DNA from: Sedimentibacter sp. zth1
GTDB lineage: Bacteria > Bacillota > Clostridia > Tissierellales > Sedimentibacteraceae
Reading direction: 5' to 3'
NCBI RefSeq assembly: GCF_017352195.1
Contig: NZ_CP071445.1
Coordinates: 124,001 to 188,000, forward strand
Length of the DNA stretch: 64,000 bases
Each line of letters starts with the position of its first letter. The stretch's first letter is position 1. The translations under genes were made by a program, and so were the position numbers. Of the stretch, positions 1 through 64,000 are shown one piece after another. Under the pieces are notes generated by a model, which was given only the letters and a program-made list of their open reading frames with translations, did no database searches and was not told the origin of the DNA.

Positions 1-21
1 AAAGAAACAGTAAAAAGATAG
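1..21 (+). CDS. rplC: 3' end of ribosomal protein L3 gene (partial)
   Basis: The first six codons of the window read KETVKR and end at a TAG stop, 27 bp before rplD. In the S10 operon of nearly all Firmicutes the gene before rplD is rplC, so this is most likely the C-terminus of L3. Only six residues are visible, so the call rests on gene order rather than on sequence. Confidence 0.6.
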   Translation, partial: KETVKR

Positions 22-48
22 TTAGAAAAGTAGAAAGGAGGATTAAAG

Positions 49-672
49 ATGCCAAAAGTAGCTCTTTATGATATAAACGGCAGTCAAGTGGGTGATGTCG
101 AATTATGCGATGCAATATTCGGAATTGAGCCAAATAACCACGTTATGTATGAGGCTGTAAAAAACTATTTAGCTAATCAAAGACAAGGTACACAATCAGC
201 AAAGACTAGAGCAGAAGTAAGAGGTGGCGGAAGAAAACCTTGGAGACAAAAAGGAACAGGACGTGCAAGACAAGGTAGTATCAGAGCACCACAATGGAAA
301 GGCGGCGGAGTTGTATTCGCACCAAAACCAAGAGATTATAGCTATTCAATACCTAAAAAGGTTAAGAGATTAGCACTTAAATCAGCATTAAGCTCAAAGG
401 TTATAGACAAAGAAATAATTGTTCTTGATAGTTTAACTTTAGAACAACCAAAAACTAAAGAAATGGTAAAAGTTTTATCAAATCTTAAAGCAAACAAAAA
501 ATCTTTAATAGTAATACCTGAAAGAGACGCAAATGTTGTTAGATCAGCAAGCAATATTCCAGGTGTTAAAACTGCATATGTTAACACAATTAACGTATAT
601 GATATTTTGAACTGTGATACTTTCATAATAACAAAAGACGCAGTAAACAAAGTGGAGGAGGTGTACGCATAA
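49..672 (+). CDS. rplD: 50S ribosomal protein L4
   Basis: 207 aa, the usual L4 length. It carries the L4 loop signature ([19 protein letters not shown]) around residues 59-77, the extension that reaches into the peptide exit tunnel beside 23S rRNA. An AGGAGG site lies 8 bp upstream of the ATG. L4 is an early assembly protein; in some proteobacteria it also represses the S10 operon, but nothing here shows that. The stop codon overlaps the rplW start by one base (TAATG), implying translational coupling. Confidence 0.97.
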
Positions 673-965
673 TGCGCAGTCCACACGATTTAATAAAAAG
701 ACCAATAATTACAGAAGCAAGTATGGATGCAATGGCTGACAAAAAATACACTTTTGAAGTGGATAAAAAAGCCAACAAAACTGAAATTAAAAACGCAGTT
801 GAGCAAGTTTTCGGAGTAAAAGTTAAGAGCGTAAACACAATGAATATGCTTGGAAAAATGAAAAGACAAGGCGCTCATGCTGGAAGAAGAGCAAGTTGGA
901 AAAAAGCTATCATAGCTTTAACTGAAGACAGCAAAGCAATTGAATTCTTCGAAGGAATGAACTAA
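672..965 (+). CDS. rplW: 50S ribosomal protein L23
   Basis: 97 aa. The start [13 protein letters not shown] and the central [16 protein letters not shown] are typical of L23, which sits at the tunnel exit and docks signal recognition particle and trigger factor. The ATG shares a base with the rplD stop, and the GGAGG that serves it (657-661) lies inside the end of rplD. It is followed by 56 bp before rplB. Ordinary member of the S10 operon. Confidence 0.96.
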
Positions 966-1021
966 GATTTTAATATATTATAAAAATACAATAAACAAAA
1001 TAATCAAAAGGAGGAAATCTC

Positions 1022-1855
1022 ATGGGTATAAAAAAATTTAAACCTACTTCTCCATCTTTAAGACAGATGACTGTTTCGACTTTTGAAGAGATAACAACTA
1101 ACGAACCTGAGAAATCTCTTTTAGCACCTTTAAGTAAAACTGCAGGAAGAAACGTACATGGATGTATTACAGTTCGTCATAAAGGTGGCGGTGAAAAGAG
1201 AAAATACAGAATAATAGATTTCAAAAGAAATAAAGACGGTGTACCAGGTAAAATTGCTACAATTGAGTATGATCCAAACAGAAGTGCTAATATTGCATTA
1301 GTACATTATGTAGACGGAGAAAAAAGATATATAATAGCTCCAAACAAGTTAAAAGTTGGAGATGTTATAGAATCAGGTAGCAAAGCGGATATCAAAATAG
1401 GTAATACATTACAATTGAAAAACATACCTGTTGGTACTACAATTCATAATATTGAATTGAAGGCTGGAAAAGGTGCACAGTTAGTTAGATCTGCTGGTAA
1501 CTCAGCACAGTTAATGGCTAAAGAAGGAAAGTATGCACAAGTTAGACTTCCAAGTGGTGAAGTAAGAATGGTAAGCATGGAGTGTAGAGCTACAATCGGT
1601 CAAGTTGGTAACATAGACCATGAAAATATCAATATCGGTAAAGCCGGTAGAAAGAGACACATGGGTATTAGACCAACAGTAAGAGGTAGTGTAATGAACC
1701 CTAACGATCACCCACACGGTGGTGGTGAAGGTAAAGCTCCAGTAGGAAGACCATCTCCAGTAACACCTTGGGGTAAACCAGCATTAGGCTATAAAACTCG
1801 TAAGAAGAATAAAAAGTCTAATAAAATGATTGTAAGAACAAGAAAATCTAAATAA
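1022..1855 (+). CDS. rplB: 50S ribosomal protein L2
   Basis: 277 aa, full length. L2 supports the peptidyl transferase centre and subunit association. The family motifs are present: [12 protein letters not shown] near residue 54 and the C-terminal [18 protein letters not shown] (about 225-242), which holds the conserved histidine close to the catalytic centre. A strong AGGAGG site precedes the ATG. Lies between rplW and rpsS as in other Firmicutes. Confidence 0.98.
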
Positions 1856-1887
1856 ATAACAGGTTTTGTGAAAGGAGGAAATAGTAG

Positions 1888-2169
1888 ATGGGTAGATCGT
1901 TAAAAAAGGGACCTTATTGTGAGCCTAGTCTAATGAAAAAAGTAGTTACTTTAAACGAAGCTAATGACAAAAAAGTTATTAAGACTTGGTCAAGAAGATC
2001 TACAATATTCCCTGAAATGATAGGACACACATTAGCTATACATGATGGACGAAAGCACGTTCCTGTATATATAACTGAAGATATGGTTGGACATAAATTA
2101 GGTGAGTTTGCTCCGACAAGGACTTATAGAGGACATAATAAGACTGAAAAATCTTCAAAAGTTAAATAA
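1888..2169 (+). CDS. rpsS: 30S ribosomal protein S19
   Basis: 93 aa, starting [16 protein letters not shown] and containing the S19 signature ([18 protein letters not shown]). S19 pairs with S13 in the head of the small subunit and contacts A-site tRNA. AAAGGAGG lies upstream of the ATG. Standard S10-operon position between rplB and rplV. Confidence 0.97.
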
Positions 2170-2188
2170 ATGAAGGGAGGTAGCTAAA

Positions 2189-2524
2189 GTGGAAGCTAGA
2201 GCAATCGCTAAGCATGTAAGAGTATCATCTAGAAAGATGAGATTTATATGTGATATGGTAAGAGGAAAAAGTGTTGAAGAAGCACTTACAATATTAAAGT
2301 TTACACCTAATAAAGGTGCTAAAATATTAGAAAAAGTTGTAAAATCAGCTGCTGCTAATGCAGAAAACAATTTTGATATGAATAGAGATCAGTTATTTGT
2401 ATCTGAGGTATATTCAAATCAAGGACCTACTACAAAAAGATTTAGACCAAGATCACAAGGTAGAGCATTTAAAATATTAAAAAGAACTAGCCATATAGGT
2501 GTAGTTGTAAAAGAAAGAGACTAG
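2189..2524 (+). CDS. rplV: 50S ribosomal protein L22 (GTG start)
   Basis: 111 aa from a GTG start preceded by GGGAGG. The N-terminus [17 protein letters not shown] and the C-terminal loop [18 protein letters not shown] are L22 hallmarks; the loop lines the exit tunnel near the macrolide site. A segment carrying the usual hairpin of the family is intact, with no insertion of the kind seen in macrolide-resistant variants. Confidence 0.97.
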
Positions 2525-2540
2525 TAAAGGAGGTAAATTA

Positions 2541-3272
2541 ATGGGCCAAAAAGTAAATCCTCATGGACTGAGAGTTGGAGTAATTCAAGATTGGGATTCA
2601 AAATGGTACGCTAGTAAAAAGGACTTCCATATAAATCTTATTGAAGATTACAAAGTTCGTGAATTTATTAAGAAAAACTTATACCAAGCAGGAATTGCTA
2701 AGGTAGAAATAGAGAGATTTGCAAGTAGAATAAAACTTAGTGTTTATACTGCTAAACCTGGTATGATTATAGGAAAAGGCGGATCAGGTGTTGAATCATT
2801 AAAGAAGAATGTTGAAAAAATAACAGGTAAGACTGTCATAATTAATGTAGAGGAAGTAAGAGTTCCTGAGTTAGATGCTCAATTGGTTGCAGAAAGTATT
2901 GCAAGCCAAATAGAAAAAAGGGTATCATTCAGAAGAGCAATGAAACAATCTATTCAAAGAACTATGAGATCAGGTGCTAAAGGTATAAAAACTTCTGTAT
3001 CGGGTAGATTAAACGGTGCTGATATGGCAAGAACTGAAAGATATACTGATGGTACAGTGCCATTGCAAACATTAAGATCTAACATAAGCTACGGTTTTGC
3101 AGAAGCAGATACTACTTATGGTAAAATAGGTGTTAAGGTTTGGATTTGTAAAGGCGAAGTTTTGGGCAAAAAACTTGTTTCTGGTCAAGAAGAAGTTAAA
3201 GGCGCAGTTTCGCACAACAAAGATAAAAGAAAAAGAAGATCAAACAATAACTATAAAAGAGATAAAAAGTAG
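2541..3272 (+). CDS. rpsC: 30S ribosomal protein S3
   Basis: 243 aa. It starts [15 protein letters not shown] and carries a KH type-2 domain with the [12 protein letters not shown] loop at about residues 73-84; the C-terminal domain includes [13 protein letters not shown]. The lysine/arginine-rich tail (residues 220-243) is somewhat longer than in Bacillus. S3 forms part of the mRNA entry helicase. An AAAGGAGG site serves the ATG. Confidence 0.97.
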
Positions 3273-3301
3273 ACAGTACTTAAGGAAGGAGGAAGTTAAT
3301 T

Positions 3302-3748
3302 ATGTTAATGCCTAAAAGAGTTAAACACCGTAAAGTTCAAAGAGGAAGAATGACTGGAGTAGCAACAAGAGGCAATAAGTTAGCATATGGCGAATTTGGA
3401 CTTCAAGCGTTAGAGCCAGCTTGGATCACATCTAACCAAATAGAAGCTGCCAGAAGAGCGATGACAAGATACGTAAAAAGAGGCGGTCAAATTTGGATTA
3501 AAGTATTTCCAGATAAGCCAGTTACAAAAAAACCTGCTGAAACTCGTATGGGTAAAGGTAAAGGATCTCCAGAGTACTGGGTAGCAGTAGTTAAACCAGG
3601 AAGAATTTTATTTGAAATGACAGGAGTTTCTGAGGAAGTAGCTAGAGAGGCTATGAGACTTGCCATGCATAAATTGCCTATAAAATGTAAGTTTGTTATG
3701 AAAGAAGAGCAGGCGATAGAAAAGGATGGTGAAGCAAATGAAAGCTAA
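3302..3748 (+). CDS. rplP: 50S ribosomal protein L16
   Basis: 148 aa. The ATG at 3302 gives the family-typical start [11 protein letters not shown] and sits downstream of AAGGAGG. Signatures [20 protein letters not shown] and [12 protein letters not shown] are intact; L16 contacts A-site tRNA. Its last codons overlap the beginning of rpmC by 11 bp, so the two are probably translationally coupled. Confidence 0.97.
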
Positions 3749-3941
3749 AGAAATAAGAGAAAAAACAGTTAGCGAATTAAACCAATCATTAGTAGAATTA
3801 AAAACAGAACTTTTTAATTTAAGATTTCAACTTGCTACAGGTGAGTTGGAAAATCCTTTAAGAATAAATAAAGTAAAAAAAGACATTGCACGTGTTAAAA
3901 CAATTCTTAGAGAGAGAGAAATTAATGTTAATGTGCAATAG
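3738..3941 (+). CDS. rpmC: 50S ribosomal protein L29
   Basis: The start is placed at the ATG at 3738 ([15 protein letters not shown]), which matches the family N-terminus and lies 9-10 bp after an AAGGATGG site. The in-frame ATG at 3726 falls inside that Shine-Dalgarno region and is less likely. Product 67 aa with the L29 core [13 protein letters not shown]. Overlaps the end of rplP. L29 is at the exit tunnel rim beside L23. Confidence 0.95.
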
Positions 3942-3964
3942 TTTAAGAAAGGAGGACTATTAAT

Positions 3965-4219
3965 TTGGAAAGAGGCAACAGAAAAGTTAGAATTGGTAAA
4001 GTAGTAAGTGATAAAATGGATAAAACAATAGTAGTTGCTACTGAAAAGCTTGTAGCACATCCTCTTTATAAGAAGCAAGTAAAGAAATCAAAGAAATATA
4101 AAGCACATGATGAAGAAAATAAGTGCAAAATTGGTGACATAGTAAAAATAATGGAAACTAGACCATTATCAAAAGACAAAAGATGGAGATTAGTTGAAAT
4201 TGTTGAAGAAGCTAAATAA
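3965..4219 (+). CDS. rpsQ: 30S ribosomal protein S17 (TTG start)
   Basis: 84 aa from a TTG codon 8 bp after AAAGGAGG. Motifs [19 protein letters not shown] and [22 protein letters not shown] are the S17 OB-fold signature. S17 is a primary 16S rRNA binder. No ATG is available near the Shine-Dalgarno site, so TTG is the real start. Confidence 0.97.
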
Positions 4220-4249
4220 CCCTACAACAATTGAAGGGAGGTTTAATAA

Positions 4250-4618
4250 ATGGTACAAAACGAATCAAGATTAAGAGTTGCAGATAATTCAGGAGCTAAA
4301 GAAATACTTGTTATAAGAGTACTGGGCGGTTCAAGCAGAAGATATGCAAATATTGGTGATATAATCGTTGCTGCTGTTAAAACAGCAACACCTGGAGGAG
4401 TTGTTAAGAAGGGTGAAGTTGTTAAGGCTGTAGTTGTAAGAACAAAAAAAGGTGTTCGTAGAAACGATGGAACTTATATTAAGTTTGACGAAAATGCGGC
4501 TGTAATTATAAAAGAAGATAAAACACCTGTAGGTACTCGTATATTTGGACCTATAACAAGAGAATTAAGAGATGGTAACTTTATGAAAATAATCTCTTTA
4601 GCACCGGAAGTACTTTAA
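4250..4618 (+). CDS. rplN: 50S ribosomal protein L14
   Basis: 122 aa, the exact usual length. Starts [18 protein letters not shown] and contains the L14 signature ([15 protein letters not shown]). L14 forms intersubunit bridges and is the docking site of ribosome silencing factor in many bacteria. GGGAGG lies upstream. First gene of the spc operon in E. coli; here transcription reads through from rpsQ. Confidence 0.97.
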
Positions 4619-4633
4619 TAGGAGGTGTATAAG

Positions 4634-4945
4634 ATGCACGTTAAAAAAGGCGATAAAGTTGTAGTTATTGCAGGTAAAGATAAGGGTAAAATAGGAACAG
4701 TTTTGACAGGTATTCCAAAAAACAATAGAGTAATAGTTCAAGGTGTCAACATGATAACAAAACACCAAAAAGCAACTAGAGATATGCAACAAGCAGGTAT
4801 AATACACCAAGAAGGCTCTATAAATGTTTCTAACGTTATGCTTTACTGTAGTAAATGTAAACAAGGCGTAAGAGTAGAAAAGAAAGTTTTAGAAAACGGA
4901 AAAAAAGTTAGAGTATGTAAAAAATGTGGAGAAATGTTTGAATAA
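4634..4945 (+). CDS. rplX: 50S ribosomal protein L24, cysteine-containing form
   Basis: The start is set at the ATG at 4634 (MHVKKGDKVVV), 7 bp after AGGAGGT; the longer frame from GTG 4625 would begin inside the Shine-Dalgarno sequence. 103 aa with the KOW motif (KGDKVVVIAGKDKGKIG) at the N-terminus. The C-terminus has two CxxC pairs (YCSKCKQG and VCKKCGE), which suggest a zinc-binding form. L24 initiates 50S assembly. Confidence 0.96.
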   Translation: MHVKKGDKVVVIAGKDKGKIGTVLTGIPKNNRVIVQGVNMITKHQKATRDMQQAGIIHQEGSINVSNVMLYCSKCKQGVRVEKKVLENGKKVRVCKKCGEMFE

Positions 4946-4969
4946 TGCTCGAAGGGAGGTACAAAGCAA

Positions 4970-5512
4970 ATGGCTTCAAGATTGTTTGAGACATATAAAA
5001 ATGACGTAGTGCCAGCATTGGTTGAAAAATTCCAATACAAAAGTGTTATGCAGGCACCAAAGGTAGAGAAAATAGTTATAAACATGGGAGTTGGCGAAGC
5101 AAAAGATAATCAAAAATTCTTAGAAAAAGCTGTAGAAGAAATGACTCTTATTGCTGGTCAAAAACCTGTTACAACAAAAGCAAGAAAATCTGTATCTAAC
5201 TTCAAAATAAGAGAAGGCATGGCAGTTGGTTGCAAAGTTACACTTAGAGGAGAAAGAATGTATGATTTCTTAGATAAGTTTGTAAACATCTCATTGCCAA
5301 GAGTTAGAGACTTCAGAGGAGTATCAAAAACTTCATTTGATGGAAGAGGAAATTATGCATTAGGCATAAAAGAACAATTGATTTTTCCTGAAATCAACTA
5401 TGATAAAATAGATAAAATAAGAGGTATGGACATAATTATAACAACAACTGCTAACACAGATGAGGAAGCAAGAGAACTATTAAAATTAATGGGTATGCCT
5501 TTTAGTAAGTAA
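4970..5512 (+). CDS. rplE: 50S ribosomal protein L5
   Basis: 180 aa. Signatures [11 protein letters not shown] (about residues 34-44) and [11 protein letters not shown] are diagnostic for L5, which binds 5S rRNA and touches P-site tRNA. GGGAGG precedes the ATG. Standard place between rplX and rpsN. Confidence 0.97.
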
Positions 5513-5527
5513 GAGGAGGATTGAAAA

Positions 5528-5713
5528 TTGGCTAAAACATCTTTAAAAATTAAGCAAGTAAGAAAACAAAGATTTAAGACAAGAGAGTATAGCAGATGTA
5601 AAATTTGTGGAAGACCTCATGCTTATTTGAGAAAATACGGAATTTGTCGTATATGCTTTAGAGAACTAGCATACAAAGGACAAATACCTGGCGTTAAAAA
5701 GGCTAGTTGGTAG
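5528..5713 (+). CDS. rpsN: 30S ribosomal protein S14, zinc-binding short type (TTG start)
   Basis: 61 aa, the type-Z (C+) form of S14 with CKIC and CRIC zinc pairs around residues 24-43. It starts from TTG at 5528, after AGAGGAGG. The short zinc form inside the spc operon is the rule in Clostridia; a zinc-free paralogue, if any, would lie elsewhere. Confidence 0.96.
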
Positions 5714-5744
5714 AGAATTATAAGAATGGAAGGAGGTTACTTAC

Positions 5745-6143
5745 ATGGTAATGACAGATCCTATTGCAGATATGTTAACAAGAATCAGAAATAGTAATCA
5801 TGCAAAACACGAATTCGTGGATATTCCTGCTTCTAAAATCAAAAAAGAAATAGTAACGATTTTATTAGAAGAAGGCTATATCAAGGGTTTTGATGTAATA
5901 GATGATGGTAAGCAAGGAATTATTAGAGTTGAATTAAAATATGCTAATAATAAAGAAAGAGTAATAACTGGAATAAAGAGAATTTCTAAACCTGGACTAA
6001 GAGTTTTTGTACAAAAGGATGAAACTCCTAGAGTACTTGGTGGATTAGGGATAGCAATAATCTCTACATCTTCAGGTATTATGACAGATAAGAATGCAAG
6101 AAAACACGGAATAGGCGGAGAAGTAATCTGCTACGTATGGTAA
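5745..6143 (+). CDS. rpsH: 30S ribosomal protein S8
   Basis: 132 aa, starting [16 protein letters not shown] as in Bacillus. The ATG at 5745 is 8 bp from AAGGAGG and is preferred to the internal ATG at 5751. The C-terminus [18 protein letters not shown].. is the S8 signature. S8 binds helix 21 of 16S rRNA. Confidence 0.97.
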
Positions 6144-6169
6144 TATAAGAAATAGGAGGTGCTGTACAA

Positions 6170-6709
6170 ATGTCAAGAATAGGATTAAAGCCAATAAACG
6201 TGCCTAGCAATGTTGAAGTGAAGCTTGATGCTAATAACTTTGTAACAGTAAAAGGACCAAAAGGTACTTTAGAACAACAACTACCTAAATTAATGATAAT
6301 TGAATTAAATGAAGGTGTTATAACAGTTGCTAGACCAAATGATGAAAAACAATCTAGATCATTACACGGGTTAACAAGAACTTTAATAAGCAATATGATT
6401 ATTGGTGTAACAGACGGATACGAAAAAGTCCTAGAAATTGTTGGTGTTGGTTATAGAGCACAAAAAAAAGGTAAAAAATTAGTTATGAATTTAGGTTTTT
6501 CCCATCCCGTTGAAATGGAAGATCCTAATGGAATAGAAACTGCAGTTGACGGAACTAACAAGGTTATTGTTAAAGGTATTGATAAACAACAAGTTGGAAA
6601 CTATGCAGCGGTAATTAGAGATTGGAGAAAACCTGAACCATATAAAGGTAAAGGTATTAAATACGCTAACGAAGTAATTAGACGTAAAGCTGGTAAGACT
6701 GGTAAATAA
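6170..6709 (+). CDS. rplF: 50S ribosomal protein L6
   Basis: 179 aa. Two L6 repeats are visible, ending with the signature [20 protein letters not shown]6 lies at the base of the L7/L12 stalk near the sarcin-ricin loop. Preceded by AGGAGGT and followed by rplR after 19 bp. Confidence 0.97.
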
Positions 6710-6728
6710 CAGAAAGGAGTGAGTATTA

Positions 6729-7097
6729 GTGCTTAAAAAAGTAAATAGAAATCAAAAAAGAGTTAACAGGCACAACAAAATTAGAAATAAAATTGTAGGA
6801 ACTCCTGAGAGACCAAGACTAAATGTATATAGAAGCTCTAAGAACATATATGCTCAAGTTATTGATGATGTAACAGGTACTACTATTACTTCAGCTTCAA
6901 CAAAAGATAAGGAAATAGTAGCTAAAGTTACTGAATTAAATAAAACTGAAGCAGCTAAGCTTGTGGGTGCTGAAGTTGCTAAGAAAGCAAATGAAAAAGG
7001 TATAAAATCAGTTGTGTTTGATAGAGGCGGATATTTATATCATGGTAGAGTGAAATCACTTGCAGATGCTGCAAGAGAAAATGGACTTGAATTTTAA
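6729..7097 (+). CDS. rplR: 50S ribosomal protein L18 (GTG start)
   Basis: 122 aa starting at GTG after AAAGGAG. The C-terminal segment [24 protein letters not shown] (read as two overlapping family motifs) is characteristic of L18, which binds 5S rRNA together with L5. Normal order rplF-rplR-rpsE. Confidence 0.96.
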
Positions 7098-7112
7098 GAA
7101 GGAGGTAAGGCA

Positions 7113-7622
7113 ATGGAACGTGGACGTATGGAAGCAAACCAAACAGATGAGTTTAAAGATAAACTTATAACTATCAACCGTGTAACAAAAGTTGTTAAAG
7201 GTGGTAGAAACTTCAGATTTTCTGCATTAGTGGTTGTAGGTAATGAAAACGGCCAAGTTGGTGTTGGTATGGCAAAAGCTATAGAAATACCAGATGCTAT
7301 TAGAAAAGCTAAACAAGATGCTATGAAAAGAATGATTGAAGTGCCAATACAAAACACAACCGTACCTCATGAGATGGTTGGAGTGTTTGGCGCTGGTAGA
7401 GTTCTTATTAAACCTGCAAAAGAAGGTACTGGAATTATAGCTGGTGGCCCTGTTCGTGCGGTTTTAGAACTTGCAGGAATTAAAGATATAAGAACTAAGT
7501 CTCTAGGATCAAATAATCCTAAGAACATGGTGAGTGCAACAATAGAAGCCTTAAAATCCCTAAAGAAACCTGAAGATGTAGCAAAAATTAGAGGGAAATC
7601 AGTAGAAGAGATTTTAGGTTAA
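7113..7622 (+). CDS. rpsE: 30S ribosomal protein S5
   Basis: 169 aa. N-terminal double-stranded RNA-binding-like domain with [20 protein letters not shown], followed by the S5 C-terminal domain ([19 protein letters not shown]). S5 acts in mRNA unwinding and decoding accuracy. The AAGGAGGT site lies at the end of rplR. No sequence change in the loop linked to spectinomycin resistance can be judged by eye. Confidence 0.97.
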
Positions 7623-7635
7623 GAGGTGAACATTA

Positions 7636-7812
7636 ATGGCAACAATTAAAATAAAACTAAAGAAAAGCTTAATTGGCAGAACACCTGCACAAAGAAAAAC
7701 AATTCAAGCTTTAGGATTAAGAAAAATTAGTCATGTTGTAGAACACGAAGATAATGCTGCAATAAGAGGTATGATCGCAAAAGTTCAACACATGGTAGAG
7801 GTTGTAGAATAA
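7636..7812 (+). CDS. rpmD: 50S ribosomal protein L30
   Basis: A 58-aa reading frame, ATG at 7636 and TAA at 7810-7812, after an AAGAGGTGAA site. The product begins [20 protein letters not shown] and includes [19 protein letters not shown], the L30 signature. Its length and its place between rpsE and rplO are exactly those of rpmD. Confidence 0.95.
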
Positions 7813-7832
7813 AACTATAAGGAGGTGTACAG

Positions 7833-8273
7833 ATGAAACTTCATGAATTAAAACCTAATCCTGGTAGTAACAAAAACAGAAAAAGATTAGGAAGAGGTAC
7901 TGCTTCAGGACAAGGTAAAACTGCTGGTAGAGGACAAGATGGTCAAAATTCTCGTTCAGGTGGTGGTGTTAGACCTGGTTTTGAAGGTGGACAGATGCCT
8001 CTTTACAGAAGACTTCCAAAAAGAGGATTCACAAATATTTTTGCTACTAGATATGCAGAGATAAATGTTGAAGTATTAAATAGATTTGAAGATGGAGCAG
8101 AAATCACTCCAGAACTTTTAAAAGAAACAGGTATACTAAAGAAACAGCTGGATGGAGTAAAAGTTTTAGGAAATGGTGAAATCATAAAAAAACTAACAGT
8201 AAAAGCGAATAAATTTAGTAAATCTGCAGTTGAAAAGATTGAGGCTGCTGGTGGAAAAGTAGAGGTGATCTAA
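7833..8273 (+). CDS. rplO: 50S ribosomal protein L15
   Basis: 146 aa. The glycine/arginine-rich N-terminus ([20 protein letters not shown]) and the [20 protein letters not shown] segment are typical of L15, which threads into 23S rRNA. AAGGAGGTG precedes the ATG. Stops one base before the secY start, so secY is translationally coupled. Confidence 0.97.
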
Positions 8274-8274
8274 G

Positions 8275-9549
8275 TTGTTTGAAACAATGAAGAATGCATG
8301 GAAAATACCTGATTTACGAAAAAGAATACTTTTTACGTTAATGATGATAGTCATTTACAGGTTTGGTGCGGTAATACCAGTACCATTTATCGATCGTAGT
8401 GTTGTAGCACAAATGTTTACAAACTCAGGCGGGGGCGGAGGAATTTTGGATTTCTTTGACCTAATGGCTGGTGGAGCATTTAAAGATTTTACAATATTTG
8501 CGTTAAATATTTACCCTTACATTACATCATCAATAATTCTTCAGTTGCTAACTATAGTAATACCAAAGCTTGAAGAAGTATTCAAAGCTGAAGATGGAAA
8601 GAAAAAAATGGGTCAATATACAAGATATTTGACAGTAATTTTAGCTTTGATTCAAGCTGTTGCTTATAGCGTAGGTTTTTTCAATAGAGCAATTATTGAT
8701 AAGAGCTTTTTCTCAATAACAGTTGTTGTAATAGTGTTAACAGCAGGTACAGCATTTTTAATGTGGCTTGGTGAACAAATTACAGATAAGGGTATTGGAA
8801 ATGGTATATCAATTATTATATTTGCTGGTATTATTTCGAGAATACCAATAGATATAGGCAATGTTGTTTATTCATTCCAAGTAGGAACTGCAAGAATTCA
8901 CGAATTAATCATATTCTTAATATTTGCAGTAGCAATAGTAATTGGTGTAATTGCTGTTCAACAGGGTGAAAGAAGAATACCTGTTCAATATGCAAAAAGA
9001 GTTGTAGGTAGAAAAATGTATGGTGGTCAAAACACACATATTCCAATGAAAGTTCTTATGGCAGGAGTAATGCCTGTAATATTTGCTTCAACAATATTGG
9101 CTTTACCACAAACATTAGCATTTTTCGTTCCAAGTTGGACAGATGGTTTAACTAAGTGGTTTTCAACAACTGGTAATCCAGGTAAGTGGATATATTCGTT
9201 GGTAAATATACTATTTGTTATATTCTTCACATATTTCTATACAGCAATACAATTTAATCCATTTGAGTATGCAAATAACTTGAAAGAAAATGGTGGTTTC
9301 ATTCCTGGTATTAGACCTGGAAGACCAACAACAGAATTTTTAACAAAGGTATTGAATAGAGTTACAATCGTAGGAGCAGTTTCTCTTGCAATTATAGCTA
9401 CAATACCAACATTAGTACTTTCATTCACTCACCTTAAAATTTATTTTGGTGGAACTGCGCTTTTAATCGTAACAGGTGTTGCTTTGGAAACAATGAAACA
9501 ATTAGAAGCTCATATGTTGATGAGACACTATAAAGGATTTTTAAAATAA
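8275..9549 (+). CDS. secY: Protein translocase subunit SecY (TTG start)
   Basis: 424 aa with about ten hydrophobic membrane segments; it forms the SecYEG channel for secretion and membrane insertion. Motifs include YRFGAVIPVPFID near the N-terminus, the GNGISIIIFAGI stretch and the conserved cytosolic loop GERRIPVQYAKR, which contacts SecA and ribosomes. The TTG start follows an AGAGGTGATC site inside the end of rplO. Translation coupling to L15 is the usual arrangement. Confidence 0.97.
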   Translation: MFETMKNAWKIPDLRKRILFTLMMIVIYRFGAVIPVPFIDRSVVAQMFTNSGGGGGILDFFDLMAGGAFKDFTIFALNIYPYITSSIILQLLTIVIPKLEEVFKAEDGKKKMGQYTRYLTVILALIQAVAYSVGFFNRAIIDKSFFSITVVVIVLTAGTAFLMWLGEQITDKGIGNGISIIIFAGIISRIPIDIGNVVYSFQVGTARIHELIIFLIFAVAIVIGVIAVQQGERRIPVQYAKRVVGRKMYGGQNTHIPMKVLMAGVMPVIFASTILALPQTLAFFVPSWTDGLTKWFSTTGNPGKWIYSLVNILFVIFFTYFYTAIQFNPFEYANNLKENGGFIPGIRPGRPTTEFLTKVLNRVTIVGAVSLAIIATIPTLVLSFTHLKIYFGGTALLIVTGVALETMKQLEAHMLMRHYKGFLK

Positions 9550-9579
9550 TAATTAAAAATCAAATCGAGGAAATAAAAA

Positions 9580-10227
9580 ATGAGAGCTATATTATTAGGA
9601 CCTCCTGGTGCTGGTAAAGGCACACAGGCAGAAACTATAGTAAATGAATTTAAAATTCCACATGTTTCAACTGGAGACATGTTTAGAAAAAACATAAAAG
9701 AACAGACACAACTTGGTAAAAAGGTAAAAAGTTATCTTGATAAAGGTGCTTTAGTACCTGATGAGTTAACTGTTGAAATTGTGAAAGATAGAATTTCACA
9801 AGTTGATTGTAAAAATGGATTTCTACTTGATGGTTTTCCAAGAACACTTGAACAAGCGAATGCTTTAGACAATGTTCTTTCAGAATTAGGTCAAAAATTA
9901 GACTATGTAATAAACATTGAAGTAGATTCAAAATTATTGATAGACAGAGCAGTTGGTAGAAGAATATGTAAAGATTGTGGTCAGACATATCATTTATTAT
10001 TCAACAAACCTACTAAAGAAGGTGTTTGTGACAAATGCGGTGGAGAACTATATCAACGTAAAGATGATACAGAAGAAACTGTAGCAAACAGAATCAATGT
10101 TTATCAAAATCAAACTCAACCATTAATTGAATATTATACAAACAAAGGTTGTATAATAAACATTAATGGCGAACAATCAATAGATAAAGTTAGCAGGGAT
10201 ATAATTTCAAATTTAAGAGGCGAGTAA
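9580..10227 (+). CDS. adk: Adenylate kinase, zinc-LID type
   Basis: 215 aa cytosolic enzyme interconverting ATP + AMP with 2 ADP. P-loop [10 protein letters not shown] lies at residues 7-16. The LID domain has four cysteines at 130, 133, 150 and 153, the zinc site found in Gram-positive adenylate kinases. The AMP-binding segment [10 protein letters not shown] is intact. A weaker CGAGGAAA site precedes the ATG. secY-adk-map is a conserved Firmicute order. Confidence 0.97.
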
Positions 10228-10228
10228 T

Positions 10229-10975
10229 ATGATTATTATTAAGACGCAACGAGAAGTTGAAATAATGCGTGAAGCTGGTAGAATAGTTGCAGGAGCACAT
10301 GATTTAATAAGAAAGCATATCAAGGTTGGAGTCACAACGGCTGAACTAGATAAGATTGCTGAAGATTATATAAGATCTTGCAATGCAATTCCTACTTTTA
10401 AAGGATATGGTGGCTTCCCGGCTTCAATATGTGCATCTGTAAATGAAGAAGTAGTCCATGGATTTCCTTCTTCAAGAAAGCTTAAAGATGGTGATATTGT
10501 AAGTGTAGATATAGGTGCTACATTTGAAGGATATGTTGGGGATAGTGCAAAAACACATCCGGTTGGTCAAATTGACAGTGAGAAAGAGCAGCTAATAAAA
10601 GTTACTAGACAGAGCTTTTATGAAGGTATGAAATTTGCTAGAGTTGGCTATAGGCTATCAGATATTTCACATGCAATTCAGCAATATGCTGAATCTTGTG
10701 GGTTTTCTGTTGTAAGAGACTTTGTAGGGCATGGCGTCGGCAAAGAAATGCATGAATCGCCACAAATACCTAACTTTGGAAGTCCTGGAAAAGGTCCGCG
10801 GCTGCAAAAAGGAATGGTTCTAGCAGTAGAACCAATGATAAACGCAGGAACCTATCATGTGAAAATATTAGGTAATGATTGGACTGTAGTAACTGTAGAT
10901 AGCAAACCATCGGCGCATTATGAGCATACATTTGCTATAACTGATGGTGAACCAGATTTGCTTACCGTACTGTAA
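10229..10975 (+). CDS. map: Methionine aminopeptidase, type I
   Basis: 248 aa, removing the initiator methionine from nascent proteins. The five metal ligands of the family can be placed in [14 protein letters not shown] (two Asp), [11 protein letters not shown] (His), LAVEPM (Glu) and YEHTFAIT (Glu). It starts 1 bp after adk, with GAGGCGAG as its ribosome site, so it is coupled to adk. No N-terminal SH3 or zinc extension is present. Confidence 0.97.
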
Positions 10976-10993
10976 TTGATACGAGGTGAATTG

Positions 10994-11278
10994 ATGGATA
11001 CAACAACTAGTATACAAAAAGGTCAAGTTGTTAAATCAAAAGCAGGAAGAGACAAAGGCAGAGTATTCGTGATATATGATATTATAGATGATCAACATGT
11101 ATTATTGTGCGATGGTGATTTAAGGAAACTAAATTGTCCAAAGCGTAAAAAGATTAAACATTTAATGGTTTATAATTCAGTAATCGAAAATTTTGCTAAA
11201 ATGTTAAAAAGTAATGAGAAAATAAATGATGCTTTTGTTAGGAAGCAATTAAATGCTTTCTATTCAGAAGAGAATTAG
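10994..11278 (+). CDS. KOW-domain RNA-binding protein (L14e/L27e-like)
   Basis: 94 aa from the ATG at 10994, which follows ACGAGGTGA; an upstream in-frame TTG at 10976 overlaps that site and is rejected. The N-terminal half has a KOW motif ([19 protein letters not shown]) followed by [18 protein letters not shown]. Proteins of this type sit between map and infA in many Clostridia and are annotated as KOW-containing RNA-binding proteins. A role on the ribosome is inferred from the operon; the precise function is unknown. Confidence 0.85.
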
Positions 11279-11298
11279 AAATGGGAGTTGAGAAATCA

Positions 11299-11517
11299 AT
11301 GTCCAAAAAGGATGTAATAGAAGTAGAAGGAAAAGTTCTTGAGGCTCTACCAAATGCTATGTTTAAAGTAGAACTCCAGAATGGGTATCAGATTTTAGCT
11401 CATATCTCTGGAAAATTGAGAATGAATTATATCAGGATTCTCCCTGGAGACGCAGTTGTAGTTGAACTGTCACCATACGATTTATCAAGAGGTAGAATAA
11501 CTTGGAGGAAAAAGTAG
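11299..11517 (+). CDS. infA: Translation initiation factor IF-1
   Basis: The ATG at 11299 gives the canonical 72-aa IF-1 ([19 protein letters not shown]..). The upstream in-frame ATG at 11281 would add six residues and lies just before the GGGAG that serves the chosen start. OB-fold motifs [18 protein letters not shown] and RGRITWRKK are present. IF-1 blocks the A site during initiation. Confidence 0.96.
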
Positions 11518-11520
11518 TAA

Positions 11521-11646
<126 letters not shown>

Positions 11647-11715
11647 GGATATAACAATTACGACAACTAAAATTATAAAAAAAGCAAACTACTAAGGGTA
11701 GGAGGTGTACGCTTA

Positions 11716-12081
11716 ATGGCCAGAATTGCTGGTGTAGATTTACCAAGAGACAAAAGGGTAGAAGTAGGTTTAACATATATATTTGGTATAGGTAGATCAA
11801 CTTCTAGAAAAATATTAAAATTATCAGGTGTAAACCCTGATATAAGAATTAAAGACTTAACAGAAGATGATATAGCAAAAATAAGAGCTGAGATTGATAA
11901 GTATCCAGTAGAAGGTGACTTAAGAAGAGAAGTTTCTTTAAATATTAAAAGATTAAAAGAAATCAACTGTTATAGAGGCTTAAGACACAAAAGAGGATTA
12001 CCAGTTAGAGGACAAAATACTAAAAATAATTCAAGAACTAGAAAAGGTCCAAAAAAAATAGCAGGTAAAAAAAATAAATAA
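11716..12081 (+). CDS. rpsM: 30S ribosomal protein S13
   Basis: 121 aa. Begins [21 protein letters not shown] and includes [14 protein letters not shown](N/R)T, the S13 signature. S13 bridges the subunit heads and contacts P-site tRNA. The ATG follows TAGGAGGTG. Confidence 0.97.
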
Positions 12082-12093
12082 GGAGGGACTTAA

Positions 12094-12492
12094 ATGGCAG
12101 CTAAAAAACAAAAAAACACAAGAGTAAGAAGAAAAGAACGTAAAAACATTGAAAAAGGCCAGGCTCATATTAAGTCTACCTTCAATAATACATTAGTAAC
12201 TTTAACTGACATGCACGGAAATGCAATTTCTTGGGCTAGTTCAGGTCAAGTTGGATTTAAAGGTTCAAGAAAATCAACTCCTTTCGCTGCATCAATGGTA
12301 GCAGAAGAAGCTGCAAAAAGAGCAATGGAACACGGATTAAAAACAATAGAAGTATACGTTAAAGGCCCAGGCGCTGGAAGAGAAGCTGCAATAAGATCAT
12401 TGCAAGCTGCTGGTTTGGAAGTAAGCTTAATTAAAGATGTTACTCCAATCCCACACAACGGTTGTAGACCTCCAAAACGTAGAAGAGTATAG
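12094..12492 (+). CDS. rpsK: 30S ribosomal protein S11
   Basis: 132 aa. Signatures [18 protein letters not shown] and the C-terminal [18 protein letters not shown] are diagnostic. S11 shapes the platform around the Shine-Dalgarno duplex. Preceded by AAGGAGGG, 12 bp after rpsM. Confidence 0.97.
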
Positions 12493-12510
12493 GAAAGGTG
12501 AGGTGTAAGA

Positions 12511-13134
12511 ATGGCAAGATATACTGGACCTGTATGCAGACTTTGTAGAAGAGAAGGTACTAAGCTTTACTTAAAAGGTGATAGATGTTACAGCGATAAG
12601 TGTGCAATTGGCAGAAGGAATTATGCTCCTGGCCAACACGGACAAGATACAAAGAAACAAAAGAACTACGGGTTACAATTAAGAGAAAAGCAAAAAGTAA
12701 GAAGATACTATGGTGTATTAGAAGGACAATTTGCTGAATATTACAATATGGCTGAAAAAATGCCTGGAAAAGCAGGAGATAATTTATTACAATTATTGGA
12801 ATTAAGATTTGATAATATAGTATATAGATTAGGTTTTGCAGCATCTAGAGCAGAGGCTAGACAATTAGTTGTACACGGTCACTTTACTTTAAACGGTAAA
12901 AAGGCTGATATTCCTTCTATGATTCTTAGTGTAGGTGATATTATAGCTGTGAAAGAAAAAAGCAGAAGCTCAGCTAAATTTAAAGCAATTATAGAAAACC
13001 ATAAAGTAACAGTAGCACAGTGGTTACAAGTTGACCCAGACAATTTAACAGGTAAAGTTATAGCTGAACCTACAAAAGCAGATATAGAATTACCAATTGA
13101 AGAACATCTAATTGTTGAGTGGTATTCTAAATAA
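12511..13134 (+). CDS. rpsD: 30S ribosomal protein S4, zinc form
   Basis: 207 aa. The N-terminus carries CxxC..CxxxxxC (CRLCRREG and the following CYSDKCAIG), the zinc form of S4. The S4 RNA-binding domain spans about residues 98-160 ([23 protein letters not shown]). In Clostridia rpsD lies inside the alpha operon between rpsK and rpoA, as here, unlike its separate location in B. subtilis. Confidence 0.97.
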
Positions 13135-13154
13135 TAATTAATTTAAGAATTATT

Positions 13155-13190
13155 ACCCTCGGCAAACCAAAAAAAACTAAGGAGGGTTTG
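13155..13190 (+). promoter_or_regulatory. Possible structured leader over the rpoA ribosome-binding site
   Basis: Between rpsD and rpoA, ACCCTC (13155-13160) can pair with GAGGGT (13182-13187), and CAAACC (13163-13168) can pair with GGTTTG (13185-13190). Both right arms share the GGAGGG Shine-Dalgarno of rpoA, so the two pairings exclude each other and each would mask the site. Control by S4 is a possible reason but is only inferred. Confidence 0.35.
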
Positions 13191-13192
13191 GG

Positions 13193-14140
13193 ATGATAGA
13201 AATTGAAAAGCCTAATATTACCTTAATTGATAAAAATGAGAAAAACACATATGGCAAAATTGTTGTTGAGCCATTAGAAAGAGGTTACGGAACAACTTTA
13301 GGGAATTCATTAAGAAGAATACTTCTTTCATCGTTACCTGGAGCAGCTGTAACATCTATAAATATTCAAGGTGTTTTACATGAATTTTCTACTATACCTG
13401 GAGTAAGAGAAGATGTTTCAGAAATAATTCTTAATATTAAAGATATCGCTGCAAGAATGAATGTTAATGGACCTGTGCAACTTTTAATAGATGCAAAGGG
13501 ACCTAAAGAGGTAACTGCAGCTGATATAATAACTGGTGTCGATGTAGAAATTGTAAATGAAGATTTACATATTGCTACACTTGAAGAAGGCGCGGAACTA
13601 ATTATTGAGATGGAAATGGAACGCGGACGTGGATATGTGGTTTCCGAAAGAAATAAGAAGGAAAATCAAACTATAGGAGTTATTCCTATTGATTCTATCT
13701 ATACACCAGTTAAAAAAGTTAATTTTTCTGTAGAAGATACAAGAGTTGGCAACAGAACGGATTTTGATAAATTAACACTAGAAGTTTGGACTGATGGTAC
13801 AATTGATCCTGAAGAATCAGTATCATTAGGTGCTAAGATATTAAATGAGCATCTTAACTTATTTATATCATTAACTGATCATATCAATGATGTTGAGATA
13901 ATGGTAGAAAAAGAAGAAGATGAAAAAGAAAAAGTATTAGAAATGACAATAGAAGAACTTGATTTATCGGTTAGATCTTACAATTGTTTAAAGAGAGCAG
14001 GTATTAACTCTGTTGAAGAGCTTACTTATAAAACTGAAGATGATATGATGAAAGTTAGAAATCTTGGTAAAAAATCTTTAGACGAAGTAGGAAAGAAACT
14101 TGAAGAATTAGGTTTATCTTTAAGAAAAAATGATAATTAG
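13193..14140 (+). CDS. rpoA: DNA-directed RNA polymerase alpha subunit
   Basis: 315 aa. The N-terminal assembly domain has [19 protein letters not shown] (residues about 29-47); the C-terminal domain (about 245-315) has [20 protein letters not shown], which binds UP elements and activators. An acidic linker (EKEEDEKEK) joins them. AAGGAGGG precedes the ATG. Normal alpha-operon member between rpsD and rplQ. Confidence 0.98.
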
Positions 14141-14161
14141 ATTCATAAGGAGGGCTAAGGC

Positions 14162-14503
14162 ATGGGTATGCACAGAAAACTTGGTCGCCCAACTTCTCAC
14201 AGAGTAGCTATGTTAAGAAACTTGACTGCAAGTTTATTGACAAATGGCAAAATCGTTACTACTGAGACTCGCGCAAAAGAGTTAAGAAAAGTAGCTGAAA
14301 AAATGATTACTCTTGGGAAAAGAGGAGACTTACATGCAAGACGTCAAGCATTAGCATATATCTACGAGAAAGACGTAGTAGCTAAATTATTTGAAGAGAT
14401 AGCTCCTAAGTACGCTGAAAGAAACGGAGGCTATACGAGAATAATGAAATTAGGACCTCGTAGAGGCGACGCAGCGGAAATGGTTATAATTGAATTAGTG
14501 TAG
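14162..14503 (+). CDS. rplQ: 50S ribosomal protein L17
   Basis: 113 aa. Starts [20 protein letters not shown] and has [18 protein letters not shown], the L17 signature; the C-terminus [20 protein letters not shown] closes it. Bacterial-length form without C-terminal extension. Last ribosomal gene of the superoperon before a hairpin at 14522. Confidence 0.97.
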
Positions 14504-14521
14504 AGCAATCTATATTATAAT

Positions 14522-14548
14522 AGGGGATTAAGTTATACTTAATCCTCT
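14522..14548 (+). terminator. Hairpin after rplQ, probable (weak) terminator
   Basis: A 12-bp stem (AGGGGATTAAGT / ACTTAATCCTCT, one G-U) with a 3-base loop lies 18 bp after rplQ. No uninterrupted T tract follows, so it may attenuate rather than end transcription into the ecf genes. The rest of 14504-14710 shows nothing else. Confidence 0.55.
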
Positions 14549-14710
14549 ATATATGTTTATTTGAAATTATTATTAGCATTTAAAAAAATTTAGTTGCTAA
14601 TAATGATTTTAATTGGTAAAGTATAATTGCTGATAAGTTTTATTTTTCAAAAAAATATAAAGATTGTTTTATTATACACTGCAAGTTAGCTAAGATTATA
14701 GGAGGGCATT

Positions 14711-15532
14711 TTGAATATAATTAAAATAGATAATGTTAAATATAAATATGAAGATGAAGATAAATTTGCTTTAAATGGTGTAACACTTGATATAAAAAAA
14801 GGCGAATTCACTGCAATATTGGGACATAATGGCTCAGGTAAATCAACACTAGCCAAGCTTATAAATGCACTTCTTCTACCAACTGATGGCAAAATATATG
14901 TAAATGATATGGATACATCAGATGAAAATAAATTGTGGAATATAAGACAAACTGCAGGAATGGTTTTCCAAAATCCTGATAACCAACTAGTAGCAACAAT
15001 AGTAGAAGAGGATATTGCTTTTGGTCCTGAAAATCAGGGTGTAGAGCCAAAAGAAATAAGAAAAAGAGTAGATGATGCACTAAACACGGTTGGAATGTAT
15101 GAGTATAGAAAAAGACCTCCACATTTGTTATCTGGTGGTCAAAAACAAAGAATTGCAATAGCGGGAGTATTAGCATTAAATTCTGAATGCATTATACTTG
15201 ATGAACCTACTGCAATGCTTGATCCAATGGGTAGAAAAGAAGTAATAGAAACAATAAAAATGCTTAACAAAGAACAAGGAAAAACAATTCTATTAATAAC
15301 ACATTATATGGATGAAGCAGTTCAAGCTGATAGAGTAGTAATAATGGATAAAGGGAATATTAAAATAGATGGAACACCCAAAGAAGTATTTAGAAATGTT
15401 GAAAAGATTAAAAATTTTGGGTTAGATGTTCCTCAGGTAACTGAATTAGCATATGAATTATCTAAAGATGGAATAAAGATATCAAATGATATAATAACAA
15501 TAAAGGAGTTAGTAGACGAATTATGTCAATAA
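14711..15532 (+). CDS. ecfA1: Energy-coupling factor transporter ATPase EcfA1 (TTG start)
   Basis: 273 aa ABC ATPase of the shared ECF vitamin-uptake module. Walker [10 protein letters not shown] (about residue 37), signature LSGGQKQR and Walker [11 protein letters not shown] are intact. It starts from TTG after AGGAGGG. It heads ecfA1-ecfA2-ecfT-truA, the classical Firmicute order behind rplQ, and overlaps ecfA2 by 10 bp. Substrate is set by S components encoded elsewhere; queT downstream (25177) belongs to an S-component-like family. Confidence 0.95.
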
Positions 15533-16386
15533 AAGCAGAAAATATTGTATATATTTATGGTGAAGGAACAGCTTTTAAAACAATAGCACTTGACAATGTT
15601 AATGTTACTATTACTCAAGGTGATTTTGTAGGAATAATTGGACATACTGGCTCTGGAAAATCTACATTTATTCAACTCTTAAATGGACTTGAAATGCCTG
15701 CTCAAGGAACGGTATATGTAAATGATAAGAAAATAGGTTCAAATAAGAGCGAATTAAGAAAAATCAGACAAACAGTAGGATTAGTATTTCAATATCCTGA
15801 GTATCAACTGTTTGAAGAAACAGTTGCAAAAGATGTTGCGTTTGGACCATTAAACTTAGGATTATCAAAAGAAGAAGTAAACACAAGAGTAAAAAAATCT
15901 TTAGAAGCAGTCGGATTTGATTTCAATGATATTAAAGACAGATCACCATTTGATTTAAGTGGTGGACAAAAAAGGCGTGTAGCAATTGCAGGTGTACTTG
16001 CTATGGAACCAGAATATCTTATATTAGATGAACCAACAGCAGGATTGGACCCAGCAGGAAGAAAAGAGATATTTGGACAAATAAAAAAGCTTCACAAGAG
16101 TAAAAATCAAACAATAATATTGGTTTCACACAGTATGGAGGATGTAGCAAAACTTGTAGAAAAAGTTATAGTTCTTTACAAAGGTAAAGTACATATGCAG
16201 GGGACTCCAAAAGAAATATACAAAAACTCACAGGAGTTAATTAGAATAGGGTTAGGAGTACCACAAATAGTAGAGGTGGTTTCTGAATTAAGAAGAAAAG
16301 GATTTAATCTAAGTGATGATATAATTACTGTAGAGGAAGCTAAAGTAGAAATATTAAAGGAATTAAGGAGACGAAAAAATGTTTAA
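15523..16386 (+). CDS. ecfA2: Energy-coupling factor transporter ATPase EcfA2
   Basis: 287 aa, second ABC ATPase of the ECF complex. Walker [10 protein letters not shown], signature LSGGQKRR and Walker [14 protein letters not shown] are present. Overlaps ecfA1 upstream (10 bp) and ecfT downstream (8 bp), so all three are translationally coupled, fitting equal amounts in the A1:A2:T complex. Confidence 0.95.
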
Positions 16387-17173
16387 AAATCTAACCATTG
16401 GACAACATTATCCTATTGAGTCACCAGTTCATGAACTTGATCCAAGAGTTAAAATTGTTGTAACATTTATATATATTATATCATTATTTGTCATAAATAA
16501 TTTCCTGGGCTATATAGCAGTAGGAATTTTCTTGGCTATATCTATTATAGCTTCTAAAGTACCATTTAAATTTGTATTAAAGGGATTAAAACCAATTTTG
16601 ATAATTATTTTGATCACATTTGTAATAAATCTTTTATTAACACCAGGAACACCAATCTTTAAATTTTGGATAATAAAAATAACAAGAGAAGGTTTACATC
16701 AAGCGACATTTATGGCGTTAAGACTAGTTTTATTGATACTTGGTACATCTCTATTGACATTAACTACATCGCCTATATTATTGACAGATGGTATAGAAAG
16801 TTTATTAGGTCCGTTTAAGAGAATAGGATTACCAGCACATGAATTAGCAATGATGATGACTATTGCTCTTAGATTTATACCTACACTAATGGAAGAAACT
16901 GAAAAAATTATGAAAGCTCAGAAAGCTAGAGGAGCTGATTTTGAAAGTGGGAATTTAATTAATAGAGCTAAAAATTTAGTGCCGTTACTAGTACCATTGT
17001 TTATAAGTGCATTTAGAAGAGCTGATGAACTTGCTATGGCTATGGAATCAAGATGTTATCGTGGTGGAGAAAATAGAACAAGAATGAGAATCCTTAAGAT
17101 GAGAAAAGGGGATGGAATTGCAATTTTTGTATTTTCGATATATATGGTTGCAATTATAATGCTTAAAATATGA
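16379..17173 (+). CDS. ecfT: Energy-coupling factor transporter transmembrane protein EcfT
   Basis: 264 aa membrane protein with several hydrophobic segments. The two cytosolic Ala-Arg-Gly type coupling motifs are visible as AQKARGAD (about 178-185) and the later SRCYRGG, which transmit ATPase movement. It overlaps ecfA2 and its TGA overlaps the truA start (ATGA). Binds S components that bring vitamins. Confidence 0.95.
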   Translation: MFKNLTIGQHYPIESPVHELDPRVKIVVTFIYIISLFVINNFLGYIAVGIFLAISIIASKVPFKFVLKGLKPILIIILITFVINLLLTPGTPIFKFWIIKITREGLHQATFMALRLVLLILGTSLLTLTTSPILLTDGIESLLGPFKRIGLPAHELAMMMTIALRFIPTLMEETEKIMKAQKARGADFESGNLINRAKNLVPLLVPLFISAFRRADELAMAMESRCYRGGENRTRMRILKMRKGDGIAIFVFSIYMVAIIMLKI

Positions 17174-17907
17174 ATAGAAATATAAAATTAACAATTATGT
17201 ATGATGGAAATAGTTATTTTGGCTGGCAAAAGCAAAAAGATCTTCCAACTGTACAACAAGCAATAGAGAAGGCAATATACAATATAACAAAAGAAAATGT
17301 GAATTTAGTTGGTTCAGGACGAACTGATTCAAAAGTACATGCACTAGGACAAGTTGCGAATTTTATAACTGATAGTTCTATTCCAACAGACAGGTTTGCT
17401 AGAGCTATAAATTCCAATATTGATACTAGAATACGGATAATGAAAGCTGAAGAAGTAGACATTTCATTTAATTCCAGATTTAGTTCTAAAAAAAAGACAT
17501 ATTTATATCAGATATATAATAAATCCATATCAAATCCATTTTATGATAAATATGCTTGCTTTGTTCCATATGAACTTGATATTGAGAAGATGAGAAGTGC
17601 ATTGAAACTTATTGAAGGTGAACATGATTTTAAGGCGTTTATGGCATCAAATTCTGATGTTAAATCTACAATAAGACAAATATACTCAACAAAAATAATA
17701 GTTGAAAATAGCTTGATTAAAGTTGAAATAATGGGCAATGGTTTTTTGTACAATATGGTGAGAATTATCGTCGGCACACTATTAGAAATTGGAAGTAATA
17801 GAAAAGAAATAAATGTGTTTAAAAGAGCTTTTGAGTTAAAAGATAGAAATGTTTTAGGTCAGACTGCAAAAGCAGAAGGCTTATTTTTGAAAAAAGTAAT
17901 TTATTAA
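17170..17907 (+). CDS. truA: tRNA pseudouridine(38-40) synthase
   Basis: 245 aa. The catalytic aspartate lies in GSGRTDSKVHALGQ (about residues 49-62). It isomerises uridines in the anticodon arm. ATG overlaps the ecfT stop by 4 bp. In most Firmicutes the next genes are rplM-rpsI; here a 6-kb motility block intervenes (see findings). Confidence 0.96.
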   Translation: MNRNIKLTIMYDGNSYFGWQKQKDLPTVQQAIEKAIYNITKENVNLVGSGRTDSKVHALGQVANFITDSSIPTDRFARAINSNIDTRIRIMKAEEVDISFNSRFSSKKKTYLYQIYNKSISNPFYDKYACFVPYELDIEKMRSALKLIEGEHDFKAFMASNSDVKSTIRQIYSTKIIVENSLIKVEIMGNGFLYNMVRIIVGTLLEIGSNRKEINVFKRAFELKDRNVLGQTAKAEGLFLKKVIY

Positions 17908-17923
17908 ATTAAATGCCTTTTCC

Positions 17924-17952
17924 TTGCAATAAGTGACAAATTAAGTTATAAT
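17924..17952 (+). promoter_or_regulatory. SigA-type promoter of the CheW-CZB gene
   Basis: TTGCAA at 17924-17929, a 17-bp spacer and a perfect TATAAT at 17947-17952, directly after truA. It would start transcription about 28 bp before the start codon. Confidence 0.75.
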
Positions 17953-17986
17953 TATATAAGATTTTAACTGAAAGGAAATGTATGTT

Positions 17987-18889
17987 ATGTGCGAAGATTT
18001 TTTAGAAAAGGATGTAGAAAATATCAATCTTCCTTGGATACTATTTGAAGTTAATAAAAACACTTATGCTGTTAACAGTGAAAATGTTATATCTATTATA
18101 AAAATGACTGACGAAATAATTTCAGTCCCAGACATTCAAAATTATATTAGAGGGGTGATTGACCTTAGAGGAAGCATAATACCACTAATTGATTTAAAAA
18201 TAGTTTTTGGGGAGAAATCATATGATGAAATCATAGCTGATTATAAAAGTATGATTAACATTAGAAAAAAAGAGCATACTGCTTGGGTAAATGAATTAGA
18301 AAATTGTATAATAAATAGTAATGAATTTACTTTGTGCACAGATGCTCACGAATGTAATTTAGGAAAATGGTATTATAATTATAAACCACAAAACAATTCA
18401 TTACAATATCATATGAAAAAGTTAGAAGAGCCTCATGAAAAATTACATTCATATGCTTTAGAATACAATAATATTTTAAAAAACATAAAATTAGTAAATA
18501 AACAAGAAAAAATTGATGCTATATTTAAGGAGATAAAAGAAGAATTATATCCACAAATTATATCATTATTAGATGAATCAATAGATACAATGAAGCTAAA
18601 TCTAAAAGAAATGATTGTTGTTTTAGAATATAATAACTTTAAAGCTGGAATAATTGTTGATAAAGTTTCATCTATAGAAAATATTGAGAATTCATTTGAA
18701 CAAGGTGATATGGATGATTTATATTATAATACTAAATATGTAACAGGCATTGGTAAATCTGAAAAATCAAAGAAAAGTGTTATGAAAATAAATTTAGATA
18801 ATATTCTATCAAAAGCTGCACATATTGATTTAGAAGATTTAGAAAAAACTGAAGAAACTGAAGAAGTTGAGGAAATATTTAATAAATAG
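17987..18889 (+). CDS. CheW-like chemotaxis coupling protein with inserted CZB zinc-binding domain
   Basis: 300 aa, start set at ATG 17987 (the ATG at 17978 is only 2 bp from the AAAGGA site). Residues about 12-80 look like the first half of CheW (FEVNKNTYAVNSENVISI, RGVIDLRGSIIPLIDLK). A chemoreceptor zinc-binding (CZB) helical unit follows: H97 (HTAW), C123 in CNLGKW, and H150/H154 in HEKLH, matching the spacing of the family ligands. CheW-like sequence resumes near residue 200 (MIVVLEYNNFKAGIIVDKVSSI, i.e. the second barrel). The CZB thus interrupts the CheW fold rather than being attached at an end. CZB domains sense zinc or oxidants in other bacteria; here it may make receptor-CheA coupling respond to such a signal. 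The tail (residues 278-300) is acidic. Own promoter and terminator. Confidence 0.85.
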   Translation: MCEDFLEKDVENINLPWILFEVNKNTYAVNSENVISIIKMTDEIISVPDIQNYIRGVIDLRGSIIPLIDLKIVFGEKSYDEIIADYKSMINIRKKEHTAWVNELENCIINSNEFTLCTDAHECNLGKWYYNYKPQNNSLQYHMKKLEEPHEKLHSYALEYNNILKNIKLVNKQEKIDAIFKEIKEELYPQIISLLDESIDTMKLNLKEMIVVLEYNNFKAGIIVDKVSSIENIENSFEQGDMDDLYYNTKYVTGIGKSEKSKKSVMKINLDNILSKAAHIDLEDLEKTEETEEVEEIFNK

Positions 18890-18919
18890 AAATAAGATAA
18901 AAAAAGAATTTAGAAATAT

Positions 18920-18978
18920 GAAATAATATAGATTTTGTATAAATTTTATAAAAACAAAGTCGTATTATTTCTTTTTTT
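18920..18978 (+). terminator. Terminator of the CheW-CZB gene
   Basis: GAAATAATA (18920-18928) pairs with TATTATTTC (18963-18971), with an inner GATTTTGT/ACAAAGTC stem, followed by seven T. It separates the CheW-CZB unit from the flgM operon. Confidence 0.75.
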
Positions 18979-19025
18979 GTTTAAAAATGTCAATAGAAAT
19001 TTATTAAAAATTAAGTATATAATAA

Positions 19026-19052
19026 TAAACTTTATTCAAGTTTAGACGAAAT
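19026..19052 (+). promoter_or_regulatory. Sigma-28 (SigD/FliA)-type promoter of the flgM operon
   Basis: TAAA at 19026-19029, a 15-bp spacer, then GACGAAAT at 19045-19052. The consensus is TAAA-N15-GCCGATAT: the -35 and the spacing are exact, and the -10 matches six of eight. The site lies 41 bp upstream of flgM, in the expected place for late flagellar genes. Confidence 0.7.
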
Positions 19053-19093
19053 ATATTATAGAAAGGGTTATTAAGTAGGAAAGGAATGATAAT

Positions 19094-19387
19094 TTGAAAA
19101 TATCAAATATTGGTAGCTTCACTAGCTATCACACTAATACTAGTAAAATAAAGAAAACAGAAATTTCAAAGCCAAAAAACTTTGATTCAATTCAAATAAA
19201 TAAAAACACAAATGATATAACACAGAGCAATATTTCTTTAGATATATATAAAATAAAAGATAAGATACTTTCAGAAGTTAATTTAGATGCTAATGCAGAT
19301 CGAATAAAACAAATTAAAGAAAAAACAGAAAATAAAACTTATGATATCAATACTACAGAATTAGCAAAAATTCTTTTAAATATTTAA
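19094..19387 (+). CDS. flgM: Anti-sigma-28 factor FlgM (TTG start)
   Basis: 97 aa from TTG after AGGAAAGG; the only nearby ATG (19086) is closed at once by a stop. The C-terminal half has the FlgM pattern (RIKQIKEKTENKTYDINTTELAKILL), the helices that hold sigma-28; the N-terminal half is low-complexity, Lys/Asn/Thr-rich and probably disordered, as expected for export. It lies first in an operon whose promoter looks sigma-28 dependent, giving negative feedback. Confidence 0.85.
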   Translation: MKISNIGSFTSYHTNTSKIKKTEISKPKNFDSIQINKNTNDITQSNISLDIYKIKDKILSEVNLDANADRIKQIKEKTENKTYDINTTELAKILLNI

Positions 19388-19438
19388 AATTCAACAATTA
19401 CAGAGCTAATAATATAATAAAGAGAAGGAAGCTTAATA

Positions 19439-19921
19439 ATGAATAAATTTGATGTATTATACGATATATTGCTTCAACAGCTTAAACTTTATGAAAGTTT
19501 TTTAATATTAGAAAACAAAAAATATGATGTTATCATAAATGACAATGTAGAGGATTTAGATAAAATAGTATCAGAAGAACAAGTATTCTTTTTGAAATCG
19601 AGAGGATTAGATTTAAAAAGAGAAGACATACTTAAACAATTGGGTATGGCAAATAAAACATTGTTAGAAGTGGTAAGTTTAATAGATGAAAATGAAAAAC
19701 ATAGATTTAAAGAAATGCATGCTAAAATATATAAAGTTCTTGCTGATTTTAAAGAAAAAAATACTCAATGTCAGGAACTTACACAAATTAGACTTCATAG
19801 AGTAAAAACTATAATTAATAAACTTGAGGAAAGTAAATCACAGAGTAAGCAATACTTTAAAGATGGAAATAAAGGTGAAGTTGATATAAATAAGGTAAAT
19901 TTAATTTCAAAAAAAATATAA
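19439..19921 (+). CDS. flgN: FlgN-family flagellar export chaperone
   Basis: 160 aa, predicted all-helical and coiled-coil. Divergent, but the N-terminus (LYDILLQQLKLYESFLILENKKYDVIINDNVEDLDKIVSEEQ) has the FlgN layout and it sits between flgM and flgK. FlgN keeps FlgK and FlgL unfolded for the flagellar type III exporter. GAAGGAAG precedes the ATG. The call depends partly on gene order. Confidence 0.8.
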   Translation: MNKFDVLYDILLQQLKLYESFLILENKKYDVIINDNVEDLDKIVSEEQVFFLKSRGLDLKREDILKQLGMANKTLLEVVSLIDENEKHRFKEMHAKIYKVLADFKEKNTQCQELTQIRLHRVKTIINKLEESKSQSKQYFKDGNKGEVDINKVNLISKKI

Positions 19922-19937
19922 ACCAAGGAGAAAATAA

Positions 19938-21509
19938 ATGTTAAGATCTACTTTTTCAGGATTTCAAGTAGCAAACCGAGGTTTAAGTTCGAGCCAACGT
20001 TTATTAGATATAACAGCTCAAAACATAACTAACATTAATACAGAGGGTTATACAAGACAAAGATTAGATTTATATTCTATTGCATATAGCTCAGGGTCAT
20101 CTCAATTTTCAGCGCTTTATGGAGGAATTGGTAGAGGAGTTGGAGATTCAGGTGCATCACAAATTAGAGACCCATTTTTAGATATCAGATATAGAAGCGA
20201 AGCTGCTAAGGTTGGCGAACAAGATATTATGAAAGATGCCTTAAAAGATTTAACCGCTATATTTGATGAGGTAACTACAGATGGGTTAGACGCACAATTT
20301 TCAGATTTAATTAAGCAATTACATGCTTTAAGTGCAACCCCATCTGATCCGGTTATAGAAGGTGTAGTTAAAACATCTGCAACAATGGTTTCTCAATTGT
20401 TAAATCACTATTCGTCGCAAATTGAAACAGTTAAAGATCAACAAATAAGTTATTTAGAAAAAGATTCAATGAGTAAGGTAAACAATCTTTTATCTGCTAT
20501 TGGTGAATTAAATGACCAAATTAAACAGCAAAATGTGCATGGTGATAAGGCACTTGAGTTAAATGATAAAAGGAACTCTCTAATTGATGAATTATCTACA
20601 TATATGAATATTGATTTGATAAGAGAAAAAGAGAATATCGGGAATGATCAAGATGTTGAAGTTCTTACAATTGTGTCCAATGATATAACAGACGCAGCAG
20701 GAAATAAACTTCAATTAGTAAATCAATCTAAAGCAGCAAAGCTTAATGTAGATTCTACTGATAAAAATAACATTGTAGTTTCAATAGAAACATCAATAGA
20801 TGCTAATTTTAGTGATGGTGATGACATAACATCAAGCTTAAAAAAAGGTGAACTTGCTGGATACTTGAATTTCTTAAATAATAAGGCTGAATTTACAGAT
20901 GGAGCATATTCAACTGAGAATAGAGGTATTCAATTTTATGAAGGTATGCTAGATGGCGTAGCAAGAGAATTTACTAAAATGTTCAATGATGCCAATGAGT
21001 ATCCTGCTGGAACTAAAAAAGACCTTTTTGAAGCAGACGGTGGTGGAGAAATAACAGCTGCAAATATTAAAATTTCAGATGCTTGGAAAAATGCAAATGA
21101 TTGCTACATAACCAATACAAAACAGCCAGCTGCTGGTGATGACAATAAAGGTGCAAATGACAATATATTAACTATGATTGCTTTGTTTGATAAAAAAATC
21201 AGTTTTAATAGTAAAATAGATGGAACAGGTAATTTTGTATTTAGCGGCACAATTCAAGAGGGATTTTCACATGCGGCTTCAACTTTGGATTTACAAATTA
21301 ATCATGCACAAGATTTATATAAAAGCTATGGAGAAACTCTTATAACAATAGATACAAGTAGAGCATCTATATCTGGAGTATCAATGGATGAGGAGGGTAT
21401 TAATCTATTACACTACAATAAGTCATACAGCGCAGCTGCTAGACTTATGACAACATTAGATGATGCACTTAGTACATTAATAAATAATACGGGTAGAGTA
21501 GGATTATAG
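19938..21509 (+). CDS. flgK: Flagellar hook-associated protein 1 FlgK
   Basis: 523 aa. The N-terminal axial domain has FQVANRGLSSSQRLLDITAQNITNINTEGYTRQRL-type sequence (SGFQVANRGL, NITNINTEGYTRQR), and the C-terminal one SGVSMDEEGINLLHYNKSYSAAARLM. The middle (about 230-430) is variable, Asp/Asn-rich and solvent-exposed in this family. It forms the first hook-filament junction. AAGGAG precedes the ATG. Confidence 0.95.
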   Translation: MLRSTFSGFQVANRGLSSSQRLLDITAQNITNINTEGYTRQRLDLYSIAYSSGSSQFSALYGGIGRGVGDSGASQIRDPFLDIRYRSEAAKVGEQDIMKDALKDLTAIFDEVTTDGLDAQFSDLIKQLHALSATPSDPVIEGVVKTSATMVSQLLNHYSSQIETVKDQQISYLEKDSMSKVNNLLSAIGELNDQIKQQNVHGDKALELNDKRNSLIDELSTYMNIDLIREKENIGNDQDVEVLTIVSNDITDAAGNKLQLVNQSKAAKLNVDSTDKNNIVVSIETSIDANFSDGDDITSSLKKGELAGYLNFLNNKAEFTDGAYSTENRGIQFYEGMLDGVAREFTKMFNDANEYPAGTKKDLFEADGGGEITAANIKISDAWKNANDCYITNTKQPAAGDDNKGANDNILTMIALFDKKISFNSKIDGTGNFVFSGTIQEGFSHAASTLDLQINHAQDLYKSYGETLITIDTSRASISGVSMDEEGINLLHYNKSYSAAARLMTTLDDALSTLINNTGRVGL

Positions 21510-21519
21510 GAGGAAATAT

Positions 21520-22551
21520 ATGAGAGTCACCAATAAAATGATAACAAGTAGATATAGTAGAGATTTGAATAAAAGTTTATCAGATCTTAATACTCTAAGT
21601 CAAAAGGTTGAAACAGGAAGAAAATTTCAAACGGGAGCAGAAGATCCCATAGGGGCAGTAAAAGCGTATAGACTTAGAAGAGAGTATTATAAAAATAAAA
21701 ATTATGATACTAACTTAAAAGAAGCTGATTCTACTTTAACATCTGCAGAAGGTAATCTAATGCAGCTTAATAAAAATCTACAAGCTATTCATACAAGTTG
21801 CTTAAAAGGTATAAATGGAACTATGACACTTGATGAAAGAGAAATAATATCAAATGAATTAAAAAACATACAGCATTCAATTGTAACTACATTAAATTCT
21901 GAATTTAATGACAAATATTTATTTAGTGGTAACAGTATGAGTACACCACCGTTTTCAGTAAGTAATGATAATCATCTTCTTTACAAAGGTGTTGATGTTT
22001 CAATAGCTGACCAAAATGCAACTGCTGGTAGCGATGAGAAAAAGGCATATGATGCGTTGGTAGAATTATCAAAAGAAAATGTATATTTAGATATCGGGCT
22101 ATCGTTAAAAGTAAATCCTGATAGTTCAATAGATAAAAACAGTGTATTTGATATTGGAATACCTGGAATAAATATATTAGGATTTGGTAAAGATTCAACA
22201 ACTGGTATAAGCAAAAACGTATATGATACAATAACCAGTATTTGTGATGAGCTAGAAGATTCAAACTTCTCTATGAATTCTATAAGCCCATACTTAGATA
22301 CATTTAATGACCAAAAAAATGATATATTAAAAGAAATAACATCAATAGGTTCAAAGTCACAGTATATAGATTTTCTAAAATCTAGAACTGAAAACAACAA
22401 TATAAACTTAAATAGCAAAATGTTTGAGGTGGAATGTGTAGATCCTGCCGAAGCAATAATGGATTGGAAAATGCAAGAGTATTCATATAATGCAGCTTTG
22501 CAAATGGGTATGAAAGTAATTCAGCCAAGTTTTCTTGACTTTATGAGATAA
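21520..22551 (+). CDS. flgL: Flagellar hook-associated protein 3 FlgL
   Basis: 343 aa. N-terminus MRVTNKMITSRYSRDLNKSL and VETGRKFQTGAEDPIGAVKA are flagellin-type; the C-terminus includes DPAEAIMDWKMQEYSYNAAL. Second hook-filament junction protein. AGGAGG 5 bp upstream; 10 bp after flgK. Shorter central part than FlgK. Confidence 0.95.
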   Translation: MRVTNKMITSRYSRDLNKSLSDLNTLSQKVETGRKFQTGAEDPIGAVKAYRLRREYYKNKNYDTNLKEADSTLTSAEGNLMQLNKNLQAIHTSCLKGINGTMTLDEREIISNELKNIQHSIVTTLNSEFNDKYLFSGNSMSTPPFSVSNDNHLLYKGVDVSIADQNATAGSDEKKAYDALVELSKENVYLDIGLSLKVNPDSSIDKNSVFDIGIPGINILGFGKDSTTGISKNVYDTITSICDELEDSNFSMNSISPYLDTFNDQKNDILKEITSIGSKSQYIDFLKSRTENNNINLNSKMFEVECVDPAEAIMDWKMQEYSYNAALQMGMKVIQPSFLDFMR

Positions 22552-22615
22552 AAATAACATAAAATATTTTACATAAATTTTAAACTAAATTATTAAGCGT
22601 TTGGGGTGAATGTAA

Positions 22616-23230
22616 ATGTTGGAACCTTTAATAGAAATTAGAAGTATTCCGATGAGCATTGAGTATAAAATTCGTAATGCTACAATTGAATTAGCGTCTG
22701 GAGATGCAAATTTAGAGATTAATAGAGATAAAAATGGGTTGCAAATAAAAATGCAACCAGCTAAAATTAATATTGATACATTTAATGCAAGAAATTCTAT
22801 GGAAACTAAATCTCCTTTGCTTTCTATAGAAAAGTTTGCAAAAGATGGTATAAAAGCTGGATATGAGGCTACAGCTGATTTTGCAAAAGAGGGAGAAATG
22901 CTTATGGACATATACTTAGACAATGATGTTTTTGCTAAAATAGCTAGTGAAAGATTAAAAAGTGATGTGCAGTTTAATTTAGGTTTTACACCAAGTGAAC
23001 CAGTAGAACTAGATTATCAAGAAGGTGATTTATCTATTAAATACGAAATGGATAGACTAAATTTTGATTGGAAAATGAGCAGACCAGAATTAGAGTTTAC
23101 ACCTGGTGATATAGAACTTTTAATAAAAGAGTATGCTAGAGTTGAACTTGAATATATAGGTTCACCTTTGTATGTACCACCAAGTGCTAATCCTGATTAC
23201 GAACCAAAATTTATAAACACAAAAGCATAA
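22616..23230 (+). CDS. DUF6470 family protein (YviE-like)
   Basis: 204 aa. Begins MLEPLIEIRSIPMSIEYKI and contains alternating basic and acidic segments without membrane spans or a signal peptide. YviE-type proteins occupy the same place between flgL and fliW in Bacillus and Clostridia. Their function is not established; a late flagellar role is inferred only from position. GGGGTGA is the likely ribosome site. Confidence 0.8.
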   Translation: MLEPLIEIRSIPMSIEYKIRNATIELASGDANLEINRDKNGLQIKMQPAKINIDTFNARNSMETKSPLLSIEKFAKDGIKAGYEATADFAKEGEMLMDIYLDNDVFAKIASERLKSDVQFNLGFTPSEPVELDYQEGDLSIKYEMDRLNFDWKMSRPELEFTPGDIELLIKEYARVELEYIGSPLYVPPSANPDYEPKFINTKA

Positions 23231-23254
23231 ATAAGTATAAAGGGAGTAAAACAT

Positions 23255-23701
23255 ATGAACATTAATACAAAAGAATTTGGAGAAATAGAAATACAAGATA
23301 ATGATATAATCAATTTTAAAGGTAGTATTTATGGCTTTGAGAAATATAAAAAGTATGTGATTCTCAACAATTCTCCGGAAGATAGTATAATGTATTTACA
23401 GTCAGTAGAGAATGAGGATTTACATTTTGTAATTGTTGATCCATATGCTATTTTTCCCTTGTACACTCCAATATTAAATGATGAAGATTATAAAAATCTT
23501 GAAATTACAAAAGGTAAACACAATAAACTAAAATATATGCTTATAGCTGTTATATCAGAAAATATGAAAGACTCAGTAGTAAATCTAAAAAGTCCTATAG
23601 TTATTAATCCGGATAATAGGTTGGCAGTACAGTCAATTTTGCAAAATCAAGATTACTGCTTAAGATATCCTCTATTTCAAAAAAAAGAGGATGGTGAATA
23701 A
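23255..23701 (+). CDS. fliW: Flagellar assembly factor FliW
   Basis: 148 aa. FKGSIYGFEKYKKYVILNN near residue 21 and FVIVDPYAIFPLY near 57 match FliW. FliW binds both flagellin and CsrA and so releases flagellin mRNA from CsrA repression when flagellin is low. It ends directly at the csrA start, the conserved fliW-csrA pair. Confidence 0.93.
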   Translation: MNINTKEFGEIEIQDNDIINFKGSIYGFEKYKKYVILNNSPEDSIMYLQSVENEDLHFVIVDPYAIFPLYTPILNDEDYKNLEITKGKHNKLKYMLIAVISENMKDSVVNLKSPIVINPDNRLAVQSILQNQDYCLRYPLFQKKEDGE

Positions 23702-23929
23702 ATGCTAGTAATCAAAAGAAAGTTAAATGAATCAATATTAATTGGAGATAATATTGAGGTAATAGTTTCCGAAATTTCAGGAGATAAGATAAAGTTAGCT
23801 ATAAGTGCACCGAATGATATAAAAATAATGAGAAAAGAACTAAAAGAAACTTTAGATTTTAATAAGAATGCTACAAAAGTAATCGGCAAGTCAGACATAT
23901 CTAAGTTAAATGAAAAACTTAATAAGTAA
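23702..23929 (+). CDS. csrA: Carbon storage regulator / translational repressor CsrA
   Basis: 75 aa. MLVIKRKLNESILIGDNIEVIV and the following GDKIKLAISAP are diagnostic of CsrA, a dimer that binds GGA motifs over ribosome-binding sites. It begins with no gap after fliW; the GGATGGTGA at the end of fliW serves as its Shine-Dalgarno. No flagellin gene follows here, so the hag target is elsewhere. Confidence 0.96.
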   Translation: MLVIKRKLNESILIGDNIEVIVSEISGDKIKLAISAPNDIKIMRKELKETLDFNKNATKVIGKSDISKLNEKLNK

Positions 23930-23949
23930 AAGCCTTTATGGCTTTTTTT
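23928..23949 (+). terminator. Intrinsic terminator after csrA
   Basis: AAAAGCC (23928-23934), loop TTTAT, GGCTTTT followed by T residues. It overlaps the csrA stop codon and ends the flagellar operon. Confidence 0.85.
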
Positions 23950-23957
23950 AATACGCA

Positions 23958-23980
23958 GAGTTGCGTAGCAACTTTTTTAT
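23958..23980 (+). repeat. Terminator-like 23-bp repeat, copy 1
   Basis: GAGTTGCGTAGCAACTTTTT.. forms AGTTGC/GCAACT with a GTA loop and a T tract. The same 23 bases occur at 28495-28517, so this is a dispersed repeat as well as a possible second terminator behind csrA. Confidence 0.7.
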
Positions 23981-24044
23981 ATAAGTGAAATCAATTTTAG
24001 TTAATAAAATTCAATTAAATTAAAAAATAAATGCTAAAAAAGTA

Positions 24045-24075
24045 TTGACATATAACCAAGTTTAATATAAACTTG
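24045..24075 (+). promoter_or_regulatory. Promoter of rplM-rpsI with overlapping palindrome
   Basis: A perfect TTGACA at 24045-24050; the -10 is either TATAAA (24066-24071, 15-bp spacer) or TAAACT (24068-24073, 17 bp). A perfect 8-bp inverted repeat CAAGTTTA-ATA-TAAACTTG at 24057-24075 covers the spacer and -10. Confidence 0.6.
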
Positions 24076-24078
24076 ATA

Positions 24079-24130
24079 GGTAATTGTTAATAAAAAAGCT
24101 ACCAATGCCCCGGAAGTTTTTTTTATCATA
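24079..24130 (+). promoter_or_regulatory. Possible rplM leader (ribosomal protein leader-like)
   Basis: GGTA and TACC (around 24078-24104) can pair, followed by GCCCCGG and a run of eight T at about 24117-24124. The layout resembles a leader with an attenuator ahead of rplM-rpsI; L13 leaders are known in Firmicutes. I cannot match the consensus by eye. Confidence 0.35.
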
Positions 24131-24175
24131 GATTATCATAGATTATTAGGAAAATAAATAGGAGGACCAACCAAT

Positions 24176-24604
24176 ATGAAAAGCTTCATTGCAAAACCTA
24201 ATGAAGTAGAAAGAAAATGGTATGTTATTAATGCCGAGGGAAAAACATTAGGTAGATTATCAACAGAAGTTGCTAAGCTTTTAAGAGGAAAGCATAAACC
24301 AATATATACTACACATGTAGACACAGGAGACCATGTAATAATAGTTAACTGTGACAAAGTAGTTTTAACAGGAAAGAAATTAGAACAAAAGATGTATAGA
24401 CATCACTCGGGATACATGGGTGGAATGACAGAAATTCCTTACAAACATTTCATGGAAGATAATGCTGATAAAGCTGTTTACCTTGCAGTAAAAGGAATGC
24501 TTCCTAAAAATAAATTAGGAAGACAAATGCTTAAAAAATTAAGAGTATACGCAGGACCAGAGCATGAGAACCAAGCTCAACAACCTGAAGTATACGAGTT
24601 TTAA
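24176..24604 (+). CDS. rplM: 50S ribosomal protein L13
   Basis: 142 aa. [22 protein letters not shown] at the start and the signature [24 protein letters not shown] are typical L13. TAGGAGG precedes the ATG. rplM normally follows truA directly; here it has its own promoter after the flagellar block. Confidence 0.97.
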
Positions 24605-24628
24605 TTAGGATAGGAGGAGAAATAGCTA

Positions 24629-25018
24629 ATGAAAGCACAATACATTGGTACTGGTAGAAGAAAAAAAGCAATTGCTAGAGTAAGATTAGTTCCAGGAACT
24701 GGAAAAATAACTATAAATAAAAGAGATATTGAAAACTTTTTTAACTATGAAACATTAAGAGTTGTAGTTAAAGAACCATTAATGATAACTGATACATTAA
24801 GCCAATATGACGTATTAGTAAACGTACATGGTGGAGGATACACTGGTCAAGCTGGAGCAATCCGTCACGGTATATCAAGAGCCTTATTACAAGCTGATGC
24901 TGAATTAAGACCAATACTTAAAAAAGCAGGTTTCTTAACAAGAGACCCAAGAATGAAAGAAAGAAAGAAATACGGTCTTAAAAAAGCTAGAAAAGCTTCA
25001 CAATTTAGCAAGAGATAG
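24629..25018 (+). CDS. rpsI: 30S ribosomal protein S9
   Basis: 129 aa. [19 protein letters not shown] at the start and the basic C-terminus [17 protein letters not shown], whose final residues reach the P-site tRNA anticodon. TAGGAGGAG precedes the ATG. Cotranscribed with rplM. Confidence 0.97.
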
Positions 25019-25042
25019 AATTTCAAAATTAATGATATTAAT

Positions 25043-25067
25043 GCGGTTTTGGGTTATCCAAAGCCGC
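25043..25067 (+). terminator. GC-rich hairpin after rpsI
   Basis: GCGGTTTTGG / CCAAAGCCGC (one G-U pair) with a short loop lies 25 bp after rpsI. The bases after it are T-rich but not a clean T tract, so termination may be partial. It lies immediately before the preQ1 aptamer. Confidence 0.5.
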
Positions 25068-25068
25068 T

Positions 25069-25103
25069 TAGTGTTTCCTTGGCACCCACTTTAAAAATCA
25101 AGG
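25069..25103 (+). ncRNA. preQ1-I riboswitch upstream of queT
   Basis: The segment fits the small preQ1-I H-type pseudoknot. P1 is AGTG (25070-25073) with CACT (25087-25090); the loop contains CCTTG, which pairs with CAAGG (25099-25103) through an A-rich tail (TTTAAAAAT). The ligand-contacting CACCC stretch is in the right place. The next gene is a QueT-type transporter, a known preQ1-I regulon member. Recognised by hand from the consensus, not by a covariance search. Confidence 0.8.
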
Positions 25104-25140
25104 TCATTTAAATTAATATATGATTATTAATAAATAAGTG

Positions 25141-25176
25141 ACTCCGGGAAACTAATAAATTCAAGGAGTTTTTTTT
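25141..25176 (+). promoter_or_regulatory. Expression platform before queT (terminator/RBS hairpin)
   Basis: ACTCC (25141-25145) pairs with GGAGT (25165-25169), followed by eight T (25169-25176) and the queT ATG. The right arm contains the queT Shine-Dalgarno (CAAGGAG). The hairpin could stop transcription or hide the ribosome site under control of the upstream aptamer. Confidence 0.5.
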
Positions 25177-25677
25177 ATGGATAAAAACAAAGTAAAATTT
25201 ATAACAAAGTCTGCTATAGTTGCAGCACTTTATGCAGCAATCACATTTGCGTTTGCAGGACTATCATATGGACAAATTCAATTCAGGATATCTGAGATAT
25301 TAGTTCTATTAGTATTTGTTGACAGAAAATATTTCTGGGGATTAGTATTAGGTTGTATTATATCAAATGCAGCTAGTCCACTTGGAATTGTAGATGTTTT
25401 TGCAGGAACATTGGCTACATCTATAGCATTAGCATTTATTATTTTTGTTAGAGAAAAACTTGGCGATAACAATAAAGCTTTAATCATTGCAAGTCTTGGA
25501 CCTGTAATATCAAATGCAATTATTGTAGGTATAGAGTTAACTGTTCTATTCAAAGAAATGCCTTTTATAATCAATGCGGCATATGTAGCGTTAGGTGAAT
25601 TTGTAGTAGTAACAATAGCTGGAGTAGTAGTTTTTGCTAAAATGAAAAATGTAATAAAAAAAGTAGCAAGTTTCTAA
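25177..25677 (+). CDS. queT: QueT family queuosine precursor transporter (ECF S component-like)
   Basis: 166 aa with about five to six membrane segments. The family motif region LSYGQIQFRISEILVLLVF (residues about 29-47) and the GCIISNAASPLGIVDVFAGT stretch are typical of QueT. It probably imports preQ1 or a related precursor with the ECF module ecfA1A2T encoded 9 kb upstream. The preQ1-I aptamer in its leader supports this. Ends at a strong terminator. Confidence 0.88.
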   Translation: MDKNKVKFITKSAIVAALYAAITFAFAGLSYGQIQFRISEILVLLVFVDRKYFWGLVLGCIISNAASPLGIVDVFAGTLATSIALAFIIFVREKLGDNNKALIIASLGPVISNAIIVGIELTVLFKEMPFIINAAYVALGEFVVVTIAGVVVFAKMKNVIKKVASF

Positions 25678-25710
25678 AAAAACGTAGGTATAAGCCTACG
25701 TTTTTATTTT
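25677..25710 (+). terminator. Terminator after queT
   Basis: AAAACGTAGG / CCTACGTTTT with loop TATAAG (about 25679-25704) and a T-rich tail. Confidence 0.85.
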
Positions 25711-25716
25711 GTATTT

Positions 25717-25769
<53 letters not shown>

Positions 25770-25786
25770 CTTCATTACTTCCTGAT

Positions 25787-26599
25787 TTAAGCTTTTTTAA
25801 CTAATATTTGTAGTTGAGTTAAATATTGACTAACATCGCTTGTTTCATGCACATCAATTTTATATAGCTCAATAGGGTCAGATAAAACTTCCATGTTATT
25901 TTCATTTATAAAAGAAATCATTTTAGGGAGGAATTCTTTAGTTCTACTATAATCACCGTTATATTGGAGAGTAACATAATCTCCCTCAGGCAAAACAAAA
26001 TCATAATTTTTATCATTCTTGTTCAAAATGAAAAATACAGATGTGTAGGAATTGTAAATTTTATTGATAACATCGGTAGCATTCATTGTTACACCAACGT
26101 AGTTATTGCCAAGAAGATATAATTTGTTTTCATACTTTTTATGAAGTTTTTTAATCAAAAAATCAGCCTCTTCATCACGAGAAAAATTATCATTAAGCAT
26201 AATAACCTTACGTTCATCAAAATGCTTTAAATCTATAATTTCCTTTTCAGGATCCTTAAAATCTTCTTGTAAGGACTTCATTCTTTCTTTAATAGAGCTT
26301 TTTTGATAATTAAGCTTATTAATGCTTTTGGTTATTAAATCTATTTCTTGGTTAAGAATATCAAGAGTATTTTCAATAGTACGATTTTCCAAATATTCCT
26401 TGATTTTATTCATAGAAAAATTCAAATTTCTTAAATCTTTTATAATATTAAGTCTCCATATATCTTGAATACTATATAGTCTGTAACCATTATCTTCACG
26501 TTTAGGTTTTAATATACCTATTTTTTCATAGTACCTCAAAGAGTCTTTTCCTATGTTGTAAAGGGTAGATATTTCATTAATTTTATAATAATTTTTCAT
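25787..26599 (-). CDS. MerR family transcriptional regulator
   Basis: 270 aa. The N-terminal winged helix-turn-helix reads KINEISTLYNIGKDSLRYYEKIGILKPKREDNGYRLYS (cited as two motifs: SLRYYEKIGIL and NGYRLYS). A coiled coil follows (about 85-120). Residues 130-270 form an effector domain, perhaps of the GyrI/BmrR kind that binds hydrophobic ligands. AGGAG precedes the ATG. No target gene is adjacent except a broken one at 26722. Confidence 0.9.
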   Translation of the reverse strand: MKNYYKINEISTLYNIGKDSLRYYEKIGILKPKREDNGYRLYSIQDIWRLNIIKDLRNLNFSMNKIKEYLENRTIENTLDILNQEIDLITKSINKLNYQKSSIKERMKSLQEDFKDPEKEIIDLKHFDERKVIMLNDNFSRDEEADFLIKKLHKKYENKLYLLGNNYVGVTMNATDVINKIYNSYTSVFFILNKNDKNYDFVLPEGDYVTLQYNGDYSRTKEFLPKMISFINENNMEVLSDPIELYKIDVHETSDVSQYLTQLQILVKKA

Positions 26600-26721
26600 G
26601 TTAAACTCCTATTAATAAATTACGTATATTATATCACAAAAAAATAATTAAAAACTAATTTATATTGCAATAATAAAAGTATTTTAATATAAGTTGACAT
26701 GGAAAAATATACATATGGAAA

Positions 26722-27341
26722 ATGCGTTGCTTAGGCAAAATAAAACAAAGCAAAATTAAGTTTATTTATAATTCTCAATCAGAAATGAATGCGCGTTTTA
26801 ACAATAATAGTATTAAGCTATTAGTATCTAATTGTGAAATCAAAGATATTATTAAAAATACTATATTGACAGAATCAACAAATAAGTTTAAAATAAAACA
26901 GTATGAAACTTATGCAAAATTTCAAAATTTTGCACTAGAAGATGGAAAAGAATATTTGCTTGTGTTTGATATAATATTCTCATCAGATTCTAATTTGACT
27001 TCATTTAATACTATCGTTGATTTTTATAGTTTCTCTAAAGATTTGTTGTATGACACCAGATATGTAAGAGAAGAAATTATGCGTGGTGAAACTGGATATA
27101 GTATTAGATTTAGCTATGATGCACAAGGTAAGTATTATGAGGTTAAAAAAAATTCTGATGCTGAGAAGAAATACATAAAAGGTACATTTGATATTATAAT
27201 GATTCTAAAGATACATTTATATTTTTTAATACAGATGGAACTTTAAAAAATGGTGCACAAACGATTACTATTAAAAAGAACGACTCGTCTGAGGTTACTT
27301 TGATTAAAGTAAATAATATGGGGAATTCTTATAATGAATAA
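26722..27341 (+). pseudogene. Frameshifted remnant of an unknown protein gene
   Basis: The frame from 26722 gives 174 aa ending near 27246, but its last 17 residues look random. Around 27188-27200 the reading continues cleanly one frame over as YNDSKDTFIFFNTDGTLKNG and further, to a TAA at 27339-27341, so about one base has been lost. The combined product would be about 205 aa, hydrophilic and rich in Asn, Lys and Ser, with no domain I recognise. No Shine-Dalgarno precedes the ATG, so the 5' end may also be missing. Programmed frameshifting is not ruled out. Confidence 0.6.
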
Positions 27342-27420
27342 TTTATTTGTTGCGCTAGACAAAACATTGGAATAAACAGCAATATGCTGGTTATAATACA
27401 CAAAAAGGAGGATACAACAA

Positions 27421-27978
27421 ATGATTTCAGCAAGTGATTTTAAAAAGGGTGTCACTATGGTGTGGAATGACGGACTTTGGCAAATAGCTGATTTTCAACA
27501 TGTTAAGCCTGGTAAAGGTGCTGCATTTGTAAGAACAACATTAAAAAATATTAAGACAGGTGCAACTAGAGTAGAAACTTTTAATCCTGCAGATAAGTTT
27601 CCTAAGGCTCATATTGAAACAAAAGAAATGCAATATATATATAATGATGGTGAATTATATTATTTCATGGATCTTGAAAGCTTTGAACAGATTCCACTTA
27701 ACTTTGAACAAGTTGAAGTAGCTATCAAATATATAAAAGAGAATGAAAATGCTATCATGAGATTTTATGAAGGCAAGCCTTTTGAAGTTCAAGCTCCAAA
27801 TTTTGTTGAGTTAGAAGTTGTAGAAACTGAACCTGGTTTTAAAGGTGACACTGCCACTGGTGCAAATAAACCTGCTAAGTTGGAAACAGGTGCTGTTGTT
27901 AACGTACCGCTTTTCATTGAAACTGGAGATGTTTTGAAAATTGATACAAGAACAGGCGATTACTTATCTAGAGTATAA
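27421..27978 (+). CDS. efp: Elongation factor P
   Basis: 185 aa. [20 protein letters not shown] and the tip loop [13 protein letters not shown] with Lys32, the residue that is modified in Bacillus EF-P. EF-P rescues ribosomes stalled on proline stretches. AAAAGGAGG precedes the ATG. Followed after 21 bp by the CD1247-like gene, a conserved clostridial pair. Confidence 0.97.
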
Positions 27979-27999
27979 TAAAAAAGGAGAAAATTTAAT

Positions 28000-28308
28000 A
28001 TGGATTTTTTATTTGAAAAAATTGCTTACCTTAAAGGTTTAGCAGAAGGTTTAGACGTATCTGAAAATACAAAAGAAGGTAAACTTTTCAAAGCTATGAT
28101 TGATGTACTAGAAGAAATTACTAACAACATAGACGAATTAGTTGAAGACCAAGATGAAGTTAATGAATACTTAGATCTTTTAGATGAAGATTTATCAAAA
28201 GTAGAAGGCGAAATTTTCGGAGAATATGACATAGACGAAGACTTTGAATTTGATGAAGATGATTTTGAAGACGAATGTGAATGTAGTTGCGGATGCGACT
28301 GCGAATAA
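28000..28308 (+). CDS. Acidic CD1247-type conserved clostridial protein
   Basis: 102 aa. The N-terminal two thirds (LFEKIAYLKGLAEGLDV, then EYLDLLDEDLSKVEGE) match the family found next to efp in Clostridia. The C-terminus is a run of Asp/Glu/Phe followed by CECSCGCDCE, five cysteines in nine residues, which might bind metal. No function is known. AAAGGAG precedes the ATG; a strong terminator follows. Confidence 0.8.
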   Translation: MDFLFEKIAYLKGLAEGLDVSENTKEGKLFKAMIDVLEEITNNIDELVEDQDEVNEYLDLLDEDLSKVEGEIFGEYDIDEDFEFDEDDFEDECECSCGCDCE

Positions 28309-28322
28309 TAAATAAAAAAATG

Positions 28323-28349
28323 CGAGCAAGTTAATTGCTCGTTTTTTTT
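28323..28349 (+). terminator. Terminator of the efp operon
   Basis: CGAGCAA (28323-28329), loop GTTAA, TTGCTCG (28335-28341), then eight T. Confidence 0.9.
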
Positions 28350-28380
28350 ATTTATTAGGAAAGTTCTACTTCTAGTATAT

Positions 28381-28517
28381 AAAAAACGAGGATTGCAAAG
28401 GACGGGACGTCCTTGCCTTTAAGGGGGGTGCTCAGTAAAAATGCTTATGAAGTAGGCATTTTTACGCCGAAGGGGGACATAGGTCCCCCTAGCGGAGTTG
28501 CGTAGCAACTTTTTTAT
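28381..28517. repeat. Stacked-hairpin intergenic element
   Basis: The 330-bp gap 28351-28682 holds no gene. It contains four consecutive hairpins and is much more GC-rich than its surroundings: GCAAAGGAC/GTCCTTGC (28395-28416); a perfect 10-bp GTAAAAATGC/GCATTTTTAC (28435-28465); AGGGGGAC-ATAG-GTCCCCCT (28471-28490) extended by CGC/GCG; and AGTTGC/GCAACT with T tract (28496-28516). The last matches 23958-23980, and the GGGGGACATAGGT core recurs at 35130. It looks like a mobile REP-like element or a structured RNA, not a coding region. Confidence 0.6.
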
Positions 28518-28555
28518 CCAATTTTTTAAGTAAATATAAAAGCAAATAGTAAAAC

Positions 28556-28562
28556 TGACGAA
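28556..28562 (+). promoter_or_regulatory. Candidate Spo0A box upstream of spoIIGA
   Basis: TGACGAA matches the 0A-box pattern TGNCGAA, 55 bp upstream of the -35 of the spoIIGA promoter. A second, weaker box (TGACAAA) overlaps that -35. Confidence 0.5.
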
Positions 28563-28617
28563 TTTTGTTGTAATTTTAACAATGAATTACATTAATAATT
28601 TTTAAAAATTACTTAAA

Positions 28618-28650
28618 TTGACAAATTTTTTTTATTACTTGTTTTATAAT
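28618..28650 (+). promoter_or_regulatory. spoIIG-type promoter with 21-bp spacing
   Basis: TTGACA (28618-28623) and TATAAT (28645-28650) are both perfect but separated by 21 bp. The B. subtilis spoIIG promoter likewise has an over-long (22-bp) spacer and needs Spo0A to start. The same design is inferred here. Confidence 0.7.
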
Positions 28651-28682
28651 TGATTAAATAATGTGAGCTATGGGGGTAAACC

Positions 28683-29573
28683 TTGGAATATTATATAGAA
28701 TATATTATTTTTCAAGAATTCGTCATTGACTTCATATTGCTATATACTACTGCTTTGCTATTGAAAAAAAAGATTAAATTTAAACGAATTATAATGGCAG
28801 CAATGGTAGGAGTGTTGTATACAGTATTAGTTTTCATGATTGAAAGAGAATTTTTAAATTATTTTATAATTAAATTCCTTGTTTCTGTGTTGATGCTTAC
28901 AATTGCACATTCACCTCATGGATTTTTAGGATATATTAAAACTATAATTTGTTTTTATATTCTTTCAATTTTAACATTTGGCATAGTAATTATTTCCTAT
29001 TATATTTTTAAAAGTAGATTGACGATAATCTTGTTGTTAGCTACGTTATTTGCTGTATATTTGCTATTTAAAATATTATTTTTTGAAATTAGAAAAAATA
29101 ACGACAATGCAGATTATTTAAGAGAAGTAAGTATATTTTTAAATGGAAATAAAGTAAATTTAACTGGTTATATTGATACTGGTAATGAACTTACTGAAAC
29201 ACTTACCAATAGGCCTGTGATTATTGTTAAAAGGGATAGTTTAAAGCCTTTGTTTGATGAGAAAACTATTGATGAAATCTCATTCGCATATAGTAATGGT
29301 ACTGAAGCTATAATGGATTTTTTGTTAAATAAATTACAAAATTATAATTTTAGAATTTTAAAGTATGGGACTATTAGTAGTAAAAACGAGTATATGTTAT
29401 GCTTAGTTCCAGATAAAATTGTCGTTAAGAACAAGGATAAGTGCTTTATAGTTGATTGTGTGATTGGTATTCATGATGGATTATTAAACGATGAAGATAA
29501 TTATCAAGCTTTATTATTTAAAAAACTATTAAGTTGGGAGGGTGAAAGTTTTAATGCAAATGAATATTTTTAA
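28683..29573 (+). CDS. spoIIGA: Sigma-E processing peptidase SpoIIGA (TTG start)
   Basis: 296 aa. The N-terminal half has about five membrane segments; the C-terminal half is an aspartic-protease-like domain with [11 protein letters not shown] (Asp165 predicted catalytic). It cleaves pro-sigma-E in the mother cell on signal from SpoIIR. TTG start after GGGGG. Overlaps sigE by 20 bp, as in other spore formers. Confidence 0.93.
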
Positions 29574-30273
29574 AAGAATTTACATAAGAATATATACAGA
29601 ATTAATAAAAAAACTAAAGATTAATAAGAAAGTATATTACATTGGTGGAAGCGATTCGTTACCTCCTCCATTAGGTATAGAAGAAGAAAAAGAACTTTTA
29701 ATTAAAAAAGATATATGCTCTCAGTCTAAATCTACACTTATTGAGCACAATTTGAGATTAGTTGTATATATTGCTAAAAAATTTGAATCGTCAGGTATAA
29801 ATGTAGAAGATTTAATATCTATAGGTACTATTGGCTTAATTAAGGCCGTTAATACGTTCAAAATCGAAAAAAATATTAAACTGGCTACTTATGCTTCAAA
29901 ATGTATTGAAAACGAAATATTGATGTATTTAAGAAGAATTTGCAAAATGAAAACAGAGATATCATTAGATGAACCATTGAACATTGATTGGGATGGAAAT
30001 GAACTTTTATTATCTGATATTTTAGGTACTGAAGAAGATGTTATTTTTAAGGATTTGGAGAATGAAATTGATTTAAATTTACTAGATGATTCTATCAAAA
30101 AGCTTAATAATAGAGAATTCTTAATTATGAAGCTTAGATTTGGATTAAAAGGTAGTAAAAGCTATACTCAAAAAGAGGTTGCTGACATGTTAGGTATTTC
30201 ACAGTCGTACATATCAAGACTTGAGAAGAAAATACTTAAAAGATTAAAAAAGGAAATCAGTAAAGTGGTATAA
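29554..30273 (+). CDS. sigE: RNA polymerase sporulation sigma factor sigma-E
   Basis: The ATG at 29554 gives 239 aa, the B. subtilis length; it follows GGGAGGG, whereas the in-frame GTG at 29542 lies within that site. The first about 27 residues are the basic, hydrophobic pro-sequence ending before [14 protein letters not shown]. Region 2 ([16 protein letters not shown]) and region 4 helix-turn-helix ([19 protein letters not shown]) are present. Mother-cell early sigma factor. Confidence 0.95.
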
Positions 30274-30332
30274 AAACGTACACTAAGGTAATAATTTACA
30301 AGGGGGATAATTTTAAATAAAGGGGTAAAACA

Positions 30333-31106
30333 ATGATTATAAACAAAGTAGAAATTTGTGGCATTAATACATCTGAATTGCCTAAAATCAAGTCTTCCGT
30401 TATGAGAGATATGTTAAAAAAGATTCAAGAAGGCGATACAGCTATTAGAAGTGATTTTATTTATGGAAACTTACGACTTGTTTTAAGTGTAATTCAAAGG
30501 TTTAATTCCAGAAATGAGTCGGTTGATGATTTGTTCCAAATAGGCTGTGTGGGATTAATCAAAGCTATTGATAATTTTGATTTATCTTTGGATGTAAAAT
30601 TTTCTACGTATGCTGTACCAATGATAATTGGTGAAATTAGAAGATATCTTCGAGATAATAATTCTATTAGAGTTAGCAGATCTATGAAAGATACTGCATA
30701 TAAAGCATTGCAAGTTAGAGAAAAATTGACTGCGTTAAAATCCTGTGAGCCTACTATTGAAGAAATTGCTAAGGAATTAGATATTGAAAAAGAAGACATC
30801 ATTTTTGCATTAGAGTCTATTCAGGAGCCTGTTTCTTTATTTGAACCAATTTACAATGATGGTGGAGATGCTTTATTTATCGTAGATCAGATTAAAGATG
30901 AAAGAAATTTGGATGAAAAATGGGTAGAAAAAATGACACTAGAGCAGAGCATAAATGATTTGACTGAACGTGAAAAACAGATAGTTGATATGCGATTTTA
31001 TAAGGGGAGAACACAAATGGAGGTTGCTGATGAGATAGGCATTTCACAAGCACAGGTATCAAGACTTGAAAAATCAGCATTATCGCAGATACGAAAAAAA
31101 TTTTAA
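30333..31106 (+). CDS. sigG: RNA polymerase sporulation sigma factor sigma-G
   Basis: 257 aa. Begins with the sigma-G-specific N-terminus NKVEICGINTSELPKI. Region 2 NLRLVLSVIQRFNSR and region 4 QMEVADEIGISQAQVSRLE are intact. It drives late forespore genes. It follows sigE by 60 bp, the conserved spoIIGA-sigE-sigG order. AAGGGGT precedes the ATG. Confidence 0.95.
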   Translation: MIINKVEICGINTSELPKIKSSVMRDMLKKIQEGDTAIRSDFIYGNLRLVLSVIQRFNSRNESVDDLFQIGCVGLIKAIDNFDLSLDVKFSTYAVPMIIGEIRRYLRDNNSIRVSRSMKDTAYKALQVREKLTALKSCEPTIEEIAKELDIEKEDIIFALESIQEPVSLFEPIYNDGGDALFIVDQIKDERNLDEKWVEKMTLEQSINDLTEREKQIVDMRFYKGRTQMEVADEIGISQAQVSRLEKSALSQIRKKF

Positions 31107-31127
31107 TAATTATATTGGGGGAATATA

Positions 31128-31400
31128 ATGATTAGCTATTTAGAATTAATAGATAAGGATATAATTAATATCAAAAATGGCGAAAATATTGGTAAATTTA
31201 CAGATATAGAAATAGATACAAAAAAAGGTAGAGTGTTGGCGTTATATGTAAGTGAGCCAACTAAAATTTTTAAATTTTTAAAAAATAATCCTCCCAAAGC
31301 TATTAAATGGGAGGAAATAGTTAAAGTAGGTCTTGATGTTATAGTTGTAAACTATGATAACGACCTAATAAAAACTGCAAAAGAATTGGTGAACGAATAA
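31128..31400 (+). CDS. YlmC/YmxH family PRC-barrel sporulation protein
   Basis: 90 aa with a PRC-barrel pattern (ELIDKDIINIKNGENIG, then FTDIEIDTKKGRVLALYV). YlmC/YmxH proteins often lie just behind sigG in Clostridia and Bacillus. Their biochemical role is not established. TTGGGGGAA precedes the ATG. Confidence 0.85.
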   Translation: MISYLELIDKDIINIKNGENIGKFTDIEIDTKKGRVLALYVSEPTKIFKFLKNNPPKAIKWEEIVKVGLDVIVVNYDNDLIKTAKELVNE

Positions 31401-31407
31401 AGTCTAC

Positions 31408-31446
31408 AAAAAGAAATTTTGGTTTATACAAAATTTCTTTTTGATT
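31408..31446 (+). terminator. Terminator of the sigE-sigG-ylmC unit
   Basis: A perfect 14-bp stem (AAAAAGAAATTTTG / CAAAATTTCTTTTT) with loop GTTTATA at 31408-31442, with a T-rich right arm. Confidence 0.85.
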
Positions 31447-31519
31447 GTTTAATTATAATTTTTTATTTTACAAAAATCTATATTAATTACTAAATCATAT
31501 GTTTTCATTGATTAATATG

Positions 31520-31528
31520 TGGTATAAT
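31520..31528 (+). promoter_or_regulatory. Extended -10 promoter of the methyltransferase gene
   Basis: TGGTATAAT at 31520-31528 is a perfect extended -10; no good -35 is visible. It lies 34 bp before the ATG. Confidence 0.55.
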
Positions 31529-31562
31529 ATACATATATTACAAAATTAATCTGTGAGGTGCT

Positions 31563-33449
31563 ATGGAAAAGATACTTTCTAAAAAAATCAAAGAAATTAT
31601 TTGTAACTCGGACAAAATTGATTACATTGATAATGTTAGAAGTAGTTTATATACTATTTCTTATATTTTTTTTGTAAATAAATTTATTTATAAAAAAAAT
31701 TTTTGTGAATTTATAGAAAACTTTTTAGAAAATTTTGATAATTGTAATTATGCTGGTATACCTATATTTGATGAGTTTATAAAGTTCAAGTTCAATTCAA
31801 CTAACTTCGAAAGAGATGTAATACGCATACTATTTGAATTTAGAAAAAGTATAGATGTTAATAATATTAATATTGCTATGCTTTATGAATATTTATTGTC
31901 AGGCTCAGATAAAAAAACTTTAGGGCAAGTGTATACTCCTCAGTATATAATTGAAGGTATGGTTGATTCATTATTTGAAAATTCATCAGTAAGCTTGGAT
32001 AGTAAGTTTTTAGATCCTGCTTGTGGTGGTGGATACTTTTTGATTTATATATTTACAAAGTTGAAAGATTATTTTAAATCAAAAAGTATATTAATTTTAA
32101 ATATTGAAAAGCATATTTTAGAGAATATGATTTATGGTGTTGACGTAGATGAATTTTCTATATTTTTAACAAAAATATCTCTACTTTTAAAGTCTAATAT
32201 ATGTGATGCTAATTTAAATATTGTAGAAAAGGACTTTTTATTTGCAGATGATTTTAAATATAAATTTGATTTTATTGTCGGTAATCCACCGTATATTGGT
32301 CACAAAAAAATAGATAAAATATATAATAAAGAGTTAAAAGTTAGATATAAAGAAGTTTTTTATGATAAATCAGATATATCATATTGTTTTTTTGAGGCGA
32401 GTAAAGGTTTCCTTAAGGCTAATGGGTTAATATGCTTTATAAGTTCTAGATATTTTGTAGAAGCAAAATATGCTGATAAATTGAGGAATTATATAAATAA
32501 TAATTATAGAATTATATATATATATGACTATAATGGTAAGAATATTTTTAAAAATGCACTTATAAGTCCATTGGTAGTTATGTTAACTCCCAAGGGAAAA
32601 GATAGGTATTATATAAGTATTAACAAATATAATTCTTTTAATAATGAGTTTGAAACTTTTGATTATGATAATACTCTTTTAGACAATAATGGTTGGTGTT
32701 TTTTAAATTATAAGCAAGAGTCATTGTATGAAAAGATTAATAAACAGTGTAACTATAAAATCAATGATGTTTGTGAAATTAAGCAAGGAATTATAACAGG
32801 TTATGACAAAGCTTTTATCGTTACTGAGGAAATTATAGAAAAATATAAATTAGAAAGAGATATTTTGAGAAAGTGGATAAAAAATAGTAACATTACTAAA
32901 GAGAAAATATGTTATAATAATTTGTATGTTATTTATACTAATTTAATTGATGATGATAGAAAATATCTTAATACAATTAATTATTTGTTTAAATTTAAAA
33001 ACAGATTAGAAAAGCGTAGAGAATGCATAAGTGGTGTAAGAAAATGGTATGAATTACAGTGGGGGAGAAATCTGAATATATTTGAAAATGATAAAATCAT
33101 TTTTCCATATAAAGCTCATCAAAATACATTTTATTATGATAAAGAAAAATACTTATGTAGTGCGGATGTATATATGTTATTGCCTAAATGTAATGAAGAA
33201 TTGAGTGAATATTTAGTAAAATATTTAAATTCTAATATTTTTGATTTCTATTTTAAGTGCAAAGCTAAAAAAGTTGGGGAAAATTTATATGAATATTATC
33301 CAAATAAATTAGTGAATTCAGATATATATATTCCATGTAAAAATGATTTGAAAAAAATATTAAATAATAATAAAATAAGTCTTGATATTTACTTGAATAA
33401 GTTGTTTAATATATCTTTGGATGAACAATATTTAATTAGTCCTGTATAG
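31563..33449 (+). CDS. Orphan Eco57I/type IIG-like N6-adenine DNA methyltransferase
   Basis: 628 aa. An N-terminal helical part leads to GQVYTPQYIIEGMVD (about 120-134), then SAM motif I DPACGGGYFLIYIF (Asp151 on) and catalytic motif IV NPPYIGHKK (Asn241 on), marking an N6-adenine (gamma-type) enzyme. Residues about 405-628, beginning INDVCEIKQGIITGYDKAFIV, resemble a TaqI-like target-recognition domain. No nuclease domain is seen and no restriction gene is adjacent, so it is likely a solitary methyltransferase. Overall layout recalls CamA of C. difficile, a type IIG-like orphan that affects sporulation, but orthology is not shown. Base composition is more AT-rich than the neighbours, suggesting acquisition. 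GAGGTG precedes the ATG. Confidence 0.85.
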   Translation: MEKILSKKIKEIICNSDKIDYIDNVRSSLYTISYIFFVNKFIYKKNFCEFIENFLENFDNCNYAGIPIFDEFIKFKFNSTNFERDVIRILFEFRKSIDVNNINIAMLYEYLLSGSDKKTLGQVYTPQYIIEGMVDSLFENSSVSLDSKFLDPACGGGYFLIYIFTKLKDYFKSKSILILNIEKHILENMIYGVDVDEFSIFLTKISLLLKSNICDANLNIVEKDFLFADDFKYKFDFIVGNPPYIGHKKIDKIYNKELKVRYKEVFYDKSDISYCFFEASKGFLKANGLICFISSRYFVEAKYADKLRNYINNNYRIIYIYDYNGKNIFKNALISPLVVMLTPKGKDRYYISINKYNSFNNEFETFDYDNTLLDNNGWCFLNYKQESLYEKINKQCNYKINDVCEIKQGIITGYDKAFIVTEEIIEKYKLERDILRKWIKNSNITKEKICYNNLYVIYTNLIDDDRKYLNTINYLFKFKNRLEKRRECISGVRKWYELQWGRNLNIFENDKIIFPYKAHQNTFYYDKEKYLCSADVYMLLPKCNEELSEYLVKYLNSNIFDFYFKCKAKKVGENLYEYYPNKLVNSDIYIPCKNDLKKILNNNKISLDIYLNKLFNISLDEQYLISPV

Positions 33450-33470
33450 AGGAAAAGTAAGGTGATTTTG

Positions 33471-35090
33471 ATGAAAAAATTTGTTGGTTTTGTTCTAATT
33501 CTAATTTTAATATTTAGTTTAACTACAGTTGCAAGTGCAGAAGTATATTATAGTGATACTGTTAATCACTGGAGTTCTGTTGATGTTAATATAGCTACTA
33601 ATGTTTTGAATGTATTTAGAGGTTATAGTGATATGACTTTCAGACCAGATAATAACATTACTAGAAGCGAGTTTATAACAATTTTAGTTAGAACGGGTGT
33701 TAAGTTAGGATTGTTGGATGAAGTGTATACAACAACCATGAAGTATGGTGACATGGAAAATACTGAGTGGTCATACACATATGTCATATCTTATTATGAA
33801 TATATGAAGAATAAAATTCATGACTATAAATTTGAAGACATTTTCAAAGGATATTATTTTTACCCTGATAAGCCAATAACAAGAGAAGAATCAATTCTAC
33901 TAATTAGTGCATTGCTTAAAAATTCAATTTATGATAATGATATTATTTACAATGATTTAGATAAGTCATATAAGTATTATGACGAAGTTAAAACATTAAG
34001 CAGTTTAGGTGTTTTAATTGGTTATAGTGATGGTACCTTGAAGCTTTATAACAATATTACTAGGGGAGAATCAGCAGCTTTAATTAGAAGAATTTATGAT
34101 AATGCAAAAACATTCAAAATAAATTATTTAGATTCTTTACAATATATGCCTATTGCTGGAGAAGATGTTTTACCATTCTTCGGAACCTATAGCTTAAGTA
34201 CTAAAGATCCTTTAGAAAAAAAATATATCAAAGCCAAAAACACGTTAGAATATCTTGCATTTGGTGGATATATATTTGAAGAAGATAAACATTTGTATGA
34301 CAATGATGCAATAGGAACATTAAAGACGTTAAAGGACGAAGAATTTAGTAATATAGCCGGAGTTAATTTTTATTTGCTTAAATTCGGAAATGTTACTACT
34401 GATGAAAAAGTAAAACTATCAAACGAAATTTTGCTAGATATAGCAAACAGAAATGATTTAAATGATTCTGAATTAATGCAATTATTTAACTTAATTAAAA
34501 AGTATAATACTACTGAAGCATATTATATGAATGCATTATCAAAATGGTATGGTAAAACAAATAATACTAATGCTATTATAAATATAAAAACGCTAAGATA
34601 TGAACATTTTATCAAAGTTAATAATTATACCTATGTTAGAAATTTGATATATAAAGATGCTAAAGCTAATATTAATATTGAAAGTATGTTAAATCTTAAT
34701 TGGAATTTAGAGGTTGATGATGATTTTGATTTCTTAGATTTTACAGATAAAAATATTTATTATAGTATGTATACTATTGAAGAATTTAATGAAGCATTGC
34801 ACAATCCATACAATAAAAATATGGTTATTCTTAAAAACTATGTATTGGTTGATGATATAATTATTAATTCTAATATTGACTTTAATAATGAAGAATTGTT
34901 TTATAAATACAGTAAAAACAAAGCATATATATTATATACATTAGGTCAATATGAAAGAGCATTTATTGAAACTATAAATGATTATAAAGTTGTTAAAAAC
35001 CTAAAAATTTATAAAACTAATAGAGCAAGTATTGATGAAAATTACACAGGAATTTTAAATATGTTAAAAGATAAAATATTCATTAGATAG
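33471..35090 (+). CDS. Secreted SLH-domain surface protein
   Basis: 539 aa from ATG 33471, after AAGGTGA. Signal peptide about residues 1-26, cleavage predicted after VASA. Three S-layer-homology units can be followed in residues about 27-215, for example FRGYSDMTFRPDNNITRSEF and, in the last, LIGYSDGTLKLYNNITRGES; these bind pyruvylated wall polysaccharide. Residues 220-539 are a helical, Tyr/Asn-rich region with no domain I recognise. Starts 21 bp after the methyltransferase and may be cotranscribed. Confidence 0.85.
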   Translation: MKKFVGFVLILILIFSLTTVASAEVYYSDTVNHWSSVDVNIATNVLNVFRGYSDMTFRPDNNITRSEFITILVRTGVKLGLLDEVYTTTMKYGDMENTEWSYTYVISYYEYMKNKIHDYKFEDIFKGYYFYPDKPITREESILLISALLKNSIYDNDIIYNDLDKSYKYYDEVKTLSSLGVLIGYSDGTLKLYNNITRGESAALIRRIYDNAKTFKINYLDSLQYMPIAGEDVLPFFGTYSLSTKDPLEKKYIKAKNTLEYLAFGGYIFEEDKHLYDNDAIGTLKTLKDEEFSNIAGVNFYLLKFGNVTTDEKVKLSNEILLDIANRNDLNDSELMQLFNLIKKYNTTEAYYMNALSKWYGKTNNTNAIINIKTLRYEHFIKVNNYTYVRNLIYKDAKANINIESMLNLNWNLEVDDDFDFLDFTDKNIYYSMYTIEEFNEALHNPYNKNMVILKNYVLVDDIIINSNIDFNNEELFYKYSKNKAYILYTLGQYERAFIETINDYKVVKNLKIYKTNRASIDENYTGILNMLKDKIFIR

Positions 35091-35113
35091 CTCGTTGAAA
35101 AACGGGCTTTTAT
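35089..35113 (+). terminator. Terminator of the SLH gene
   Basis: AGCTCGTT (35089-35096), GAAA tetraloop, AACGGGCT (35101-35108), then TTTATT. The stem begins inside the TAG stop codon. Confidence 0.8.
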
Positions 35114-35118
35114 TATAA

Positions 35119-35145
35119 AAAAACCTATGGGGGACATAGGTTTTT
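35119..35145. repeat. Second intergenic hairpin element (related to 28381-28517)
   Basis: An 11-bp perfect stem AAAAACCTATG / CATAGGTTTTT with loop GGGGA, followed by TTAGGGGGG. The core GGGGGACATAGGT is shared with the element at 28471. A further hairpin (CACTA / TAGTG, about 35163-35186) follows. The remaining gap to 35401 is AT-rich and shows no gene. Confidence 0.55.
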
Positions 35146-35401
35146 AGGGGGGTTAGTGAAAAACACTACGAATAATTTTATAGTGTTATATATTTCTAAC
35201 ATTTATTATTTACCCAGTAGAATATTATCTAAACACTTATTTAAGACAAATTCAAAATTATTTTGTTATTATTTTAACTAAATTGAAATTTACAATAGTA
35301 TTTTTAAAAATATACTTATAATATAAGATATCATATAAAAATGTAAAAAATATATCGTAAAGGTGATACTAATTTTAGTCATATAGGGTAAGGAGGTTAT
35401 T

Positions 35402-36157
35402 TTGAAAAATAAAAAAATTATTACACTAATATTTGTTTTAATTTTAGTTTGTACATGTATTGTAATATATTTTGCACAAAATAGTGAGCAAGAGCATATA
35501 TCATTTGATTTTAAGCCTGTAATTGATGAAAATGATAATATATATTCAGAACCAGAAAATGAACTTAGTGAAGATGAACTTTTGAAAGTGTGGTTTGAAA
35601 TAGGATTTGCATATAAACCATTTTTAAATAATGGAGAAGAATATTATGGAAATGTTGATATTGTTGCGTATGTAAATAAAGTACCTGTAAATAAAGGTGA
35701 AATAATTGAGAGAGCAGGAAAAATCGAAGCATTAAATAGAACTTTGAGGAAAACATGGACTACTAATCCTGTAGAATACATATATTACGAAAAATTTGAA
35801 AAATATTATGGAGAATCGAACAATATTGAGATATCAGATGAAGAATTAGACCAATATATTAATTATCAAAAAGAAGGTCTAAATGGACAATCTTATTTTG
35901 AAGAATATTTAAAAGGAGTGGGAGTTAGTAAAGAAGAATATTGGAATAATATAGATCCAAAGACATATAAACAGCATCTTTTTAGAAATGCTGTTAGAAA
36001 GCATATTTTAGAAAAAATCACTCCGTATTATAAAGGTATTGAAAAGTTAAGCGGTGACGTTAAAGACCAATACATAAATCAATTTTGTAAGGATAATATG
36101 AAAGTAAAAGTTAAAGATAAAAAATTTATAGAATTATACAACAAAAATATTGAGTAG
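35402..36157 (+). CDS. Membrane-anchored SurA-N-like protein without PPIase domain (TTG start)
   Basis: 251 aa from TTG after AAGGAGG. Residues 5-25 are a hydrophobic anchor or uncleaved signal. The part from about residue 82 (VDIVAYVNKVPVNKGEIIERA) through DEELDQYINYQKEGLNG and GVSKEEYWNN follows the N-terminal chaperone domain pattern of SurA/PrsA-type foldases. No parvulin domain follows, and the protein ends after the helical part. It may assist folding of exported proteins such as the SLH protein upstream; this is inferred from position only. Confidence 0.6.
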   Translation: MKNKKIITLIFVLILVCTCIVIYFAQNSEQEHISFDFKPVIDENDNIYSEPENELSEDELLKVWFEIGFAYKPFLNNGEEYYGNVDIVAYVNKVPVNKGEIIERAGKIEALNRTLRKTWTTNPVEYIYYEKFEKYYGESNNIEISDEELDQYINYQKEGLNGQSYFEEYLKGVGVSKEEYWNNIDPKTYKQHLFRNAVRKHILEKITPYYKGIEKLSGDVKDQYINQFCKDNMKVKVKDKKFIELYNKNIE

Positions 36158-36215
36158 AAATTGTGATGCAAATATCTATGCTGCTGACGAACTGCTAAAA
36201 ATGCTACTGTATTAC

Positions 36216-36253
36216 AAAAAAGTTGCAACTATAAAAAATTGCAACTTTTTTTA
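36216..36253. terminator. Bidirectional terminator between convergent genes
   Basis: AAAAAAGTTGCAA and TTGCAACTTTTTT pair around the loop CTATAAAAAA (about 36217-36251), giving a T tract on both strands. It serves the SurA-N-like gene and the convergent Cys-rich gene. Confidence 0.8.
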
Positions 36254-36268
36254 TTACTTTAACTAATA

Positions 36269-37285
36269 TTATAATTGTGTTTGGTTGCAGCAAGGATGTT
36301 TTCCACAACCATTATTACTTCCACCTACATTCGATACGCTATTTTCGTCTATCTGTTTAGGGAAAAGTGATGGGAATGAACCACAAATCATTCCTGAGTC
36401 AGGTGATAATTGTGTAAATCCTGTGGATAATACACACAACTGAACTGGAACAACAATTTTCTTTTCACAAGATATACAAATAGAAATTAGTATGTTTGCA
36501 ACAACTGTTCCATCTGGTAAAACTGTCACATCTCTTACTAGATTATTAGTCATAAGTCTTCCTGTTAATGATGCATTGCAAAGCTCTGTAAATCTAGGGT
36601 AAAATGCTCCATCAAAAACTGAAGGAATGCATAATTCAAAGAAATTAGTTAATACTAAATCTCCGCCTGATCCTGGTGCTACAACTGTAAAGCAACCTGT
36701 TAATACTTGAGGTATAGGGCATCCACCAACTTCTGGATCGATGTATTCTATGCTCATTTCTATAATAACCATACCTTTTAATTTGATATTTTGGCTACCA
36801 AATACAGGTGTTCCTCTTCCACTTGAGTCACAAGCAGAAGTATCTGCGTATATTATTTTTTCTGATAATCTTCCGTCAGGGCCTACTACTTTTTCATCAC
36901 AGTCGCAGCATTGAACAAACTGAGCACCTTGAAGTGTAGTACAAGGTTTTATTTTGAAGTTATTTTCATTGTTGCAATCTGTAGGATCAAAATATTTTGT
37001 AATATTAATATAATTTATTTTCACTATTGTTGAACCAACAGGTAGTTTTGGTGAAAACTGTTGTCCTTCTGCATATGAAATACCTTGTAAATTAAACAAA
37101 GCAGAATCGTATACTTTTTGTACATATATTGGTTCAAGAACTAAACTATTTAAATCTCCATCCCAAAGGCAACCTGATTGACCTGTACAACAGCTTTCTC
37201 TAATTATGTTATTTGCTGGTGATACTTCGTTGTTAGGATTGCAAGGTGACTTGCAATTTGTATTAAAGTTATTTGCATTAGTCAT
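36269..37285 (-). CDS. Cysteine-rich protein, possible spore-coat or exosporium protein
   Basis: 338 aa without signal peptide or membrane span. About 22 cysteines, many in pairs or clusters (ESCCTG, QCCDCDE, ISCEKK, HPCCNQ). The middle is beta-rich, with motifs such as GSTIVKINYINITKYFDP and LTGCFTVVAPGSGG. Cytosolic Cys-rich proteins of this kind in spore formers are often coat or exosporium parts, but I do not recognise the family. GAGGAGG precedes the ATG. It is monocistronic. Confidence 0.55.
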   Translation of the reverse strand: MTNANNFNTNCKSPCNPNNEVSPANNIIRESCCTGQSGCLWDGDLNSLVLEPIYVQKVYDSALFNLQGISYAEGQQFSPKLPVGSTIVKINYINITKYFDPTDCNNENNFKIKPCTTLQGAQFVQCCDCDEKVVGPDGRLSEKIIYADTSACDSSGRGTPVFGSQNIKLKGMVIIEMSIEYIDPEVGGCPIPQVLTGCFTVVAPGSGGDLVLTNFFELCIPSVFDGAFYPRFTELCNASLTGRLMTNNLVRDVTVLPDGTVVANILISICISCEKKIVVPVQLCVLSTGFTQLSPDSGMICGSFPSLFPKQIDENSVSNVGGSNNGCGKHPCCNQTQL

Positions 37286-37441
37286 GCTTAATAAACCTCC
37301 TCATTGTAATTATTACTTTAATATATTCTAATTAGTTTTTCTTGTTACAAGTAAGGGAAAATATAATAATATATATTGAAAAAATCATAATAATAATGTA
37401 AAGTAATACTATGTATTAACAACAAAAATTAGGAGGGTTTT

Positions 37442-37960
37442 ATGAAATTACCAGTAGTTACATTTGAGTTTGAAAATGAAGATATAATTAAAGCTGAGCT
37501 TTATCCAGAAATAGCTGAAAATACAGTTAAAAATTTTATATCATTAGTTAAAAAGGGATTTTATGATGGAAAAATATTTCACAGAGTTATCGAAAACTTT
37601 ATGATTCAAGGTGGTTGCCCAAATGGTACAGGAACTGGAGGACCAGGATATACTATTAAAGGTGAATTTACTTCGAATGGTTTTAAAAATGATTTAGCAC
37701 ATAATGCAGGTGTTTTGTCAATGGCAAGAGCTATGGATCCAGATTCAGCAGGTTCGCAATTTTTTATTATGCACAAAGCATCACCACATCTTGATGGTCA
37801 ATATGCTGCGTTTGGTAAAGTTATTGAAGGTATGAATGTAGTTGATAAAATAGCTATTTGTAAAACTGGCAGAAATGACAGACCAAAGCAAGAAGTTAAA
37901 TTAAAATGTGTAACCATAGATACTTTTGGAGAAAATTACGAAGAGCCTGAAACAAAATAA
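37442..37960 (+). CDS. ppiB: Cyclophilin-type peptidyl-prolyl cis-trans isomerase
   Basis: 172 aa, cytosolic. Core motifs FHRVIENFMIQGGCPNGTG (about 55-73), AGSQFFIMHKASPHLDGQYAAFGKV in two adjoining blocks with the catalytic Arg in HRV and the Gln/Phe of SQFFI. It speeds proline isomerisation during folding. AGGAGGG precedes the ATG. Single gene, convergent with upp. Confidence 0.93.
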   Translation: MKLPVVTFEFENEDIIKAELYPEIAENTVKNFISLVKKGFYDGKIFHRVIENFMIQGGCPNGTGTGGPGYTIKGEFTSNGFKNDLAHNAGVLSMARAMDPDSAGSQFFIMHKASPHLDGQYAAFGKVIEGMNVVDKIAICKTGRNDRPKQEVKLKCVTIDTFGENYEEPETK

Positions 37961-38002
37961 AAAAATGCTACAAATATTTTTTATATTTGTAGCATTTTTT
38001 TT
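37961..38002. terminator. Bidirectional terminator between ppiB and upp
   Basis: A perfect stem AAAAATGCTACAAATA / TATTTGTAGCATTTTT (37961-37976 with 37984-37999) overlaps the upp stop codon and has T runs on both strands. Confidence 0.9.
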
Positions 38003-38633
38003 ATTTTGTACCGAACAATCTATCTCCTGCATCACCAAGTCCAGGAACTATATATCCACATTCATTTATTATTTCATCTATAACGGGTGTATAGATTTCA
38101 ATATCTGGATGAACTTCTACAAGCTTTTTAATTCCTTCTCTTGAACAAATAAGATGCATAGATTTTATATTTTTTACTCCATGCTTTTTCAATAAATTAA
38201 CAGCACCAATCATCGAGCCGCCAGTTGCTAACATTGGTTCAGTTATAATAACTGTTCTGTTTTCAATGTCTTTGGGTAATTTGCAGTAGTACTCAACTGG
38301 TTCGAGAGTTTCTTCGTTTCTATATAATCCAATATGACCAACCTTTGCGTTAGGTATTAAATCAAGAATACCATCAACTAAACCAAGTCCTGCTCTAAGA
38401 ATCGGAACAATAGCTAAATCATAACCAGCTAATTCTTTTCCTACCATAGGTGAAATTGGAGTTTCAACCTTTTTATCTTGAAGTGGAAGGTTTCGTGTAA
38501 CTTCATATGCCATTAACATTGCAATTTCTCTTGCAAGTTCTCTAAAGTCTTTAGAAGTAGTATTTTTATCTCTTAATATTGATACCTTATGTTGAATAAG
38601 TGGATGAGTAATCAAGGTTACATTTTCGTACAT
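38001..38633 (-). CDS. upp: Uracil phosphoribosyltransferase
   Basis: Start set at the ATG at 38633 ([16 protein letters not shown]), 7 bp from AAAGGAG; the longer frame from 38681 adds 16 residues with no ribosome site. 210 aa. It makes UMP from uracil and PRPP. The PRPP loop is seen as [12 protein letters not shown] and the uracil end as [18 protein letters not shown]. Confidence 0.96.
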
Positions 38634-38668
38634 ATTTAACTCCTTTGTTAATTTAATTATTTTACTGT

Positions 38669-38696
38669 TTGATTTTATCATTTTGTGTTATATAAT
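38669..38696 (+). promoter_or_regulatory. SigA-type promoter of acpS
   Basis: TTGATT (38669-38674), 16-bp spacer, perfect TATAAT (38691-38696), 33 bp before the acpS ATG. Confidence 0.6.
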
Positions 38697-38728
38697 TCAA
38701 GTAAAGTTAATAAAAAAGAGGTAAAAAT

Positions 38729-39100
38729 ATGGTTTTTGGTACAGGAATTGATATAGTTCAGATTAATAGGATAGAAAAGCTATTGAATAATAAAAACTTT
38801 ATAAATAAAGTATATACAAAAAAAGAACAAGATTATTTGGATAGAAGGAAATACAATCCACAAACTGCTGCTGGGATTTTTGCTGCAAAAGAAGCTATTT
38901 CCAAGGCATTAGGAACTGGTATAGCAGGTTTTAATATTACAGATTTAGAAATACAAAATGATGAATCGGGAAGGCCTTATGTTGTTTTATATAATAATGC
39001 ATTAAAATTATCAATAGAAAAATGTATTGTTTCAATCAATATATCTATTTCACATGAAAAAGAATATGCGGTTTCTATTGCTATAGCAGAAATAAATTAG
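38729..39100 (+). CDS. acpS: Holo-[acyl-carrier-protein] synthase
   Basis: 123 aa. Motifs FGTGIDIVQINRI at the N-terminus and FAAKEAISKALGTGI at about 50-64 hold the Mg and CoA-binding residues. It attaches 4'-phosphopantetheine to ACP. It heads a group with the lipoprotein and EndoAI/EndoA genes, a common Firmicute order. Confidence 0.95.
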   Translation: MVFGTGIDIVQINRIEKLLNNKNFINKVYTKKEQDYLDRRKYNPQTAAGIFAAKEAISKALGTGIAGFNITDLEIQNDESGRPYVVLYNNALKLSIEKCIVSINISISHEKEYAVSIAIAEIN

Positions 39101-39184
39101 GCATATATTTGTGTAGCTAATAATATATTTTATTATAATAGTATTTTGTTGGATGATTTGTAAGCAAAGTAGGAGGAAAATAAA

Positions 39185-39685
39185 ATAAAAAAGTGTTTAT
39201 TAGTTGTTATAATATGTGTTTTACTTTGTAGTTGTGGTGCAAAAGAAGTTGAATATATTGCACCTGAAAAATACTATGCAGAAATTGAGATGACAACCTA
39301 TTCTGATTCTGATAAACAAAACATAAAATATGATATGAAAATATTAAATAATAACGAGGAGTCAAAGATTATCATAAATTATAATGATATTAACTTTCTC
39401 ATAAATTGCTCTGATGGAAAATGCACATTTATAAATAAAAAGTTTCAAAGCAACCAAATAGAGTGTAATTTACCTATACTTAATTATTTAATAGAGGAAA
39501 TAAGCCTAAGTAAATTTAATGGAATTAAAAGTAAAGCAAATAATACCGTCGAACTAAATATTGGCTTATATAGGTATGTTTTAGAATTTAAAAAAGGAAC
39601 TTATAGTCCTAGAAAAATGATGGTTTATAAAGAAAACTCTTTGTATAAAAATTTTGAGTATAAAAAAATCAAATTGTACAAATAA
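39185..39685 (+). CDS. Small lipoprotein with apparent ATA start
   Basis: Upstream of the first in-frame ATG (39290) the frame is open and encodes KKCLLVVIICVLLCSCG, a complete lipoprotein signal with lipobox LCSC. The codon before it is ATA at 39185, 8 bp after AGGAGG, the ideal place for a start; no ATG, GTG or TTG occurs in frame there. Starting at 39290 would lose the signal. From ATA the product is 166 aa with a beta-rich domain (MKILNNNEESKIIINYND...). Small lipoproteins of unknown function are often found between acpS and the EndoAI/EndoA genes in Clostridia. Either AUA initiates, as rare near-cognate starts do, or the start has mutated. Confidence 0.65.
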   Translation: MKKCLLVVIICVLLCSCGAKEVEYIAPEKYYAEIEMTTYSDSDKQNIKYDMKILNNNEESKIIINYNDINFLINCSDGKCTFINKKFQSNQIECNLPILNYLIEEISLSKFNGIKSKANNTVELNIGLYRYVLEFKKGTYSPRKMMVYKENSLYKNFEYKKIKLYK

Positions 39686-39815
39686 TAGTTACGTATACTA
39701 AACTTAATATCTAGTCATCTTTTACAGTTAAATACATAAATTACCGTTATACTTTTTGTGCAATTATGATAAAATGAGAGTAACAATAGTATTGTATAAT
39801 TGTGAGGTGAATAAT

Positions 39816-40091
39816 TTGGCTGATAACAAAAAGATTTTAATATCAATTCCAGAAAATTTATTGAAGGAATTAGATATAGCTTCAAAGAATGATAATACAA
39901 ACAGAAGTGATTTTATTAGAAAATCTATTAGATTTTATTTGATAGAGAAAAGGAAGATAGAAATTAGAGAAAAAATGAGAGCCGGTTATTTAGAAATGAG
40001 TAATATTAATAAAAGCATTACAGAAGAGTATTCAAAGGGAGATTATGAAGACTTTTTAAGTTATGAAACAAAACTATTGGGAAGTGAATAA
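39816..40091 (+). CDS. ndoAI: Antitoxin EndoAI (MazE-like, ribbon-helix-helix; TTG start)
   Basis: 91 aa from TTG 39816 after GTGAGGTGA; the ATG at 39756 has no ribosome site. The N-terminus [16 protein letters not shown] is the ribbon-helix-helix DNA-binding part. The C-terminus [16 protein letters not shown] closely resembles B. subtilis EndoAI, the segment that blocks EndoA. It ends 2 bp before the toxin gene. Confidence 0.92.
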
Positions 40092-40093
40092 AT

Positions 40094-40444
40094 TTGATAG
40101 TAAGAAGGGGAGATGTATACTATGCCGATCTAAGTCCAGTTATTGGATCAGAACAGGGCGGAGTTAGACCGGTATTAGTAATACAAAACAATATAGGGAA
40201 CAAGTATAGTCCCACAGTTATCGTTTCAGCCATCACATCTCAAATTAACAAAGCTAAGTTGCCTACACATATTGAAATTAGTTCTCAAGATTTCAGTTTG
40301 CCAAAAGATTCAGTTGTTCTTTTAGAACAAATCAGAACCATTGACAAGAAAAGGTTAAAAGAAAAAATAGGTAAATTTGATATAAAGCTAATGTCAGAAG
40401 TGGATGATTGTCTTAAAATAAGTTTAGGGCTAATTGATTTTTAA
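40094..40444 (+). CDS. ndoA: mRNA interferase EndoA (MazF/NdoA; TTG start)
   Basis: 116 aa, starting TTG at 40094. Motifs [21 protein letters not shown] and RPVLVIQNN are the MazF core; B. subtilis EndoA cuts UACAU. The start codon sits 2 bp after the antitoxin stop, so translation is coupled. This is the conserved chromosomal copy of Firmicutes rather than a plasmid-type module. Confidence 0.95.
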
Positions 40445-40462
40445 ATCAATACATACGGGAGC

Positions 40463-40507
40463 GTTGCAAAACTATTTTAGAAATAGTTTTGCAACTTTCT
40501 TTTTTTG
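40463..40507 (+). terminator. Terminator after ndoA
   Basis: A perfect 15-bp stem GTTGCAAAACTATTT / AAATAGTTTTGCAAC with loop TAG (40463-40495), then TTTCTTTTTTT. Confidence 0.92.
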
Positions 40508-40519
40508 AAAATTAATACA

Positions 40520-40565
40520 AAAAAGAATAGCTATTGCTAAACTATATATTTTAGTTTTGCAATAG
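40520..40565 (-). terminator. Terminator of folC (minus strand)
   Basis: On the minus strand CTATTGCAAAACTA pairs with TAGTTTAGCAATAG around AAATATA, then CTATTCTTTTTT. Just beyond the folC stop. Confidence 0.8.
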
Positions 40566-40573
40566 CACATTTT

Positions 40574-41881
40574 CTATCTATTGTTATTTTGCAATAAAGT
40601 ACGAATATCGCCAATCATGTACAATGAACCTACACATGCAATAATATCGTCCTTGTCTATCTTATCAATAATAGGTAATATTTCTTCATATTTTTCTATT
40701 GCAGTTACCTTTGTTTTAGTACCTCTTTTGACAATTAAATCCCTTAAATCTTTGCAATCCATTGCTCTAGCAGGATTATTTGGAGTAAGTGTATAAATTT
40801 GTTCTGAAATATCAAGCAAGTAATCAATTACATCAATTGGATGCTTATCCTTTAACATTCCATAAAACAAAATAATTTTTTTATCCTTAAAATATCTTTT
40901 TATAGCCTTTTGAAAATATTCAACACCATTGATATTATGTCCACCATCTAGTATAATTGTGGGCTTTTTTCTTATAATTTCAAATCTTCCGGCAAATTTA
41001 GAGTTGAGCAGACCTTCTTTTACGCTTTTTTCAGTTATAATGAAGCCTTCTTGTTTTAGAAGCTCTAAAACTTTTAAAACTGTGAGGCAGTTATAAGCCT
41101 GATGTTCACCAAGCATATTAATTTTAAAATTATCTAAGTTGAAAATTCTTTTATCTATGTAGTTTAGTGTTTGACCTTCTATGGTAGAATCTAATATTTT
41201 TATGTTATTTGAGTCTAATTCATATATATTAGAATGTTTTTTTCTTGCTTGTTCCTTAACTACATCAACAACATTTTTACCCTGAGGATAAACAACTACT
41301 TTGCTATTTTCTTTTATTATTCCAGCTTTTTCAAATGCAATTTTTTCTAGTGTATCACCTAAATATTCAGTATGGTCATAGCTTATAGATGTGATAACAG
41401 AAATTAAAGATGATTTGACTACATTTGTAGCATCAAATCTACCACCAAGTCCAACCTCTAATACTAAAAAATCAATGTTTTGTTCTTCAAAATATTTAAA
41501 TCCTATGGCAGTAACAACTTCAAATTCTGTAGGATGATTATAGCCCTCAGAAAGCATGATATCAATTTTGTCTTTTATAAGAGTAGTTATTTTTGCCAAT
41601 GAATCTCTATTTATTTGTTTGTTGTTTATTTGTATTCTTTCTGTAAACTCTTGCAAAAATGGACTTATAAATAATCCAACTTTATAACCACTCTTAACTA
41701 AAACATTATGTATCATATTGCAAGTAGAACCTTTTCCGTTTGTGCCTGCAACGTGTATTATTTTATATTTATCTTGAGGATTTCCTAATAATTCAGTAAG
41801 TCTTTTAATATTTTCAAGACCAAGTTTTGAACCGAATTTGTATGTATCACTTATATATTTTAAAGATTCTTCGTAATTCAT
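40574..41881 (-). CDS. folC: Bifunctional folylpolyglutamate / dihydrofolate synthase
   Basis: 435 aa Mur-ligase-fold enzyme adding glutamate to folates. P-loop HVAGTNGKGSTCNM at about 43-56, SYDHTEYLGDTLEKIAFEKAGI in the omega-loop region and LEVGLGGRFDATNV are typical. The ribosome site AAGGAAGG precedes the ATG. Single gene, facing away from the B12 riboswitch. Confidence 0.95.
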   Translation of the reverse strand: MNYEESLKYISDTYKFGSKLGLENIKRLTELLGNPQDKYKIIHVAGTNGKGSTCNMIHNVLVKSGYKVGLFISPFLQEFTERIQINNKQINRDSLAKITTLIKDKIDIMLSEGYNHPTEFEVVTAIGFKYFEEQNIDFLVLEVGLGGRFDATNVVKSSLISVITSISYDHTEYLGDTLEKIAFEKAGIIKENSKVVVYPQGKNVVDVVKEQARKKHSNIYELDSNNIKILDSTIEGQTLNYIDKRIFNLDNFKINMLGEHQAYNCLTVLKVLELLKQEGFIITEKSVKEGLLNSKFAGRFEIIRKKPTIILDGGHNINGVEYFQKAIKRYFKDKKIILFYGMLKDKHPIDVIDYLLDISEQIYTLTPNNPARAMDCKDLRDLIVKRGTKTKVTAIEKYEEILPIIDKIDKDDIIACVGSLYMIGDIRTLLQNNNR

Positions 41882-42054
41882 TTTAGTACCTTCCTTATAA
41901 TATAATTAAATCGTAACAATTATTATAATAGTGCATTTTATTTGTTTTTGCAATATAATTTATAGTAGATAAAATAAATAATTCAAAAATAAAATTTATA
42001 ATTATAATACAAATAGATGAAATATATTGTATTTAGTTTTATAAAATATACTAC

Positions 42055-42083
42055 TTGCAAAATAAATATATATATGGTATGCT
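42055..42083 (+). promoter_or_regulatory. Promoter of the cobalamin riboswitch transcript
   Basis: TTGCAA (42055-42060), 17-bp spacer, TATGCT (42078-42083). The stretch 41882-42054 before it is AT-rich and holds nothing I can identify. Confidence 0.5.
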
Positions 42084-42103
42084 TTACGTGAATTAAATAA
42101 TTA

Positions 42104-42290
42104 TAGGTGTTTATAAAACATAATAGGGAAAATGGTAAATGCCATTGCAGCCCCCGCTACTGTAAGTGAGTACAAATTTTACAAACCACTGTTTTGAAAA
42201 TGGGAAGGGTAAAATGAGGATGATCCGCGAGCCAGGAGACCTACCTATAATGAGAATTAGCCTTCGGTGGGAAGGTGTGATGATAGTATA
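42104..42290 (+). ncRNA. Cobalamin riboswitch
   Basis: The RNA has the conserved B12 box GCCAGGAGACCTACC (42231-42245), the upstream elements AATGGTAAATGCCATTGCAG and CCCCCGCTACTGTAAG, and the peripheral GGTGGGAAGG segment. It precedes the B12 importer genes, as in many Firmicutes. Binding adenosyl- or methylcobalamin should favour the terminator at 42304. Confidence 0.93.
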
Positions 42291-42303
42291 ATTGTGTACT
42301 TTT

Positions 42304-42337
42304 ATCCTAACCCAACAAGGTTAGGATTATTTTTTTA
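42304..42337 (+). terminator. Riboswitch-controlled terminator
   Basis: ATCCTAACC / GGTTAGGAT (42304-42312 with 42319-42327), loop CAACAA, then TATTTTTTT, 15 bp before the btuF ATG. It is the probable expression platform. Confidence 0.85.
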
Positions 42338-42351
42338 GAGGAAGGTATATT

Positions 42352-43311
42352 ATGAAAATTACAAAAAAAGTTTTATGTATTTTATTAGCAGTATGTATGA
42401 TTATAACATTTGCTGCTTGTACGAAAACAAATGACAATGGTAGTGAAAATCAAAATAACGATCAAACTAACAATGTAGGTGAAGAAAGTAAAAGTGTTTA
42501 TCCATTAACATTTAAAGATGATTTAGACAATGAGGTAACCCTTGAAAAGGCTCCAGAAAAAATCGCATCTGGTGCTCCATCTATTACAGAAACAATATAT
42601 GCGATTGGCAAAGATAACTTATTAGTTGGAGTTACTGAATACTGTAATTATCCAGAAGATACAAAAAACAAACAAGTTATTGGTGGATACACTGGACCGA
42701 ATATTGAAAAATTATTAGAGCTAGATGTTGATTTGTTTATCTCTGATAAAATTAAAGACGATGATTTAAAAACATTAAAAGACGCGGGTATTCAAGTTGT
42801 TATAGTAAATGCAAAAGGATATGAGGATACTTTTAAAAAGATTGAATTTATCGGAAATATGCTAGATGCAAAGGACAAAGCTATAGAACTTGTAAGTGCG
42901 ATGAAGGATAAGGAAAAAGAAATATTAGACAAAATTAAAGGTGAAGATTCAAAAACTGCTTTTTATGAGGTTTGGAATGATCCACTTCAAACTGCAGGGC
43001 CTGGAAGTTTTATTGATGATTTAATTACTTTAGCAAATTGTGAAAATATTGCACATGATGCTGAATCAGCATATGCAGAATTTAGTTTAGAAAAATTAAT
43101 AGAGGAAAATCCACAAGTATATTTATCAGCTGATGATGGATTTAAAACAGTTGATGATATAAAAGGAAGAGTTGCATTTGAAGAAATAGATGCAATAAAG
43201 AATAATCAAATATATCTTTTAGATCAAGATATATCATCAAGACCAGGACCAAGAATTGTGGAAGCATTAGAATTAGTTGCAAAAGCAATTCATCCAGAAG
43301 CATTTAAATAA
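42352..43311 (+). CDS. btuF: Vitamin B12 ABC transporter substrate-binding lipoprotein
   Basis: 319 aa. Lipoprotein signal with lipobox FAAC (Cys24 or so), an Asn/Asp-rich linker, then a type III periplasmic-binding fold: EKIASGAPSITETIYAIG, VGVTEYCNYPED and IEKLLELDVDLFISD. The B12 riboswitch in its leader supports cobalamin as ligand over heme or siderophores. GAGGAAGG precedes the ATG. Confidence 0.9.
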   Translation: MKITKKVLCILLAVCMIITFAACTKTNDNGSENQNNDQTNNVGEESKSVYPLTFKDDLDNEVTLEKAPEKIASGAPSITETIYAIGKDNLLVGVTEYCNYPEDTKNKQVIGGYTGPNIEKLLELDVDLFISDKIKDDDLKTLKDAGIQVVIVNAKGYEDTFKKIEFIGNMLDAKDKAIELVSAMKDKEKEILDKIKGEDSKTAFYEVWNDPLQTAGPGSFIDDLITLANCENIAHDAESAYAEFSLEKLIEENPQVYLSADDGFKTVDDIKGRVAFEEIDAIKNNQIYLLDQDISSRPGPRIVEALELVAKAIHPEAFK

Positions 43312-43320
43312 AATAAATTA

Positions 43321-43377
43321 ACTTATTAGCTAATTATTAAACTCCCTATTCCAAGCTAATAAGTTTAATTTTTTTTT
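43321..43377 (+). terminator. Hairpin between btuF and btuC
   Basis: ACTTATTAGCT (43321-43331) pairs with AGCTAATAAGT (43354-43364), then TTAATTTTTTTTT. A strong terminator inside the btu cluster would lower btuCD relative to btuF, fitting the excess of binding protein usual in ABC importers. Confidence 0.75.
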
Positions 43378-43438
43378 AAGAAGAGATATATTTAAATTTT
43401 AGCAAATTGCTTATATAATATAAGTGGGACGTGATAAA

Positions 43439-44467
43439 ATGAAAAAAAATACTAAATTAATTATTCTGATATCGATTGTAGTATTATTTTTAACAGTATT
43501 AATTTGTAGCTGTATTGGTGCTGCAAATATAAGTATTGGAGATTCATTTAAAATTATAATAAATAAAATTTTAGGTCTTGAAAAAAACTTAGTAGATATG
43601 AAATCTTCTACTATAACAATAATATGGAAGGTTAGATTTCCAAGGATTTTGGTATCGTTAATAGTGGGTGGTGCCTTATCTATAGCTGGTGTTACATACC
43701 AAGGACTTTTAAAAAATCCTATGGCAGATCCATATGTTATTGGTGTATCATCGGGTGCTGCTTTTGGTGCAGCTATCGGTATAGCATCGCACATAACATT
43801 TAAATTCTTTGGATTATCAATAATAACTATATTAGCTTTTTCATGTGCTGTTGGTGTTATGTTCTTGGTATATTCTATTTCAAGAATTGGTAAAAAAGTG
43901 CCAATAACTACTTTGCTTTTAAGTGGTATTGCAGTAGGAAACTTTTTAACAGCCTTTACATCTTTGATAATGATTTTTGCAGGTGATGATTTGAGTAAAA
44001 TATACTTTTGGACTATGGGTTCTTTTTCTGGTAAAGGTTGGTCACAGCTAGTAACAATTTTGCCTTATGTACTTATAGGATTTGCAATATTATTTTATTA
44101 TTCAAAAGACTTAAATTTAATTTTACTTGGCGAAGAAACAGCAAGCAATTTAGGAGTGAATGTTGAAAAGGTTAAATTGATTTTATTAGTAACAAGTACT
44201 ATAGTTACAGCATTTGTAGTTTCTATATCTGGTATAATTGGATTTGTAGGACTTATAATTCCTCATATAACTAGAATGATTATTGGACCTGACCATAAAA
44301 AGTTATTTCCACTATCATTTATTTTTGGAGCAATACTGATGGTTATTTGTGATACTCTTGCAAGAAGTGTCTTCTCACAAGAAATACCTGTTGGTTTAGT
44401 TACTGCAATACTTGGCGGTCCTTTTTTTGTTTATTTACTTAGAAGTAAAAAAAGAGAATTATTTTAG
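43439..44467 (+). CDS. btuC: Vitamin B12 ABC transporter permease
   Basis: 342 aa FecCD/BtuC permease with about ten membrane helices. The ATG at 43439 (MKKNTKLI) is preferred to an in-frame GTG at 43424. Motifs WKVRFPRILVSLIVGGALS, GVTYQGLLKNPMADPYVIG and the C-terminal SGIIGFVGLIIPHITRMIIG are the family hallmarks. Confidence 0.93.
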   Translation: MKKNTKLIILISIVVLFLTVLICSCIGAANISIGDSFKIIINKILGLEKNLVDMKSSTITIIWKVRFPRILVSLIVGGALSIAGVTYQGLLKNPMADPYVIGVSSGAAFGAAIGIASHITFKFFGLSIITILAFSCAVGVMFLVYSISRIGKKVPITTLLLSGIAVGNFLTAFTSLIMIFAGDDLSKIYFWTMGSFSGKGWSQLVTILPYVLIGFAILFYYSKDLNLILLGEETASNLGVNVEKVKLILLVTSTIVTAFVVSISGIIGFVGLIIPHITRMIIGPDHKKLFPLSFIFGAILMVICDTLARSVFSQEIPVGLVTAILGGPFFVYLLRSKKRELF

Positions 44468-44478
44468 AGGTGTAAAAA

Positions 44479-45723
44479 GTGGAAAATGTTATTGAAGTTA
44501 AAAATATATCAGTAAAATATGGTACTACAACAGTTTTGAATAATATTAGCTTTGATGTACAAAAAGGCGAATTTTGCACCATAATTGGGCCAAACGGAGC
44601 TGGAAAATCTACAATACTTAAAAGTATTATGAAAAATATAGACATTGAGTCTGGTGACATTTTAATTAATCATAAAAGTATAAAAAATATTTCACACAAA
44701 GAAAAAGCATGTATGATTGGGTTTGTTCCTCAGGAGTACAATATAAGCTTTAATTTTAATGTGTACGATATTGTTGCAATGGGAAGAAATCCATACACTA
44801 AAAAATTTGGTAAATCACAATACGACGATAAAAAAATTATACAAGATGCATTGATTAAAACATCTACATTTTACTTGAAGGACAAAAATTTTAATGAACT
44901 TAGTGGTGGTGAAAAGCAAAGAGTCATTATAGCAAGGGCACTTGCACAGCAAACTAGTATTTTGGTATTGGATGAAGCTACATCAAATCTTGATATACAT
45001 CATCAGTTAGATATAATAGAATTAATATATTCTCTTAATAGAGAGGATAATTTGACAGTTTTAACTATTATGCATGATTTAAATTTATCTAGTAGATTTA
45101 GTGATAAAATTGTTTTGCTGAGTGACGAAGGTATTGTAAAAATAGGCACGCCAGATGATATAATAGATGAAAGTGTATTGAGGCAAGTATATGATATGGA
45201 AATGCTTGTTAGAGAAAATAAACTTTTGTCTTGTAAGGAAGTCGTTGCTCTTAGAGCTAGAAGGGCTAAGGACGATAAGAATAAAAATATTCACGTCATC
45301 TGCGGTGGAGGAACAGGAGAATATATAATTCAAAAGCTTTATTCTGAAAGATATAATGTTAGCTGTGGTGTTTTAAATGATGGAGACAGCGATTTAGAAA
45401 TATGTAAAAATTTAAGTATTAGATATGTTAAAGAACTACCTTTTACATCATTTAGTAAAGAGAGTATAGAAAAAAATAGAGAATTAATAAAAAAAAGCGA
45501 CATAGTAATTTTAACGGATGTTGCAATAGGTGAAGGTAATTTTGAGAATATAGAAATTTTAAGCTATTTAGATGATAAAAAAATTATAATTTTATATAAT
45601 AGCAAAAGAGATTTTGTAAACGGAAAATGTGAAGAAATACTTGGAAAAATAAAAAGCAAAAAAAATGTTTGCGTTGCAATGAATTTAAAAGAGCTATTCA
45701 ATTTAGTAGAAGAAAAGAATTAG
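44479..45723 (+). CDS. btuD: Vitamin B12 ABC transporter ATPase with extra C-terminal domain (GTG start)
   Basis: 414 aa. Residues 1-250 are a FecE/BtuD ATPase: Walker A GPNGAGKST, signature LSGGEKQR, Walker B ILVLDEATSNLD. From residue 271 a second domain begins with IHVICGGGTGEYI, a glycine-rich beta-alpha start like a Rossmann-type nucleotide-binding fold, followed by CGVLNDGDSDLEICKNL and SDIVILTDVAIGEGNFENIE. Usual ATPases of this family end near residue 255. The extension might act on the corrinoid or sense a cofactor; this is not shown. GTG start after AGAGGTG. Confidence 0.88.
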   Translation: MENVIEVKNISVKYGTTTVLNNISFDVQKGEFCTIIGPNGAGKSTILKSIMKNIDIESGDILINHKSIKNISHKEKACMIGFVPQEYNISFNFNVYDIVAMGRNPYTKKFGKSQYDDKKIIQDALIKTSTFYLKDKNFNELSGGEKQRVIIARALAQQTSILVLDEATSNLDIHHQLDIIELIYSLNREDNLTVLTIMHDLNLSSRFSDKIVLLSDEGIVKIGTPDDIIDESVLRQVYDMEMLVRENKLLSCKEVVALRARRAKDDKNKNIHVICGGGTGEYIIQKLYSERYNVSCGVLNDGDSDLEICKNLSIRYVKELPFTSFSKESIEKNRELIKKSDIVILTDVAIGEGNFENIEILSYLDDKKIIILYNSKRDFVNGKCEEILGKIKSKKNVCVAMNLKELFNLVEEKN

Positions 45724-45730
45724 AAACAAA

Positions 45731-45774
45731 AAAACTAATAATCCAATTAAAATAAAATGATTATTAGTTTTTTA
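45731..45774 (+). terminator. Terminator after btuD
   Basis: AAAACTAATAAT (45731-45742) pairs with ATTATTAGTTTT (45760-45771), followed by T residues; works for both strands and may also end dxr. Confidence 0.8.
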
Positions 45775-45799
45775 TTGTCTATGTCTTAAAAACTGAAAT

Positions 45800-46972
45800 T
45801 TAGTTAATCAAACCACTTAATACACCTTGTTTGTTTTCTATTTGTATTTTTGACCATAATTCTGCATCAAGAATATCGTTAATTGATTCAACTTTTTTTA
45901 CAGAATGTTTTGTCATAAGAACTTCTATTATTTTAGGAATATCCAAAAATTTAACCTTCCCTTCTAAAAATAGATTAACTACAAGTTCATTGCTCGCGTT
46001 TAAAATTGTAGGAAGTGTTCCTCCTATCTTTAGTGCATAATAAGCAAGATCTAAACACCTAAATGTTTTTTTATCAGGTTCTTCAAAGGTTAAGTTTTTT
46101 ATTTTGCTAAGTGATAATGTTTCATAATTATTTTTTATCCTTTTAGGATAAAAAAGAGCATATTGAATTGGAATTCTCATATTTTGTAAACCCATTTGTG
46201 CTAAAGTCGAGTGGTCACAATATTCAACAGCAGAATGTATTATACTTTGTGGATGAACCACTACTTCAATTTTTTCTTCAGGAATATTAAATAAATATTT
46301 TGCTTCAATTACTTCTAATCCTTTATTCATCAAAGTGGCTGAATCTATAGTTATTTTTCTACCCATTTTCCAAGTTGGGTGGTTAAGTGCGTCATCTAAT
46401 GTTACATTTTCTAGTTCTTTTTCACTTTTACCTAAAAAAGGTCCTCCTGATGCTGTTAATATAAGTTTGTTGATGCTTTCATGCTTGTTTCCTTGTAATG
46501 CTTGAAATATAGCACTATGTTCGCTATCAACAGGTAAAATTGTAGCTTTGTATTTCTTAGCTAAGTGCATGATATACTCTCCACCCGTAACAAGTGTTTC
46601 TTTGTTGGCTAAAGCGATAGTTTTACCTAGTTTTATAGCTTCTATTGTTGGTCTAAGACCAATCATACCTGATATGCCAGTAACAATAATATGTGCTTGA
46701 GAATGTGTTGCTACACTTATCAATCCATCCATACCAGTTACAATTTCAGTTTTACAAAATTTAGGCAATATGTTTCTTAGCTTTATAGCATTTATCCCAT
46801 TCATAACTGAACATACTTCAGGGTTAAACTCTAGAATTTGCTTTTTCAATAATTCAATATTGCTATTACCTGAAATAGCACATACCTTTACTTTGTCCAG
46901 GTTGTCTCTAACTACATCTAATGTCTGTGTACCTATAGAGCCTGTCGAACCCAAAATGCTAATACTAATCAT
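45800..46972 (-). CDS. dxr: 1-deoxy-D-xylulose 5-phosphate reductoisomerase
   Basis: 390 aa; the start is set at the ATG at 46972 (MISISILGSTGSIGTQTL), because the in-frame GTG at 46984 is part of the GAGGTG ribosome site. Second step of the non-mevalonate isoprenoid pathway. NADPH motif GSTGSIGTQ at about 8-16, metal and substrate motifs PVDSEHSAIFQ and TASGGPF are intact. It stands alone here; in many Firmicutes dxr lies with rseP and ispG. Confidence 0.95.
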   Translation of the reverse strand: MISISILGSTGSIGTQTLDVVRDNLDKVKVCAISGNSNIELLKKQILEFNPEVCSVMNGINAIKLRNILPKFCKTEIVTGMDGLISVATHSQAHIIVTGISGMIGLRPTIEAIKLGKTIALANKETLVTGGEYIMHLAKKYKATILPVDSEHSAIFQALQGNKHESINKLILTASGGPFLGKSEKELENVTLDDALNHPTWKMGRKITIDSATLMNKGLEVIEAKYLFNIPEEKIEVVVHPQSIIHSAVEYCDHSTLAQMGLQNMRIPIQYALFYPKRIKNNYETLSLSKIKNLTFEEPDKKTFRCLDLAYYALKIGGTLPTILNASNELVVNLFLEGKVKFLDIPKIIEVLMTKHSVKKVESINDILDAELWSKIQIENKQGVLSGLIN

Positions 46973-47072
46973 ATTTTTATGCACCTCTTTGCTGATTTCT
47001 ATTTATTTTTTGTGTATACACCACATTATTATACTATAATGTTTCTTTGAAATCAATTTTTAGTTAAAAAAC

Positions 47073-47102
47073 TTGTATTATTCATATAAAATTATGTATA
47101 AT
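47073..47102 (+). promoter_or_regulatory. Promoter of the ACT-domain gene
   Basis: TTGTAT (47073-47078), 18-bp spacer, TATAAT (47097-47102), 38 bp before the ATG. Confidence 0.55.
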
Positions 47103-47139
47103 ATATAAAAGCTTTTACATTATTGGGGGAGAAAATTCA

Positions 47140-47577
47140 ATGTTAAAAAAATATTTAATTGTAAATAAAGAAATTTTACCAGATGTTTTTGATAAGGTGA
47201 TAGAGGCTAGAAATTATATAAATGATGGAACTGTAAAGAGTGTAAGCGAGTCAGTAAAAAAAGTTGGAATAAGTAGAAGTACGTATTATAAATATAAGGA
47301 TTACGTTTTTTCACCATCTGAAAATTCTATGGGAAGAAAAGCTGTTATTGCTTTGATGCTTACTCATAGAAGCGGTGTTTTGTCTGAAGTCTTAAATTTA
47401 TTGTCAACTGTAAAGGCGAATATTTTGACTATGAATCAAAATATACCAATCAATGGTAAAGCTTCTGTTAATATATCCATTGATATGTCTGACATTTTGA
47501 TTTCAATAGATGATTTAATTAGCAAGATAGAAGAAAAAGATGATGTAAATGGTGTTAAGCTACTATCTATAGAATAA
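47140..47577 (+). CDS. ACT domain protein, PheB/UPF0735 family
   Basis: 145 aa. A short N-terminal helix-turn-helix-like part (SVSESVKKVGISRSTYYKYKD) precedes a C-terminal ACT domain (AVIALMLTHRSGVLSEVLNLLS). B. subtilis PheB has the same layout. ACT domains bind amino acids; a regulatory role is inferred. Followed by the patatin gene after 16 bp. Confidence 0.88.
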   Translation: MLKKYLIVNKEILPDVFDKVIEARNYINDGTVKSVSESVKKVGISRSTYYKYKDYVFSPSENSMGRKAVIALMLTHRSGVLSEVLNLLSTVKANILTMNQNIPINGKASVNISIDMSDILISIDDLISKIEEKDDVNGVKLLSIE

Positions 47578-47593
47578 TAAAGGAGTATATTAA

Positions 47594-48796
47594 ATGTATG
47601 GTCTTGTTTTAGAAGGTGGAGGAGCAAAGGGCGCATATCATGTAGGTGCATATAAGGCTTTGCTTGATTTAGGGATAAAAATAGACGGTGTTGCAGGAAC
47701 CTCAATTGGAGCATTGAACGGTGCTGCTATTGTTCAAGGAGATTATGATAAATTAGTTGATATTTGGAATGAAATTGATTTAGAATCTCTTTTCGGATTT
47801 AATAAAGAACAAATAGAAAATGTAAAAAGTAAAAATTTTGCTGACATAAGTTTATCATATTTTGTTAATTTGTCCAAGAATATAATAACTAACAAAGGCT
47901 TGGATACATCAAAAATTAGAAAGCTAGTAAGTAGCTTCATAGATGAAGAAAAGGTTAGAAATTCAAAACTTGATTTTGGAATTGTTACAATTTCTTTAAC
48001 CGATAAGCAACCTATAGAAATTTTGAAGGAAAATATTCCAAAGGGTAAACTCATTGACTATATACTTGCAAGTTCTAATTTACCAGTATTTAAAATGCAA
48101 AAAGTTGATGGAAAATTCTTTTTAGATGGTGGAGCATATGATAATTTGCCATTTGGGGTTTTGCAAAAAAAAGGATATAAGAATTTTATTGCAGTCAGAA
48201 CATATGGAATTGGAAGAGTCAAAAAAGTGAATACTGATGAAATAAATGTTATATATATTCAACCTGTTGAGGATTTAGGCGGAATTTTAGATTTTGACGT
48301 ACTTAAAGCAAAAACCAATATATCTTTAGGATATTATGATGCTATGAAGGTATTTAAACAGCTCAAGGGTTATAAATATTATTGCAAGCAATATAAAAAT
48401 AACTTTTTGAAATATTTGCTCAATAATTTTGATAATAATGAACAAAGATATATAAATATAGGTAAATTATTAGGATTTGAAGATATACCTACTGATAGAA
48501 TGTTATTTGAAAAAATATTGCCAAGACTAGAATCTTTACTGGAGATGAAAGGTAAATTTGATTATCAAGATATTATACTGAGACTAGTTGAGTGTATTGC
48601 AGAAAAATATAGTGATATTAAAAGATTTAAAATATATGATGCGGATGATTTTATCAAGATTGTTATTGATAAATTCAAGAAAGAGCCTCTTAGTGTAAAT
48701 AAAAAAATTCCAACTTTTGTTAGACAAAATAAAATTTTATCGTTAGCAGTTAAGGATGATTTAGTTATAAGAATATTTAGAGAGATGTTTATTTGA
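47594..48796 (+). CDS. Patatin-like phospholipase
   Basis: 400 aa, no signal peptide. Oxyanion motif GGGAKGAYHVGAY (8-20), nucleophile Ser37 in GTSIG and the Asp178 of DGGAYDN form the Ser-Asp dyad of the patatin family. Residues about 230-400 are an unassigned helical extension. It may act on phospholipids in the cytosol; substrate unknown. AAAGGAG precedes the ATG. Confidence 0.9.
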   Translation: MYGLVLEGGGAKGAYHVGAYKALLDLGIKIDGVAGTSIGALNGAAIVQGDYDKLVDIWNEIDLESLFGFNKEQIENVKSKNFADISLSYFVNLSKNIITNKGLDTSKIRKLVSSFIDEEKVRNSKLDFGIVTISLTDKQPIEILKENIPKGKLIDYILASSNLPVFKMQKVDGKFFLDGGAYDNLPFGVLQKKGYKNFIAVRTYGIGRVKKVNTDEINVIYIQPVEDLGGILDFDVLKAKTNISLGYYDAMKVFKQLKGYKYYCKQYKNNFLKYLLNNFDNNEQRYINIGKLLGFEDIPTDRMLFEKILPRLESLLEMKGKFDYQDIILRLVECIAEKYSDIKRFKIYDADDFIKIVIDKFKKEPLSVNKKIPTFVRQNKILSLAVKDDLVIRIFREMFI

Positions 48797-48807
48797 ATTA
48801 ATTAAGA

Positions 48808-48834
48808 AACGTTAGTGATACTAGCGTTTTTTTT
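48808..48834 (+). terminator. Terminator after the patatin gene
   Basis: AACGTTAG / CTAGCGTT (one G-U), loop TGATA, then eight T (48808-48834). Confidence 0.85.
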
Positions 48835-48872
48835 GCATAAACATAATAAAAACATATAATTTGGAGTTTATT

Positions 48873-49664
48873 ATGGAATTTACAAGTTTTTGTATTGCCT
48901 TTGCTCTTACGGCTATTGCAGGATTGTCAACAGGTATAGGCGGTCTATTGATTTTAGCTTTTGATAAAGAAAACTATAAAAATCTTGCTTTTTTTCTGTC
49001 TTTAGCTGCTGGTGTTATGATTTGTGTATCATTTGTACAAATATTTCCTGAATCGGTTAACAATTTCAAATCTCACTATGGTCCTAAAATAGGATTACAG
49101 TTTGCAATGCTCATTTTTTTTCTTGGAATGCTTTTTTGTGCAATAATTGATAAAATTATACCAGAAAATAATTTTAGCCTTTTAAAAAACACAAAAGACA
49201 TAAATAGTTTAAAACTATATAGAGCAGGAATTATTTCAACAATAGCAATTATCCTTCATAATTTTCCAGAAGGGGTAGCAACATTTATGTCAGCTATGGA
49301 TAGTCCTAAGCTTGCGATACCAATAACATTTGCAATTGCAATGCACAATATACCAGAGGGAATAACGGTTGCTTCTCCGATTTATTATGCTACGGGTAGT
49401 AAAAGAAAAGCTGTAGTGTTTTCTTTTGTTTCAGGCTTATCTGAGCCATTTGGAGCAGTATGTGCATATGCAATATTGGAAAAATTTATGAGCCAAAAAC
49501 TATTTGGTATTGTCTTTGGTTTAGTTTCGGGTATTATGATATATATATCTTTTAGAAACTTATTGCCTTTGGCATATAAATATGACAAAAGTGATAAAAC
49601 TGTACTGTATGGACTGATTTTAGGTATTGCTATAATGTTAACTAGTCTTGTAATGTTTGCCTAG
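48873..49664 (+). CDS. zupT: ZIP family metal transporter (ZupT-like)
   Basis: 263 aa from ATG 48873 after TTGGAG. Eight hydrophobic segments. Helices IV and V carry the metal motifs LHNFPEGVATF and MHNIPEGITVA, typical of ZupT, which imports zinc and other divalent metals. No metal-regulator site is evident in the 76 bp upstream. Confidence 0.9.
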   Translation: MEFTSFCIAFALTAIAGLSTGIGGLLILAFDKENYKNLAFFLSLAAGVMICVSFVQIFPESVNNFKSHYGPKIGLQFAMLIFFLGMLFCAIIDKIIPENNFSLLKNTKDINSLKLYRAGIISTIAIILHNFPEGVATFMSAMDSPKLAIPITFAIAMHNIPEGITVASPIYYATGSKRKAVVFSFVSGLSEPFGAVCAYAILEKFMSQKLFGIVFGLVSGIMIYISFRNLLPLAYKYDKSDKTVLYGLILGIAIMLTSLVMFA

Positions 49665-49676
49665 CTTTGGTATAAT
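49648..49676 (+). promoter_or_regulatory. Promoter of the sigma-54 activator gene
   Basis: TTGTAA (49648-49653), 17-bp spacer, TATAAT (49671-49676) with extended-10 TGG. It overlaps the end of zupT, so the activator is made independently by the housekeeping polymerase. Confidence 0.7.
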
Positions 49677-49697
49677 TAGTTATCAGGTGGTGATGTT

Positions 49698-51089
49698 ATG
49701 AAAAGTAAGGATTACGTATCAATCATGCAAAATATTTTGCACCTTGTAGATGATGGTGTTCATGTAATTGATAAAAATTGTAATAGTATTATATATAATG
49801 AATTTATGGCTAATTTAGAGAAAATGGACGTAAAGGATGTATTAAATAAACCATTTACACAAGTTTTTAAGAATTTAGATGAAAATGATAGCACACTACT
49901 TAAGGCATTACATCATAATAAAAGTACCATAAAAAAAATTCAAACATATTCAAATAAGGATGGTAAGGAAATTACGACAATCAATACAACTATTCCGATA
50001 TTTAGTGGAGATGATGTTATTGCAGCAATTGAGGTTTCTAAGAACATCACAGAAATTAAAGAAATGTCAAATACAATTTTAGATCTTAGGAAAGAAATAG
50101 TACAACCAAGTGAAGTTAAAAATTCAAAAATTAGAAAATATAGATTTAGAAATTTAATTGGGAAAAGTAGCAATTTTAAGCAAATTATTGATATTGCCAA
50201 AAAAGCCTCTAAAAGTAGTGCTTCAGTTTTTATTTATGGTGAAACGGGTACAGGTAAGGAGCTTATAGCACAAAGTATTCACTTTGATGGAATTAGGCAA
50301 AACAAACCATTTTTAGCACAGAATTGTGCTGCATTGCCCGAAAGCTTGCTAGAGGGCATTTTATTTGGAACTTCAAAGGGAGGTTTTACTGGTGCTATTG
50401 ATAGGGTTGGACTTTTTGAACAAGCTAATGGAGGAACATTATTGCTTGACGAGATTAATTCAATGCCATATGAGCTTCAAGCAAAACTTTTAAGAGTATT
50501 GCAGGAAAATTATATTAGACGTGTTGGAGGAACAAGGGATATTCCAATCGATGTAAGAATTATAGCTACAGTTAATGAAAAAGCTGATTCTTTAATAAAA
50601 CAAGGAAAATTAAGAAAAGATTTATATTATAGAATTAATATTATTCCTATTAATGTTCCACCTCTTAGAGAAAGAAAAGAAGATATTTTGCTGCTTGCTG
50701 ATAGATTTATTGATAAGTATAATAGTAGGTATAATAAAAATATTTGGATGTTATCAGAAAATGCAAAAGAAAAGCTAATGAAATATGAATATCCAGGCAA
50801 TGTAAGAGAACTTGAAAATATCATAATGGGTGCTATGTCAATGATTGATGATGAAAATGTTATTAGTGATAAGCATATTTTGATAGATGATGTTAATAAT
50901 AAGACTAGTAATAAACATGATTTTTATGATATTGGAGTTACACAATATTTAGAGGATATAGAAAAAGAAATAATAATCAATACGATGAGAATATATAAAA
51001 ATAATATAAGTAAAACTGCAGAACATTTAAAAATTAAAAGACAAACATTACAGCACAAATTAAAAAAATACAGTATTTTAGATAAATAG
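49698..51089 (+). CDS. Sigma-54-dependent activator with PAS domain, likely regulator of ornithine catabolism
   Basis: 463 aa. Residues about 8-125 form a PAS sensor (VDDGVHVIDKNCNSIIYN). The AAA+ sigma-54 interaction domain (about 150-375) has Walker A GETGTGKE (181-188), the sigma-contact loop as GGFTGA (228-233) instead of the common GAFTGA, and LLDEINSM as Walker B. A Fis-type helix-turn-helix closes it (NISKTAEHLKIKRQTLQHKL). It lies next to an operon with a -24/-12 promoter; C. difficile has the same arrangement. The PAS ligand is unknown. Start follows AGGTGGTG. Confidence 0.9.
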   Translation: MKSKDYVSIMQNILHLVDDGVHVIDKNCNSIIYNEFMANLEKMDVKDVLNKPFTQVFKNLDENDSTLLKALHHNKSTIKKIQTYSNKDGKEITTINTTIPIFSGDDVIAAIEVSKNITEIKEMSNTILDLRKEIVQPSEVKNSKIRKYRFRNLIGKSSNFKQIIDIAKKASKSSASVFIYGETGTGKELIAQSIHFDGIRQNKPFLAQNCAALPESLLEGILFGTSKGGFTGAIDRVGLFEQANGGTLLLDEINSMPYELQAKLLRVLQENYIRRVGGTRDIPIDVRIIATVNEKADSLIKQGKLRKDLYYRINIIPINVPPLRERKEDILLLADRFIDKYNSRYNKNIWMLSENAKEKLMKYEYPGNVRELENIIMGAMSMIDDENVISDKHILIDDVNNKTSNKHDFYDIGVTQYLEDIEKEIIINTMRIYKNNISKTAEHLKIKRQTLQHKLKKYSILDK

Positions 51090-51127
51090 TGCAAATAAAT
51101 TTGCAGTTGTATGCAAACTTATTTGCA
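51090..51127 (+). promoter_or_regulatory. Two 16-bp palindromes, probable activator binding sites; also a terminator
   Basis: TGCAAA-TAAA-TTTGCA (51090-51105) and TGCAAA-CTTA-TTTGCA (51112-51127) are perfect inverted repeats with identical arms, 22 bp apart, about two helix turns. They lie about 150 bp upstream of the -24 element, the usual enhancer distance. Together they can also fold as TGCAAATAA/TTATTTGCA followed by eight T, a terminator for the activator gene. Confidence 0.7.
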
Positions 51128-51254
51128 TTTTTTTTGAAAATTGTCAAAAAAATTATAATGTAATTAATAAATTTTAAAAATAATAAAAAAAATATTGTTG
51201 AAATTAATGGAAAAAATACAATAAAAACGAATAAAAGAAACGTTTTCACAAAAA

Positions 51255-51270
51255 TGGCACAAAAATTGCT
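51255..51270 (+). promoter_or_regulatory. Sigma-54 (-24/-12) promoter of the ornithine operon
   Basis: TGGCAC at 51255-51260, five bases, TTGCT at 51266-51270: a full match to TGGCAC-N5-TTGC. It is 48 bp upstream of ord. Confidence 0.9.
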
Positions 51271-51317
51271 TGTAATATAATTATAAAAGTAAATGGAAAA
51301 CTATAAGGAGGAATATT

Positions 51318-52376
51318 ATGAAAAATGTAAAAGTAATTATTTGGGGACTGGGTGCTATGGGCACAGGAATGGCAAGAATGTTATTAACAAAAAAAGGTGT
51401 TGATATAGTAGGTGGTATAGATATAGGTCAAAAGTTAGGAAAAAGTATATATGAAATAGTTGGAGTTGATAGAGGAGACAGGGAAGAAGTTATCGTAGGA
51501 ACAAGAGATGAAGTTATAACTGAAAAATCAGCTGATGTTGTATTATTATGCACTGACTCTTTTACTGCAAAAGCTTTTGATAAAATTAAATTTGTTCTTG
51601 AGAAAAAAATCAATGTTATTACAACAGCAGAACAAATGGCTTACCCAAAAGCTCAAGAACCGGAGATTACTAAACAAATGGACGAAATAGCTAAGGCAAA
51701 TGGTGTTTCTGTATTGGGGACTGGTATTAATCCAGGTCTTATAATGGATTTATTGGTAGTAATTATGACAGGTTGTATGCAAAATGTTGAACACGTATTG
51801 TCTAGAAGAGTTAATAGTTTATCTCCATTTGGACCTGCTGTTATGGAAGAACAAGGCATTGGACTTAGCGTTGAAGAATTTAATGAATTGAAATCAAATG
51901 GTAAACTTGCAGGACACGTTGGATTCCACGAGTCAATCAATATGATAGCAGATGCTATAGGTTGGAAGGTTGATAAAATAGAACAAGATATGGAACCTAT
52001 TGTAACACAAGTAGATAGAAAAGCACCTTATGGATTTGCAAAAGCGGGAGATGTTGCAGGTGTTGCTATGAAGGGTTGTGGTTATGTAAATGGAGAAAAA
52101 CTAATTGAGATGGACCATCCACAACAAATAGAGCCTGAACAAGTTGGAGTTAATACTGGTGACTATGTTATTATAAAAGGTACTCCAAGTATCAATATGG
52201 TTAATTCACCAGAGGTAGAAGGTGGTATTGGAACTATAGCAATGGTTGTTAACATGATACCTCAAATTATCAATTCAAGACCAGGTGTTCAAACAATGTT
52301 AACATTGCCTGTTCCTAGAGCAATCATGGGAGATATGAAAGAATTAATTTTTGAAGATTGTAAAATAGTTAAATAA
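51318..52376 (+). CDS. ord: 2,4-diaminopentanoate dehydrogenase
   Basis: 352 aa. N-terminal Rossmann motif VIIWGLGAMGTGMARML; then a dihydrodipicolinate-reductase-like domain with GTGINPGLIMDLLVV. It oxidatively deaminates (2R,4S)-2,4-diaminopentanoate to 2-amino-4-oxopentanoate with NAD(P)+. First gene of the ord-ortA-ortB-oraS-oraE order. AAGGAGG precedes the ATG. Confidence 0.95.
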   Translation: MKNVKVIIWGLGAMGTGMARMLLTKKGVDIVGGIDIGQKLGKSIYEIVGVDRGDREEVIVGTRDEVITEKSADVVLLCTDSFTAKAFDKIKFVLEKKINVITTAEQMAYPKAQEPEITKQMDEIAKANGVSVLGTGINPGLIMDLLVVIMTGCMQNVEHVLSRRVNSLSPFGPAVMEEQGIGLSVEEFNELKSNGKLAGHVGFHESINMIADAIGWKVDKIEQDMEPIVTQVDRKAPYGFAKAGDVAGVAMKGCGYVNGEKLIEMDHPQQIEPEQVGVNTGDYVIIKGTPSINMVNSPEVEGGIGTIAMVVNMIPQIINSRPGVQTMLTLPVPRAIMGDMKELIFEDCKIVK

Positions 52377-52432
52377 ATAATTAGGACAAAAATAAATTAA
52401 TAATAATTTAATAGAATAGGAAGTGACTTATT

Positions 52433-52738
52433 ATGGTTAAAAAAGGAGAATGGGTCTTAATACATAATATTGTATTGACCAGCGAAGAAAGAGCACCTCA
52501 AGTACCAGAAGACACTAAAAAAGTTCCTTTAGAATTATGGGTAAAAGGTTATTTATTAGATGATGCGGAAATTGGTGATAACGTAACTGTTTTAACTAGA
52601 ACAAAAAGAGTAGTAAAAGGTAAATTGTTGGAAGTTAATCCTTATTACAAACACAATTTTGGTAAATTTGTTCCTGAATTACTTAAAATAGGTGACCAAG
52701 TTAGAGAGATTGTCTTTGGAGGTGAGAATGTTGAATAA
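52433..52738 (+). CDS. ortA: 2-amino-4-oxopentanoate thiolase, small subunit
   Basis: 101 aa. Contains WVLIHNIVLTSEERAPQVPEDTK in the N-terminal half and KGYLLDDAEIGDNVTVLTRT, matching OrtA. With OrtB it cleaves 2-amino-4-oxopentanoate with CoA to acetyl-CoA and D-alanine. Its last 11 bases overlap the ortB start. Confidence 0.93.
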   Translation: MVKKGEWVLIHNIVLTSEERAPQVPEDTKKVPLELWVKGYLLDDAEIGDNVTVLTRTKRVVKGKLLEVNPYYKHNFGKFVPELLKIGDQVREIVFGGENVE

Positions 52739-54140
52739 AGATTTAAGTTATGAATCAGTTATGAATAGAAAATCAGAAATAATGAAAAAAGCTGTAGGTA
52801 TTGATTATAATGATTTTGAAAGCGGTACAATAGCATTTGATTATGAAAGTATGATGAGAGAAACAGGTTATAGTCTTGAAGAAATGCAAAAAATTCAACA
52901 AAGCTCTAGTGTTGGTAACACTCCAATTATTGAACTTAAAAATTTGACTAAGCTTGCACGAAAGGTATCGAATGAAGGAAAAGGAGCTAGAATATTTATA
53001 AAAGATGAGGCTGCAAATCCTTCTGGAAGCTTTAAGGCTAGACGTGCTGCAACAGCTATATATCATGCAAAAAGATTGGGATATAAAGGTGTTATAGCTG
53101 CAACAAGTGGAAACTATGGCGCAGCTGTTGCCCAACAAGCTGCAATGCAAGGATTAAAATGTATTATTGTTCAAGAATGCTATGATTCTAAAGGTGTTGG
53201 TCAACCGGAAATTATAGAAAAAGCAAGAAAGTGCGAAGCTTTAGGAGCTGAAGTTATTCAATTAACAGTAGGACCAGAATTGTTCTATACATTCTTGTTA
53301 TTGTTAGAAGAAACAGGCTATTTCAATGCTTCGTTGTATACACCATTTGGTATTGCTGGAGTTGAAACATTGGGATATGAAATATCAATGCAATTTAGAG
53401 AAAAATATGGAAAAGATCCAGATGTAGTAGTATGTACGAATGCAGGCGGTGGAAATTTAACTGGAACAGCAAGAGGACTTAAAAAGGCAGGCTCAACATC
53501 TAAGGTAGTAGGTGCCAGCGTTAATCTAAAAGGGTTACATATGGCTTCTGATAGTCAGTTCAATAAAAAATCATTTACAACCGGTCATACTGGATTTGGT
53601 ATTCCTTTTGCGACATGGCCTGATAGATCAGATGTACCACGTTCAGCAGCAAGACCATTAAGATATATGGATAGATATGTTACTATCAATCAAGGTGAGG
53701 TATTTTATATTACAGAAACATTAGCAAGCTTAGAAGGACTTGAAAAAGGTCCAGCAGGCAATACTGCACTTGCAGCTGCATTCTATTTGTCTCAAGAAAT
53801 GGATCAAGACCAAATGATAGTAGTTCAAGAAACAGAATATACAGGAGCAGGCAAACATCTTCAACCACAGTTATCATTTGCAAGAGAAAATGGTATAGAA
53901 ATATTTTTTGGAAATCCTCGTGATGAGGTTCCAGGTAAAAATATTATATTTCCTTCTCATCCATCACTTATAAAAGCAGTTGATATTGATATAGATAAGC
54001 TTAGAGTTTCTCATATTAAAAATGCTTTAGCTGCTTATAATATAAAACCAACAGAGATTAGTGATACTGACATTGAATTTTTGGCAGTAGAAATAAATAA
54101 AGATACTGACTATGTTAAAAATATTTTAATGATGTTATAA
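52728..54140 (+). CDS. ortB: 2-amino-4-oxopentanoate thiolase, PLP-containing large subunit
   Basis: 470 aa from ATG 52728 after GGAGGTGAG; the open frame further upstream lies inside ortA. Fold-type II PLP enzyme: Lys103 in NPSGSFKARRA should hold PLP, and TSGNYGAAVAQQAA and NAGGGNLTGTARG bind the phosphate. Its start overlaps ortA, so the two subunits are translationally coupled. Confidence 0.94.
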   Translation: MLNKDLSYESVMNRKSEIMKKAVGIDYNDFESGTIAFDYESMMRETGYSLEEMQKIQQSSSVGNTPIIELKNLTKLARKVSNEGKGARIFIKDEAANPSGSFKARRAATAIYHAKRLGYKGVIAATSGNYGAAVAQQAAMQGLKCIIVQECYDSKGVGQPEIIEKARKCEALGAEVIQLTVGPELFYTFLLLLEETGYFNASLYTPFGIAGVETLGYEISMQFREKYGKDPDVVVCTNAGGGNLTGTARGLKKAGSTSKVVGASVNLKGLHMASDSQFNKKSFTTGHTGFGIPFATWPDRSDVPRSAARPLRYMDRYVTINQGEVFYITETLASLEGLEKGPAGNTALAAAFYLSQEMDQDQMIVVQETEYTGAGKHLQPQLSFARENGIEIFFGNPRDEVPGKNIIFPSHPSLIKAVDIDIDKLRVSHIKNALAAYNIKPTEISDTDIEFLAVEINKDTDYVKNILMML

Positions 54141-54166
54141 TACTAATAATTTTATGAAATGATGAT

Positions 54167-54194
54167 AAGAGTGGGTACGCTCACTCTTGTTTTT
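54167..54194 (+). terminator. Hairpin with UACG loop between ortB and oraS
   Basis: AAGAGTGGG / CTCACTCTT with a TACG tetraloop (54168-54189), then GTTTTTT. It looks like an intrinsic terminator inside the operon and may cut oraS-oraE expression or protect the upstream mRNA. Confidence 0.7.
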
Positions 54195-54210
54195 TAAATA
54201 TGGAGGAAAT

Positions 54211-54561
54211 ATGAAAAGAGAAGATGATTTTGAACAAAGAAGGCAACATATAGCTAATTTAACAGATGAAGAATTAGAAAAGAAATTTTGGGATTTAGCT
54301 GAACAAGTAATTGATCCACTTATAGAATTAGGAAAGAAAAATACTACTCCTGCCGTTGAGAGAAGTGTACTTTTGAGAATGGGTTTCTCAAGCCTTGAAG
54401 TTAAACCAATAGTTGAAGGGGTTATGAATAAAGGTTTGATGGGAAAAGGAGCTGGAAATATAGTTTGGAGATTATCTAAAAAATTAGGTATATCAGTTAG
54501 AGAAGCAGGACTTGCACTTTCACAAGGAAAATACTGGGACGAAGTAGATTTGTTATTTTAA
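54211..54561 (+). CDS. oraS: D-ornithine 4,5-aminomutase, small subunit
   Basis: 116 aa from ATG 54211, after GGAGGA; the ATG 24 bp upstream has no ribosome site. Contains ADDF-type N-terminus (KREDDFEQRRQHIANLTDEE) and KGAGNIVWRLSKKLGISVREA. OraS is needed for activity of the B12/PLP enzyme OraE, to which it binds. Confidence 0.93.
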   Translation: MKREDDFEQRRQHIANLTDEELEKKFWDLAEQVIDPLIELGKKNTTPAVERSVLLRMGFSSLEVKPIVEGVMNKGLMGKGAGNIVWRLSKKLGISVREAGLALSQGKYWDEVDLLF

Positions 54562-54579
54562 ATTAAAGGGAGGTAAATT

Positions 54580-56775
54580 ATGAAGCTTAATCCTAACGAG
54601 AAGATAGATATTAAGGAATTATTAAAAGATTTAGATAAATATGAACCAAGAAGAAGAGGCTGGCATTGGAGAGAAGGTCAATTTGAACCAAGAGTAGTAG
54701 GTGATTTTGAATATCATGAAATATCAGAGGGGTTGAAAAATTATATTCCTCTTCCTGGTAGTAGAGGATTTAACTATATAGACCCTCAACCGGATTGCGT
54801 TATAACAACAGAAATAGCATCTGGTAGATTTGAAGATGATATAAGGCGTATGAGAATGGCTGCTTGGCATGGTGCTGACCATATAATGGTTATTAGAACT
54901 GCAGGCCAATCTCATATTGATTCATTACTTGAAGGTACTAATCAAGGTATTGGTGGTATCATGGTTACTAGAAAACAAGTTAGAGCAAGTAGGAAGGCTA
55001 TTGATATGATAGAGGATGAAGTAGGTCGCCCTATTAATTTCCACTCATATATTTCTGGTGTTGCAGGTCCAGATATAGCAGTTATGTTTGCTGAAGAGGG
55101 AGTTAATGGTGCTCACCAAGATCCTCAATATAATATACTTTATAGAAACATAAATATGATTAGAAGTTTTGTTGATGCTTGCGAAGCTAAAAAAGTTATG
55201 GTATGGGCCGATATGCTTCAAATAGATGGTGCACACAATGCTAATGCTACAGCTATGAAGGCTTGGAAGGTAAGACCAGAACTTATGGTACAACATGCTA
55301 TAAACAGTATGTTTTCAAGAAAAGTTGGTATGAAACCATCTAATATCGCACTTTCAACAGTTCCACCAACTGCTCCACCAGCACCTTGTATGAGACTGGA
55401 TTTACCGTATGCAGTTGCACTAAGAGATTTGTTTAAAGATTATAAAATGAGAGCACAACAAAACACAAAATATATGGAATCTGATATGAGAGAAGCTACA
55501 GTTACTCATACACTTAATCTTGTTATTTCAAGACTTACAAGTGCTGATATTCAATCAACTATTACTCCTGATGAAGGTAGAAACGTTCCATGGCATTATA
55601 ATAATATAGCGGCATTAAGTACTGCTAAGCAAGCACTTAATGGCTTGGATGGATTCAGAGAAATGGTTAAAATAGATAGAGATGGCGTTCTTGGAAAAGA
55701 TGTTAGAGAGCTAAAAGAAAGAGCAGTTCTATTTATGGAAGAGATTCTTGAAGTTGGTGGATATTTCAATGCTGTTGAACAAGGTTTCTTTGTTGATAGT
55801 GGATATTATCCAGAAAGAAATGGTGACGGTATTACAAGAGAAATTAACGGTGGTATTGGTGTAGGATATGTTTATGAAAGAGATGAAGATTATTTTGCTC
55901 CTGTATCTGTTCATTTTGGGTACAACAATATTCCTAAAGAGTTTTCAAATGCTAGTGAGGCTATAGGTGGAGATACTTTTGAAGACCATTCAAAAATCAT
56001 ATATATAGATGAGTTAGATGAAACAGATAATGTAAATGTAAGGTTAGAGGAAGCTGAAAAATACTATAATACTAATATTGTTAAGCCTGAGGTTGAATGG
56101 AGGGCTGATGGTATAGTTTGTACAACATTATTCCTTCCACTAGATGAAAGAACTGCTGAATTTGCAGCAATCAAATGTGGTGAAAAAATGGGACTTGAGG
56201 ATGTTACAGTTGTTCACAAACAAGGGCTACATCCATGTGAAGGTACAATAGTAGAAATAAAAGGTAAAGTTAAATTTGATATTGATGTTAATGATTTAAT
56301 TATACCAGAAAAAATACCAGTTATGTCATCAGCAGATATAAGAGAGGATATAGATAAAAAATCTATGTTTGTTGTAGCTGCAACAGTAGGTGAAGATGAA
56401 CATTCAGTTGGACTTAAAGAAACTCTTGATATTAAACATGGCGGAATTGAAGGATTTGGTATCAAATATTCATACCTTGGAACATCATGTCCTGTTGAAA
56501 AACTTGTTGATGCTGCTATTGAAACTAATGCAGATGCAATACTTGCAAGTACAATAATTACGCATGATGACGTTCATATCAAAAACATGAAGAAAATTAA
56601 TGATTTGTGTATTGAAAAAGGTATTAGAGATAAGGTAATTTTAATTTGTGGTGGAACTCAAGTTACAAATGAAATTGCAATAGAAGCTGGTATGGATGCT
56701 GGATTTGGTAGAGGTTCACATGGTATTGATGTAGCAAGTTATTTAGTTAAAAAAAGAAGGGAAATGAATAATTAA
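54580..56775 (+). CDS. oraE: D-ornithine 4,5-aminomutase, large subunit (B12- and PLP-dependent)
   Basis: 731 aa. An N-terminal TIM-barrel part (about 1-480) is followed by a Rossmann-like B12 domain. The cobalamin motif DxHxxG is seen as DEHSVG with His608, and Lys619 in DIKHGG corresponds to the PLP-Schiff-base lysine next to it in the A. sticklandii enzyme. It moves the 5-amino group of D-ornithine to C4. The stop shares a base with the next gene. Confidence 0.95.
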   Translation: MKLNPNEKIDIKELLKDLDKYEPRRRGWHWREGQFEPRVVGDFEYHEISEGLKNYIPLPGSRGFNYIDPQPDCVITTEIASGRFEDDIRRMRMAAWHGADHIMVIRTAGQSHIDSLLEGTNQGIGGIMVTRKQVRASRKAIDMIEDEVGRPINFHSYISGVAGPDIAVMFAEEGVNGAHQDPQYNILYRNINMIRSFVDACEAKKVMVWADMLQIDGAHNANATAMKAWKVRPELMVQHAINSMFSRKVGMKPSNIALSTVPPTAPPAPCMRLDLPYAVALRDLFKDYKMRAQQNTKYMESDMREATVTHTLNLVISRLTSADIQSTITPDEGRNVPWHYNNIAALSTAKQALNGLDGFREMVKIDRDGVLGKDVRELKERAVLFMEEILEVGGYFNAVEQGFFVDSGYYPERNGDGITREINGGIGVGYVYERDEDYFAPVSVHFGYNNIPKEFSNASEAIGGDTFEDHSKIIYIDELDETDNVNVRLEEAEKYYNTNIVKPEVEWRADGIVCTTLFLPLDERTAEFAAIKCGEKMGLEDVTVVHKQGLHPCEGTIVEIKGKVKFDIDVNDLIIPEKIPVMSSADIREDIDKKSMFVVAATVGEDEHSVGLKETLDIKHGGIEGFGIKYSYLGTSCPVEKLVDAAIETNADAILASTIITHDDVHIKNMKKINDLCIEKGIRDKVILICGGTQVTNEIAIEAGMDAGFGRGSHGIDVASYLVKKRREMNN

Positions 56776-58127
56776 TGCATATTAACGTATTGGTAGCTGA
56801 AATTGGAAGTACCACTACAGTAGTAAATGCATTTGATGGTATAGGTACACCTTGTCCAAAATTTATTGGGCAAGGTCAAGCACCTACTTCAGTTGTTGAA
56901 GGTGATGTAACTGTTGGTTTAAATGGTGCTATACAAGATTTAACAAGAAATCTCGACATCAAAGAATTAACATGGGATGACATGTTAGCTACGAGTAGTG
57001 CTGCTGGTGGATTGAAAATGACTGTACATGGTTTAGTTTACGATATGACGGTTAGAGCTGCAAAAGAAGCTGCTTTAGGTGCTGGAGGTATAATCAAAAT
57101 GGTTACATCAGGTAGACTAAGGAAATTGGATTTAAAAAAGATACAAGAGATAAATCCTAACATAATTTTAGTTGCTGGTGGAGTTGATTATGGTGAAAGG
57201 GAAACTGCGATCAATAATATAGAAATGATTTTATCTATGGGTTTAAAAACACCAATTATTTATGCTGGAAATATTGAAAATCAAGAAGAAATAAAACTCA
57301 TGTGTGAAGAAGCAGATGTGAAACTATATATAGTAGAAAATGTTTATCCGAAAATTGATACACTTGTTGTAGAGCCTACAAGAAAGGTAATCCAAGAAGC
57401 ATTTGAGGAACATATTATACATGCACCAGGGATGACAAAAGTTAGAGACTTAGTAAAAGGACCTATTATTCCAACACCTGGAGCGGTAATGGAATCTGCA
57501 AAACTTTTAAAAGAAGATTTAGGAGACTTGGTTATATTTGATGTTGGCGGAGCTACTACAGATGTTCACTCAGTAACAATTGGTTCTGATGAGATAAACA
57601 GAATACTTATAAGTCCTGAACCTGTTGCTAAAAGAACTGTTGAAGGTGATTTAGGCGTTTATGTAAATGCAAACCATGTTATAGATAAAATAGGAATTAA
57701 CAATTTAAAAATTGATTTTCCAGATATTGATAAAATAATAGAAAACTATAAGCCTATTCCAGATAGTGATAGAGAAAGAGAATTTGTTGAAAGACTTACA
57801 GAAGAAGCAGTTTTAACTTCTTTAGACAGACATGCTGGGAAATTAAGAAATTTGTATAGTACTTCAGGTAAAAAAACTGTTGCTGAAGGAAAGGATTTAA
57901 CTAGTATAAAATATATTATTGGTACTGGTGGAGCATTGACTAGACTGCCACATAGAGAACAAATTTTAAAAAAAATTACTGAAGTCAGCAATAAGCTATC
58001 ACTTAGTCCTACAAACAATGCCAAAATTTTGATAGACAACGATTATATATTTGCATCACTTGGTGTATTATCAAAAAAATATCCAATAGATGCTTTGAAT
58101 TTAATGAAGCAAAGCTTACAAATTTAA
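56775..58127 (+). CDS. MutL/GlmL-like actin-fold ATPase, probable OraE reactivase
   Basis: 450 aa. Phosphate-binding motifs of the actin-like ATPases: EIGSTTTVVNAFD at the N-terminus, VAGGVDYGERE near 136 and FDVGGATTDVHSV near 256. Relatives (GlmL/MutL) are found with glutamate mutase. By analogy it may exchange damaged cobalamin in OraE. The ATG overlaps the oraE stop (TAATG). Confidence 0.88.
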   Translation: MHINVLVAEIGSTTTVVNAFDGIGTPCPKFIGQGQAPTSVVEGDVTVGLNGAIQDLTRNLDIKELTWDDMLATSSAAGGLKMTVHGLVYDMTVRAAKEAALGAGGIIKMVTSGRLRKLDLKKIQEINPNIILVAGGVDYGERETAINNIEMILSMGLKTPIIYAGNIENQEEIKLMCEEADVKLYIVENVYPKIDTLVVEPTRKVIQEAFEEHIIHAPGMTKVRDLVKGPIIPTPGAVMESAKLLKEDLGDLVIFDVGGATTDVHSVTIGSDEINRILISPEPVAKRTVEGDLGVYVNANHVIDKIGINNLKIDFPDIDKIIENYKPIPDSDREREFVERLTEEAVLTSLDRHAGKLRNLYSTSGKKTVAEGKDLTSIKYIIGTGGALTRLPHREQILKKITEVSNKLSLSPTNNAKILIDNDYIFASLGVLSKKYPIDALNLMKQSLQI

Positions 58128-58134
58128 TAATTTT

Positions 58135-58176
58135 AACACAGGACTTCTTTATTTATAAGTTCTGTGTTGTGTTTTT
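58135..58176 (+). terminator. Terminator after the mutL-like gene
   Basis: AACACAGGACTT (58135-58146) pairs with AAGTTCTGTGTT (58157-58168), then GTGTTTTTG. It would reduce read-through into orr. Confidence 0.8.
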
Positions 58177-58216
58177 GTAAAATGTTTAAGGAATTAAGTT
58201 TTGAAGGAGGGAAAAT

Positions 58217-59290
58217 ATGTATCCAAGATTATTGATTGACTTAAATAAAATCGAGCATAATCTTGAAATTATAACAGATAAGGTCACAAATGCCGGTTGT
58301 TCAATTATGATAGTTACAAAGGTTGTATGTGCAGATGAAAAGATAGCAAGAATTGTAGATAAAAACGAAAAGGTAGAATTTTTTGCTGATTCAAGAATAG
58401 AAAATTTAGAGAGCTATCAATATAGCAATAAGCAAAAAGTTTTGCTTAGGCTTCCAATGATAAGTGATGTTGAAAGAGTTGTAAAATATTCTGATATCAG
58501 TTTAAATTCAGAGCTTGAGATAATAAAATGTTTGAATATCGAAGCTAAAAAACAAAACAAAACTCACAAGATTATCTTGATGATAGATTTAGGAGATTTG
58601 AGAGAAGGCTTATATTATACAGATAAAAAAGAAATATTTAGAACTGTAGAAGAAATAATAAAACTTGAAAGCATTGAATTATATGGCTTAGGGGTAAACC
58701 TTTCTTGTTATGGTGCGGTAATTCCACAAGTTGATAATTTAAATGTTTTAGTTGGTATTGCTCAAGAAATCGAAGATAAATTCAATATGAAATTTAAAAT
58801 GATTTCAGGTGGAAATTCAAGTTCCTTGTATTTAATTGACAAGAAATTATTGCCTAGAGGTATAAGTAATTTAAGAATTGGAGAGGCTTTCTTTTTAGCA
58901 AACGAAACAGCTTATTCAAATAAAATTGAAAATATGCATGATGATACGTTAATTCTTCAAGCGGAAATTATTGAGCTAAAAGAAAAACCTTCTATTCCAG
59001 TTGGTGAAATAGGTGTTGACGCATTTGGTAAAAAGCCACATTATGAAGATAGAGGAATAATTAAAAGAGCGATACTTGCAATTGGAAAGCAAGACATAGA
59101 TATAGAAAGTATTGTTCCACTTGATTGTGATATAGACGTTTTAGGTGCAAGCTCAGACCATATGATATTGGATGTATCCAAGTCTAAAACTCAATATAAG
59201 CTTGGTGATATTATTAGCTTTAAATTAGGTTATATGGGTACACTAAGAGCTTTCACGAGTAAGTACATTGATAAACAATATATAGATTAA
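58217..59290 (+). CDS. orr: Ornithine racemase (PLP-dependent)
   Basis: 357 aa, alanine-racemase N-terminal fold. Lys35 in MIVTKVVCAD is the predicted PLP lysine; ISGGNSSSLYL and LRIGEAFFLANE follow. It turns L-ornithine to the D form used by OraSE. It is the last gene of the pathway. AAGGAGGG precedes the ATG. Confidence 0.93.
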   Translation: MYPRLLIDLNKIEHNLEIITDKVTNAGCSIMIVTKVVCADEKIARIVDKNEKVEFFADSRIENLESYQYSNKQKVLLRLPMISDVERVVKYSDISLNSELEIIKCLNIEAKKQNKTHKIILMIDLGDLREGLYYTDKKEIFRTVEEIIKLESIELYGLGVNLSCYGAVIPQVDNLNVLVGIAQEIEDKFNMKFKMISGGNSSSLYLIDKKLLPRGISNLRIGEAFFLANETAYSNKIENMHDDTLILQAEIIELKEKPSIPVGEIGVDAFGKKPHYEDRGIIKRAILAIGKQDIDIESIVPLDCDIDVLGASSDHMILDVSKSKTQYKLGDIISFKLGYMGTLRAFTSKYIDKQYID

Positions 59291-59318
59291 CAATATACAA
59301 ATAAATCTTGGAGGAAAT

Positions 59319-59789
59319 ATGATTAAAGTTCAAATATTTGGTCGAGAAACATTAACTATTGAGAATATAGTATTTGATTTTAACGGTACAATAGCAGTAG
59401 ATGGACAAATTCCTAAAAAAATTAGAGAGAAACTTATTGAATTATCTCAAATGGTCAATATTTATGTTGCTACAGCAGATACCTATGGTAATGCGAAAAA
59501 ACAATGTGATATGTTTGGATTAGACGTAATGCTTTTAACAAAGGGTGAAACAAGAATTGCTAAAAGAGAATTTGTTAAAAAATTAGGTTACGAACATACT
59601 GTTTCTTTGGGCAATGGATATAATGATGAAGAAATGCTTGAAAATACTAAGTTATCAATAGGTATTTTATCAGAAGAGGGTATTTATGCGCCATTATTAG
59701 CCAAATGTGATGTAGTGGTTAACAGTATAGAAAATGCCATAGATTTATTTTTAAAACCAAATAGATTAGTGGCAATATTAAGAGATTAG
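59319..59789 (+). CDS. HAD-family hydrolase, soluble P-type ATPase-like
   Basis: 156 aa. HAD motif I is VFDFNGTIAVDG, where Asp of the usual second position is replaced by Asn (FDFNGT); motif III/IV is SLGNGYNDEEML. It resembles the catalytic P and part of the metal-ATPase core but has no membrane part. Substrate unknown. GGAGGA precedes the ATG, 28 bp after orr, so it may share the transcript. Confidence 0.8.
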   Translation: MIKVQIFGRETLTIENIVFDFNGTIAVDGQIPKKIREKLIELSQMVNIYVATADTYGNAKKQCDMFGLDVMLLTKGETRIAKREFVKKLGYEHTVSLGNGYNDEEMLENTKLSIGILSEEGIYAPLLAKCDVVVNSIENAIDLFLKPNRLVAILRD

Positions 59790-59881
59790 AAACTAAAAAT
59801 ACTAATAATATAAAAATAGCTTTGCAATTTGCATATTATTTGATATACTTATAAGGATAAAATATGTTTAAGGAGACAAAT

Positions 59882-60625
59882 ATGGAAAATAAAGTATTAG
59901 CAGTAGTTAATGGTAGAGAGATTAAGCAGTCAGATGTAGCTTTATTATATCAAAATCTTGGACCAAATGCAGCACAATATCAAGGGGAAAAAGGATATAA
60001 GCAATTAGTTGATCAATTAGTATTAGAAGAAATGTTATATTCTGATGCTAAAGAAAGCAACTTAGATCAAGAAGAAGGTTATCAAGTAGCTCTTGAACAA
60101 TTGAAAAAATCATTATTAGCACAATATCTAGTTGGTAAAATAATGTCAGATATTAAAATTACTGAAGATGAAGCAAAAGAATATTATGAAAAAAATAAAT
60201 CTACATTTGTAAATGGAGAAATGGTTAAAGCAAGTCATATATTAGTTAAAACAGTTGAAGAGGCTAATGATATATTAAAAGAAATAAATGAAGGTTTAAC
60301 ATTTGCAGATGCAGCTAAAAAATATTCAAGCTGTCCTTCTAAAGAAGCTGGTGGTAGTTTAGGTCAATTTGGAAAAGGTCAAATGGTTCCTGAATTTGAA
60401 AGTGCAGTATTTGCTATGAAAGTTGGAGAAGTAAGTGAACCTGTAAAAACTCAATTTGGCTTCCATATTATTAAATTAGATGAAAAAGAAGAACAAAAAG
60501 AACTATCATTTGACGAAGCTAAAACAGAAATTGAAAATAAATTAAAATATGAAAAACAAAACAAAGTATATACAGAAAAACAAAATGCTTTAAAAGAAAA
60601 ATATACAGTAGAATATAAATTATAA
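59882..60625 (+). CDS. Parvulin-type peptidyl-prolyl isomerase, cytoplasmic
   Basis: 247 aa from ATG 59882 after AAGGAG. An N-terminal SurA-N-like helical part (about 1-110) precedes a rotamase domain (KASHILVKTVEEAND to FGFHIIKLDEKE). PrsA-type proteins carry a lipoprotein signal; none is present here, so it acts in the cytosol. A clostridial family of such proteins exists. Confidence 0.88.
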   Translation: MENKVLAVVNGREIKQSDVALLYQNLGPNAAQYQGEKGYKQLVDQLVLEEMLYSDAKESNLDQEEGYQVALEQLKKSLLAQYLVGKIMSDIKITEDEAKEYYEKNKSTFVNGEMVKASHILVKTVEEANDILKEINEGLTFADAAKKYSSCPSKEAGGSLGQFGKGQMVPEFESAVFAMKVGEVSEPVKTQFGFHIIKLDEKEEQKELSFDEAKTEIENKLKYEKQNKVYTEKQNALKEKYTVEYKL

Positions 60626-60680
60626 ATTTCTCATATTATGTGGGGAATAGTAAGAAAGTTTATGCTTTCTTGCAGAGTGG

Positions 60681-60713
60681 CACAGGATATTTTGGTATCC
60701 TGTGTTTTCTCTG
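60681..60713 (+). terminator. Terminator after the parvulin gene
   Basis: CACAGGATA / TATCCTGTG (60681-60689 with 60696-60704), loop TTTTGG, then TTTTCTCTGTTTT. A second small hairpin (AAGAAAG/CTTTCTT) precedes it at 60652-60671. Confidence 0.75.
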
Positions 60714-60754
60714 TTTTATAGAAGTTTTTTCTATATGATTACATCGCTTTTATT

Positions 60755-61597
60755 TCAAAATAATGTGATGTATTTTTCTGCATTTGTATTTTTAAGATAT
60801 ACATAGTTAAATTCACGAGTAATGTTGTTATCACCAATTGTAAAAAATGACAGCTCATTGTCACTGTTTGCGACAGCTTCATACACAAACGAAATACTTT
60901 TTTCACTAAGCACAAGTTCTTTAATTAATTGAAAATTGCTGATGCAGATTTGCTTTTTGAAACAATCTAAAGTAAAATTGTGCTCAAAAAGAATTTGCTC
61001 AAAAATTGCTCTTGTTCCTGAACCCTCCTCTCGGACAATTATTGTTTCTTTAAACAATTCTTCAAAGGGGATGTTTTTATGTGCGAAAGGATGCGTTTTA
61101 CTGCAAATACCAACAAAAGGTTCATTGCGATATAAAATATAATTATATTTCTGTTTATCAAAGAACCCCTCTATAAGTGCAAAATCAAGTTTGTTATGTT
61201 CAAGTAAATATAATAAATTCTCGGTATTATCTACAATTAAAGACAATGTATAGCTATCATTTTGAAAGAAACGTTTAACTTGTTCAGTGATTACATATTC
61301 ACCAATGGTTTTTGTTGCACCTACACGCAATTCAGTTAGTGGTTTGCTAATAATCTCTTTTTTTAATATATTTTCGCTATATTTAGCAGAACGTGCATAA
61401 GATTCAAGTTTATATGCTGCTTTTGTTTTTTGTAGCTTTTTGCCGTTATAATTAAACAACTTACATTTATATTCATTCTCTAAAAAATGAATGTGTTGTG
61501 TTACTGCTGGTTGTGTCATATGCAGAAATTCTGCTGCTTTACGGTAATTCATTGTGTCGCACAGTTGTAGGAATGTATAAATTCTGTAATCTAACAT
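60755..61597 (-). CDS. LysR family transcriptional regulator
   Basis: 280 aa. Helix-turn-helix: FLQLCDTMNYRKAAEFLHMTQ plus PAVTQHIHFLENEYKCKLF, cited as adjacent blocks; residues 88-280 are the effector-binding fold (LRVGATKTIGEYV). It is divergent from yeiH, the same pairing as YeiE/YeiH in enterobacteria. Effector unknown. AGGAAA precedes the ATG. Confidence 0.92.
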   Translation of the reverse strand: MLDYRIYTFLQLCDTMNYRKAAEFLHMTQPAVTQHIHFLENEYKCKLFNYNGKKLQKTKAAYKLESYARSAKYSENILKKEIISKPLTELRVGATKTIGEYVITEQVKRFFQNDSYTLSLIVDNTENLLYLLEHNKLDFALIEGFFDKQKYNYILYRNEPFVGICSKTHPFAHKNIPFEELFKETIIVREEGSGTRAIFEQILFEHNFTLDCFKKQICISNFQLIKELVLSEKSISFVYEAVANSDNELSFFTIGDNNITREFNYVYLKNTNAEKYITLF

Positions 61598-61620
61598 ATT
61601 TCCTCCGATAAATTATACTT

Positions 61621-61673
61621 ATCAATAAATAACTATTGATTATTAGATTTTATCACAAAGCCATGATAAAATC
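61621..61673. promoter_or_regulatory. Two inverted repeats in the LysR-yeiH divergent region
   Basis: ATCAATA-AATAAC-TATTGAT (61621-61640) and GATTTTATCA-CAAAGCCA-TGATAAAATC (61646-61673), both with perfect arms. They are likely operator sites for the LysR regulator between the two divergent promoters. Confidence 0.6.
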
Positions 61674-61703
61674 AATGTACACAATATAAATGGAGGAATT
61701 ATA

Positions 61704-62750
61704 ATGATTAAAGAAAGCATGTTCAGTAAAATTGTAAAATTAATACCAGGAATTATTATTTCGTTGTTAATAGCACTAATAGCAAAGTACATAGAGGACT
61801 TATTGCCAATTCATCTTATTGGTGCATCTGTAATTGCACTTTTCATTGGTATGATTATCAATAGTTTTAGACAACCAAATCAAGTTATTAAACCGGGTTT
61901 GAAATTCACATCGAAAAAAATATTAAAATTTGCCATTGTTTTGCTTGGTGCATCATTAAGCATTGGCACAGTTTTAACGATAGGAAAAATGTCTATGATG
62001 GTTATGTGTTTCACTCTTTTAACTTGTTTTGGTGGTGGGTATGTGATTGGTCGTTTATTTGGGCTAAACTGGAAATTATCAAATTTGATTTCTGCGGGCA
62101 CAGGTATTTGTGGTGGTTCTGCAATTGCTGCTATTGCACCTGTTATTGAAGCAGAGGATAAGGATATAGCTTATGCCATGTCAGCCACTTTTTTGTTTGA
62201 TATGGTAATGATAGTTCTATTTCCTATTATGGGTAAATGGTTAGGACTTTCTGATATGGCCTATGGTCTTTGGGCTGGAACAGCCGTTAACGATACATCT
62301 AGTGTTGTAGCTGCTGGTTATGCGTTTAGCGAAGCGGCAGGAGATTTTGCAACTATGGTAAAGTTAACTCGTACACTAGCAATTATTCCTGTAGTTTTAA
62401 TTTTTTCAATTATCAATGCTCGATTGAAGAAAAAAGAAGCACTTGCTTCAGGTAGTAATAAAAATACTGATGTAAAAGTAAATTTTGTATCTGTGTTTCC
62501 ATGGTTTATTTTAGGATTTATAGTATTGGCAATTGTCAATAGTTTTGGGGTTATTCCTACTGTGATTTCAAGTACGGCAAAAGAACTTAGTAAGTTTCTA
62601 ATGATTGCAGCGCTTGCAGCTATTGGTTTAAATACAAGTTTTAAAGAAATGCGAAAATCAGGAGTAGCACCAATGTTTCATGGATTTATTATATCCGCTT
62701 TAGTTGTAATTGTTGCGATTACTGTAGAGTATTTTATGGGTATTGTATAA
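61704..62750 (+). CDS. YeiH/UPF0324 family putative exporter
   Basis: 348 aa with about ten membrane helices. Family motifs IGASVIALFIGMIIN, AGTGICGGSAIAAIAPVIEA and WAGTAVNDTSSVVAAGYAF are clear. A sulfate or organosulfonate export role has been proposed for relatives but is not established. GGAGGA precedes the ATG. Regulated probably by the divergent LysR gene. Confidence 0.9.
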   Translation: MIKESMFSKIVKLIPGIIISLLIALIAKYIEDLLPIHLIGASVIALFIGMIINSFRQPNQVIKPGLKFTSKKILKFAIVLLGASLSIGTVLTIGKMSMMVMCFTLLTCFGGGYVIGRLFGLNWKLSNLISAGTGICGGSAIAAIAPVIEAEDKDIAYAMSATFLFDMVMIVLFPIMGKWLGLSDMAYGLWAGTAVNDTSSVVAAGYAFSEAAGDFATMVKLTRTLAIIPVVLIFSIINARLKKKEALASGSNKNTDVKVNFVSVFPWFILGFIVLAIVNSFGVIPTVISSTAKELSKFLMIAALAAIGLNTSFKEMRKSGVAPMFHGFIISALVVIVAITVEYFMGIV

Positions 62751-62771
62751 CTTTAAACAGATAAATTGTAT

Positions 62772-62808
62772 CATCAAAAAAATCGCCTTGCTAGTTGTTT
62801 AGCAAGGC
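62772..62808 (-). terminator. Terminator of ychF (minus strand)
   Basis: On the minus strand CGCCTTGCTA / TAGCAAGGCG folds with loop AACAAC and is followed by ATTTTTTTGAT. It may also serve yeiH weakly. Confidence 0.8.
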
Positions 62809-62849
62809 GTAAATTACATATATTAGTTTAAATACTGTATAGCTAGTTG

Positions 62850-63941
62850 TTACACATTAAATCTGAAAAGGACTACATCGCCATCTTGCATAACATAATC
62901 TTTGCCTTCAAGTTTTGTCAAACCTTTTTCTTTAACTATAACTTGTGATTTATATTCTTGTAAAGCTTCAAATGAAGTTACCTCAGCTCTAATAAAACCT
63001 CTTTCAATATCACTGTGTATTTTACCAGCAGCTTGTGGAGCTTTTGTTCCTTTTTTTATTGTCCAAGCTCTTGTTTCATCAGGTCCTGTAGTTAAAAAGC
63101 TTATAAGTCCTAATAAATGATAGCTAGCTCTTATTAGTTTATCAAGTCCTGATTCTTTAAGTCCTAATTCTTTTAAAAATTCAAGTTTTTCTTCTCTTTC
63201 AAGTTCACTAACTTCGGCTTCTATTTGACCACATACTACAATTACATCAGAATTACAACTTGCAGCATAATCTTCAACTACCTTAACATAAGGACATTCT
63301 TCAGGGTTAGTTATAAAATCTTCAGAAACATTTGCTGCATAGAGTACTGGCTTTGCAGTAATTAAGTTAAATGTTCTTAGAAGTTTAACTTCATCATCTG
63401 TGTATTCTAATGATCTTGCAGGTTGTTCTTTTTCTAATGATTCTAATACTCTTTGTGCTAGATTAAGTTCTCTAACTAAAGACTTATCATTTTTAGCTAC
63501 TTTTGTTAATCTTTCAACTCTCTTTGATAATACTTCTAAATCTGCTAATATAAGTTCAAGTTCAATAATTTGTATATCTCTTAGTGGGTCAACAGTTCCC
63601 TCAACGTGAACGACATTTTCATCATCGAAACATCTAACAACGTGAACAACTGCCTCAACCTCTCTTATATGTGATAAAAATTTATTTCCTAAGCCTTCGC
63701 CTTTACTTGCACCTTTTACTAAGCCTGCAATATCAAAAAATTCAATAGCGGTAGGCGTATTCTTTTTCGACTTACTCATTTCTGCTAAAAAGTCTAATCT
63801 TTTATCTGGTACACTTACTACACCGATGTTTGGCTCTATTGTACAAAATGGATAGTTTGCAGATTCTGCTCCAGCAGATGTTATTGCATTAAACAATGTG
63901 CTTTTGCCAACGTTTGGCAATCCTACTATACCTAATTTCAT
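62850..63941 (-). CDS. ychF: Ribosome-associated GTPase/ATPase YchF (OLA1 family)
   Basis: 363 aa. P-loop GLPNVGKSTLFNAI at 6-19, DIAGLVKGASKGEGLGNKFL as switch II region, and C-terminal TGS domain. YchF binds ATP better than GTP in several bacteria and acts in stress response. AGAGGAAA precedes the ATG. The last 59 bp of the window beyond it show no further gene. Confidence 0.96.
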   Translation of the reverse strand: MKLGIVGLPNVGKSTLFNAITSAGAESANYPFCTIEPNIGVVSVPDKRLDFLAEMSKSKKNTPTAIEFFDIAGLVKGASKGEGLGNKFLSHIREVEAVVHVVRCFDDENVVHVEGTVDPLRDIQIIELELILADLEVLSKRVERLTKVAKNDKSLVRELNLAQRVLESLEKEQPARSLEYTDDEVKLLRTFNLITAKPVLYAANVSEDFITNPEECPYVKVVEDYAASCNSDVIVVCGQIEAEVSELEREEKLEFLKELGLKESGLDKLIRASYHLLGLISFLTTGPDETRAWTIKKGTKAPQAAGKIHSDIERGFIRAEVTSFEALQEYKSQVIVKEKGLTKLEGKDYVMQDGDVVLFRFNV

Positions 63942-64000
63942 CTATATTTTCCTCTCAATTTAGTTCATTAATTACCTAAAATATTATATATCATTAACAT

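Follow-up and report, generated by a model that had tools for sequence, protein, structure and literature searches.

A gene at positions 17987-18889 of a stretch of the Sedimentibacter sp. zth1 genome (64,000 nucleotides, called the window here) raised the question of whether a zinc-sensing CZB domain sits inside the fold of the chemotaxis coupling protein CheW, and what such a protein would do. A sequence-only reading had placed a CZB domain between two CheW halves and had implied that the combination is rare. The implied rarity did not hold. "CheW-CZB" was named in 2021 as one of seven CZB subgroups, accounting for 1.4% of 10,140 sequences and being most abundant in Clostridia (PMC8262984), and CheW-CZB was already listed as known in 2023, when CheW-fused sensors were proposed as direct inputs (PMC10653840). 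The window protein contains a CheW-like and a CZB domain and no other, as this subgroup is defined; it is a member of an already named kind and not new in kind. It shares with the published subgroup the presence of both domains in one cytosolic protein; its homologues mostly have Ala at position 2 of the alpha-3 motif and all have Gly at position 4, and the window protein has Asn at position 2. In the literature text on CheW-CZB covered by our search, figures and supplements aside, neither a description of the insertion topology nor an experiment was found, and the text consulted of PMC8262984 did not deal with insertion topology, origin or receptor contacts. What is added here is the insertion topology, the breadth of the inserted form, its place next to flgM and the finding that the acid corresponding to D107 of Escherichia coli CheW is lost.

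The CheW fold and the inserted CZB domain

The gene and the parts of its product are as follows, all on the forward strand.

17971..17976, forward: ribosome-binding site AAAGGA, read directly
17987..18889, forward: cheW-CZB gene, 300 amino acids (open reading frame translation and Pfam)
18035..18214, forward: CheW N-terminal half, residues 17-76, five strands (Pfam, AlphaFold2 model, profile alignment)
18221..18601, forward: inserted CZB helical bundle, residues 79-205 (Pfam, AlphaFold2 model, structure alignment, CZB alignment)
18275..18277, forward: H97, zinc ligand by homology
18353..18355, forward: C123, zinc ligand by homology and predicted redox cysteine
18434..18436, forward: H150, zinc ligand by homology
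18446..18448, forward: H154, zinc ligand by homology
18611..18823, forward: CheW C-terminal half, residues 209-279 (AlphaFold2 model, structure and profile alignment)
18671..18673, forward: S229, at the position of E. coli CheW D107 by alignment, where the acid is lost across the CheW-CZB family
18833..18886, forward: acidic tail at the C-terminus (residues 283-300), which the nine homologues compared lack or have in a different form

The frame has an alternative, longer start at 17978, and the start at 17987 was preferred because the AAAGGA sequence fits it better. In Pfam searches with the window protein, CheW (PF01584) matched at 8e-22 and 77.8 bits against a cut-off of 23.5, in two stretches of which the best covered residues 18-87, and CZB (PF13682) matched residues 97-159 at 2.6e-14 and 53.8 bits against a cut-off of 29.4.

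The structure of the protein was predicted with AlphaFold2 from 80 sequences, giving a mean pLDDT of 88.8 and a pTM of 0.80; an earlier run on 10 rows only had modelled the CheW part poorly (mean pLDDT 63.3). The model has strands at residues 17-22, 25-30, 34-39, 54-60 and 63-69 before the insert, helices at 79-110, 124-131, 137-144, 147-165 and 172-205 within it, and strands at 209-215, 218-224, 226-231, 233-238, 252-258 and 264-268 after it. Block confidence of the strands after the insert was 86-97, except for 78 at residues 231-240 and 59 at 241-250. Since the 80-sequence alignment was without any plain CheW, the completed barrel is not owed to plain CheWs in the input.

The top Foldseek matches of the model in the PDB were CheW chains (9a72_B, 9.0e-08; 2qdl_B, 3.5e-07; 6s1k_C, 3.5e-07). 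When residues 13-279 of the model were aligned with Thermotoga CheW 2ch4_W by VIA-align, 136 of 139 residues were aligned across the insert (Z 17.4, rmsd 2.4). This coverage, together with the six predicted strands, bears out the earlier expectation that residues 200-275 complete the CheW barrel, and the predicted model contains the complete CheW double-barrel fold. Residues 9-77 and 83-155 of E. coli CheW were matched by the 80-sequence profile as two separate stretches, and only the E. coli residues 78-82 between them are replaced by the insert. The window protein therefore has the whole barrel in common with plain CheW (Thermotoga maritima 2ch4_W and E. coli 2ho9), which has a 5-residue stretch where the window protein has an insert of 127 residues; the receptor-contact acid is lost in the window protein.

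The insert itself aligned over residues 82-204 with chain 3t9o_B of the E. coli DgcZ CZB (Z 11.4, rmsd 2.7, 116 of 120 residues), a chain that ranked 19th in Foldseek (probability 1.00, E 0.012), and positions 79-165 of the 80-sequence profile matched the CZB chain 3T9O. Because several other helical bundles equalled or exceeded this structural score (4zvc_A, Z 12.5; 5xsd_L, Z 12.2), the sequence profile and the ligands, and not the Z value, are taken as the basis of the CZB assignment. Pfam profiles, the AlphaFold2 model and the homologues described below all agree in placing CZB between two CheW halves, and in the predicted structure a complete CZB domain divides the CheW fold of the window protein in two. 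In DgcZ, whose four ligands align and whose bundle matches, and in Helicobacter pylori TlpD, likened to the window CZB from the paper only, CZB lies at the end of a cyclase or a receptor, whereas in the window protein it lies inside the adaptor fold.

Putative zinc ligands and distribution of the family

The source genome (3.13 Mb, one contig) encodes one plain CheW, one CheV (CheW plus receiver), one CheA-sized frame of 687 amino acids with a CheW match and the one cheW-CZB; no second CZB was found in it at E up to 0.001. CheV resembles the window protein in joining a CheW domain to a second domain, and differs in that this is a C-terminal receiver, for which the window protein showed no Pfam match.

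Among 100 genomes of relatives, CZB was present in 30, and in five of these the CZB lay in a frame of 287-305 amino acids (the source genome is included in both counts). In a sample of 391 genomes of the class, again with the source genome, full-length matches with E no higher than 1e-20 were obtained in six. The same sample held 49 CZB matches in 45 genomes, eight of them in frames shorter than 400 amino acids; six of these eight belonged to the six genomes with full-length matches, and the remaining two (202 and 294 amino acids) looked by sight like a CZB-only protein and a receptor piece. No terminal fusion of CZB to CheW was found among the CZB frames shorter than 400 amino acids in this sample. 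Mutual exclusion with CZB chemoreceptors is not claimed: two of ten genomes with CheW-CZB (G025 and G353) have another, longer CZB frame, a co-occurrence counted by frame lengths that roughly agrees with the general frequency.

A wider collection scan confirmed 284 relatives. The best 80 of these were analysed, and comprised 44 from Bacillota, 33 from 12 other named phyla and three without a phylum name, the names being taken from record naming via NCBI ranks, with many metagenome bins that are possibly misnamed. The four nearest relatives (L053-L056) are 35-37% identical to the window protein and are called the Sedimentibacter group here; they come from three Sedimentibacter and Firmicutes bacterium UBA6113, one genus group of the window's family. 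All 80 members of an alignment consisting of the window, 78 loci and L047 (L127 and L131, cut by contig ends, were dropped) matched CheW and CZB and no other Pfam family at E up to 0.001, and G56 and D225, conserved in CheW, flank CZB in 80/80. By eye, at least 29 of 30 genomes with CheW-CZB had a plain-CheW-sized frame, and at least 27 of 30 had a CheW-matching frame of at least 600 amino acids, presumed to be CheA. On a Hydrogenedentes contig (L105), two CheW-CZB genes stand in tandem at about 6742-7559 and 7977-8819, the second scoring 204 bits with a start assigned by sight.

In trees of the CheW parts only, all 80 CheW-CZB fell on one side of a branch from the plain CheWs. The SH-aLRT value of this branch was 94, 84 and 70 against 31, 30 and 50 plain CheWs, respectively, dropping as divergent plain CheWs joined. 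L163 was excluded from the later trees and from the residue counts, and L160 and L162 were without a plain CheW row of 130-260 amino acids. The trees, built on few alignment columns, are compatible with a single origin of CheW-CZB and do not prove it; the family appears to be old and widespread. A local duplication of the plain cheW, which adjoins cheW-CZB in the Sedimentibacter group, was rejected as the source of the gene, because its CheW parts group with distant CheW-CZB and not with that neighbour.

The proposed zinc ligands do sit at H97, C123, H150 and H154, and they aligned with the H, C, H and H of DgcZ when the CZB part alone was used (the deposited DgcZ chain 4H54 has Ala at the Cys position). 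Their retention in homologues was also confirmed. Over 81 rows (the window and 80 loci), many of which are near-copies from Lacrimispora, Acetobacterium and Sedimentibacter, H150 and H154 were kept in 81/81, free of search bias, and C123 in 81/81 and H97 in 80/81, counts that are favoured because the two CZB peptide patterns of the collection scan contain H97 or C123. The C123 pattern is the only one that fits in 54 of the 80 loci, and H97 is still present in 53 of them. The single loss is in locus L113 (2888-3829), where Leu replaces H97 and the other three ligands are kept.

This near-invariance of the four ligands would also suit a structural or zinc-storing variant, in which zinc merely holds the bundle together and the scaffold tunes array packing without sensing, all the more as CZB zinc is held very tightly (PMC6715182). 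A purely structural role, however, would not need the same 3His/1Cys site and the GxWY motif that are present in all rows, and the CZBs that have been studied, TlpD and DgcZ, signal; we regard this explanation as improbable.

The window sequence departs from the family at two motif positions (18356-18376): N124 stands where 78/81 rows have Ala, and Y130 where 79/81 have Asp. N124 occupies position 2 of the alpha-3 motif (Ala in 78/81 rows; position 4 is Gly in 81/81), and poor conservation at position 2 is allowed by PMC8262984. Because both residues depart from near-invariant positions, the window CZB may be tuned differently. Taken with the divergence of the window protein from its nearest relatives, these changes could also be read as the mark of an ordinary CheW whose insert is a decaying passenger. 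The intact frame, the four ligands, the strong CZB score, the ordered prediction and the conservation in distant bacteria speak against decay, which we consider very improbable indeed.

Transcription signals and neighbouring genes

The sequence-only reading had given the gene its own SigA promoter and terminator at the head of a sigma-28 operon. The signals and genes found around it are listed below.

17924..17952, forward: SigA-like promoter TTGCAA-17-TATAAT (consensus scan)
18920..18978, forward: terminator-like hairpin at 18920-18971 followed by seven T (folding)
19026..19052, forward: sigma-28-type promoter-like site upstream of flgM (pattern and alignment with four related loci)
19094..19387, forward: flgM-like gene, TTG start uncertain (PF04316, 24.6 bits, just below the cut-off of 25)
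19439..19921, forward: flgN (PF05130, 69.4 bits)
19938..21509, forward: flgK (PF22638, 93.2 bits)
21520..22551, forward: flgL, named by place; Pfam gives the flagellin N-terminal region (PF00669, 54.5 bits)
22616..23230, forward: DUF6470 gene (153.4 bits)
23255..23701, forward: fliW (PF02623, 115.9 bits)
23702..23929, forward: csrA-like gene, 75 amino acids (frame; name by sight)

A SigA-like site is present at 17924-17952, but the region contains 18 such sites against 14.3 (sd 3.8) in shuffles, and since this number is not above chance, the site is weak evidence by itself. The AT-rich hairpin at 18920-18971 had a folding energy of -14.2 kcal/mol (z -3.95), and one of 200 shuffles was at least as stable; a strict terminator scan of the region found none.

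In the four loci of the Sedimentibacter group, the gene order is cheW, cheW-CZB, flgM, flgN, flgK, flgL, DUF6470-like, fliW and csrA, with a receptor gene between cheW and cheW-CZB in L054; fliW of L055 is untyped, since the longer of two overlapping frames was retained there. The place of the plain cheW is occupied by truA in the window, and the flagellar genes come directly after cheW-CZB. The sigma-28-like site before flgM matched the pattern in the window copy only, the four related loci being similar by alignment; GACGA is invariant in the sites of all five loci, and L055 has TAAT for TAAA. In a separate search of the window with an exact sigma-28 pattern, the only match lay inside an unrelated gene. 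Upstream of the plain cheW, an exact sigma-28 site occurs in L053 and L056, with the same string in L055 and a variant in L054 by sight. From these sites and the gene order, the CheW-CZB gene of the Sedimentibacter group probably belongs to a sigma-28 regulon, and in the window the upstream part with the sigma-28 site and cheW has probably gone, with a SigA-like site in its stead. The proposed position at the head of a sigma-28 operon is right as to gene order; the gene looks, however, like a transcription unit of its own, followed by a separate sigma-28-type site.

Outside the Sedimentibacter group, 16 of 76 loci, many of which are short, matched any of 12 chemotaxis or flagellar reference proteins, and 60 matched none. 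In five of the 80 loci (L054, L058, L079, L092 and L098), cheW-CZB has a same-strand neighbour at a distance of 48-68 bases that encodes a chemoreceptor with an MCP signalling domain.

In L036, the plain cheW has two neighbours at 8452-9678, one of them ComFB-like (PF10719, 74.9 bits) and the other encoding a ParA-like ATPase (PF13614, 188.8 bits), and L039 has the same ComFB-like and ParA-like pair by sight. Elsewhere in the window (44479-45723), an ABC-type ATPase beside a permease gene has an extension of about 150 amino acids after its ATPase part, by sight.

Receptor contacts and the proposed role of CheW-CZB

In simulations, D107 of E. coli CheW forms a salt bridge with receptor R404, and R40 and E18 are the other two strong contacts (PMC6954272). 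The D107 position has Asp or Glu in 1/80 CheW-CZB versus 38/50 plain CheWs. The plain set consisted of 30 that were mostly the best-scoring of their genomes, with the acid in 26, and 20 lower-scoring ones hand-picked as a check, with the acid in 12, so that adding the latter weakens the contrast. The positions of R40 and E18 (K39 and P16 in the window protein) are not conserved in the plain CheWs either and are therefore uninformative on receptor binding. CheW-CZB keep R61 in 78/80, R71 in 79/80, G56 in 80/80 and D225 in 80/80, and the LRG..IP motif is relaxed (G62 in 55/80, P66 in 52/80), while the window protein itself retains R61, G62 and P66. The loss of this receptor-contact acid across the family suggests that CheW-CZB does not simply duplicate the ordinary receptor coupler.

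One way to account for this pattern is a CheA regulator independent of receptors, which would keep the CheA-facing surface, lose ordinary receptor binding and have CZB as its sole input, so as to cap, poison or, through CZB dimerisation, bridge the rings. The loss of the D107 acid in 79/80 while R61, D225 and G56 stay would agree with this, as would the fact that CZB helix alpha-1 is a known homodimer face (PMC8262984). D107 is, however, one contact known from simulation, plain CheWs vary there too (12/20 with the acid in the lower-scoring set), and receptor binding is not judgeable from the unconserved R40 and E18 positions. The receptor genes that directly adjoin cheW-CZB in 5/80 loci fit a role with receptors and speak against such independence, which we consider unlikely. 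A bolder formulation, that CheW-CZB is an ancient sensor-adaptor of single origin that gave up the ordinary receptor contact and conveys zinc or thiol-redox status to CheA rings past the chemoreceptors in about 13 named phyla, is likewise doubtful.

The reading we prefer, and think rather probable, is that CheW-CZB is a second, sensor-bearing adaptor of the array that lets zinc or thiol oxidation act on CheA. Its CheW barrel would dock in the CheA/CheW rings, and two long helices, which emerge from the barrel where E. coli CheW has the loop of residues 78-82, would carry the CZB bundle, which would bind zinc via H97, C123, H150 and H154. Oxidation of C123 or altered zinc occupancy would lead to local unfolding of the C123 segment and thereby shift helices 79-110 and 172-205, both of them directly connected to the barrel in the model. 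Such a shift would change the barrel or its ring contacts and drive CheA activity up or down without a dedicated receptor. For array docking, zinc binding, the nature of the signal and the sign of the output, this scheme is what we infer. The action of C123 unfolding on the barrel is transferred by analogy from TlpD, in which, as in the CZBs that have been studied, a Cys forms a redox lid over zinc, and 22 residues around it unfold in the Cys-to-Ala crystal (PMC6715182). The earlier proposal that zinc or an oxidant would directly change receptor-kinase coupling through the insert is plausible.

The preferred adaptor role is favoured by the presence of a full CheW and CZB in one chain, ligand conservation, the co-occurring plain CheW and CheA-sized frames, the adjoining flgM in the window and four related loci, the receptor gene beside it in 5/80 loci and two precedents. 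The first is TlpD, whose CZB uses a Cys-Zn switch to convert HOCl into a response of CheA, reversibly inactivating the signalling complex (PMC6715182). The second is Treponema denticola CheWS, a CheW-fused SAM sensor in the array, for which direct array input was likewise proposed (PMC10653840); it has a C-terminal CheR-like SAM domain, whereas the window protein has the inserted CZB, no CheR-like Pfam match and about 20 residues after the barrel. The lost D107 acid, the relaxed G62 and P66, the 60/76 loci without a reference match and the N124 and Y130 of the window protein count against the adaptor role. Judging by record titles, members of the family come from sediment and groundwater and also from the gut, so neutrophil bleach is unlikely to be the only signal. 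In bacteria of sediment and groundwater, the natural signal may be something other than HOCl, zinc status or a different thiol oxidant being equally likely.

The loss of the receptor-contact acid in 79/80 CheW-CZB leads to a specific prediction of how these proteins differ from plain CheW. CheW is commonly regarded as a passive linker, and a sensor within its fold raises the question of whether the adaptor itself can be an input.
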